From the NCBI GenBank assembly GCA_020073615.1, contig JAIQEX010000075.1, positions 1-34,198 of the forward strand: DNA of 34,198 nucleotides. Direction: 5' to 3'. This DNA is from Terriglobia bacterium (GTDB taxonomy: Bacteria; Acidobacteriota; Terriglobia; Bryobacterales; Bryobacteraceae). The notes beneath the pieces are model-generated. The model worked only from the letters and a program-made list of their open reading frames with translations, was not told where the DNA came from and ran no database searches. Numbering within the stretch: position 1 is the first letter of the stretch; every line of letters begins with the position of its first letter. Of this stretch, positions 1 to 34,198 are shown piece by piece. A program made the translations under genes and the position numbers.

Positions 1-98
1 GAGAACTTCGGCGACTGATCGTGATACGCTCATTTTGGCTCCGGCACGACTCCGATCGCTCGGGATCGACTGCCGCTTCGGCGGCCTAAATCATTGGC

Positions 99-118
99 GA
101 GAACTGCTTGCAGTTCTC
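99..118. repeat. Short perfect hairpin
   Basis: Two 8-base arms, GAGAACTG and CAGTTCTC, pair perfectly around a CTTG loop. It lies downstream of the stop codon of the minus-strand MDR gene and has no T tract on either strand, so a factor-independent terminator is possible but not shown. Bases 1-204 otherwise hold no gene I can support. Confidence 0.45.
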
Positions 119-204
119 CACTGTCGACCGGAGCCATCTACCGGATTATGCCCGATCTTCAGACCCGGCGGAAATATACCTCGTCGGTCTGAGGCGGAGC
201 CTCG

Positions 205-1173
205 TTAGTCCATCTGGATCACGATCTTGCCCTGCACCCTGCCGGTTTCCAGGTGACGCATCGCCTCGGCGGCCTCGCTCAGCTTGTAAGTCTTGTCGAT
301 CACCGGCATCACTTTGCCTTGCTGCATCAGCTCGGCCAGCAAGGCGAGGTCGTCTTGGCAGGCTCGCGCCATCATCATGCCCATTTCCTGATGAACGAAC
401 TTGGAATAAATCATTGCCGCGGTCGCGCGGCCCATCGGCTTGATCCATTTGCCTTTCGGTCCGCCGACCATCACGTAGCGGCCGTTCGGCTTTAGCACGC
501 GCCGGTTCGCCGAGAGCGAGTGGTTCCCGATGCTGTCGATGATCAGGTCGTACTGCGCGCCACCCTGGGTGTAGTCCTGCTGGGTGTAGTCGATGACGTG
601 GCCGGCGCCCAGCGAACGCACCAGCTCGGTGTTGCGGCCGCTACTCACGCCGGTGACCTCCCCGCCCAGGTGCCTGGCGATCTGCACCGCGAAGGTGCCC
701 ACGCCGCCCGACGCCCCGTTGATCAGCACCTTCTGGCCGGGCCGGAGCCTGCCCGCATCGCGCAGCGCCTGCAGCGCGGTCTTTGCCGCGATGTTCACCC
801 CGCCCGCCTGCTCGAAGCTGATGTTGTCCGGCTTCTTCAGCAGCCCCTGCCCGGCGATCACCAGGTACTCGGCGAGCGCGCCGTGGCAACCGCCGAAGAC
901 CGCGTCGCCAGGCTTGAACCCAGTGACGTTGTTGCCCACGCTCTCCACCACGCCGGAGAAATCCACGCCAATGCCGGTAAACTTCGGCTTGCGCAACCCG
1001 GCGATCAGGCGCAGGAAGTAGGGCGTGCCGCGCATGAGGTGCATGTCGTAGGGATTCAGCGCCGCCGCCCGCACTCGCACCAGCAACTGGTCGTCTTTGG
1101 GAGCGGGCTTTGCGCCCTCTTCCAGATGCAACACCTCGGGCCCGCCGTACTCGCGGTACGTGATGGCTTTCAT
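205..1173 (-). CDS. Zinc-independent MDR oxidoreductase (quinone oxidoreductase-like)
   Basis: A 322-residue cytosolic NAD(P)H-dependent oxidoreductase of the medium-chain dehydrogenase superfamily. The N-terminal GroES-like fold opens with MKAITYREYGGPEVL, and the Rossmann half carries the NADPH loop INGASGGVGTFAVQ. The Cys/His zinc ligands of true alcohol dehydrogenases are missing, which fits the quinone oxidoreductase/enoyl reductase-like branch. I chose the ATG at 1173 because GAGGA sits a few bases upstream and the family sequence begins exactly there; an ATG at 1212 would add 13 unconserved residues. The substrate cannot be told from sequence. It appears monocistronic and ends near a small hairpin. 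Confidence 0.9.
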   Translation of the reverse strand: MKAITYREYGGPEVLHLEEGAKPAPKDDQLLVRVRAAALNPYDMHLMRGTPYFLRLIAGLRKPKFTGIGVDFSGVVESVGNNVTGFKPGDAVFGGCHGALAEYLVIAGQGLLKKPDNISFEQAGGVNIAAKTALQALRDAGRLRPGQKVLINGASGGVGTFAVQIARHLGGEVTGVSSGRNTELVRSLGAGHVIDYTQQDYTQGGAQYDLIIDSIGNHSLSANRRVLKPNGRYVMVGGPKGKWIKPMGRATAAMIYSKFVHQEMGMMMARACQDDLALLAELMQQGKVMPVIDKTYKLSEAAEAMRHLETGRVQGKIVIQMD

Positions 1174-1292
1174 AGGGTTCCTCGGCGCGGTGGCGTAGCT
1201 CCTGGCAGTCATTGTCCGACATCCAGTAGGCGATGACCAGCGCCGCCGCGCGGATTAGTACCCATAAGTCGGCCCGCCTGAACGGAAAATGC

Positions 1293-2237
1293 TCAAGACG
1301 AGGCTGGCTCTAGACCGATTTTGTCGTTGACCGCATTTCGGAGCCGCTGCTTGCAGCCTAAATATCGCTCCGTGGTTTGAACGCTTACATGTCCGAGCAA
1401 GAACTGGATTTGCTCTAGCTCTCCGCCTGCCTCGTGGCACAATCGGGCGCAGGTACGGCGGAGATCGTGCGGCGCAACGCGATCCAGACCACATTTCGCG
1501 GACCCCGCCTTTACCACGCCCCAGATGACCTTCGGGCTGAAACCACTTGTCGCGATCCGGTGGGCCTTGTTGATCGCCCGAAACACCGGGCCGGTCGAGA
1601 TGCCGGCAGCGGTCAACCAGTTGTCGACCGCAAGCTTGACCCAGGTCGGGACTGGCACAGTTCGAACGTGGCCACCCTTGCCAACAAGATCGGCGATGAC
1701 CCAGTGCTCTTCTCGCTGTTGGAGGTCTTCGACGGTGAGCCCCGCTACTTCCGCCCTCCGGAGGCCACAACCGAGCAGAACTGCGATCATTGCGTAGTCG
1801 CGTTTGGAACGCAGGTCCTCACCGCCGAACGCTGTGAGGAGTCGCTTCCCCTGGTCCGCCGTCAACCAATTTCCGATGCGCATGCCATGCTTCTTTACGC
1901 CCTTGACCCGCCGGATTCCCGCCGCAAGATCGGGGCTCAGAAGCCCGCAGTCGGCAGCTTCGTACGCCAATCGCCGAATCGCCGCAAGTCGCAGGTTGAT
2001 AGTGGAGGAGGCATATTGGGCCTGTTCCAGGTTGATCCGGTAGCGCGTCACCACGGTCTTGTTGAAGGCGAGGCGGGGTTCCGAGCAGTACCAGTCGATG
2101 AATTCACGGATCGCATGGTCGTACGAGCGTTGGGAGCTACGGGAGGTCAGACTGTTAAGCACTGCTGATTTCGATTGTTCGAGATCCGGCAGTTTCAGGA
2201 CTGTTTTGGGACTGAGCTTGCGTTTTATGTTGGCCAT
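1293..2237 (-). CDS. Tyrosine recombinase (phage-integrase family)
   Basis: A 314-residue site-specific recombinase. An N-terminal SAM-like DNA-binding domain (about residues 20-112, with TSRSSQRSYDHAIREFIDWY) precedes the catalytic domain. All the expected catalytic residues are visible: R160 in GCGLRRAEV, K187 in VGKGGHVRTVPV, H257 and R260 in HDLRRTC, H283 in LLGHVSVQTTERY and the nucleophile Y292. The start is placed at MANIKRK (2237); a longer frame from 2363 would overlap the divergent DUF3800 gene and looks non-coding. It resembles chromosomal integron/transposon-type solo integrases more than XerC/D. It stands head to head with the DUF3800 gene, which suggests that it mobilises the 1.3-5.8 kb accessory block. 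No att core or tRNA gene was found beside it. Confidence 0.92.
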   Translation of the reverse strand: MANIKRKLSPKTVLKLPDLEQSKSAVLNSLTSRSSQRSYDHAIREFIDWYCSEPRLAFNKTVVTRYRINLEQAQYASSTINLRLAAIRRLAYEAADCGLLSPDLAAGIRRVKGVKKHGMRIGNWLTADQGKRLLTAFGGEDLRSKRDYAMIAVLLGCGLRRAEVAGLTVEDLQQREEHWVIADLVGKGGHVRTVPVPTWVKLAVDNWLTAAGISTGPVFRAINKAHRIATSGFSPKVIWGVVKAGSAKCGLDRVAPHDLRRTCARLCHEAGGELEQIQFLLGHVSVQTTERYLGCKQRLRNAVNDKIGLEPASS

Positions 2238-2339
2238 GCCCGCAGTCTGAACTAGGCGCAGGCGCGTCGCACGCGAGCCTACGGTGGCGCGTTTATTGGG
2301 AGCTATGCCGACAAGAACCTGAAGAACTCGCGCGATAAA

Positions 2340-3575
2340 ATGGAATTTAGCACTATGCCGCATCGTTCTAAACCTCGGGTGATCAAGCCGCTGTTTGCCT
2401 ACACCGACGAAACCGGGAATTCCGGCCTAAAACTGTTCGATCCGAATCAGCCGTACTTCTGGACCGGCACGTTACTCATGCCTATCGATCTCGACAAACT
2501 CGATCCCGCAATTCATCGCGCGTGCCTATCACGCGCAGGTGTGAAAGAGCTGCACGGGAATCACCTGGGCTTCGGGGGCATAGAACGCATCGCAGGTAAG
2601 GTCAGCACCCTGATCAGGCGGTATGATGCTCGTTTCTTGTTCACGCGAGTGGATAAGAGTCATCTCGCTGCAACAAAGTTCGTCGATACGCTTTGGGACA
2701 GCGGCACAAACATGGCTGTATCCAACCTGCAGTATGGGATCCGCCTGAATCGGCTCTATTTTGCCCACCTGATCGTGGCCTTCCTCGATATCGATGATCG
2801 CGAGGAGTTTTGGGCTATTTACGAAACAGGTGACTGCAAGGCTTTCGTTCGGATTCTCATGCGCCTTGAAGGGCGAATTGAAACCCATGTGGGCGATCCG
2901 CGCTCCCGCCAATTGTTGTTGGATGCCATCAAATGGGCGATGCTGCATCCCGAACCCTTGCTCGAGGGGAGGAGATCCGAACTCGATGCACCGAATATCG
3001 TTGCTCTTACACTTGTGGTTCACGAACTCCACCAATTGAATGAGGAGACCGGCCTCACAGTTGGCACGTTCATCCACGATGAACAGCAGCAGTTCGGGAA
3101 GGACCTCAAAACGGCGTTCGAATTGAGCAAGAAATACGGCTCTGCAAATGCAACACACCCGCTCGCGCTGATGGTGGACCTGAAAGACATGAGCACGTTT
3201 GAATGCGACTTTCGCCAGGCGAGTTCAATGCAATCTTTTGGTCTGCAGCTGCTCGACCTGGCGCTGTGGCTCACTAAGCGATTCACAGATAAGCCTGATT
3301 CAGTTCGGGGAAAGTGCCGGGAGTTGGCCGAACAGATTCACGGGTGCAGCCACATCTCGGAATTTACCTACGAGGCGATGTTCGGCGAGGTACTGCGGGG
3401 CTTCGAATGGCTCTATTCGCAACCGCTCACGCCAGAAATGGAGGCGCGCGGCAGGCAACTCCTGAATGAGGTGGAGTCGACTCGGCTCGAAAAGATGGCC
3501 GGAACTATCAATTCTGGTGCTTCAGCAACGGCAGCCAGGCTACCGGGCGATCCGACCACAGTCATCCCGAAGTGA
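2340..3575 (+). CDS. DUF3800 domain protein
   Basis: A 411-residue protein. Its N-terminus contains FAYTDETGNSG (D23, E24, N27), the DUF3800 signature, and residues about 301-312 read GLQLLDLALWLT, matching the second conserved DUF3800 block around an aspartate (D306). DUF3800 proteins are thought to adopt an RNase H-like fold and are frequent in mobile islands and near defence genes, but no activity is established. Two starts are possible, 2340 and 2355 (MPHRSK); neither has a strong ribosome site. Its base composition is clearly less GC-rich than the genes to the right, which suggests transfer. It is divergent from the recombinase gene, with about 100 bp between them that must contain both promoters. 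Confidence 0.85.
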   Translation: MEFSTMPHRSKPRVIKPLFAYTDETGNSGLKLFDPNQPYFWTGTLLMPIDLDKLDPAIHRACLSRAGVKELHGNHLGFGGIERIAGKVSTLIRRYDARFLFTRVDKSHLAATKFVDTLWDSGTNMAVSNLQYGIRLNRLYFAHLIVAFLDIDDREEFWAIYETGDCKAFVRILMRLEGRIETHVGDPRSRQLLLDAIKWAMLHPEPLLEGRRSELDAPNIVALTLVVHELHQLNEETGLTVGTFIHDEQQQFGKDLKTAFELSKKYGSANATHPLALMVDLKDMSTFECDFRQASSMQSFGLQLLDLALWLTKRFTDKPDSVRGKCRELAEQIHGCSHISEFTYEAMFGEVLRGFEWLYSQPLTPEMEARGRQLLNEVESTRLEKMAGTINSGASATAARLPGDPTTVIPK

Positions 3576-4163
3576 ACCGTCTGGCGCACATTCGACTGTG
3601 AGGTCCGCGCGGCGGCAGTAAAGCAGGTGTATGCTACCGCGAGCGATGCGTTCGTAGGAAGTTAATTTAATGTAGGTCGCGGCCGGCAACCGCTCATTGG
3701 CGTCACCGGCTCTACGTGCTCGCTCAAGGCACCGTACCCTCCCTCCGCATCGGACCCAGCGTTAAAACGAGGAAACGAGGCTAGCCGGCGGCGTACACCG
3801 GGGCAGCGGTACCCGGAGGCACAACGCTTGTACGAAGGCCTGAACGAGCGTGGGATCTGCGCCGCGGCGATTGAGCTGCTCAATTAAATAAATCAGGACG
3901 GTTGTGAACCCCAAGGGTGCGGGCGTTCGGATGCGAGGACGGCGCCTCCGAGGGCCCAGAGTTCGAAATCCATCCACGACGGGGAGCCAAGTTCAACCCG
4001 GATAGCCTGGACAGAGCGTCGAGTCGAATTAGGAACGATAAGTCGGCATCGCGACTGGAATATGACCAAATCGATCCGTGGACCCATGGCCGTGACGTCC
4101 CCGAATGCACTAGGGGCTCGCCACGGGTTACAGGGTGGTTCACGGTATCCTGGAGTTCTCGGG
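3576..4163. other. Gene-poor stretch with a possible ORF remnant
   Basis: No complete gene is supported here. On the plus strand an open frame without a start codon runs to a TAA at 3885-3887 and ends ...RYPEAQRLYEGLNERG then ICAAAIELLN. It reads like the tail of a real helical protein, perhaps a recombinase or helix-turn-helix remnant, but I cannot name a family. The minus-strand frames are Pro/Arg-rich and look accidental. The last ~15 bases hold the ribosome site of the next gene. Confidence 0.3.
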
Positions 4164-5027
4164 ATGTCGTACATCATCGAACAGGACAGTTCGGAACGAG
4201 AGTCAGTCGCGACCCACCGGTTGCTTGCGACAATGCCGCTCCGCGCCCAACTTTTTCACGGCGTCTCGTGGTTCATCATGGAACTCCGGTTCTCGACGCT
4301 CGGCCTCGACGAAGCGGGTGAAATCGACATCATCGGCGGACGGCTCACCTTTAGCGATCCGGACGCGTACAGCAGCGTATACACCGAAGAGGAAGCGCGG
4401 TGGCCTGACGCCGCGCCGGGATTGGTGGAGATGATGGCAACGCGGCGGTTCGTACAGGATGGCGGACTCGTATGGCCGCCGCCCATGGATCTCCTCGTCG
4501 GGGTCGAAGTGAAGTGCTCATACGAGAATGAGGGCGTCATCAAATCGGCGAAGGACTCTCCCGACAAACTCCGGGATCTCCACAAGCAACTCCGGCGCGA
4601 TGTGGATCTGGGACTCGACATCGTGAGCTTTCTCGACATCATCGCGAACCAGCCGGCAAACGGAAAAGACAGCGACGCATGGTGGAACGCATCCAGCAAA
4701 GCCTTCGCGACGCTCGACACGGCAGACCCCATCCTCGCTAAACGCATTCCGGCAGGATTGCCGGTCGGCCACTGGGTATGGAGCGTAGGAGCCGTGGCTG
4801 GTGGCCATGAAGGGATACGCGGAGCTGGGGGACCGATCTGCGTCCGCCGCCCGTCCGCAAACCCCCACACGCCGAAGCGCGTCCGCGTCGAAGAACTGCT
4901 CATCCACCTTCTCGGTGTCCAACCGCGGCCGCGCTCGCCGTTAGTCCTCCTCAAGGACTGCAAGACGTGCCAGCGCATTCACCCGTTCGCCGAAGGATCC
5001 GAGCCTGGTGACGGCTGTCTCAGCTAA
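4164..5027 (+). CDS. Unrecognised protein with PD-(D/E)XK-nuclease-like pattern
   Basis: A 287-residue protein I cannot assign to a named family. The N-terminal part shows an ordered pattern typical of restriction-endonuclease-like folds: E40 in FIMELRF, D55 in EIDIIGG, and E115/K117 in VGVEVKCSY, followed by a charged helix KLRDLHKQLRRDVDLG. The C-terminus has a CxxC (DCKTCQRIHPF) that could bind zinc. The start at 4164 is preferred because GGAG lies 9 bases upstream; a frame from 4062 adds 34 unlikely residues. It follows the recombinase and DUF3800 genes, so a role in DNA processing or phage/plasmid defence is possible. That role is inference; only the residue pattern is seen. Confidence 0.7.
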   Translation: MSYIIEQDSSERESVATHRLLATMPLRAQLFHGVSWFIMELRFSTLGLDEAGEIDIIGGRLTFSDPDAYSSVYTEEEARWPDAAPGLVEMMATRRFVQDGGLVWPPPMDLLVGVEVKCSYENEGVIKSAKDSPDKLRDLHKQLRRDVDLGLDIVSFLDIIANQPANGKDSDAWWNASSKAFATLDTADPILAKRIPAGLPVGHWVWSVGAVAGGHEGIRGAGGPICVRRPSANPHTPKRVRVEELLIHLLGVQPRPRSPLVLLKDCKTCQRIHPFAEGSEPGDGCLS

Positions 5028-5373
5028 AGAACTCACAGCGGCGTCGTATTCCCGGCAGTATGGCCTTCAAATTAGCCGTGTGGGGTTCGGTCCGAATGCG
5101 GAAAGCGATTCTAGAGTCGGTTACGACAGAGGTTGGATTGCTCCCGACAGACGGCGTCCTGGGAAGCTTCGGCGGATTAGTACCGGGAAGTCGGCCAGTG
5201 TCCGGGAGCAATTCCATGAGTTCGCATGATCTCTCCCGCCAAACGCCGGTCACGTCCCGACCCATAGCGCACGTGGTGCTCCCCTGCGGTTTGCCAGCTT
5301 GGATACGGAGTCCACATGGAACGCTTGCTGCTCGGGCGGAACTGCGTGGTTCGCCCGTGAAGATGCATAAGGC
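5028..5373. other. Intergenic stretch without a recognisable gene
   Basis: Frames on both strands here give short, unconserved-looking peptides. Nothing resembling an RNA gene or known repeat was recognised. It should contain the promoter of the downstream toxin-antitoxin locus, but no convincing -35/-10 pair stands out. Confidence 0.4.
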
Positions 5374-5570
5374 ATGTCCTCCGATCACGACCGGCTTCAA
5401 TCGCTCGTGGATGCCCTTCCGGACACTGAAGTGCAAGTGGCTATTTCTTGCGGAACTGGGCGAGCAGGAAATCATCGATGCCGAGACCCGCGGCCAAGCT
5501 GGATCTGGCCCGCACGGAACCGGGCGGCGATGTTCCCCTGGAAAAAGTCCAGCGGCGGCTCGGGCGGTGA
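5374..5570 (+). pseudogene. Antitoxin of RelE-type pair, frameshifted
   Basis: Three consecutive reading frames together spell one antitoxin-like protein. Frame one from the ATG at 5374 reads MSSDHDRLQSLVDALPDTEV. Frame two continues FLAELGEQEIIDAET. Frame three ends AAKLDLARTEPGGDVPLEKV and stops at the TGA at 5568-5570. The first shift lies near 5441-5448 (loss of two bases or gain of one). The second is an extra C in the CCC run near 5488-5491. The end of the rebuilt gene overlaps the toxin start by four bases (GTGA), the usual arrangement for translational coupling. As sequenced it cannot give a full antitoxin; consensus errors are the main alternative. Confidence 0.75.
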
Positions 5571-5815
5571 TCCGCCGCGTCGTTTTCCGCCCTGCCGCGG
5601 TGCGCGATCTGGCGCGTCTTGACCGCGTCGTCCAGGCACGGATCGATGCGGCCCCGGTGCGTTTCGCCGCGACAGGCCGCGGCGATGTGAAGTCCCTCAA
5701 AGACCGGCCCGGTGAACTGCGGCTGCGAGTCGGCAAGTGGCGGGTCTTTTTCTGCCTCGAACCACCAGATCTCATCCGCGTCCTCGGCATTGACAACCAG
5801 GGAGAAGCTTACTGA
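5567..5815 (+). CDS. RelE/ParE-superfamily toxin
   Basis: An 82-residue protein of the type II RelE/ParE toxin fold. Characteristic stretches are RRVVFRPAAVRDLARLD at the N-terminus, GRGDVKSLKDRPGELRLRVG in the middle and WRVFFCLEPPDLIRVLGI before a terminal ...NQGEAY. RelE members cut mRNA on the ribosome, and ParE members poison gyrase; which applies here cannot be told. The start is the GTG at 5567, chosen because homologous proteins begin there and because it overlaps the antitoxin stop codon (GTGA); the frame stays open far upstream but the extra 169 codons are not protein-like. Its cognate antitoxin reads as broken, so the toxin should be silent, inactive or neutralised from elsewhere if the base calls are right. 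Confidence 0.85.
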   Translation: MIRRVVFRPAAVRDLARLDRVVQARIDAAPVRFAATGRGDVKSLKDRPGELRLRVGKWRVFFCLEPPDLIRVLGIDNQGEAY

Positions 5816-6471
5816 ACGCCAACCGCGCCGGATGACCTCACCGGATACTCCGCTGAAGTGTCTGGCGAAAGAGTGGACTTCTTGGAGGCCGGCCCTCCCA
5901 ATCACCCGGAGACCCGGAAATGTCGATCGACACCGGTCAGTCCTGCGCCATCAGTCGCACCAGGCGAGTCACCGCGAAAACGAAATCTTTTCCTTTGCCC
6001 CCTCAACCACTTGCGCGCCCTCATCTCCGCGCCGCCGCCGCCTGCCTGCTATTCTGCAATTGAAAGAGGGTTGCGCCCGGGGTACCCCCTGGGTCCCGCA
6101 GCCCCCAACAGTTTTCTTCCAGGCCTGGAAGCGTTGCATAGTACGGTGGTGCTGAACTCCCGGACGTCCTGAGTAGGGACGATTGCGATTCGCGTCGACG
6201 GGAGACTTCGGAACCGGTTCTGTTACACCGCGCGGACAGATCTGCGGATCCTGCTCCCACGGTCTTCAGAGAGCCATTTGCGTCGAATGGAATGCGTAAG
6301 GTACGTGCCCTTAAAGCCTACCCCCTGCCTCCCAGACGCGGCTCCAACCATTGGCGGCCGGAAAATACGCCGGGCGATAAGACCCGCGGTTTGTACAACC
6401 GTAGCCCCGGCCGCCGCAACGAAATCCTTCCCCCGATTCACGCCGCTCTTACACCCGCAGTGTCTCTCAAC
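5816..6471. other. 656-bp intergenic stretch between convergent genes
   Basis: It lies between the end of the toxin gene (plus strand) and the end of the NHL-repeat gene (minus strand). No frame looks like a protein family I know. The only structure that stands out is a perfect 16-base palindrome at 6116-6131 and a GGGGTACCCC palindrome near 6079-6088. Confidence 0.4.
6116..6131. repeat. Perfect 16-bp palindrome
   Basis: CTTCCAGGCCTGGAAG equals its own reverse complement with no loop. That is the shape of a dimeric protein binding site rather than a terminator. No gene starts nearby, so its meaning is unclear. Confidence 0.4.
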
Positions 6472-8121
6472 TCACTTCAGCCACATGGTCAGCTCGGGCG
6501 CCGCCGTCGCGCCCACCATCAATGCCACGGGCACCGCGCCGGTGGGCACGAAACCGGCCGGCACGCGCGCGTTCACTTGCAGCACGCCGATCAGGCCCGG
6601 AGCGTTGCCGGCGTATAGGATCTCAGCGGTCATGCCGGCTATGGCGAGGGTCACGGGCTGTCTGGGGTGCGCATAGGGGGCGCCCGCCGGCTGGCCCGCA
6701 ATGTTGGCGCCGTCGGTGAGACCCTCGCCCGTGCCGTACAGCGTGACGATGGAGCCGCGCGGTGCGGCGGCGGCTGCCGCGTTCAAGGAGCCGTCCTGAT
6801 TGACCACGCCGAACAGCGCGGGCACGGCGCCGGCCACTGGCACATCCACCGCGCCGGCCGGTTTCCCCTGGTAGAGCACCTCGATGTGCGTCACGCCGCC
6901 GCCCGTCAAGGTATAGGGCGCCTGGGCGTTGATCTGGCCCGCCTGGGCGTAGAACAGCGGCGCCGGAATGCCATCGAAGCGCACTTCCGTTCCCCCCAGT
7001 TGATTGGCCATCAGCCCCGCGGAATCGACGGCGCCCGCCACGCCGGACTCCGGCCCCATGCCGGTCCCGAATATGGCGACGATTTCGCCGGGCGCGACCG
7101 GACCCTTCTTCGAGCTTGCCGCATTAACCACCGACGCCGCGGGCGCCAGGATCACCGGCTCCGGCGGCGCCGCGGCCTCCGGCGTCAGGCAGCGGACACG
7201 GTTGTTGTTGCTGTCGGCGAAGTAGAGGTCGCCCGCACCATCCAGCACCAGGCCGGCGGGCCCGCTCAGTTGCGCCGCCAAGCCCGGTCCGCCATCCCCC
7301 GCAAAGCCCGCCGCGTCCTGCCCGGCAATGGTGTGGATTACGCCATCGGCGGTCACCTGGCGGATGCGGTTATTGCCCGTATCGGCGATGAAAATGTTGC
7401 CGTTCGAGTCCGCCGCCACGCCGCGCGGCGCATCCAGCAAAGCGGCAGTGGCGGGGCCCTCGTCGCCCGTAGCGCCCGCCACGCCCGTGCCCGCCACCGT
7501 GCCGATGGCGCCGGCGGGAGTCACTTTGCGGATGCTGTGGTTGCCGGTGTCGGCGATGAACAGATTGCCCGCCGCATCGAGCGCGCAGGCCGTGGGCTGG
7601 TTCAGCTGCGCCAGGCGCGCTTTGCCGCCATCGCCGGCATTGCCCGCGGCGCCATTGCCGGCGGCGGTCTCCACCGTGCCGGACGGTGGGACGCGCAGCA
7701 CCCGGTGGTTGCCGGTGTCCACGATGAACATCGCGCCCGCATGGTCCACGCACACGCCGCGAGGCCCGCGCAGCGCCGTTTCGGCCGGCGGCAGCAGTTC
7801 CGGCCCCATGCCTTCCGCGCCCGTCCCGGCGACGGTGCTGATGGTGCCGGCCGGAGTCACTTTGCGGATGCGATGGCTCAGGGTTTCGGCGATCAGCAGG
7901 TTGCCCGCCGCATCGAGCGCCACTCCCGTGGGCGAAAACAGCGGGGAGCCAGTGGCGGCCACGCGCTCCCCACCCGGCGCGGCCATGCCGTTTCCGGCCA
8001 CCGTCAGGATGGTGCCGGAGGGCTGCACCTTGCGCACACGCTGGGTTCCGGTGTCGGCGAGATAGAGGCCGCCGGCCGCATCCAGCACCATCGCCGACGG
8101 CTGCAGCAGCTCCGCCTTCAC
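6472..8121 (-). CDS. NHL-repeat beta-propeller with Solibacter C-terminal domain (C-terminal part of split gene)
   Basis: This 549-residue part holds six NHL repeats (blades 7-12 of the whole), each about 50-56 residues around GNLFIADTGNHSIRKV-like strands and TVAGTG turns. It then has a C-terminal domain of about 220 residues starting APAASVVNAASSKKGPVAPG. That domain, with GEIVAIFGTGMGP, YAQAGQINAQAPY and VPVALMVG, matches TIGR03437, found in Solibacter-type extracellular proteins. It is in the same frame as the upstream part (8125-9219), separated only by a TAG at 8125-8127 and one alanine codon. Its only start is a GTG at 8121 with no clear ribosome site and no signal peptide, so independent translation into a secreted protein is doubtful. 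Function is probably extracellular binding or scaffold. Confidence 0.85.
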   Translation of the reverse strand: MKAELLQPSAMVLDAAGGLYLADTGTQRVRKVQPSGTILTVAGNGMAAPGGERVAATGSPLFSPTGVALDAAGNLLIAETLSHRIRKVTPAGTISTVAGTGAEGMGPELLPPAETALRGPRGVCVDHAGAMFIVDTGNHRVLRVPPSGTVETAAGNGAAGNAGDGGKARLAQLNQPTACALDAAGNLFIADTGNHSIRKVTPAGAIGTVAGTGVAGATGDEGPATAALLDAPRGVAADSNGNIFIADTGNNRIRQVTADGVIHTIAGQDAAGFAGDGGPGLAAQLSGPAGLVLDGAGDLYFADSNNNRVRCLTPEAAAPPEPVILAPAASVVNAASSKKGPVAPGEIVAIFGTGMGPESGVAGAVDSAGLMANQLGGTEVRFDGIPAPLFYAQAGQINAQAPYTLTGGGVTHIEVLYQGKPAGAVDVPVAGAVPALFGVVNQDGSLNAAAAAAPRGSIVTLYGTGEGLTDGANIAGQPAGAPYAHPRQPVTLAIAGMTAEILYAGNAPGLIGVLQVNARVPAGFVPTGAVPVALMVGATAAPELTMWLK

Positions 8122-8124
8122 CGC

Positions 8125-9219
8125 CTAGCCGCCATCGCCGATGGCTTGCAGATACCCGTCGCCCGCCACCGTTTGAATCGTCCCGGAGCCGTCCACGCGG
8201 CGGATGCGCACGCCGTCGGCAATATAGAGGTTGCCGGCGGAGTCCAGCGCCAGATCGCGCGGCACGGTCAGCGCCGCGGAGGGCGCCGGGCCGGAGTCGC
8301 CGGAAAAGCCTGGAGTACCGTTCCCTGCCACGTTGATCCAGCCGCCGGAGGTTGTCGCGGCGCGCACCGTCCCCGAGCCGTCGGCCACGTACAGGCCACC
8401 GGAGAGGTCGGGCGCAACCGCCATCGGGGTCAGCAGTTTGGTGCCGGGGGTGCCGCCGAGAACGGTCGCAATGAGACCGCCGGGCATTACCTTGCGCACG
8501 CGCTGGTTTTGCGAATCGGCAATGTACAAGGCGCCGTTGCGGTCCACCGCCAGCCCCGCGGGAAAGGCGAGCTGCGCGGAAGCGGCCGCTCCGCCATCGC
8601 CGCGGAAACCCGCCACACCGGTGCCCGCCACCGTCACGATCCGGCCGTCGGGGCTCACCTTTCGCACGCGATGGCCCCCGAACTCGGAGATGTATAGGTT
8701 GCCGGCCGCATCCGCCGCCACGTTGCGCGGCGCCAGCAGTTGCGCGCCTGTGGCCGGCCCGCCGTCACCCGACGACCCCTGCACTCCGGTGCCCGCCACG
8801 GTGGTAATGGTGCCGTCCGGACCGATGCGCCGTACGCGGTTATTGCCGAGGTCGGCCACGTAGACATTCCCGGCGAGGTCGGCGGCCAGACCGTACGGCA
8901 GATTCAGTTGGGCGCCGGCCGCCGGGCCGCCATCGCCGCTGTAGCCCGCCGTGCCCGTGCCCGCCAGCGTGGCAATGGCGCCGTCGGGCGCGATGCGGCG
9001 CACCCGGTGGTGGTCCGTGTCGGCCAGGTAGAGGTTGCCGCCGCGGTCCACGGCGATGCCCTGTATGGCGCCGATTTGCGCGCTGATGGCGGGGCCGCCA
9101 TCGCCCAACTGCGAGCTGCCGGCCACCGTGGCCACGCGGTACTGCGCGCGGGGGAGGGCGGAGCCCCACACCCCAGGGGTCCAGGCCAGGACCGTGAAGA
9201 TGCACAGATTGCGTTTCAT
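8125..9219 (-). CDS. Secreted NHL-repeat beta-propeller (N-terminal part of split gene)
   Basis: 364 residues: a signal peptide (MKRNLCIFTVLAWTPGVWGS) followed by six NHL repeats, e.g. GNVYVADLGNNRVRRIGPDG and TVAGTGVQGSSGDGG. NHL propellers are extracellular or periplasmic ligand-binding platforms with no reaction of their own. The frame is closed by TAG at 8125-8127 immediately after the GDGG that ends blade six, and then continues in the same frame into the 549-residue part at 6472-8121. Without the amber codon the product would be about 915 residues with twelve blades plus the TIGR03437-like domain. The fifth repeat is degenerate (VADGSGTVRAAT). The start at 9219 has only a weak ribosome site. 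Confidence 0.87.
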   Translation of the reverse strand: MKRNLCIFTVLAWTPGVWGSALPRAQYRVATVAGSSQLGDGGPAISAQIGAIQGIAVDRGGNLYLADTDHHRVRRIAPDGAIATLAGTGTAGYSGDGGPAAGAQLNLPYGLAADLAGNVYVADLGNNRVRRIGPDGTITTVAGTGVQGSSGDGGPATGAQLLAPRNVAADAAGNLYISEFGGHRVRKVSPDGRIVTVAGTGVAGFRGDGGAAASAQLAFPAGLAVDRNGALYIADSQNQRVRKVMPGGLIATVLGGTPGTKLLTPMAVAPDLSGGLYVADGSGTVRAATTSGGWINVAGNGTPGFSGDSGPAPSAALTVPRDLALDSAGNLYIADGVRIRRVDGSGTIQTVAGDGYLQAIGDGG

Positions 9220-9291
9220 TTTCGGAAGTGAAGTAGTGGCTTGGGGCTCAAGAAATTCTCAGGAACTGTCGAAAGGTTAAGCGGAGGCTGA

Positions 9292-10860
9292 ATGCGGTTG
9301 TTCCGGATGATTGCTCTGACATGGATTCTGGCGGCACAGATAGCCTGGGCCGGCGGTGTTATCCGCTTGAAAACAAGGACCGTCGATCCGGCGCAAACGC
9401 CGCGGACCCCACATCCGGGGGTGCTCGTCCGGCGCCCCGCCCGGCACTTCCTGGTGCAATTCGCTTCTTACCCCGGGCCGGACCTGCGCAACCAGTTGGC
9501 GCAGCGCCACATCCAGGTGCTGGCCTATGTGCCGGATGACTCGCTGATGGTTTCGGGCCTGCCGCCGCTCAACCTCGCAGGCCTCGGGGTGAGCTGGTCG
9601 GGCCCGCTCGATGCGGCGGACAAGATCAGCCCGGCGCTGGCTGCCCTCCCGGCGGGCGCCTACGTGGTGGTATTCCACCCCGACGTGGACATGGCCGCGG
9701 CGCGCACCCTGGCCGTGGAGCAAGGTTTCGAAATCCTGGAAAACCCCAACCTGCTTCCCGGCCAACTGCTGGTGACCGGCTCCTCCGGCCGCCTGGATGG
9801 GCTGGCCGCGCGCGACGAGGTGGCCTATATCCTGCCCGCCCTCGTAGACCTGCTCACCGGTGAGCGCGTGATGTCGTGCGCCGGCCCCATCGCCGAAGCG
9901 GGTCCCATGGCAGAATACGTGGCGGTCGGCCGCGGATGGGCCAAAGACACTGGCGGCGGAGTCGCGCTCCAGTACTTCTTCGATTCCACACCCGGCAACC
10001 TGGACGCCAACCTGGCGCGCGGCGAAGTGGAACGGGCATTCCGCGAATGGGCGCGCTACGCCAACATCAGCTTTACTTCCGCGGACCAAGCAGCCGCGGC
10101 GCGCAGCATCGATATTCTGTTCGCGAGCGGCGCGCACGGCGACCCGTATCCGTTCGATGGGCCCGGCGGCGTGCTGGCCCATACGTTCTATCCGGCGCCG
10201 CCCAACACCGAGCCGATCGCCGGAGACATGCACCTGGACGCCAGCGAGGACTGGCACGCCGGCACGAGCATCGACCTCTTCACGGTGGCCCTGCATGAGG
10301 CGGGGCATGCGCTGGGTCTGGGGCATTCCGATAACCCGGGAGCGGTGATGTATCCTTATTACCGCCTGGCCACGGGCCTGACCAACGACGATATTGCGGG
10401 CATTCGTGCGCTCTATGGCGCGAACGGCGAGACGCAGCCGCCGCCGGGCACGCCGGTCCAGCCGCCCAGCCCGCCGCCACCCAATCCACCGGCGCCCTCG
10501 CCGCCCGGTCCGCCGTCTCCGCCGGCCAATCCGCCGCCGCCAACGCCGCCCAATCCGCCGCCAACGCCGCCCACCGGCGGAACCGATACCACGCCGCCCT
10601 TCCTGCAAGTGGTGTCGCCCGGCTCGACGATTGTGAGCACATCCTCGGCGGCCATCGCCATCAGCGGCTCCGCCTCCGATAATGTGGGCGTGACGGCCGT
10701 GAAGTGGAGCACATCGACGGGCAGTTCGGGGGATGCCGCCGGCACCGCCACCTGGTCTGCCAGCGTGCCGCTGCTGGTGGGGACAAATGTGGTCACCGTG
10801 CGCGCCTTTGACGCGACCGGCAACTCCGCGTGGCGCGCCATTACGGTGGTGCGCCGTTAG
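9292..10860 (+). CDS. Secreted matrixin-like (M10) zinc metalloprotease with Ig-like C-terminus
   Basis: A 522-residue exported protease. A signal peptide (MRLFRMIALTWILAAQIAWA) is followed by a probable propeptide region (about 40-190, including HFLVQFASYPGPDLRNQLA) that resembles protease inhibitor prodomains. The catalytic domain carries the metzincin site HEAGHALGLGH, with H335, E336, H339 and H345, followed by a Met-turn AVMYPYY. A proline-rich linker (about 382-432, built of PPxPP units) joins it to a C-terminal Ig-like/FN3-like module with DNVGVTAVKWST and FDATGNSAW. GGAGG lies 4 bases before the ATG at 9292. It is divergent from the NHL gene with a 72-bp intergenic region. Likely role: extracellular protein degradation. 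Confidence 0.92.
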   Translation: MRLFRMIALTWILAAQIAWAGGVIRLKTRTVDPAQTPRTPHPGVLVRRPARHFLVQFASYPGPDLRNQLAQRHIQVLAYVPDDSLMVSGLPPLNLAGLGVSWSGPLDAADKISPALAALPAGAYVVVFHPDVDMAAARTLAVEQGFEILENPNLLPGQLLVTGSSGRLDGLAARDEVAYILPALVDLLTGERVMSCAGPIAEAGPMAEYVAVGRGWAKDTGGGVALQYFFDSTPGNLDANLARGEVERAFREWARYANISFTSADQAAAARSIDILFASGAHGDPYPFDGPGGVLAHTFYPAPPNTEPIAGDMHLDASEDWHAGTSIDLFTVALHEAGHALGLGHSDNPGAVMYPYYRLATGLTNDDIAGIRALYGANGETQPPPGTPVQPPSPPPPNPPAPSPPGPPSPPANPPPPTPPNPPPTPPTGGTDTTPPFLQVVSPGSTIVSTSSAAIAISGSASDNVGVTAVKWSTSTGSSGDAAGTATWSASVPLLVGTNVVTVRAFDATGNSAWRAITVVRR

Positions 10861-10909
10861 CTCCGGCGCGGCCTTTCTAACGTCTGGACCCTAGTCGTTT
10901 CCGGCGCGG

Positions 10910-11752
10910 ATGCCGATAGATGTGCAGTGGCACAAAATGGCCCGGAAATCCGATAAGCAGCTCTCTAATTCAGGTTTACGTCCCACCTGCAGATTGGCGG
11001 CGGCCGAATCCCGGCACGATCTCCCGACCCCCCTCGCGGGACTCGAAGACGAGCGGCAGACCTCCCTACCGGACGGATCTTCGATCGACGAAACCGAAGG
11101 GATCCTGTTCGCCCTGGCGCAGGCGGTGGAGCAGCGCGATCACCATACGGCGGGGCATTGCGAGCGGCTGGCGCTGATCAGCGTCACCATGGGAATTGCC
11201 TTGCAGTTCGATCGCGCCCGGCTGCTGGCGCTCTACCGCGGCGGCCACCTGCACGATGTCGGCAAGGTCGGCATCCCCGACTCGGTCCTGTTCAAGCCCA
11301 GCAGGCTCAGCGCGCAGGAATGGGTTGTCATGCGCAGCCACACTACCCGGGGGGAGGAGATCTGCCGGCACCTGAAATCGCTCGCCCCAGTGCTGCCTGT
11401 CATTCGCCATCATCATGAACGGTGGGATGGCGGCGGCTATCCCGACGGGCTGCGCGGCGAACAGATTCCACAACTGGCGCGCATCGTGCAGATCGCCGAC
11501 ATTTACGATGCGCTCACCAACCCGCGCCCGTACAAGCAGGCCTATCCGGCGGCCAAAGCGATCGAGATCATTCAGAGGGAAGGCGACCGGGGCTGGCGCG
11601 ATCCGCAAATCGTCGAGCTGTTCACCCGGCTGCACAAAGACGTCATCTCGAAGATCGAAGGCTACACCGCGGAAGCGAATCGCACCGGCGACGGTATGCG
11701 GGCTTCGCTGGCAAACCTGCAACAGTTCCTGAACCGGAATTCGCTGCCGTAG
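10910..11752 (+). CDS. HD-GYP domain protein (putative c-di-GMP phosphodiesterase)
   Basis: A 280-residue cytosolic protein. After a ~60-residue N-terminus without a recognisable sensor comes a full HD-GYP domain: HTAGHCERL (about 79-87), the metal-binding HDVGK (H115, D116), the IRHHHERWDGGGYPDG signature (residues 165-180) and the final RIVQIADIYDALTNPRPYK block. Intact HD-GYP domains hydrolyse c-di-GMP to pGpG/GMP. Unlike most family members it has no REC domain, so it must be controlled by a partner, by its N-terminus or by expression. Starts at 10910 or 10937 are both possible, and neither has a strong ribosome site. It probably has its own promoter. Confidence 0.9.
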   Translation: MPIDVQWHKMARKSDKQLSNSGLRPTCRLAAAESRHDLPTPLAGLEDERQTSLPDGSSIDETEGILFALAQAVEQRDHHTAGHCERLALISVTMGIALQFDRARLLALYRGGHLHDVGKVGIPDSVLFKPSRLSAQEWVVMRSHTTRGEEICRHLKSLAPVLPVIRHHHERWDGGGYPDGLRGEQIPQLARIVQIADIYDALTNPRPYKQAYPAAKAIEIIQREGDRGWRDPQIVELFTRLHKDVISKIEGYTAEANRTGDGMRASLANLQQFLNRNSLP

Positions 11753-12158
11753 GGTAATATGCCGATTGCCCATCCCGGTTCGACACCACCCCTTATACAA
11801 GAAAGTACGGATTACTTATGCCCGCGCTCTAACCTAGAATCGCATCGTAGGGCACAGACAATGCGTCCTCAAGGAGAGCGAACCCGAAGACGAGTTCACT
11901 GACGAAAATCCCCTCATGCCCCCGGGAACAAGCTGTCACCCAGAGGCACCCACCCCAGATCCTCTTGCCGGCGGGCACAAGCTGTCGCCCGCCGGCATAC
12001 CCACTCTTCCCTGAATCCGCAACGCCCGGTTACGCCAGGCATCCCGAAGACGCGACAATTTGCCCCTGTTTATACCAACAATTTCGGATATGAACATCCC
12101 TTTACCCGTGCTAAATTGCCGGTAAGTGGCAGCCTGGAGCACAACGCGAAGCAGGAAA
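11753..12158. other. Intergenic stretch with twin hairpin repeats
   Basis: No protein-coding frame is convincing in these 406 bases. The stretch contains two hairpins that share the core ACAAGCTGTC (listed separately) and, at 11835-11840, a -10-like TAGAAT without a good -35. The downstream ~50 bases lead into the Cys-rich protein gene at 12159. I looked for cobalamin or other riboswitch signatures ahead of the TonB receptor and found none. Confidence 0.4.
11918..11996. repeat. Two related hairpins sharing ACAAGCTGTC
   Basis: The second copy is a strong hairpin: arms GCCGGCGGGC (11967-11976) and GCCCGCCGGC (11987-11996) around the loop ACAAGCTGTC. The first copy has the same ten bases at 11928-11937 flanked by short GGG/CCC arms. 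The spacing is 49 bases. This is REP-like or interspersed-repeat-like. The stronger hairpin could also act as a terminator for the HD-GYP gene, although no T run follows. Confidence 0.6.
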
Positions 12159-12506
12159 ATGCGGCTGGCGCCGCCGGCGCTGCTGCTGGTCCTGCTGCTG
12201 TCCCTTCCCTTTCCGCAGTTGTCTTCTACGCCAACGCGCCGATGCTCCTGCTGTTCGAAAGGGGCTTCGTGTTGCCACAGGACGGCTGGCGGCCCCGCCT
12301 GGTCATCGCGCCCCGACTGTTCCCGCGGCTGTGGATGTGGTTGTGCCGGCGGGCCGGCCTCACCGGTCACGTTGTCCGGCGCTCCGGTACGGTCCGGGCG
12401 GCCGCTGACCTGGTCCGGATCTGTGACGGCCGTTTCCGCATCCGACGCATCCGGCATTTCCCCCAATCCCCTCCACCAACGCCCGCCTCCTTTGCTCATC
12501 GCCTGA
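12159..12506 (+). CDS. Small exported cysteine-rich protein
   Basis: A 115-residue protein beginning with a clear signal peptide (MRLAPPALLLVLLLSLPFPQ). The mature N-terminus has nine cysteines within 34 residues in the pattern CSCCSK...ASCCHR...DCSRGCGCGC (C29, C31, C32, C38, C39, C54, C58, C60, C62), with H40 beside the second pair. The rest is Ser/Pro-rich and low in structure. AGGA sits just before the ATG. It directly precedes, on the same strand, a TonB receptor with a copper-binding pattern, so a metal-binding or metal-handling role is plausible. I do not recognise a named family. A competing plus-strand frame over the same bases (12116-12535) lacks these features. Confidence 0.55.
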   Translation: MRLAPPALLLVLLLSLPFPQLSSTPTRRCSCCSKGASCCHRTAGGPAWSSRPDCSRGCGCGCAGGPASPVTLSGAPVRSGRPLTWSGSVTAVSASDASGISPNPLHQRPPPLLIA

Positions 12507-12581
12507 CCCCTGTCGCGCCGGGTCGCGGGGATTAATCGCGCCCCCGGGAAGTGTGTGAGCCGATTGCAGAAGGAGGATGGT

Positions 12582-14900
12582 ATGAAATCGTTGTTTCTGT
12601 TGCTGGCGGCGGCGTGCTGCTTGCACGCCGGGGAAGCCGCCCCCGCGGTGGTTACCGGCAGGGTATCCGATCCTTCCGGCGCAGTTGTGCCGGGAGCTGC
12701 CATCAAACTGACCAACCGCGCCAACGCCGAAGAGATCGTGGCGGGCACGGATCACAACGGCGTCTTCCGGGTGGCGAGCCTGCCTCCGGGAAGCTACGGC
12801 CTGGCGGCGGAAGCCGCTGGCTTCGCGCCGCTGCTGCAGAATCTCGATATCCAGCCAGGCGAGAAAAAGGATCTGGAGCTGTCTCTGCAAGTAGCCGCCA
12901 TGAACGAGCAGGTGACGGTGACGGCTAAGGCGCCGCCGGGCGAGGATGCCCGCGAGACCAGCTCCCGCAATTCCCGGGAAGTGCTCGAAATCCGCGAGGT
13001 GCGCGAGAGCGCCGCCAAGGATTTGGGCGAAGCCCTCTCCAAGCTGGAAGGCCTGACCATGATCCGCAAGGGCGGCATCGCCAACGACGTGGTGCTGCGC
13101 GGCTTCCAGCAGGGCAACATCGACATCCTGATCGACGGCCAGCGCATCTACGGGGCCTGCCCCGGGCACATGGACCCGGCGGCGTACCATGTCGATTTCG
13201 CCGAGGTCGAAACCGTGGAGGTGACCAAGGGACCGTTCGATATCCGCAACCAGGGCAGCCTGGGCGGCACGGTCAACGTGGTGAGCAAGGATCCCGAGGC
13301 CGGTTTCCACCTGGTGCCGTCGTTCGGCGCCAGTTCGTTTGGCTTCTACAATCCGTCGCTGACGGGGTCGTTTTCCAAGGGCCGGATCCACGGCCTCGCC
13401 GGTTACTCCTACCGCCGGTCGGACCCGTATGTGGACGGCTCGGGGCGCGCCACCACCGCCTACGCCAATTACTCGGCTGCCGGCCGCGACCGCCCCGCCT
13501 TCGACATCAACACCGGTTGGGCGCGGATCGGAGTCGACTTGGCGCCCAACCAGAGCATGGAGCTTTCCTTCACGCGCCAGTCGGGCGGCCTCACGCTCTA
13601 TCCCGCCTTGCAGATGGATGCGCCCTACGACCGCGCCAACCGGGGGAATTTCAACTGGAGCCGGCGCGAACTCACCGGCCTGGTGAAAGCGGTGCGCGTG
13701 CAGGGGTACTTCTCGGAAGTCAGTCACTGGATGACCGACGAGCTGCGCACCGGCGCCGCGGGCACGCCGCTGGGCTACAGCATGGGGTCGTTCGCCGGCT
13801 CGCGGGCACTGGGCGGACGCATCGAAGCCGAGCTGCCGGACACCATCCTGGGCGTGGAGGCCTACGACCGCGGCTGGAGCGTGGTGGGCTCCATGCTCAT
13901 GAAGGGCATGTATTCGGCGCAGCCCTCGCTGCCCGATGTGCGCATGATCGTGGGCGGATTCTATGCGCAGCACCGGCGGTCGTTCGGCCGGCTGGCGCTG
14001 GCGTTCGGCGGGCGCGTGGACGCGGCCTCGAGCGCGGCCCTCAGTAAGACGCTGAGCACCGACCTCTACTGGGCGTACCATAACACCCGCTCCACGCAAG
14101 CGACGGATGCCAATCCATCGGCCAACTTCCGGCTGACGTACCTCCTGCCCGCGGGCATCGAGTGGTTCGCCGGCGTGGGGAGCACGGTGCGGCTCCCCGA
14201 TCCGGAGGAGCGCTACTACTCCTCGAAGGGCATGACCAGCGACTGGGTGGGCAACCCCACGCTCGCGCCCACGCGCAACAACGAAGCCGACCTGGGCATC
14301 AACCTGCGCGCGCGGCGTTTCTCGCTGCGCCCCACCTTGTTCTACAGCCGCCTCGAGAACTTCGTGGCCATCAGCCAGGAAGCCAAGCTCAACATGATCG
14401 CGGGCAGCATGACCTCCTCGGCGCGTTCCTATGAAGGGGTGGCGGCGCGCATCTACGGGGGCGAGGTTTCCTATAGCATGGGCTTTGGCCGCTCGCTGTT
14501 GCTGTCGGGCGGGGTTTCCTACACGCGCGGCATCGAGTTCGCGAAGCCGGAGGCGGGCATGCCCAAGGGCAATATCGCGGAGATGCCGCCGCTCAAGTCG
14601 CGCGCCTCGCTACGCTATGGCCGGAGTCTCTTCTTCGCGGAGATCGACGGGCTGGCTTCGGCGCTTCAGGACAAGGTCGACCCGCGGGTGCACGAGCAGC
14701 GCACTCCCGGCTACGCGCTGCTGGGCGTGAAGGGCGGCATCCACCGCAAGCAATGGAACCTCGCCGCCGGGGTGGACAACCTGCTGGACCGCTTCTACTA
14801 CTCGCACCTGTCGTACACGCGCGATCCGTACCGCAGCGGCGTGCGCATCCCGGAGCCGGGAAGAACCCTGTATCTGAACGTGTCGTATAGGTTCGAGTAG
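12582..14900 (+). CDS. TonB-dependent outer-membrane receptor, OprC/NosA-like (copper)
   Basis: 772 residues. Signal peptide (about 1-18), carboxypeptidase-regulatory-like domain (about 20-105, VTGRVSDPSGAVVPGAAIKL), TonB box-like EQVTVTA, plug domain (LIDGQRIYGACPGHMDPAAY; VEVTKGPFDIRNQGSLGGTV) and a 22-stranded barrel ending LYLNVSYRFE. The plug contains C193 and M197 (CxxxM), and the barrel contains H382 and M384 (HxM, in SHWMTD). As I recall, OprC of Pseudomonas binds copper through exactly this CxxxM/HxM set, and NosA-like receptors share the GACPxxMDP motif. The start at 12582 has GGAGG 7 bases upstream; a GTG at 12555 would break the signal peptide. It follows the Cys-rich gene by 75 bases, probably in one operon. 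Confidence 0.9.
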   Translation: MKSLFLLLAAACCLHAGEAAPAVVTGRVSDPSGAVVPGAAIKLTNRANAEEIVAGTDHNGVFRVASLPPGSYGLAAEAAGFAPLLQNLDIQPGEKKDLELSLQVAAMNEQVTVTAKAPPGEDARETSSRNSREVLEIREVRESAAKDLGEALSKLEGLTMIRKGGIANDVVLRGFQQGNIDILIDGQRIYGACPGHMDPAAYHVDFAEVETVEVTKGPFDIRNQGSLGGTVNVVSKDPEAGFHLVPSFGASSFGFYNPSLTGSFSKGRIHGLAGYSYRRSDPYVDGSGRATTAYANYSAAGRDRPAFDINTGWARIGVDLAPNQSMELSFTRQSGGLTLYPALQMDAPYDRANRGNFNWSRRELTGLVKAVRVQGYFSEVSHWMTDELRTGAAGTPLGYSMGSFAGSRALGGRIEAELPDTILGVEAYDRGWSVVGSMLMKGMYSAQPSLPDVRMIVGGFYAQHRRSFGRLALAFGGRVDAASSAALSKTLSTDLYWAYHNTRSTQATDANPSANFRLTYLLPAGIEWFAGVGSTVRLPDPEERYYSSKGMTSDWVGNPTLAPTRNNEADLGINLRARRFSLRPTLFYSRLENFVAISQEAKLNMIAGSMTSSARSYEGVAARIYGGEVSYSMGFGRSLLLSGGVSYTRGIEFAKPEAGMPKGNIAEMPPLKSRASLRYGRSLFFAEIDGLASALQDKVDPRVHEQRTPGYALLGVKGGIHRKQWNLAAGVDNLLDRFYYSHLSYTRDPYRSGVRIPEPGRTLYLNVSYRFE

Positions 14901-14924
14901 CGGCGATTGCCGGCTACGCGGCAC

Positions 14925-15164
14925 TCACGCGCGTTTGCGCGCTTCGGCTCGTGCGGCAATCGCGACCAGCGCCCGAGGCGCATCATTGACCGACTTCGAA
15001 TCGGGAAAAGCCTCAGCCAACTCCGGGTCGAGGAGTACGACATTGGTTCCGCGGCGGCATCTGTCTACGTACTTGCCCCGAACGCCGCCGGTGAAGTCGT
15101 ACTCCGGCCTCATCGCACGGATACGGCGCTTGGAGGGAAGTTTCTTCATAGTGGCGTCTGTCAT
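14925..15164 (-). CDS. Conserved small protein (MRPEYDFxGGVRGKY type), putative antitoxin-like
   Basis: 79 residues. It contains MRPEYDFTGGVRGKYVDR and TNVVLLDPELAEAFPDSKSV, the hallmark of a very common family of small bacterial proteins annotated as hypothetical. Members often sit beside toxin-like genes and are suspected to be antitoxins, but that is not proven and no toxin partner is visible here. The first ATG is at 15164; a second in-frame ATG at 15149 (MKKLPSK) is equally credible. It lies 26 bases downstream of lutC on the same strand and converges with the TonB receptor 24 bases away. The usual glycine and tyrosine residues are intact, so it appears functional. Confidence 0.8.
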   Translation of the reverse strand: MTDATMKKLPSKRRIRAMRPEYDFTGGVRGKYVDRCRRGTNVVLLDPELAEAFPDSKSVNDAPRALVAIAARAEARKRA

Positions 15165-15190
15165 GCTTCGTCGCCAGTACCGGCATGGCT

Positions 15191-15826
15191 CTACCCCACC
15201 ACCACCACCATCACCCTTCCCGGGCCGTGCACGCCGCGCACCAGGATCTGCTCGATGTCGGCGGTGCGGCTGGGGCCGGTGATCAACACCATGGAGCTGG
15301 TGGCGGCGGCCGGATCGGGCAGGATGGAGAACAGCTCGTCGAGGCCGCTCAGGATGCGGCCGCACGCGATCACCGCGATGTGGGCCGGCGGGAGGAGCGA
15401 AATCAGGCGCGCCTCTTGCGGGCTCGCCAGCAGGACCAGCGTTCCCGTGTCGGCCAGCGCGTAATCGGCGCTGGTGATGCCGAAATCGGCGGAGGCGCAC
15501 AACTCGCGCAACTCGTCGGGATCGGTAATTCCGCTGCGCACGCCCGGAAGGCTGGTAATGCCGCAGTGCGCCAGGTACGGCGCATTCGACGCCACGGCGC
15601 ACTTTCCCTCGATGGCCGCCGCCACGCAGGCGCGCGCGTCGTCCCCGGTGGCGGCGCGAAAGCCCTCGCCCGCCAGCGCTTCCACGCGCGCCAGCAGCTG
15701 CGGCGCCCGGCTTTCCACCGCGCTTTCCGGAATGCGCAGGCGCACCGGCGGCAGATCGCGCGCCTCCTCGCCGGCGCTCCGGCCCAGCGCGGTGCGCACG
15801 CGGTGCAGGATGTGGTCGCGCGACAT
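15191..15826 (-). CDS. lutC: Lactate utilisation protein C (LUD domain)
   Basis: A 211-residue LUD-domain protein, the third part of the LutABC iron-sulfur L-lactate oxidising complex. Visible family blocks are DFGITSADYALADTGTLVLL, PPAHIAVI and VLITGPSRTADIEQILVRGV, with the short GPG..MVVVV ending. The start is the ATG at 15826, which overlaps the lutB stop codon by one base (TGATG); a longer frame from 15895 lies inside lutB. Cytosolic, acting with LutA and LutB to convert L-lactate to pyruvate. Its end contains a GTG-rich run that, read on the other strand, looks like a string of histidines. Confidence 0.93.
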   Translation of the reverse strand: MSRDHILHRVRTALGRSAGEEARDLPPVRLRIPESAVESRAPQLLARVEALAGEGFRAATGDDARACVAAAIEGKCAVASNAPYLAHCGITSLPGVRSGITDPDELRELCASADFGITSADYALADTGTLVLLASPQEARLISLLPPAHIAVIACGRILSGLDELFSILPDPAAATSSMVLITGPSRTADIEQILVRGVHGPGRVMVVVVG

Positions 15827-17244
15827 CAGCGCCGCCTCCACATTTCGCGGAAGCTCTTGGCGGGCGCGGGCGGCAGATCGCGCTGGCTCAGCCACGCCCG
15901 CACCGGCGGAATGTTCATGAGGCCGGGAACGCCGCGAATCCAGCCGCCCTCTTCGGAAGGCGCCATCGATGCCGCCGCGCGTCCCGCCAGCTCATATATC
16001 CGGGGATGCCGCATCAGCCAGGCGAAGGCGCGGAATGCCAGCTTTTCGAGCCGGTGCTGCTTCTCGCGCGCCTCGCTTTTCTTGACCTCCGAGCGCAGCT
16101 CCAGCAGGATCTTCGGAATATCGATCTTGACCGGACAGACCTCGGCACACGCGCCGCACAGGCTCGAGGCGAACGGCAGCGCGGGCTCGTGCGCCACACC
16201 CATGAATTGCGGCGTGAGGATGGCGCCGATAGGCCCCGAGTAGACCCATGGAAAACTATGGCCGCCGATTTTGCGGTACACCGGGCAGGCGTTCAAACAG
16301 GCGCCGCAGCGGATGCAGTACAGCGATTCGCGCTTGCCGCGGTCGGGTAGCAGGCGGGTGCGGCCATTATCGAGCAGCACCACGTGGAACTCTTCGGGCC
16401 CGTCGATCTCGCCCGTGCGCCGCGGGCCGCTGAGGAAAGACGTGTAGACCGAGAGCGGCTGCCCGGTGGCGCTACGCGCCAGCAGCTTGAGGAACGTGGC
16501 CAGGTCTTGCGCGCGCGGAATGACCTTCTCGATGCCTGCGATCACGATGTGGATGCGCGGCGCCGAAGTGGTTAGCCGGGCGTTGCCTTCGTTCTCCACA
16601 ATCACCACCGCGCCCGAATCGGCCACCAGAAAGTTGGCCCCGCTGATGCCGATATCGGCCGCCAGAAACTTCTGGCGCAGCACGGAGCGCGCGATGGCGG
16701 TCTGTTTCTCGATGACCACTTCGCGGGCAATGTGGAGACGGCGCGCGAACAGATCGGCCACGTCGTAGCGCGTCATGTGGAGCGCGGGCGCCACGATGTG
16801 ATACGGCCGCTCATGCGCCAGTTGCAGGATATACTCGCCCAGGTCCGTCTCCACCGATTCCAGGCCGTGGTGCTCCAGGCGTTCGTTGAGGTCCACCTCC
16901 TCGGTGGTCATGGATTTCGATTTGACGATGAGCCGCGCGCCGCGCTCCTTGGCGAGCGCCAGCACGAAATCGGCCACCTCCGTGCCGTCCTTGCAGTACG
17001 CCACCTTCCCGCCATGAGCCTCGACGTTGCGTTCGAACTCCTCCAGGTAGTGGTCCAGGTTCTCGATGGCGTGTTTCTTGATGGCATGGGCCTGCGCGCG
17101 GAGCTCCTGGTAATCGAGCAGGACATCGGGCGCCACCGTCTCCACGCGCTTCGCCTTCAGCCTCCCGGTGGCCGTGTAGATGGCCAGTTGCAGCTTGGCG
17201 TCGGCCAGGGTCTCGTGGATTTTGCGCTCGAACTCGGTGGACAT
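15826..17244 (-). CDS. lutB: Lactate utilisation protein B (iron-sulfur, LUD domain)
   Basis: 472 residues: an N-terminal LUD domain (about 60-295, with DIGISGANFLVADSGAVVIV and GPRRTGEIDGPEEFHVVLLD), then two ferredoxin-type 4Fe-4S motifs, CIRCGACLNACPVYRK (C310, C313, C316, C320) and CGACAEVCPVKIDIPK (C363, C366, C370), and a C-terminal helical tail. This is the normal architecture and length of LutB/YkgF. The start is at MSTEFERKIH (17244), five bases after the lutA stop codon. The frame stays open to 17460 but the extra residues overlap lutA. Central subunit of the L-lactate oxidation complex in the cytoplasm. Confidence 0.95.
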   Translation of the reverse strand: MSTEFERKIHETLADAKLQLAIYTATGRLKAKRVETVAPDVLLDYQELRAQAHAIKKHAIENLDHYLEEFERNVEAHGGKVAYCKDGTEVADFVLALAKERGARLIVKSKSMTTEEVDLNERLEHHGLESVETDLGEYILQLAHERPYHIVAPALHMTRYDVADLFARRLHIAREVVIEKQTAIARSVLRQKFLAADIGISGANFLVADSGAVVIVENEGNARLTTSAPRIHIVIAGIEKVIPRAQDLATFLKLLARSATGQPLSVYTSFLSGPRRTGEIDGPEEFHVVLLDNGRTRLLPDRGKRESLYCIRCGACLNACPVYRKIGGHSFPWVYSGPIGAILTPQFMGVAHEPALPFASSLCGACAEVCPVKIDIPKILLELRSEVKKSEAREKQHRLEKLAFRAFAWLMRHPRIYELAGRAAASMAPSEEGGWIRGVPGLMNIPPVRAWLSQRDLPPAPAKSFREMWRRR

Positions 17245-17249
17245 GGCGT

Positions 17250-17975
17250 TCAGCGGCTCGCCAGGACCTCCGCCAGGTGCATGGTGCGCACGCTCGCGCC
17301 GGCCCGCGAGAGCGCCCCCTGAAGCTGCATGAGACAACTGGCGTCGAGCGAGACCACGGTGCGCGCGCCGGTTCGCAGGATGGCTTCCATCCGCGTGCGG
17401 GCCATGGCGCCGGAGAGCTCGGCGAACTTCACCGCGAAGGTGCCTCCGAAGCCGCAGCACTCCGCGGCCGGCTCCATCTCGCGCAGTTCCAGGCCGCGCA
17501 CCTGCGCCAGGAGGCGCCGCGGGGCGTCCGCGATTCCCAGCTCGCGCAGCGCGTGGCAGCCGTCATGGAACGTCACCACGTCGTCCAGGCGGGCGCCGAC
17601 GTCTTCCACGCGCGCGACCTCGGTCAGGAAAGTCGCGAACTCCCAGATGCGCTTCTCCAGGGCATGGACGCGTTCGAGCGCCGCGGGGTCCTTATGGAAC
17701 AGCTCGGCGAAATGGCGGGTCACCATGGCGGTGCAAGAGCCCGAGGGAACCACGATGCACTCGCTGCGCTCGAAGGTATCGAGAAAATGGCGCGCCACCG
17801 CGCGCGCCTCGGCCCGGTAGCCGCTGTTGAAGGCCGGCTGACCGCAGCAGGTCTGATTCTCGGGAAAATCGAGCTGGTAGCCGAGGCGCTCCAGAACCGC
17901 GGCCATGGCCATCCCCACTTTGGGAAAAAGCTGGTCGACCAGGCAGGTGACGAAGAGCGAGACGCGCTTGCCCAT
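17250..17975 (-). CDS. lutA: Lactate utilisation protein A (CCG-domain Fe-S oxidoreductase)
   Basis: 241 residues with two cysteine-rich CCG domains, TCCGQPAFNSGY (C43, C44) and AECCGFGGTFAVKF (C173, C174), plus the additional conserved C11, C81 and C140. These bind the non-canonical iron-sulfur clusters seen in LutA/YkgE, GlpC and heterodisulfide reductase subunit B. First gene of the lutABC operon (gap of 5 bases to lutB). The start at 17975 (MGKRVSLFVTCLVDQ) is where the family begins; a longer frame from 18086 is not conserved. No Shine-Dalgarno sequence is evident, and a TACAAT hexamer ends only 10 bases upstream. Confidence 0.94.
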   Translation of the reverse strand: MGKRVSLFVTCLVDQLFPKVGMAMAAVLERLGYQLDFPENQTCCGQPAFNSGYRAEARAVARHFLDTFERSECIVVPSGSCTAMVTRHFAELFHKDPAALERVHALEKRIWEFATFLTEVARVEDVGARLDDVVTFHDGCHALRELGIADAPRRLLAQVRGLELREMEPAAECCGFGGTFAVKFAELSGAMARTRMEAILRTGARTVVSLDASCLMQLQGALSRAGASVRTMHLAEVLASR

Positions 17976-17985
17976 GCAGAGAGAG

Positions 17986-17991
17986 ATTGTA
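17986..17991 (-). promoter_or_regulatory. -10-like TACAAT before lutA
   Basis: TACAAT on the minus strand, 10 bases before the lutA start codon, with no clear -35 element. If used, the transcript would start almost at the ATG. No GntR/FadR-type operator typical of lactate operons was recognised. Confidence 0.35.
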
Positions 17992-18036
17992 CCAGTTCCG
18001 GCGAGGGCGGCACCGGCGGACCAAAATCCTGCCGCT

Positions 18037-18227
18037 TCATCCAAGCTGCAACTCAGCCACCCGGCGCACCCCGGGTATTTCGCCACTGGTCAGGTCGAGG
18101 AACAGATCTTTCAGGTTCGCCTGGAGATCCTCGATGCTCTCTCCCTGCGTCATGTAGTGCGGGATTCCTCGAAATACCCGAGCCACTGGTCCCCGTCCCG
18201 CCAGTAAACGTATCGCGCGGTGCCCAT
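18037..18227 (-). pseudogene. HicB-like (UPF0150) antitoxin gene with one-base deletion
   Basis: From the ATG at 18227 the protein reads MGTARYVYWRDGDQWLGYFE. The frame then breaks, and the next frame continues HYMTQGESIEDLQANLKDLF, LDLTSGEIPGVRRVAELQLG and stops at 18037-18039. Restoring one T in GGAA-TCCCG (about 18161-18166) gives GYFEEFPHYMTQG, exactly the HicB/UPF0150 consensus, in a 63-residue protein of normal length. So one base is missing, either by mutation or consensus error. No HicA-type partner is visible beside it. A TAGAAT hexamer lies 6 bases before the ATG. Confidence 0.8.
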
Positions 18228-18233
18228 CCTTTT

Positions 18234-18239
18234 ATTCTA
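18234..18239 (-). promoter_or_regulatory. -10-like TAGAAT before the HicB-like gene
   Basis: TAGAAT on the minus strand, separated from the ATG at 18227 by six bases (AAAAGG). That spacing would give a leaderless or nearly leaderless transcript. AAGG could also serve as a short Shine-Dalgarno sequence. Confidence 0.35.
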
Positions 18240-18261
18240 GTCAGTTCGAGCACGCTCGGCC

Positions 18262-19002
18262 CTACCGCCCCAGCGCCAGCCGGTCCGCCAGGATCGGCGG
18301 CAGGCCGGCCTCGCGGATCTTTCTTTGCGCCGCCTCCACGTCGTAGGCGGAGCGCTCGTAGGAAAGCTGGTGCCCCTCCGCATCGTAGAGCACATAAGCG
18401 GCGCGGGGGTCGCCGTCGCGCGGCTGGCCCACCGAGCCGGGGTTGATCAGGTAGGCACAGTCCGGATCGATCTCCATTCGCTCACCCGATGCGCGCGCGG
18501 AAATGCGTCCGATGGTTTCCACGCGCGAGTGATTCCAGATGAAGCCGCCCTGCACGTGCGTGTGGCCGAAAAAGGCGAGACGCGTCTCCATGTAGCCGAA
18601 AGCTTGCGCGGCTTCGTCGGCGGCGAGCACGTATTCGTCTTCGTCGAACGGGGAGCCGTGCAGCACCAGAAAACCGCCCACCGGGACGGGCCCTTGCGGG
18701 AGCCCGGTGGTGTACGAAGCGTTCTCCGGGGTAAGGTTCCGCTGGGTCCACAGCGCCGCGGCGCGCGCCACCGGGTTGAACCATTCCAGGTCGTCCTGTC
18801 CGGTGCAGGCCTTGTCGTGATTGCCCCGCACCACCACGCCGCAATGGGCGCGCACCCAATCCACCACGCGGTTGGGATCGGCGCCGTAGCCGACCAGGTC
18901 GCCGCAGCAGATGGCCTGATCCCAGCGGCCGGCGGTTTCGCGGACGACCGCCTCGAGAGCTTCCCAGTTGCCATGCAGATCGCTCAGGATGAGGTAACGC
19001 AC
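18262..19002 (-). CDS. Calcineurin-like metallophosphoesterase (YfcE/MJ0936-like)
   Basis: A 246-residue cytosolic phosphoesterase with every metal-binding motif of the family: SDLHGN (D8, H10), GDLVGYG (D35), GNHD (60-63), LHGSP (115) and GHTH (146-149). The family hydrolyses phosphodiesters or phosphomonoesters with two metal ions; the substrate is unknown. YINPGSVGQPRDGD near the C-terminus is typical of this subgroup. Last gene of an apparent operon rsmE, membrane metallophosphoesterase, this gene, with an 11-base gap after the preceding stop codon. Confidence 0.93.
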   Translation of the reverse strand: MRYLILSDLHGNWEALEAVVRETAGRWDQAICCGDLVGYGADPNRVVDWVRAHCGVVVRGNHDKACTGQDDLEWFNPVARAAALWTQRNLTPENASYTTGLPQGPVPVGGFLVLHGSPFDEDEYVLAADEAAQAFGYMETRLAFFGHTHVQGGFIWNHSRVETIGRISARASGERMEIDPDCAYLINPGSVGQPRDGDPRAAYVLYDAEGHQLSYERSAYDVEAAQRKIREAGLPPILADRLALGR

Positions 19003-19013
19003 GGGGACGCGGG

Positions 19014-20207
19014 TTATGCCTTTCTCAGTCGCAAGACGGAAATTTCCGGCGGCGCTCCGATGCGCGCCGGAATGCCGATGGTTCCAATGCCGCGCGTCAC
19101 GTACGCCGCCGACGCGCCCGCGCGGTACAGCCCGTAAACATACGGCGTGAGGGCGCGCGCCGGATTGATGGATTGCTCCAGGATCTCGACCTGCACCTGC
19201 CCGCCATGGGTGTGTCCCGCCAGGAGCAGATTATAGCCCTGGCGCGCGGCCACGGGAAACACGTCGGGATTGTGCGAGAGCAGAATGTTCAACGCACCGG
19301 GCGCCACCAGGCGTTCGGCGCCAGGCAGGTACCGGTCCCTGTGGAGCAGGCTTTGATAATCCACGCCGGCGAGGTTCACCAGGGCGCTGCCGAAGCGGAG
19401 CTGCCGCGCCTGGCCGCGCAGGAAGGGCATGCCCGCGCGCGCACACGCTGCCGCGGTGTAATCCTCGGCGCCGGCATAGCGCTCGTGATTGCCCATGCAA
19501 CCGAATGTGCCGGCGTCCGTCTTGAGGCGCGCGAGCTGGCGGATGCAGGCGTCGAGCGGATCGCCGGGAGAGGAGATGAGGTCTCCGGTCACCAGCGCGA
19601 GATGCGGGCGAGTCTCGAGGGCCGCATCGATCACGCGGGCGAACTCGGCCTCGCTGAGGAACGCGCTGAGGTGGATGTCGCTGAGGTGCAGCAGCCGGAG
19701 CCCTTCCAGGTCGCGCGGGAGGCCGGCGAGCGGCACGTCGATCTCGCGCACGCGGAAGCTGGCGCGTTCGACCAGCGCACCGTACCCCATCACGGCGAGC
19801 GGGCTGGCCACCAGTGCGTTGCCCACGGCGTTGAGCGCGCGTCTGCGGCCGGGGTCGAGCGGGGCGTCGAAACGCTGACGAACCGCCTGGAGTAGCGTGT
19901 ACAAAGTGAAAACGAGGGTAGCGGTGATGAGATAGAGGAGCGCCGCCGCGCTCATCACCCGGGCGAAGGGCCCGGCGACCACCGGCCGCCGCACCAGCAG
20001 CGCCACAAAGTCGAACGCGTACCCTTCGGCGAGCAGGATATCGAGAAGAAAAACCGCATAACGAGCGGCGGTGCGCGTGCGCCCCGAGAAACGCCGGCCG
20101 GCCAGGCGCAGCCACATCACGGTGATGCGCCACTGCACGAAAACAAAGATGACGAGTGCGACCAAATCCAACGACGGAATCAAGCGAGACCCTCGGCCAT
20201 CCTCCAT
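19014..20207 (-). CDS. Membrane-anchored metallophosphoesterase (YaeI/UPF0046-like)
   Basis: 397 residues. Three to four transmembrane segments occupy the N-terminal ~145 residues (about 12-32, 50-72, 86-108 and 128-147). They are followed by a calcineurin-like domain: HLSDIHLS (D177, H179), VTGDLIS, GNHE (239-242), SHNPD and GHTHGGQV (331-338). This layout matches YaeI/YkuE-type enzymes acting on membrane-associated or cell-envelope phosphoesters; the substrate is unproven. Two starts compete: ATG at 20207 and TTG at 20183. The TTG has a better ribosome site (GAGGG, six bases away), and a TACAAT hexamer overlaps the ATG, so the true protein may be 389 residues. It lies 65 bases after rsmE. 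Confidence 0.9.
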   Translation of the reverse strand: MEDGRGSRLIPSLDLVALVIFVFVQWRITVMWLRLAGRRFSGRTRTAARYAVFLLDILLAEGYAFDFVALLVRRPVVAGPFARVMSAAALLYLITATLVFTLYTLLQAVRQRFDAPLDPGRRRALNAVGNALVASPLAVMGYGALVERASFRVREIDVPLAGLPRDLEGLRLLHLSDIHLSAFLSEAEFARVIDAALETRPHLALVTGDLISSPGDPLDACIRQLARLKTDAGTFGCMGNHERYAGAEDYTAAACARAGMPFLRGQARQLRFGSALVNLAGVDYQSLLHRDRYLPGAERLVAPGALNILLSHNPDVFPVAARQGYNLLLAGHTHGGQVQVEILEQSINPARALTPYVYGLYRAGASAAYVTRGIGTIGIPARIGAPPEISVLRLRKA

Positions 20208-20222
20208 TGTAGTGGCATGGTG

Positions 20223-20244
20223 GGGCAGGCAGCGCCGCCTGCCC
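20223..20244. repeat. Hairpin GGGCAGGC / GCCTGCCC
   Basis: Eight-base perfect arms around AGCGCC, lying between rsmE and the downstream metallophosphoesterase gene. The TGGGGCAGGC...GCCTGCC form resembles short interspersed repeats I recall from Solibacter-type genomes, but this window has only one copy. It could attenuate or process the operon mRNA. Confidence 0.45.
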
Positions 20245-20272
20245 TTGCCCGAGGGCGTCGCCAATCCGAGCC

Positions 20273-20989
20273 TTACATCCAGGCGTTGACCAGGACCGCG
20301 ATGGCCGCGGCGGCGGCGGTCTCCACACGCAACACCAGCGGCCCGAGCGAGACGGGCTGCCAGCCGGCCGCCGCGGCCAGTTGCCGCTCCGCGTCTGTCC
20401 AGCCGCCTTCCGGTCCCACCAGCAGCGCAACGCGGTCGCCGGCAGCGCGGTTCGCAGGGAGCACGCGCAGCAAGGGAGGCGCGCCCGCCTCCTCCAGAAA
20501 GTAGCGATGCTCCGCCTCTTCGGTAACACTCTGTGCGAAAGCCACGGCAGGCGCAATCTCCGGTGCGCGCACGCGCCGCGCCTGCTGGCTGCTCTCGCGG
20601 GCAATCCGCGCCCAGCGCTCCGCCCGCTTGGCGGAGGCCTCGAGGAGGCCGCTCTCGCCGCGGGCTGTTGCGACCGGCACCAGCCGCTCCACGCCCAGTT
20701 CGGTAGCCTTTTCGATGGCCCACTCGAAGCGGTCGAATTTGATCAGGGCGGCGCAGAGCGTGATGCGGGGGGCCACGGCCGGCGTCTCGAGGGGCTCCAG
20801 CACGCGGAACACGACGCGATCCCCGCGCGCTTCCACGATCTCGGCGAGGTAAGCGGAGCGACTGTCGGAGATCTCGTAGCGCTGCCCCGCCGCGGCGCGG
20901 AGGACGCGCGCGAGATGGCGCGCATCCTCGCCGCGCAGTTCCGCCACGCCGCCGCGCACGGCATCCACGAAGAATCTTCGCCGGGCCAA
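20273..20989 (-). CDS. rsmE: 16S rRNA (uracil(1498)-N3)-methyltransferase
   Basis: A 238-residue SPOUT-class methyltransferase that methylates U1498 of 16S rRNA using S-adenosylmethionine. An N-terminal PUA-like domain (RRFFVDAVRGGVAELRGEDA) is followed by the SPOUT knot with LLVGPEGGWTDAE and SLGPLVLRVETAAAAAIAVL, the SAM-binding trefoil signature. The start codon is the TTG at 20989; no ATG lies in a sensible place and the RRFF motif follows at once. A TAGAAT hexamer is six bases upstream. A damaged second copy of its middle part lies at 21058-21213. First gene of the operon with the two metallophosphoesterases. Confidence 0.95.
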   Translation of the reverse strand: MARRRFFVDAVRGGVAELRGEDARHLARVLRAAAGQRYEISDSRSAYLAEIVEARGDRVVFRVLEPLETPAVAPRITLCAALIKFDRFEWAIEKATELGVERLVPVATARGESGLLEASAKRAERWARIARESSQQARRVRAPEIAPAVAFAQSVTEEAEHRYFLEEAGAPPLLRVLPANRAAGDRVALLVGPEGGWTDAERQLAAAAGWQPVSLGPLVLRVETAAAAAIAVLVNAWM

Positions 20990-20995
20990 GATACT

Positions 20996-21001
20996 ATTCT
21001 A
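20996..21001 (-). promoter_or_regulatory. -10-like TAGAAT before rsmE
   Basis: TAGAAT on the minus strand, six bases ahead of the TTG start codon. No Shine-Dalgarno sequence fits between them, so transcription would begin at or next to the start codon. Confidence 0.4.
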
Positions 21002-21057
21002 GGGCCGGCGCGGAGGTTCGCCTGCGCATCCATACCCACGTGCGCGAAGATGTCCTG

Positions 21058-21213
21058 GCGTTTCTGCGGCTTTCTCCAGCAGGATGAGAAGGCTGTCGGT
21101 GAAACCCACGGCGGGCGCGATCCCCGCAAGGCGCAGCACCGCGCCTGCTGGCTGCTCTCGCGCGCAATCCGCGCACAGCGTTCCGCTCGCTTGGCGGAGT
21201 CCTCCAACCTACC
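21058..21213 (-). pseudogene. Partial duplicate of rsmE
   Basis: The minus strand reads GRLEDSAKRAERCARIARES then SQQAR, against GLLEASAKRAERWARIARES and SQQAR in rsmE at about 20577-20648. After a frameshift the similarity continues with IAPAVGF against IAPAVAF. The fragment covers about 50 residues of the middle of RsmE, has no start, and is joined on its 5' side to unrelated sequence. It is a decayed segmental duplication (or a relic of a second rsmE allele) sitting just upstream of the working gene in the same orientation. Confidence 0.75.
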
Positions 21214-21214
21214 A

Positions 21215-21295
21215 ATGGACCCATTCAATAGAGCCGGTACAGGACTTCACCTCCAGGGTGATGTGGCCGTCCATCAAATCGGGAATGTTCGCCAT
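21215..21295 (-). pseudogene. 5' remnant of a MANIPDLMDGHITLEV-type gene
   Basis: From an ATG at 21295 the minus strand reads MANIPDLMDGHITLEVKSC. After a frameshift it continues LYRLY, stop, MGPLVG. I recall a widespread soil-bacterial family starting M-x-PDLLDGHVTLEVECLDRLYLNGY, which this matches if one or two bases are restored. The function of that family is not known to me. The remnant stops where the rsmE fragment begins, so the two were joined by a deletion or recombination. Confidence 0.5.
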
Positions 21296-21455
21296 GCCCG
21301 AGATTTACGGAATATCGAGGGCCCGGCGCTCGTCGGTTTGAGGTCGAAGAACTCTCACCAACTGCGACATCCGCGGGCACTGCCGTTGTTTTCGATCCAA
21401 CGGATTCCTCCGTGATACGCCGGTCACGTCACCCTGGCCTGTACTGTTGCTTGCT

Positions 21456-21686
21456 ATGAAGTTCCGAGTCGTTCTGGACCAGGCTCCCGCGACCGGCGGC
21501 TACCCGGCGGTGTGCCCCGAACTCCCCGGTTGCGCGTCTGCCGGCGAAACTGAGGAGGAAGCCCGCACAATCATCCGAGAAGCCATTGAACTCTACCTGG
21601 CACCGGGCGAGCTCGAACTGCCGGAGAACGCGAAGCTGGCCGGGGGGTTGGGTGATCGCGGCACTCCGCGGCTCACTCCTCGTTAG
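21456..21686 (+). CDS. HicB-family antitoxin (intact frame)
   Basis: 76 residues: MKFRVVLDQAPATGGYPAVC, then PELPGCASAGETEEEARTII and REAIELYL, the classic HicB/UPF0150 fold with its GGY and ELPGC motifs. HicB antitoxins neutralise HicA mRNA-cleaving toxins and repress their own promoter. The start is the ATG at 21456. The C-terminus is unusual: past ELPENAKLAGG the frame runs on into GTPRLTPR, which looks like the beginning of the neighbouring hicA, before a TAG at 21684. So the original hicB stop may have been lost and the antitoxin extended by about ten residues. Confidence 0.8.
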   Translation: MKFRVVLDQAPATGGYPAVCPELPGCASAGETEEEARTIIREAIELYLAPGELELPENAKLAGGLGDRGTPRLTPR

Positions 21687-21810
21687 GTGATCGGCATCCT
21701 GCGGCGTCACGGCTTTCTGCGGGTCAGACAGTCCGGGAGCCATCTAGAAGTGGCGGAATCCGGTTACCGCGAAGCAAAGTCATTGTAGCCCGTCATCGTG
21801 GCCGTATCGG
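21660..21810 (+). pseudogene. Decayed HicA toxin gene
   Basis: Downstream of and partly inside the end of hicB, pieces in different frames spell a HicA-like protein: PRLTPR, stop, VIGILRRHGFLRVRQSGSH, then KWRNPVTAKQ in another frame and KVIVARHRGRIG in the third. HicA proteins have REVIRxLxRxGF, xRQxGSH and a VPxH motif, so the order is right. The TAG at 21684-21686 stands where a GAG (Glu) is expected, and two frameshifts follow. The active-site histidine in GSH is still encoded but no continuous toxin can be made. Confidence 0.7.
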
Positions 21811-21857
21811 ACAGGGGGCCGGCCGCGGACCGGGGGTTCCGCCTCACGATTTGCCGA

Positions 21858-23528
21858 CTACGCCACGCTCATGCGGATCAATTGCTCGGCGTGTTTCAGC
21901 GCTTCCGGGGTGAGCGTCTGGCCGGAAAGCATGCGGCCGATTTCGCGCGTGCGCGCGGCCGCGTCCAGCTCTTCAATGCGCGCCACCGTGCGGCCCTGCG
22001 CTTCCTGTTTTTCCACGCGATAGTGATGGTCGGCGAAGGAGGCGATCTGCGGCAGATGCGTGACGCAGAGCACCTGGTTGGCCGCGGCGAGTTTCTTCAA
22101 GCGGCGTCCTACGCCCTCGGCCGCGGCGCCGCCCACGCCGGCATCCACTTCGTCGAACACCAGCGTGCGCACGGCGCCACTCTTGGGCGCCGCGAGACAC
22201 GTCTTGAGCGCGAGGGCGATGCGCGAGATTTCCCCACCCGAAGCCACTTTGTCCAGGGGCCTGGGCTCTTCGCCGGGATTGGCCGAGACCAGGAAGTCCA
22301 CGCGGTCGGCACCGTGGGCCGACCACGGCGCGGGCGCGATGGCCACGCGGAAAACCGTGCGCTCCATGGCCAACTGCGCCAGTTCCGCCTCCACGCGCTG
22401 TTCCAATTTGCGCGCCGCCGCGGTGCGCCGCGCGGTGAGCCCCGCCGCCAGCTCTTCGAACTCCGCGGAGAGCCGCTGCTGCTCCCGGCGCAGCTCCTCC
22501 ATGCGCTCGCCGGCATGCTCTACGGCGGCGATCTGGCGGCGCACCTCTTCGAGAAAACTCAGGATCTCCGCAATCGACCCGCCGTATTTCCGCTTGAGCC
22601 GGTCGATGGCGGCCATGCGGGTTTCGATCTCTTCCAAACGTCCCGGATTGGCTTCGAGGGCGGAGAGATAGTCGCGCAAGGCGTAAGAGACTTCCTGCAA
22701 GCCGATGCCGGCGGCGGTGAGAGGTTCGCGCAAGCCGGCGAGGGAGGAATCGATGCGGCACAATTCCTCGACACGCCTGGCCGCGGCGCGGGTGAGCGAG
22801 AACGCGGATTCGGGGGCGTCGTACACCGCGGCGTAAGCGGCGCCGGCCGTCTCCTGGAGCCGCTGCACGTTTTGCAGTACGCGGCGCTCGTTTTCGAGAG
22901 ACTCCTCCTCGTCGGCGGCCAGCGCGGCGCTCTCGATCTCTTTGCGCTGAAAGGACCACAGGTCCAGCAGCCGCAGCTTCTCCTGTTCGGTATGCTCCAG
23001 CGCTTCCCGCTCCGCCGCCGTGGCACGCCACCGCTCGAAAAGCGCGGCGGCGTTCTCGATGAGGCCGCGATCGCCGGCGAAAGCGTCGAGCATGTCGCGC
23101 TGCGCCTCCGGCGAAAACAGAAGCTGCTGGTCGTGCTGTCCGTGGATATCGGCGAGCGCGGGCGCCAGGTCGCGGAGCAGCGCCGCCGCTACCGGTCGGC
23201 TGCCCACGAAGGCGCGCGACTTGCCGCTGGCCAGGATTTCGCGCTCGATGAGCAGCTCGCCTTCCTCGATTTCCAGACCGGCCGGCTCCAGCAGGCGGCG
23301 AATAGCGGGGTGCTCGCGGACGTCGAAAATTCCGGCCACGCGCGCGCGCGTTTCGCCGGTGCGGATGGCATCGGCCGACGCGCGCCCGCCCAGCAACAGC
23401 CCGAGCGCGCCCACCACGATGGACTTGCCGCTGCCCGTCTCGCCCGTGAGCAGATTGAGCCCGGCATGAAAATGCACGCGCAGGCGCTCCACCACGGCGT
23501 AGTTTTCCACCACCAGCTCCAGCAGCAT
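21858..23528 (-). CDS. recN: DNA repair protein RecN
   Basis: A 556-residue SMC-like ATPase of double-strand-break repair. Walker A GETGSGKS (residues 29-36) is near the N-terminus, long coiled coils span about 150-370 (ELRREQQRLSAEFEELAAGL), the ABC signature reads VASGGEISRIALALK, and Walker B is LVFDEVDAGVGG, with the CVTHLPQIAS switch after it. The start at 23528 (MLLELVVENYAVVE) is where the family begins; the frame stays open upstream into the GH16 gene. A TATAAT hexamer ends ten bases before the ATG. No LexA-type box was recognised. It converges with the hicA remnant and is divergent from the GH16 gene by 37 bases. Confidence 0.96.
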   Translation of the reverse strand: MLLELVVENYAVVERLRVHFHAGLNLLTGETGSGKSIVVGALGLLLGGRASADAIRTGETRARVAGIFDVREHPAIRRLLEPAGLEIEEGELLIEREILASGKSRAFVGSRPVAAALLRDLAPALADIHGQHDQQLLFSPEAQRDMLDAFAGDRGLIENAAALFERWRATAAEREALEHTEQEKLRLLDLWSFQRKEIESAALAADEEESLENERRVLQNVQRLQETAGAAYAAVYDAPESAFSLTRAAARRVEELCRIDSSLAGLREPLTAAGIGLQEVSYALRDYLSALEANPGRLEEIETRMAAIDRLKRKYGGSIAEILSFLEEVRRQIAAVEHAGERMEELRREQQRLSAEFEELAAGLTARRTAAARKLEQRVEAELAQLAMERTVFRVAIAPAPWSAHGADRVDFLVSANPGEEPRPLDKVASGGEISRIALALKTCLAAPKSGAVRTLVFDEVDAGVGGAAAEGVGRRLKKLAAANQVLCVTHLPQIASFADHHYRVEKQEAQGRTVARIEELDAAARTREIGRMLSGQTLTPEALKHAEQLIRMSVA

Positions 23529-23538
23529 GCTCGTGCCG

Positions 23539-23544
23539 ATTATA
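23539..23544 (-). promoter_or_regulatory. recN: -10 TATAAT of recN
   Basis: A perfect TATAAT on the minus strand, with ten bases between it and the recN ATG. No consensus -35 at 16-18 bases. The predicted transcript would have a leader of only a few bases. Confidence 0.5.
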
Positions 23545-23551
23545 GCTTCGT

Positions 23552-23557
23552 TACACT
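23552..23557 (+). promoter_or_regulatory. -10-like TACACT before the GH16 gene
   Basis: TACACT on the plus strand, eight bases before the GH16 ATG at 23566, within the 37-bp gap shared with recN. An AAGG that could serve as a Shine-Dalgarno sequence is only two bases from the ATG, so leaderless expression is possible here too. Confidence 0.3.
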
Positions 23558-23565
23558 CGAAGGTG

Positions 23566-24363
23566 ATGCTTTCCCGCCGCTGGTTTCTTTTCCTGCCCGC
23601 GCTCACCGCGGCGCGCGCGGCGGACAGCCCTGCGGGCTGGAAGCTCACCTGGCATGACGAGTTCGATGGCGCGCGGCTCGATGCCGGTAAGTGGGTGTAC
23701 GTCGCCGGCGGCGGCGGCTTCGGCAACCACGAGCTCGAATCCTACACCAGCCGTCCGCAAAATATCCACATCGAGGGCGGCATGCTGGTGATCAAGGCCA
23801 TCAAGGAGAGCTACACCGGGGCCGATGGCGTGGCGCGCGGCTTCACCTCGGCACGCATTCACACCCACGGAAAGTTCGCGCAGCGCTACGGCCGCTTCGA
23901 GGCGCGCATCCGCATTCCGTACGGCCAAGGAATCTGGCCGGCATTCTGGATGATGGGCGACGGAGGCGAGAAGTGGCCGGATCGCGGGGAGATCGACATC
24001 ATGGAGAATATTGGCCGCGAACCCGGGACCGTGCACGGCACCGTCCACGGTCCGGGTTACTCCGGCGCAGAGGGGATCGGCGGCCCGTATTCATTGCCCA
24101 CGGGCCAGGCCTTTTCCGACGATTATCACGTCTACGCGGTGGAATGGGAGCCCGCTGCGATCCGCTGGTACGTGGACGATCACCGGTACAAGACGCTCGC
24201 GCCGGGCGATCTGCCGACGGGTGCGCGCTGGGTCTTCGATTCTCCCTTTTACCTGCTGCTGAACCTGGCGGTGGGCGGAAGCTGGCCCGGCAACCCGGAT
24301 GAGACTACCATATTCCCGCAGGCCATGTACGTGGATTACGTCCGGGTGTATCGGCGGCGCTGA
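23566..24363 (+). CDS. Secreted GH16 endo-beta-1,3-glucanase (laminarinase-like)
   Basis: A 265-residue glycoside hydrolase of family 16. A signal peptide (MLSRRWFLFLPALTAARA) precedes the beta-jelly-roll: LTWHDEFDGARLDAGKWVY, FGNHELESYTSRPQNI, RFEARIRIPYGQGIWPAFWM, the catalytic GEIDIMEN with E142, D144 and E147, and the C-terminal YVDYVRVYRRR strand. The ExDxxE with a methionine is the bulged motif of laminarinases and lichenases, so a beta-1,3- or 1,3-1,4-glucan is the likely substrate. The start at 23566 is chosen because the signal peptide begins there. Single-domain, with no carbohydrate-binding module. Confidence 0.95.
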   Translation: MLSRRWFLFLPALTAARAADSPAGWKLTWHDEFDGARLDAGKWVYVAGGGGFGNHELESYTSRPQNIHIEGGMLVIKAIKESYTGADGVARGFTSARIHTHGKFAQRYGRFEARIRIPYGQGIWPAFWMMGDGGEKWPDRGEIDIMENIGREPGTVHGTVHGPGYSGAEGIGGPYSLPTGQAFSDDYHVYAVEWEPAAIRWYVDDHRYKTLAPGDLPTGARWVFDSPFYLLLNLAVGGSWPGNPDETTIFPQAMYVDYVRVYRRR

Positions 24364-24366
24364 CGC

Positions 24367-26157
24367 TTACCGCAGATTCGCTCCGAAGGCCGGCGTTCCC
24401 CCGTTGCGCACCGCCTCGCTCCACGCGTCCAACCGCTGGCCGCCCATCTTCCAGAAGTTGCGGCATAACGCAAAGTAATCCAGCACGGTGTTGCGCTCGC
24501 CCTTCTGCAGCAGTTCGCTCGCGAGCGTCATGTTCGGCCCGAACGAATTGAGTTGCGGCGAGCCGGGCGTGGCCCCGGCGTCCAGCAGGTGTTGCCGCGC
24601 GCTTACCACGTCGCCCCGCCGTACCGCGATCAGCCCCAGGGTGGTGTGGCCGTCGTGGATGGCGTTGCCGTAGTTCCAGTCCTTCTCCTGCCGCTTGGCC
24701 GCTGCGAGCAGTTCGTTGGCATAGGCCGCGGCCTTCTCCTCCGCGCCGGCGTGAAGCGCCAGCTTCGACAGCTCATCCAAAGCATAGAAACGGTGCAGGG
24801 CGTCAGCGCCGGCGCTGTCCTGCTCCAGATCCGCCAGTTCTTGTTCGGGCGTGCGTGGAAAAGCCTCGCGGAGCTGCGCCAGGCGTTTCACTGCCGCCAT
24901 TTCGCCGGACAGGTCCGGAATGCCCGCCGGCGGCTTTTGCCAGTCGAGGAAGTGCACCGTGGTATCGGTAAAGGCGGTCACCGCCTGTCCGTCGCGCATC
25001 ACCGGCCGGAAGGTCCACTGTTTCACCGCGTCGACGGCCGGCTGGCGCAGACCCTCAGGCCCGCCCAGCGCCTCCGCGTTGGCAACGTTTCCCTTCGGGT
25101 CCACTGTAACCAGCACTTCCACCATTCCTAGCATGCCCTCGGGAGCGACCGGTTCGGTTTGTTTCAGCGGCGTCAGGCGGGGCACGTATGCCTGGGCATC
25201 GCCCTGCCCGCGCGTCTCGGGGATGGCTGGCGGCGCCGGTTTCGCGGCCTTCTTTTGCGCCTCCAGCACGCCATTCATCACCTCCCCGAACGGCGCGGCG
25301 GTAAACCCTTCCGGTATCCGGAATAGCGCCTCGTCCACCGGCGCCGTAGAGAGCTCCACCACCTCCTGGTTCATCTCCATGAAGGGCGTCTCCGCTGGCG
25401 GGGCCGCCGCCCGCGGTTCCGGCTGCCCCGACATGCGCGCCATCAGCGCCGCCATCGAGGGCATGAACATGCTCATGTGAGTGCGCAGCATCACGGACTG
25501 GTCCTTCTGCATTTCCGCGAACAGCGACGCCATGCCGCCCGCCTGGGGCACCATCTTCCCGAACGTTTCGGCCGGATCCAGGAAGTACTTCTGCCACAGG
25601 TTGAAGCCGCTCAGCTCCCGAATGGCGGGCACGCGCAGCGCTTCTCCCGGCTTCGCGGCCCACACCTGCATCACCATCTTCATGGCCATGGGGGGCATGT
25701 TCGCGCCCTCGGGCAACGGCATTTCCATTTGGAACGTGACCTCGCGTTCCTCCGCCGCGACACCCTGAATGGTGTCCATGCGTCCGGTCTTGCGCGATTC
25801 CGACTTGCTCTTCATGGAGCCGAAGGCAGCCTGCGCCGCCTCCGCCGGCATCTCCGGCATGGCCGCCGCCATGCTCTTGCCGTACTCCGCGGCCGGGATG
25901 GTGGCGTACTTCCGGCCGGCGGGGTCGATGAGGGTCAGCTCCTGCCGCGCGAAATCCACCACCATGGTGAACCCACCGGCTTCCATGTAGCCCTTGTTCC
26001 CCTTCATCCGTATGGCGGTATTCCCCAGGCCGGCGATGCCACCCGGCATGGGCACGGCGGACTTGATTTCGGTCTTATAGCGGATGGTAACGTCGGCGCG
26101 CAACGCCGGGGCCGCGAGTATCAGCGCCGCCGCAGCGGCTGAACGAAGCGATCGCAT
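24367..26157 (-). CDS. Exported Met-rich protein with TonB-C-like domain
   Basis: 596 residues. A signal peptide (about 1-20) is followed by a beta-rich region resembling DUF4412 (about 22-285, with GGFTMVVDFARQELTLIDPA). A TonB C-terminal-like domain follows (about 342-404: GMVEVLVTVDPKGNVANAEA, KQWTFRPVMRDG), then a helical, TPR-like C-terminus (about 420-596). Residues 95-245 hold about 22 methionines, e.g. MPPMAMKMVM and HMSMFMPSM. The ATG at 26157 has GAGAGG just upstream. It follows the M56 gene by 26 bases and shares the TonB-C module with it. Function unknown; probably a periplasmic partner in the same signalling or envelope system. Confidence 0.75.
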   Translation of the reverse strand: MRSLRSAAAAALILAAPALRADVTIRYKTEIKSAVPMPGGIAGLGNTAIRMKGNKGYMEAGGFTMVVDFARQELTLIDPAGRKYATIPAAEYGKSMAAAMPEMPAEAAQAAFGSMKSKSESRKTGRMDTIQGVAAEEREVTFQMEMPLPEGANMPPMAMKMVMQVWAAKPGEALRVPAIRELSGFNLWQKYFLDPAETFGKMVPQAGGMASLFAEMQKDQSVMLRTHMSMFMPSMAALMARMSGQPEPRAAAPPAETPFMEMNQEVVELSTAPVDEALFRIPEGFTAAPFGEVMNGVLEAQKKAAKPAPPAIPETRGQGDAQAYVPRLTPLKQTEPVAPEGMLGMVEVLVTVDPKGNVANAEALGGPEGLRQPAVDAVKQWTFRPVMRDGQAVTAFTDTTVHFLDWQKPPAGIPDLSGEMAAVKRLAQLREAFPRTPEQELADLEQDSAGADALHRFYALDELSKLALHAGAEEKAAAYANELLAAAKRQEKDWNYGNAIHDGHTTLGLIAVRRGDVVSARQHLLDAGATPGSPQLNSFGPNMTLASELLQKGERNTVLDYFALCRNFWKMGGQRLDAWSEAVRNGGTPAFGANLR

Positions 26158-26183
26158 GGTGCCTCTCCCGAACTTCCATTCTC

Positions 26184-28196
26184 TCACTGCGACTCGGGCA
26201 CGAAGCGCACGTTGATATACGCCTGGCGCTGCGCCCCCGACGCGGGAAAGCGGTAGTTTCTCACCAGGTCCAACGCCGTCCGCGCCAGCCCCGGGTCGGA
26301 CGCGCTCGAGATCTCTTCTTCCGCCACGCGGCCCTCGCCGTCCACCGAGGCATGCACGATCACCGGCAACGCCGTTCCCGTGGCGCTCGACGACGGGAAG
26401 TTGATGGGGAAGCGGGTGGCCATCTCCATGGGCATCACCGGACCGTTGGCCAGCATCTCGGGCGTGGGCCGCAACTGGCTATCGACCACCGTGGGGTCGG
26501 TCATGGAGACCTGCGCGTCCAGCGCCATGGCGCCGGCCACGTAAATCGTAATCCGTTGCGGCATGTACCGGCCATGAAACTGCTCGCTGCGATAGCTGTA
26601 TGCCGCGTAAGTGCCGGGAGCGATGGAGTGCTCCAGCAGCAGGCCCGAGGCGCTGTCGACGCAATACTCCTCCTCTTCCCACAGGCGGCTCTGCGCGGCC
26701 GGCACCGCCACGCCGGACACCAGCAGGCACGTGGCCGGCCGGCTGTCGAGCTCGACCGCGGCGGTGCGGATCAGGAAGTTCGAGGGCGTCTGCTGCGACG
26801 CCCAGAAGATGGCGTTGCGCAGCATGTGGACGCGCATGGGAACAGCCGCGACATGCTGGTCTTCGGCGGTCACTCCGTTCAGGCCGATGCGCACCAGGGA
26901 GAAGTTCCCCAGGCTTGCGGTCCAGCGCCAGCTCCGGCCGGAAAGCCAGGTTTCGGTGAGCTCGCCCGGCCCGAGGTAGGCCGCGTTGCCGCTGGCGGTG
27001 AACTTCGCGTCCAGTTGAAACGGCGACGTACCGGGCAGGTGCAGGACGCTGTTCTGGCGCGCGCGCTCGAGCAGCGACAGGGCCGCCGCGCGTGCGTCCG
27101 CCGTGGCCGCGGTCAGCGCCTGGCCGGTGACCGGTTCGTGCGGATCCACGGGGATGGGCGCAGAACCCGGGCGGGGCTCCATCATGCCGGCCGGCCGCCC
27201 GCGCCGCGCTTGAAAGGCCAGCAGGACCGGGTCGCGCGAATCCGCCGCCGGGGGCGCCTGCGCCGCCAGAGATCTTGCCGCGGCCATGCCGCGGGCCGCG
27301 GGCCTCTCCGCCGCCGGACGTCCGGTGAGCGGGAACCAACCGCAGGCGAACCATCCGGCGAATGCCAGGATGGCGGCGATCGAACAGTATGACGATAACA
27401 GTCTGAGCTTCGACATAGATGCCTCGTGGAGCAGCGCGTGCATGCGCTGCGTCAGATGGCGGCGGCGCAGAAACAGGGGCGCGGGCGCCAGGTCCAGAGT
27501 TGGCCGCCGGCGGGCGATGGCCAGCAACGCTTCGATATACGGTTCGGCGGCCGCGGTCAGGCGCACCGTTTCTCCGTCTACCAGTTGTTCGCGTGCCAGG
27601 CGCGTTTCCGCCAGCAGCAGCCACGCGCCGGGGTTGAACCAGAGCAGCGCGCCGGCCAGCTCCTCGAGCAGCGTGGCCAGCCAGTCGTGGCGGCGTACAT
27701 GCAGCAGCTCATGGCACACGATGCCGCATTGCGCCTCTTCGCCCAGCGCGGGAAACGATTCGGGCAAGAGCACCACGGGGTTGAGCCATCCCAGCATGAC
27801 CGGCCCGGGCGTGTCGGAGGAAATGCAAAAGACCGCGCCCGCATGGGTGATGGCCGAAGCGGCCGCCACCGATTCCGGAACCGGATAGAGCGGCGTGGCG
27901 GCGATGCGGTACTTGCGGATTTGCCACAGCCCGCCGAGCAGCCACACGATGCGGGCGGTAACGCCCGCCGCCAGGGCCCACCATACCACTGGATAAACAG
28001 GTCGCGGCCCCGGCCCGTGCCGCCACGGCTCGAACAGCGGCAACAGCAGACAGACCGCCAGCACCAGGTGGCTGTAAGCCAGTTGCGTCCGCGGGTGGCG
28101 CAACCGGAAGACGAGCGGCAGCACCGCTCCCACCGATGCCACCAGCACGGTCTGCGCCATCCACGCCAGCAGGTTGCCTACCTGGAGCTCCGCCAT
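26184..28196 (-). CDS. BlaR1/MecR1-type M56 membrane metallopeptidase with TonB-C-like tail
   Basis: 670 residues. Three transmembrane segments (about 8-30, 42-58, 68-90) and a fourth near 268-290 frame an M56 zinc protease domain with VCHELLHVRRHDW (H162, E163, H166) and ETRLAREQLVD downstream. Beyond the last membrane segment, instead of a penicillin-binding sensor domain, there is a ~370-residue periplasmic region ending in a TonB-C-like module (VIVHASVDGEGRVAEEE; VRNYRFP). M56 proteases cleave BlaI-type repressors after an external signal; the signal here is unlikely to be a beta-lactam. The ATG at 28196 lies inside the end of blaI (19-base overlap), so the two are translationally coupled. 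Confidence 0.9.
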   Translation of the reverse strand: MAELQVGNLLAWMAQTVLVASVGAVLPLVFRLRHPRTQLAYSHLVLAVCLLLPLFEPWRHGPGPRPVYPVVWWALAAGVTARIVWLLGGLWQIRKYRIAATPLYPVPESVAAASAITHAGAVFCISSDTPGPVMLGWLNPVVLLPESFPALGEEAQCGIVCHELLHVRRHDWLATLLEELAGALLWFNPGAWLLLAETRLAREQLVDGETVRLTAAAEPYIEALLAIARRRPTLDLAPAPLFLRRRHLTQRMHALLHEASMSKLRLLSSYCSIAAILAFAGWFACGWFPLTGRPAAERPAARGMAAARSLAAQAPPAADSRDPVLLAFQARRGRPAGMMEPRPGSAPIPVDPHEPVTGQALTAATADARAAALSLLERARQNSVLHLPGTSPFQLDAKFTASGNAAYLGPGELTETWLSGRSWRWTASLGNFSLVRIGLNGVTAEDQHVAAVPMRVHMLRNAIFWASQQTPSNFLIRTAAVELDSRPATCLLVSGVAVPAAQSRLWEEEEYCVDSASGLLLEHSIAPGTYAAYSYRSEQFHGRYMPQRITIYVAGAMALDAQVSMTDPTVVDSQLRPTPEMLANGPVMPMEMATRFPINFPSSSATGTALPVIVHASVDGEGRVAEEEISSASDPGLARTALDLVRNYRFPASGAQRQAYINVRFVPESQ

Positions 28197-28579
28197 GACT
28201 GCTTCTTCTTTCGGGCCTGCACCAGCTTTTCGATTTCGTCCAGATCCTCCGGGCGGATCTTGCGGTCGCCCACCAGGTGCACCAGCAGCGGTTTCGCCGC
28301 GCCGTTGAAAACGCGGCCGACGAACTCATCCACCATGCGCTCCACCACTTCGCCGCGAGGTTGCGTGGGTACGTAGATATAAGCCCGCTCCCCCGCCGTT
28401 TTCCGCAAATGGCCCTTGTGTTCGAGGACCCCCATCATGGTCAGCACGGTGGTGTAGGCGATCTTGCGCTTTTTCAGAAGATCCTGGTAGACCTCCCGCA
28501 CCGTGGCCTGGCCGCGCTCCCAGATCACGTTGAGAAGTTCGAGCTCCAGAACCGTGGGCACCGCTTTCGCCGTCTTCAT
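28178..28579 (-). CDS. BlaI/MecI/CopY-family transcriptional repressor
   Basis: A 133-residue winged-helix regulator: PTVLELELLNVIWERGQATV, VYQDLLKKRKIAYTTVLTMM, then GVLEHKGHLRKTAGERAYIY, with the C-terminal dimer and cleavage region DEFVGRVFNGAAKPLLVHLV. Such repressors bind a dyad operator as dimers and are inactivated by cleavage by the partner M56 protease (BlaR1 type) or by copper (CopY type). First gene of the operon blaI-like, M56, Met-rich TonB-C protein. The start at 28579 is fixed by the family N-terminus. The palindromic operator lies 10-32 bases upstream, as expected for autoregulation. Confidence 0.94.
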   Translation of the reverse strand: MKTAKAVPTVLELELLNVIWERGQATVREVYQDLLKKRKIAYTTVLTMMGVLEHKGHLRKTAGERAYIYVPTQPRGEVVERMVDEFVGRVFNGAAKPLLVHLVGDRKIRPEDLDEIEKLVQARKKKQSWRSSR

Positions 28580-28588
28580 GAGGCCTAT

Positions 28589-28625
28589 TGACTAATAACT
28601 TAGTCATTAGTGAACAAAAAGTCAA
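28589..28625 (-). promoter_or_regulatory. Promoter with overlapping palindromic BlaI-type operator
   Basis: Two overlapping dyads are visible: TGACTA (28589-28594) with TAGTCA (28601-28606), and ACTAAT (28591-28596) with ATTAGT (28606-28611). On the minus strand a -35 TTGACT (28625-28620) is followed after 17 bases by a weak -10 TAAGTT (28602-28597) inside the dyad. The position just upstream of the BlaI-like repressor gene fits autorepression by blocking RNA polymerase. Confidence 0.65.
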
Positions 28626-28647
28626 GAGGAAAATTCTGCAAATTTGA

Positions 28648-28850
28648 GGTGGGCAGCGGCGGGCGGGCGGGGCGAGCGGTGGGGCGGGTGGCGGGGCGGA
28701 CGGCGGCGGGGCACGGTCGGCGGGGCGAGCGGCGGCCGCGGTGGGTGGGGCTCGCAGCGGGGCGGGCGGCGGCGGGGGCGGTGTGCGGGGCACCGGCGGC
28801 GGGGCACCGGCGGCGAGGCGGCCAGGGTGGGCGGGGGCCGCAGTGGCCGG
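28648..28850 (+). repeat. Extreme G-rich low-complexity spacer
   Basis: About 200 bases in the divergent gap between the blaI-like and VPS10-like genes consist almost only of G and C, with G by far the most frequent on the plus strand. It contains many runs of three to five G (for example GGGGCGGGTGGCGGGG), which can form G-quadruplexes. An exact 14-base tandem GGGGCACCGGCGGC occurs at 28787-28800 and 28801-28814. No frame across it looks like a protein. Confidence 0.7.
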
Positions 28851-28853
28851 CGA

Positions 28854-28859
28854 TATAAT
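28854..28859 (+). promoter_or_regulatory. -10 TATAAT before the VPS10-like gene
   Basis: A perfect TATAAT eight bases ahead of the ATG at 28868, directly after the G-rich spacer. No Shine-Dalgarno sequence fits between it and the start codon, so the mRNA is predicted to be leaderless. Confidence 0.5.
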
Positions 28860-28867
28860 TACCAGAA

Positions 28868-31800
28868 ATGCAAACCCTACGTCTTTCGCTCCTGGCGGCG
28901 GGCGCCGCGGCAGCGCTGTGGGCCGCGTCCGCATACGATCCGGCCGTCTTCGCCGCGATGCAATGGCGCAGCATCGGGCCGCTGCGCGGCGGGCGGTCCA
29001 TCTGCTCGGCGGGCAGCGCCGCGCGGCCCAACGAATACTACTTCGGCGCCACCGGCGGCGGCCTCTGGAAGACCACCGACGGCGGCCTGACCTGGCGGCC
29101 GGTCACCGATGGGAAGATCCACAGCTCGTCGGTCGGCGCGGTGGCCGTCTCCGAGAGCAAGCCGGACGTGGTGTACATCGGCATGGGTGAAACCGAGCTG
29201 CGCGGCAACATCATGCAGGGCGATGGCGTCTACAAATCCACCGACGCCGGCAAGACGTGGACGCACATGGGCCTCGCCGATACGCAAGCCATCAGCCGCA
29301 TCCGCGTGCACCCCACCGACCCCGACACGGTCTATGTCTCCGCCCTCGGCCACCCCTACGGCCGCAACGCCGAGCGCGGCGTGTTCCGCTCGCGCGACGG
29401 CGGCAAGAGCTGGCAGAAGGTGCTCTATCGGAACGATCACGCGGGCGCCGTCGATCTGGTGATGGACCCGCACGACGCCAACGTGCTGTTCGCCGCCATC
29501 TGGGATGCTAACCGCACTCCGTGGAGCCTCACCAGCGGCGGCGAATCGAGCGGTCTGTTCAAATCCACCGACGGCGGCGACCACTGGACCGAGATCACGC
29601 GCAACCCCGGGCTGCCCCAGGGCATCGTCGGCAAAATCGGCGTGGCGGTCTCGGGCGCCGATGCGCACCGCGTCTACGCCATCGTGGAGAACGAAAATGG
29701 CGGCGTGTTCGTCTCCGACGACGGCGGCGCCTCCTGGAAGCCGGCGAGCGACGACCGCCGCCTGCGCCAGCGCGCCTTCTACTACTCGCGCATCTATGCC
29801 GACCCCAAGGCGAAGGACACTATGTATGTCCTCAACACCGGCTTTTATAAATCCACCGACGGCGGCAAAACCTACCGCACCATCGGCGTTCCGCACGGCG
29901 ACAATCACGACCTGTGGATCGCCGCCAACGACCCGTTGCGCATGGTGGAGAGCAACGACGGGGGCGCCAACGTCTCGATCAACGGCGGGCAGAGCTGGAC
30001 CGGCCAGCAGTACGCCACCGCGCAGCTCTACCACGTGGCCGTCACCAAAGACATTCCCTATCACGTGTGCGGCGCGCAGCAGGACAGCTCCACCATCTGC
30101 GTAACCAGCGCGGGCGGCGGGCGCGGCGGCCGCGGCGGCGGCAACACCTACAGCGTGGGCGGAGGGGAGAGCGGCTACATCGCGCCCGACCCGCGCAACG
30201 CCAACATCTTTTATGCCGGCAGCCAGGGCGCGCTGCTCACGCGCTTCGACCGCCGCTCGAACACCGCCAAAGACGTCCAGGTGTATCCGCTGTTCTTCTC
30301 GGGGGAATCGGCCGGGTCGCTGCCCGAGCGCTGGCAGTGGACCTTCCCCATCGTGTTTTCGCCGGCCAACCCGGATATCATTTACACCTCGTCGCAGCAC
30401 CTGTGGCAAACCACCGACCAGGGGCACAGTTGGAGCAAGGTCACCGCGCAGGACCTCACGCGCGGCGATGCGAAAACGCTGGGCGATTCCGGCGGCCCCA
30501 TCACCCACGACCAGAACGGCCCCGAGATTTACGGCACCATCTTCACCATCGCGCCCTCGCCCAAAGACGCAAACGTCATCTGGACCGGCTCCGACGACGG
30601 CCTGGTTTTCGTGACGCGCGACGGCCGGAATTTCAGCAACGTCACCCCTCCCGGCATGCCCGATTTCGGGCGCGTGAGCCTGATCGAGGCATCGCCGCAC
30701 AATGCCGGCGCGGCTTACGCGGCGGTCAAGAACTATCAGAATGACGACCGCAAGCCCTACATCTTCAAGACCGCCGATTACGGCAAGACGTGGACCATGA
30801 TCGTCAACGGCATTCCGGCGGCCGACTTCGTGCATGCCGTGCGCGAAGATCCGGTGCGCCAGGGCCTGCTATTCGCGGGCACCGAGCACGGCATCTATGT
30901 CTCGTTCGACGATGGCGGCGAGTGGCAGCCGATCTCGCTCAACCTGCCCGATACGCAGGTCTCCGACCTGGTGATTGAAGGCAACGACGTGGCGATCGCC
31001 ACCCACGGCCGCTCGTTCTACATTCTCGAAAACATCAGCCCGCTGCGGCAGTTGACGCCATCGATGACTTCCGAGGAGGTGCACCTGTTTCGTCCGCCGG
31101 CCGCGGCGCGCAATGTGGGCCCGGCGCGCATCGATTACTACCTGGCCAAAGCGGCCGATAAGATCGCGATCGATATTCTGGACGCCAAGGGGCAGGTGGT
31201 GCGCTCCTTCACCGGCACGGCGCGTGGTGCGCGCGGCGGGCGCGGAGAAGCGGGCGCGGCGGGCGCGGAACCGGGCGAAGAGGGAGAAGGCGGCGGGGGA
31301 CGCGGCGGACGTGGCGGCGCGGCCCCGTCCGTCAAGGCCGGCCTCAACCGCTTCACCTGGGATCTGCGCTACACCGGCGCCAAGACTTTCGACGGAATGA
31401 TTCTGTGGAGCGGCAATACGCAAGGTCCGCTGGCGGTGCCGGGCGCCTACCAGGTCCGGCTCACCGCCGGCGGCAAGATCCTCACCGAGAAGTTCGCCGT
31501 GGAGAAGGACCCGCGCCTGGACGACGTCACCCTGGCCGATCTGGCCGAGCAGTTCACCCTGGCGATGAAGGTCCGCGACCAACTCACTCAGGCCAACGAA
31601 ATGGTGATCGAGGTCCGCGAGCTCAAGAAACAGATGGACGACCGTATCAAGAGCAACCAGGATGCGGCGCTTAAAGAAGCGCTCGAACGGCTGCGCGGCC
31701 GGCTTACCGCGGTGGAGGAAGCGGTCTACCAGGTGCGCAACCGCAGCAACCAGGATCCGCTCAACTTCCCCATCAAGCTGAACAACAAGATCGCCGCGCT

Positions 31801-32002
31801 CGGCGCCTCCATTGAACGGGGCGACGGCAAGCCGACTGCGGGCGCTTACGAGGTCTTCCAAGTGCTGGCCGGGCGGCTGGCGGCGGAGCAGGCGAAGCTG
31901 GATGGCATCCTCAAAACCGATCTGCCCGCGGTGAACAAGCTGCTGGTGGACCGCAAGTTGAAAGAGTTGGTCCCCACCACCACAGAAACGCCAGTGCTAT
32001 GA
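28868..32002 (+). CDS. Secreted VPS10/sortilin-like Asp-box beta-propeller protein
   Basis: 1044 residues. A signal peptide (about 1-20) is followed by two multi-bladed propellers with about eleven Asp-box (BNR) hairpins, e.g. LWKTTDGGLTW, VYKSTDAGKTW, VFRSRDGGKSW, LFKSTDGGDHW and IFKTADYGKTW. After about residue 730 comes a beta-sandwich-like region (RFTWDLRYTGAKTFDGMI), then a coiled-coil C-terminus (about 885-1000). Proteins of this layout are often labelled glycosyl hydrolase or sortilin, but no catalytic residues are established. Two Gly/Arg-rich inserts occur (about 413-430 and 782-818). The stop codon overlaps the next start (ATGA), so the two genes are coupled. Confidence 0.92.
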   Translation: MQTLRLSLLAAGAAAALWAASAYDPAVFAAMQWRSIGPLRGGRSICSAGSAARPNEYYFGATGGGLWKTTDGGLTWRPVTDGKIHSSSVGAVAVSESKPDVVYIGMGETELRGNIMQGDGVYKSTDAGKTWTHMGLADTQAISRIRVHPTDPDTVYVSALGHPYGRNAERGVFRSRDGGKSWQKVLYRNDHAGAVDLVMDPHDANVLFAAIWDANRTPWSLTSGGESSGLFKSTDGGDHWTEITRNPGLPQGIVGKIGVAVSGADAHRVYAIVENENGGVFVSDDGGASWKPASDDRRLRQRAFYYSRIYADPKAKDTMYVLNTGFYKSTDGGKTYRTIGVPHGDNHDLWIAANDPLRMVESNDGGANVSINGGQSWTGQQYATAQLYHVAVTKDIPYHVCGAQQDSSTICVTSAGGGRGGRGGGNTYSVGGGESGYIAPDPRNANIFYAGSQGALLTRFDRRSNTAKDVQVYPLFFSGESAGSLPERWQWTFPIVFSPANPDIIYTSSQHLWQTTDQGHSWSKVTAQDLTRGDAKTLGDSGGPITHDQNGPEIYGTIFTIAPSPKDANVIWTGSDDGLVFVTRDGRNFSNVTPPGMPDFGRVSLIEASPHNAGAAYAAVKNYQNDDRKPYIFKTADYGKTWTMIVNGIPAADFVHAVREDPVRQGLLFAGTEHGIYVSFDDGGEWQPISLNLPDTQVSDLVIEGNDVAIATHGRSFYILENISPLRQLTPSMTSEEVHLFRPPAAARNVGPARIDYYLAKAADKIAIDILDAKGQVVRSFTGTARGARGGRGEAGAAGAEPGEEGEGGGGRGGRGGAAPSVKAGLNRFTWDLRYTGAKTFDGMILWSGNTQGPLAVPGAYQVRLTAGGKILTEKFAVEKDPRLDDVTLADLAEQFTLAMKVRDQLTQANEMVIEVRELKKQMDDRIKSNQDAALKEALERLRGRLTAVEEAVYQVRNRSNQDPLNFPIKLNNKIAALGASIERGDGKPTAGAYEVFQVLAGRLAAEQAKLDGILKTDLPAVNKLLVDRKLKELVPTTTETPVL

Positions 32003-33468
32003 ACCGGCGCGCTTTCGTCCAAACTACCGCGGGCGCACTTGCCGCGGCGCAGATGCCGGCGGCCGCGGCGCCCGCCCCGAAAATGATCGGCATCCAGGCG
32101 GGCGCCGTCTCCTTCGTCGACGAAGGCGTCGAGAAGGTGCTCGACGAATTCCAGCAGGATGCCGGCATCAACACTCTGTTCGTCGCCACCTTTACTTATG
32201 GCCGGGGCATCGCCGGCCGGCAGTTATCCGGCCAGCCGCTGCCCGACCACGGCAAGCAGGAGTACGACAACCACGGCCGCAACGCGTTCCACGGCGGCAG
32301 CTACACGCGCATCCATGCGCAGTATTACAAGGACACGGTGCTGCAGGATTTCCGCGCCCCCGAGTTCGGCGATTACGATGTGCTGGAAGCGGTGATTCCC
32401 GCCGCCCGCAAGCGGGGCATGAAGACCATGTGCTGGTTCGAGGACGTCTGGAGCAACAACGTCCCCAACGTGGAGCAGGCGCAGGAAAGACAGCTCGATG
32501 GCGGCAACGCACACACCCTGTGCTTCAACAACCCCAACTACCGGAACTGGCTGTTGGGCACGGTGGAAGACTACGCCCGCTCCTACGATATCGACGGCAT
32601 CATGTGGGGCTCCGAGCGTCAGGGCGCTTTCGCCGATGCGCTCTCCTCCAGCCACGGCGGGCGCGTGGATGTCGCCCGCACCACGTGCTTCTGCGACTTC
32701 TGCGAGCGCAAGGCCAGGGACCGCGGCATCGATCCCGCGCGTGCCAGGGCGGGTTTCGATGCTCTCGCGAAATTCATCCGCCAGGAGAAGCGGCCCATCG
32801 ACGGGTATTACGTGTCGGTCTGGCGCCTCATGCTGCGCTACCCGGAAATGCTGGCCTGGGAGATGTTGTGGACCGACAGCCTGCGGGAAACGTACGCCGC
32901 CATGTACCAGCACGCGAAATCGGTGAAGCCCGCCCTCGGCGTGGGCTGGCACATCTGGCACAATAACTCCTTCAGCCCCATTTATCGCGCCGAGCAGGAC
33001 CTGGCGGAGATTTCGCAATACTCCGATTTCCTGAAGATGGTGATGTACCACAACTGCGGCGGCCCGCGCATGGCCGGCTATATTCGCAATGTAGCTTCCA
33101 CCATATACGGCGACGTTCCTGCTGACGAGTTACTCAACTTTCATTACCGGGTGCTGGACTACAAACACGAGAAACGCCTGGCGGAAATTCCGCAGGCGGG
33201 CTTTTCGGCCGATTATGTTTTTCAGGAGGCCAAGCGGGCGCGCGCCGCGCTGGAGGGAACGAAGACGCAATTGTGGCCGGGCATCGATATCGACATCCCC
33301 ACGGGAGGGAGTCAGAGTAAGTCGTCTCCCGACGGCACCAAAGAAGCGGTGCTGGCCGCCTTCCGCGCCGGGGCCGACGGCGTGCTTCTGTCGCGCAAAT
33401 ACTCGGAAATGAAACTGGCCAACCTGCGCGGCGCGGGGGCCGCGCTGCGCGAATTGGGGCTGGCGTAA
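31999..33468 (+). CDS. Tat-exported TIM-barrel protein (glycoside-hydrolase-like)
   Basis: 489 residues. The N-terminus MNRRAFVQTTAGALAAAQ is a twin-arginine signal. The body looks like an alpha/beta barrel of the uncharacterised glycoside-hydrolase-like group: GINTLFVATFTYGRG, RKRGMKTMCWFEDVW, YDIDGIMWGSERQG, LGVGWHIWHNN and a final GADGVLLSRKYSEM. Candidate catalytic acids are the E in CWFEDVW and the E in WGSERQG. A CFCDFCERK cysteine motif at about residues 230-238 may bind a metal or form disulfides. Its ATG overlaps the stop of the VPS10-like gene, so the products probably act together outside the cytoplasm on a polysaccharide or glycoconjugate. The substrate is unknown. Confidence 0.85.
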   Translation: MNRRAFVQTTAGALAAAQMPAAAAPAPKMIGIQAGAVSFVDEGVEKVLDEFQQDAGINTLFVATFTYGRGIAGRQLSGQPLPDHGKQEYDNHGRNAFHGGSYTRIHAQYYKDTVLQDFRAPEFGDYDVLEAVIPAARKRGMKTMCWFEDVWSNNVPNVEQAQERQLDGGNAHTLCFNNPNYRNWLLGTVEDYARSYDIDGIMWGSERQGAFADALSSSHGGRVDVARTTCFCDFCERKARDRGIDPARARAGFDALAKFIRQEKRPIDGYYVSVWRLMLRYPEMLAWEMLWTDSLRETYAAMYQHAKSVKPALGVGWHIWHNNSFSPIYRAEQDLAEISQYSDFLKMVMYHNCGGPRMAGYIRNVASTIYGDVPADELLNFHYRVLDYKHEKRLAEIPQAGFSADYVFQEAKRARAALEGTKTQLWPGIDIDIPTGGSQSKSSPDGTKEAVLAAFRAGADGVLLSRKYSEMKLANLRGAGAALRELGLA

Positions 33469-33529
33469 CGGCAATCCGTCGTCTGGTGCGGAGGGTTTCA
33501 TCCCCTACGTGGATTCGAACTGGCCATGT

Positions 33530-33553
33530 CCAGGGATGGTTGTCTGTCCCTGG
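33530..33553. terminator. Hairpin between convergent genes
   Basis: Seven-base arms CCAGGGA and TCCCTGG surround a ten-base loop between the end of the TIM-barrel gene and the end of the receiver gene. It lacks a T tract, so it may be a weak bidirectional terminator or a processing site. Confidence 0.35.
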
Positions 33554-33564
33554 GGTCAATCCAC

Positions 33565-33991
33565 CTAACGGAGTACCTGCCTCACCATCTCAAAGAGCTC
33601 CTGGGCGTTGTTCGTGCTCCCTTGAGCGCCATGCACTTCTGCTTCGCGCTTGTGTTGAGCAGAATTCGATCCAGCGTAGATGAAAAACGGCGTCTTATCA
33701 CCGCGCGATCTTAGCGCATCAAGCAGCGCATAACCCTCCCGTGGCCCCTCCTTCCGTCCCATATCGGAAAGAACTGCCCCAAAGCGCCCCTTTGACAAAA
33801 GGTCCAATGCCTCTTTGGTAGACAAAGCGAGAGCGAATGTGACACCTAGTGACTCAAAAGCACGCCGCTCGTAGATGTTATTGTCGGGACGATCATCTAC
33901 CCAGAGGATCCGTTTGCGCCACTCGGCATGAGATGCATCTACGCTTTGTTGCGTCTCCTTGAATCCTTCCGCAACGCTGGCTGCTGCGCCC
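33565..33991 (-). pseudogene. Receiver-domain (response-regulator-like) gene truncated by an IS
   Basis: The minus-strand frame reads VAEGFKETQQSVDASHAEWR, then KRILWVDDRPDNNIYERRAF, FGAVLSDMG, GYALLDAL, FFIYAGS and ends ELFEMVRQVLR. VDD and LSDMG are the acidic pocket and phospho-acceptor regions of a receiver fold; the usual C-terminal Lys-Pro is replaced by STNNAQ, a feature of an atypical receiver subgroup. No start codon exists before the IS junction at 33991/33992; the first possible one, a TTG at 33825, would remove the VDD pocket. Family members have an N-terminal helical or membrane part, which must lie beyond the IS outside this window. Confidence 0.8.
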
Positions 33992-34198
33992 GTAACAGTT
34001 CAGGGGGTCAGTGCCGCTGAGGGAGCAAGGACGGTGCCGTTGCCTGGCGGCGGTGAGAGCGTACTGCGTCGGTGAGGTACCCCAGAACGTGACGATGTTG
34101 CCTCTTGCAGGTCTGAGTGACAGTGAGCAAGCGGGCAGTGGCGATTTCCCCGTTGCGGCTGCGGTTGCCGAAACTAATCTTCCGCCACTGCACGGCCG
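33992..34198 (-). mobile_element. Right end of an IS66-like insertion sequence (partial)
   Basis: The element runs from a terminus GTAACAGTTCAGGGGGTCAG at 33992 to beyond the window. IS66-family ends typically begin GTAA and make 8-base target duplications, which predicts that CTGCGCCC (33984-33991) recurs at the far end. It contains the 3' end of a transposase gene and interrupts the receiver-domain gene. Confidence 0.7.
34008..34198 (-). CDS. IS66-family-like transposase, C-terminal fragment (partial at window edge)
   Basis: The visible 62 residues read VQWRKISFGNRSRNGEIATA, LLTVTQTCKRQHRHVLGYLT and DAVRSHRRQATAPSLLPQRH before the TGA at 34008-34010. This is the typical tail of the IS66-type DDE transposase (TnpC): WRK..FGN.S..GE, then LTV..T...Q......YL..A...HRR. 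The start and catalytic domain lie past the window end. The frame is open to the last base, so the gene looks intact as far as can be seen. Confidence 0.75.
   Translation of the reverse strand, partial: AVQWRKISFGNRSRNGEIATARLLTVTQTCKRQHRHVLGYLTDAVRSHRRQATAPSLLPQRH

Follow-up and report, generated by a model that had tools for sequence, protein, structure and literature searches.

A cysteine-rich reading frame with an arrest-type ending, probably a copper-responsive leader of an OprC-like receptor gene in an acidobacterium

The DNA analyzed belongs to assembly GCA_020073615.1 of a Terriglobia bacterium (Acidobacteriota; Bryobacterales; Bryobacteraceae). The window is the whole stretch of 34,198 nt (contig JAIQEX010000075.1, positions 1-34,198, forward strand), and the region in question covers 12126-14900 on the plus strand. 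A cysteine-rich upstream open reading frame (uORF), termed the leader ORF, adjoins a TonB-dependent receptor gene on the same strand, with 75 nt between its stop and the receptor start. The features are listed in Table 1.

Table 1. Features of the leader ORF and the receptor gene (window coordinates)
Feature	Position	Strand	Details	Basis
Cys-rich leader ORF (uORF)	12126..12506	+	126 aa from a GTG start; first ATG 12159	Upstream homologues, HMM family
Signal-peptide-like start	12159..12224	+	Basic residue, then hydrophobic core; end approximate	Hydrophobicity only
Two Cys clusters	12243..12344	+	C40, C42, C43, C49, C50 / C65, C69, C71, C73 (from GTG 12126)	-79 to -46 relative to Arg119
C-rich, G-poor stretch	12435..12514	+	30 more C than G over 80 nt; possible Rho loading region	
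C-terminal arrest-type motif R-P-P-P	12480..12491	+	Codons CGC CCG CCT CCT	R-[PGAS]-P-P in 87/87 uORFs
Predicted anti-Shine-Dalgarno	12486..12495	+	CCTCCTTTGC; begins within the motif codons	Predicted fold, codon analysis
Receptor Shine-Dalgarno	12570..12576	+	AAGGAGG; predicted partner of the anti-Shine-Dalgarno	Sequence, predicted fold
OprC-like TonB-dependent receptor	12582..14900	+	ATG 12582, stop 14900, 772 aa; N-terminal CarboxypepD_reg domain, plug, barrel	Profile and phmmer matches
Plug CxxxM	13158..13172	+	C193, M197	Alignment with OprC
Barrel HxM	13725..13733	+	H382, M384	Alignment with OprC

The receptor was aligned by phmmer to OprC of Pseudomonas aeruginosa (PDB 6fok) with an E-value of 6.4e-26, CPGHMD facing CPNRMD of OprC and SHWMTD facing DHIMDN. 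The copper ligands of OprC are described as C143, M147, H323 and M325 (PMC8610252), and all four positions were matched in the alignment by the residues of the two receptor motifs. The earlier note had named these four residues as the copper set of OprC, and its numbering and assignment were both confirmed. Receptor loci were collected among the matches listed, giving 50 loci (17 of the 47 listed matches of one search, most of them weak, were not included). Both ligand sites were spanned by 47 of the 50 loci, the three partial ones being set aside; CxxxM and HxM occurred together in 41 of the 47, CxxxM alone in one, HxM alone in four and, by the search pattern used, neither in one (L056), the frame of which is broken by a TGA. 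The best NCBIfam match of the receptor was TIGR01778 (copper receptor) at 173.4 bits, under the curated cut-off of 472.45. An AlphaFold model of the receptor (sequences: window, L016, L017, L018 and L019) was poor, with a mean pLDDT of 51 and values of about 20-40 in the plug. The sequence comparisons support the assignment to the OprC-like copper-type receptors, and the conserved ligands suggest that copper would be imported through an OprC-type CxxxM/HxM site.

The leader ORF ends at 12506 and encodes 126 aa from GTG 12126 or 115 aa from ATG 12159. The GTG is more likely the start, because it is common to a sister genome in which the frame lacks an ATG at the position of 12159. The gene was described in the earlier note as a signal peptide followed by nine cysteines in 34 residues plus a histidine, and all of these elements are present: a signal-like segment judged by hydrophobicity (mean Kyte-Doolittle value of 2.75 for the hydrophobic 12-mer), and nine Cys and one His within 34 residues. 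The R-P-P-P motif sits four residues ahead of the stop. On both strands of the window, only the leader ORF satisfied the strict rule (upstream ORF with a minimum of 80 aa and of four Cys, and with R-x-P-P no more than 15 residues from the stop) together with the Cys spacing. No named Pfam family was obtained for the leader (115-aa form at E 0.1, 126-aa form at E 1) and no NCBIfam match. In a Pfam scan of 16 family members at E 1, DUF2946 was absent and three unrelated families appeared with one weak match each (best E 0.016). DUF2946 or another named family as the identity of the leader was set aside for this lack of Pfam and NCBIfam matches.

Pairwise dN/dS against the sister genome was 0.76 for the leader frame, 0.73 and 1.53 for the other forward frames and 0.68-1.21 for the reverse frames; this measure alone does not single out the leader frame as coding. 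Over the last 12 leader codons dN/dS was 0.17, from just three changes. No sigma-70 promoter was found by scanning 11740-15000, and the same interval contained three terminator-like sites (2.2 expected), none of them between uORF and receptor. A block at about 12035-12130, well conserved with the sister genome, may hold the promoter.

Recurrence of the leader was assessed at 46 usable loci with at least 600 nt of upstream sequence; L024, L032, L043 and L058 were dropped because this sequence was missing, and L045 was retained in the tally although its upstream falls within a cut gene. A leader ORF of the strict form was present at 18 of the 46 OprC-like receptor loci. With the looser rule (upstream ORF with a signal-like segment, Cys and PP) the count was 31 of 46, as compared to none of 47 control loci, which were drawn from 62 other receptor-type matches to the receptor query in the same genome and were checked as receptors in part. 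The 15 matches outside the control set include the C137 receptor, which proved afterwards to be preceded by a uORF as well. Over both strands of all control loci, two chance ORFs passed the Cys and RxPP rule, one of which (L008, sense strand, 244 aa) also passed the Cys spacing, without the signal-like segment of the looser rule. The co-occurrence with OprC-type receptors, for which the earlier note had proposed a search, was thus found, and homologues do stand beside other receptors, the lack of which had been named there as evidence against the pairing. The R-x-P-P form was missing at 28 of the 46 loci; at 11 of these 28, a Cys-rich ORF carries PPP close to its C-terminal end instead. No such leader lies upstream of the full-length receptors of the same class at L014 and L041. 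L014 has just one ORF, overlapping the receptor in a different frame.

Leaders upstream of homologous receptors were 20-59% identical to the window leader and retained the Cys clusters and the C-terminal R-x-P-P. Sixteen members selected by the motif were aligned, and invariant positions were limited to the start Met, two Cys and R-x-P-P. Matches to the family profile were obtained in at least 134 of 399 genomes of the class, about a third; profile tallies are lower bounds, as a second family copy in the source genome escaped them and was found by a separate profile search. The family also precedes genes for CcmH-like, PepSY_TM and cytochrome c' proteins and TonB receptors of other types, and copper is therefore not the sole possible signal.

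A total of 87 uORFs was examined, 33 of them selected by R-x-P-P (18 + 15) and 54 found with a profile containing R-x-P-P. The latter were taken down the list of profile matches, L128-L135 being omitted as already in the receptor set; L116, cut by a contig end, was dropped from the set of 15. With any x allowed by the search, all 87 motif-selected uORFs carried R-[P/G/A/S]-P-P (x = P in 47, G in 34, A in 3 and S in 3). These are the x residues cited for RxPP arrest sequences, and Pro at x is described as leaving partial arrest in ApdA and ApdP (PMC12992588). Arg-[A/G/S/P]-Pro-Pro near the C-terminus, as in RAPP-type sequences, is present in the window leader as RPPP; RAPP itself occurred in three of the 87. 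A Cys was located 47-53 residues ahead of the Arg in all 54 profile-found uORFs. The last Cys of the window leader is at -46, with 45 residues between it and RPPP, and the Cys at -54, -50, -48 and -46 form CxxxC and CxC; neither cluster contains CXXC.

The codons of the motif are biased towards an anti-Shine-Dalgarno sequence. CCTCC occurred within them in 66 of the 87 uORFs, as compared to about 16 expected (15/18, 11/15 and 40/54 in the three sets; expected 2.95, 2.9 and 10.5). In 72 uORFs, CCT accounted for 92 of the 180 motif Pro codons and for 116 of the 689 lying upstream of the motif, a contrast that shrinks to 66/108 versus 11/42 when only the leading codon of each Pro-Pro pair is counted. 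The share of CCC was nearly unchanged (24% to 27%). CCC and CCT share one Pro tRNA, and tRNA choice is therefore less likely as the cause of the CCT preference.

At 13 of 18 loci, 7 or more of the 13 nt of the Shine-Dalgarno (SD) region paired with the uORF tail in the fold of minimum energy (10 of 13 nt in the window). SD pairing is not universal: at 10 of the 18 loci it was no better than in synonymous shuffles at the 0.05 level. The uORF tails paired with the SD of their own receptor better than did tails exchanged between loci, at 16 loci without near-duplicates (P 5e-5) and at 53 further loci (P 2.5e-4; 0.008 within the RPPP class and 0.017 within the RGPP class). The P values are inflated by shared descent, and the own-tail rank in the 53-locus set is modest (median 19 of 53). 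Start codons of the receptors and downstream genes in the fold and tail-swap tests were picked by visual inspection or with a simple score. The excess of C over G had a median of 20 at 18 uORF loci and of 13 in 40 control upstreams, the stretches being of unequal length; that of the stretch at 12435-12514 lies above the 99.8th percentile of the window. The CCT bias and the C-rich stretch are partly one signal.

From these observations we consider the Cys-rich ORF to be probably an arrest leader similar to CruR and CutF, which would adjust receptor synthesis to copper. The Cys clusters would sense copper during synthesis and export of the leader, and the C-terminal R-P-P-P, judged by the motif and by published arrest data, would pause the ribosome at the end of the ORF. 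Because the motif codons pair with the receptor SD in the predicted fold, a stalled ribosome would free the SD: the complementarity is seen in the sequence, and masking of the predicted anti-SD would allow the receptor to be translated. Part of the C-rich stretch where Rho could load would likewise lie under the paused ribosome. Copper bound to the Cys clusters would relieve the pause and the ribosome would depart, after which the hairpin may form, Rho may act, or both, and synthesis of the copper importer would stop. The sign of this response (copper turning the importer off) follows CruR and a consideration of economy, and it may be reversed, as it is in CutF.

CruR (DUF2946) of Bordetella pertussis is described as a uORF of the receptor gene bfrG/crtA, and a cruR homologue is reported ahead of oprC in P. 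aeruginosa (PMC9426467); a leader ahead of an OprC receptor is therefore not new in itself. As compared to CruR, the window leader is likewise a small ORF of exported type and the first gene ahead of a copper-related TonB receptor, with a Cys motif about 45-50 residues ahead of a C-terminal RxPP and a C-rich region where Rho could load. It differs from the CruR described there in having no Pfam match and, in place of a single CXXC, two clusters of Cys. The family mostly has RPPP or RGPP where CruR has RAPP. Its motif codons are rich in CCT and capable of pairing with the SD that follows; for the RAPP of CruR, frequent codons are described (PMC9426467). CutF-like proteins are defined as having less than 150 aa, a signal peptide and PP among their last 15 residues, and as being followed on the same strand by a gene no more than 1,000 nt away (PMC9973294). 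The window leader has this size, PP position and neighbour, the signal peptide being judged by hydrophobicity only, and the predicted fold contains a stem-loop over the next SD. It shares with CutF of Rhodobacter capsulatus the signal peptide, the Pro-rich C-terminal motif, such a stem-loop and CxxxC (PMC9973294); in the account of CutF the next gene encodes a multicopper oxidase, here an importer-type receptor, and the predicted anti-SD here starts within the arrest codons. Like ApdA, ApdP and SecM as described in PMC12992588, the leader is a small protein of secretory type, encoded ahead of another gene and carrying Arg-x-Pro-Pro (x = G, A, S, P) near its C-terminus, but with Cys clusters and a metal-type receptor downstream; RPPP, commonest here, is reported to arrest partially when placed in ApdA and ApdP. 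The receptor has the TonB plug and barrel and the four copper ligands described for OprC (PMC8610252), and differs by its distant sequence (173/472 bits for TIGR01778) and the extra CarboxypepD_reg domain.

For the class as a whole, it is about an even chance that these ORFs form a large Acidobacteriota family of Cys-cluster leaders in which arrest signal and RNA switch overlap, the rare CCU in the R-x-P-P codons serving as anti-SD core for the next gene, the paused ribosome covering the shut-off sequence, and copper receptors as well as cytochrome and haem-copper biogenesis genes being controlled. Among the listings and abstract openings covered by searches of an open-access library, neither such uORFs in Acidobacteriota nor arrest codons acting as anti-SD were described. 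RAPP/RGPP uORFs upstream of TonB-related genes are reported throughout Gram-negative bacteria (PMC12992588), and some of the leader ORFs presented here may be in the tables of that survey. By the accounts consulted, bench work on metal-sensing leader peptides covers few organisms, and related ORFs are widely reported. If the reading is true, a family found in roughly one in three of the class genomes sampled would show nascent-peptide metal control to be more general. The codon observation would provide a simple rule, by which control should change with synonymous substitutions alone, and a route to more leaders.

The earlier note had favoured a metallothionein-like exported partner that binds copper and passes it to the receptor or buffers it. 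The signal-like segment, the nine Cys and the copper-type receptor gene next door agree with such a protein. In a metallothionein, the Cys-rich mature part would be constrained along its whole length. Constraint in the leader appears limited to its final residues and a small number of Cys, judged by the few invariant columns among the 16 motif-selected members and by the dN/dS values of the whole frame and of its end, and neither the arrest motif nor the codon bias would be of obvious use to a storage protein. Since the arrest-type ending, the CruR/CutF-like Cys spacing and the anti-SD codon bias are explained by a regulatory leader, the storage partner was considered improbable, although both functions could coexist in the ORF. 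That the frame is no gene at all, its Cys run being a product of G+C-rich non-coding DNA, is very improbable: the pairwise dN/dS, no better than for other frames, and the several overlapping open frames at the locus would agree with it, but Cys clusters and R-x-P-P persist in homologues of 20-59% identity, and the profile has matches in 134 of the 399 class genomes.

Other readings retain the arrest leader and change its signal or its output. A leader sensing thiol/disulfide state, haem supply or export instead of copper is unlikely; it would suit the members ahead of CcmH-like, cytochrome c', PepSY_TM and other TonB receptor genes, and export is described as sensed by SecM-type leaders (PMC9973294), but the downstream gene here carries a complete OprC copper site, and CruR and CutF, with similar Cys-to-motif spacing, respond to copper. 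Somewhat less unlikely is control by Rho only, as in CruR, with incidental SD pairing; against it stand the locus-specific complementarity of tail and SD and the preference for CCT without a matching one for CCC. It is favoured by the C-rich stretch and by a C-terminal piece of rho at a contig end of the source genome, which scores under the family cut-off because the gene is cut there.

The solved protein closest to the window receptor is OprC, and its top NCBIfam match was the copper receptor family TIGR01778, with a score below the cut-off. The four residues named in the earlier note (C193, M197, H382 and M384) were found at these positions in the translated receptor, and all four aligned opposite C143, M147, H323 and M325, given as the copper ligands of OprC in passages of PMC8610252. 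The structure prediction was of poor quality, too poor for relative placement of the four residues. Both CxxxM and HxM were kept in 41 of the 47 loci spanning both sites, from the 50 receptor loci collected. Among 63 matches in its own genome, the window receptor alone covered the full query length; that of the sister genome (same genus) was 92% identical.

Upstream open reading frames (uORFs) were classified by two rules at the 46 receptor loci with sufficient upstream sequence. The strict rule asked for a length of 80 aa or more, 4 or more Cys, and an arrest-type R-x-P-P motif no more than 15 residues from the stop; the looser rule required a hydrophobic segment, Cys, and PP close to the ORF end. 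Strict-rule leaders were present at 18 loci, all with a Cys 46-56 residues N-terminal of the Arg and with receptors at least 43% identical to that of the window; none was found at L014, L021 and L022 (receptors 43-48% identical) or L041 (37%). Under the looser rule 31 of the 46 loci were positive, versus none of 47 control loci (other receptor-type matches of the same genome), so that the pairing of Cys-rich ORF and OprC-like receptor described earlier recurs. The looser rule missed the strict case L012 and gained 14 loci: L030, L036, L019 (doubtful, the ORF ending almost 700 nt from the receptor), and 11 whose ORF carries PPP close to its end, in most cases PPPR (L015, L021-L023, L026, L027, L040, L042, L046-L048), preceded by a Cys at a distance of 49-57 residues. 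Leaders of this kind are possibly a second arrest type. The receptors at these 11 loci are more distant ones of the phylum, and the upstream ORFs are Cys-rich and of signal type.

In the window, 75 nt separate the leader stop from the receptor start. The sister genome keeps the frame and the same GTG start with a spacer of 39 nt, and indels between the two leaders preserve the frame. A block directly upstream of the leader (about 12035-12130, +) is well conserved between both genomes and may contain the leader promoter; a scan of 11740-15000 found no sigma-70 site.

A family profile built from 16 members matched two copies in the same genome, the window leader (E 4.6e-29) and C137:7317-7667 on another contig (E 8.7e-13); two further matches (E 0.16-0.18) were disregarded. 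Matches were obtained in at least 17 of 61 genomes of nearest relatives (E up to 0.001) and at least 134 of 399 class genomes (E up to 1e-4), own genome included in each case. All 54 further members, drawn from among the matches listed in the class-wide search, ended in R-[P/G/S]-P-P 2-9 residues from the stop, motif-bearing members being favoured because the profile itself contains the motif; in all of them a Cys lay 47-53 residues N-terminal of the Arg, with an adjacent Cys pair farther upstream. Among 87 collected uORFs, position x was Pro 47 times, Gly 34 times, and Ala and Ser 3 times each. Neighbouring leader copies, apparently tandem uORFs, were seen in genomes G724, G755, G684, G581, G550, G645 and G738 and at L169 and L185, with gaps mostly up to about 0.5 kb (about 3 kb in G738).

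The C137 leader precedes another TonB receptor, with weak solved relatives only (best E 3e-4); its plug has a stretch with His/Met, YMTHNQLHVRGGHQ. Where the downstream ORF of a non-OprC member could be read, its product was TonB-receptor-like in 10 of 13 cases (by eye, one Pfam-checked), and a crude pattern classed 29 downstream ORFs of the 54 as receptor-like and left 25 unclassified. Other leaders precede genes for CcmH, cytochrome c' and PepSY_TM proteins (one each Pfam-checked).

Features of the window and of leader loci (L) elsewhere
Feature	Location	Strand	Remarks
Cys-rich leader ORF	GTG 12126 (or ATG 12159) to 12506	+	
OprC-like receptor gene	ATG 12582 to 14900	+	772 aa; CarboxypepD_reg domain, TonB plug, barrel
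C-rich stretch	12435-12514	+	proposed Rho access
Second own-genome leader and TonB receptor	L103, contig C137, 7260-9966		leader RPPP, CCTCC codons
Cytochrome-maturation gene after leader	L112		Pfam CcmH
CcmH-like gene after leader	L120, L165		by eye
Cytochrome c' gene after leader	L123		Pfam
PepSY_TM gene after leader	L186, L168		L186 Pfam; L168 alike by eye

In the predicted window fold, the Shine-Dalgarno (SD) site of the receptor pairs with the last uORF codons, CCTCCTTTGC (12486-12495) against GCAGAAGGAGG; no description of arrest-motif codons pairing with the next SD was found in the open-access literature searched. CCT is a rare Pro codon (5% in the receptor). CCTCC nevertheless occurred in the motif of 15 of 18 receptor uORFs, 11 of 15 others and 40 of the 54 further uORFs, versus 2.95, 2.9 and 10.5 expected (for the receptor uORFs, from codon usage). 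Across 72 of these uORFs, the CCT share among Pro codons was 51% within the motif versus 17% upstream, CCG fell from 49% upstream to 16%, and CCC was nearly unchanged; at the first codon of Pro-Pro pairs, CCT reached 61% versus 26%. Tails paired better with their own SD than with swapped partners at 16 receptor loci (P 5e-5) and 53 other loci (P 2.5e-4), shared descent being ignored in both values. Counting against the pairing, no more than 8 of the 18 receptor loci outperformed synonymous shuffles at the 0.05 level; SD pairing may therefore be strong in certain family members and absent from others.

The earlier note had read the Cys-rich product as a metallothionein-like exported partner of the receptor; its observation of a Cys-rich ORF beside a copper-type receptor stands, and the RPPP end, Cys spacing and codon bias lead us to reread the ORF as a regulatory leader. 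According to passages of PMC9426467, the Bordetella uORF CruR needs its C-terminal RAPP for the following gene to be expressed and its CXXC, 45 residues before RAPP, for the response to copper; copper relieves the pause and Rho then terminates transcription. In that paper a cruR homologue is placed before oprC in P. aeruginosa, and homologues are described mostly from Proteobacteria, besides a few from Planctomycetes, Firmicutes and Deinococcus. Passages of PMC9973294 describe CutF with CxxxC and a Pro-rich end; a stem-loop covers the next SD, and the pause is lengthened by copper. Unlike CruR, the window ORF falls outside DUF2946 by profile search, lacks CXXC and carries RPPP in place of RAPP. 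Given its likeness to these systems, it most likely works in a CruR/CutF-like manner. We infer that a ribosome arrested at RPPP would cover the anti-SD and leave the SD free, and the receptor would be made; upon release, the hairpin would form, the C-rich stretch would open to Rho, and the receptor would be off. Taking CruR as the model, and since the downstream product is an importer, we think that copper binding to the Cys clusters would promote release.

Upstream of the leader, a matrixin-type metalloprotease (9292-10860, +) and an HD-domain protein (10910-11752, +) are encoded. Genes with LUD, ferredoxin/LutB and CCG domains (15191-18002, -) look like a LutABC set for lactate utilisation.
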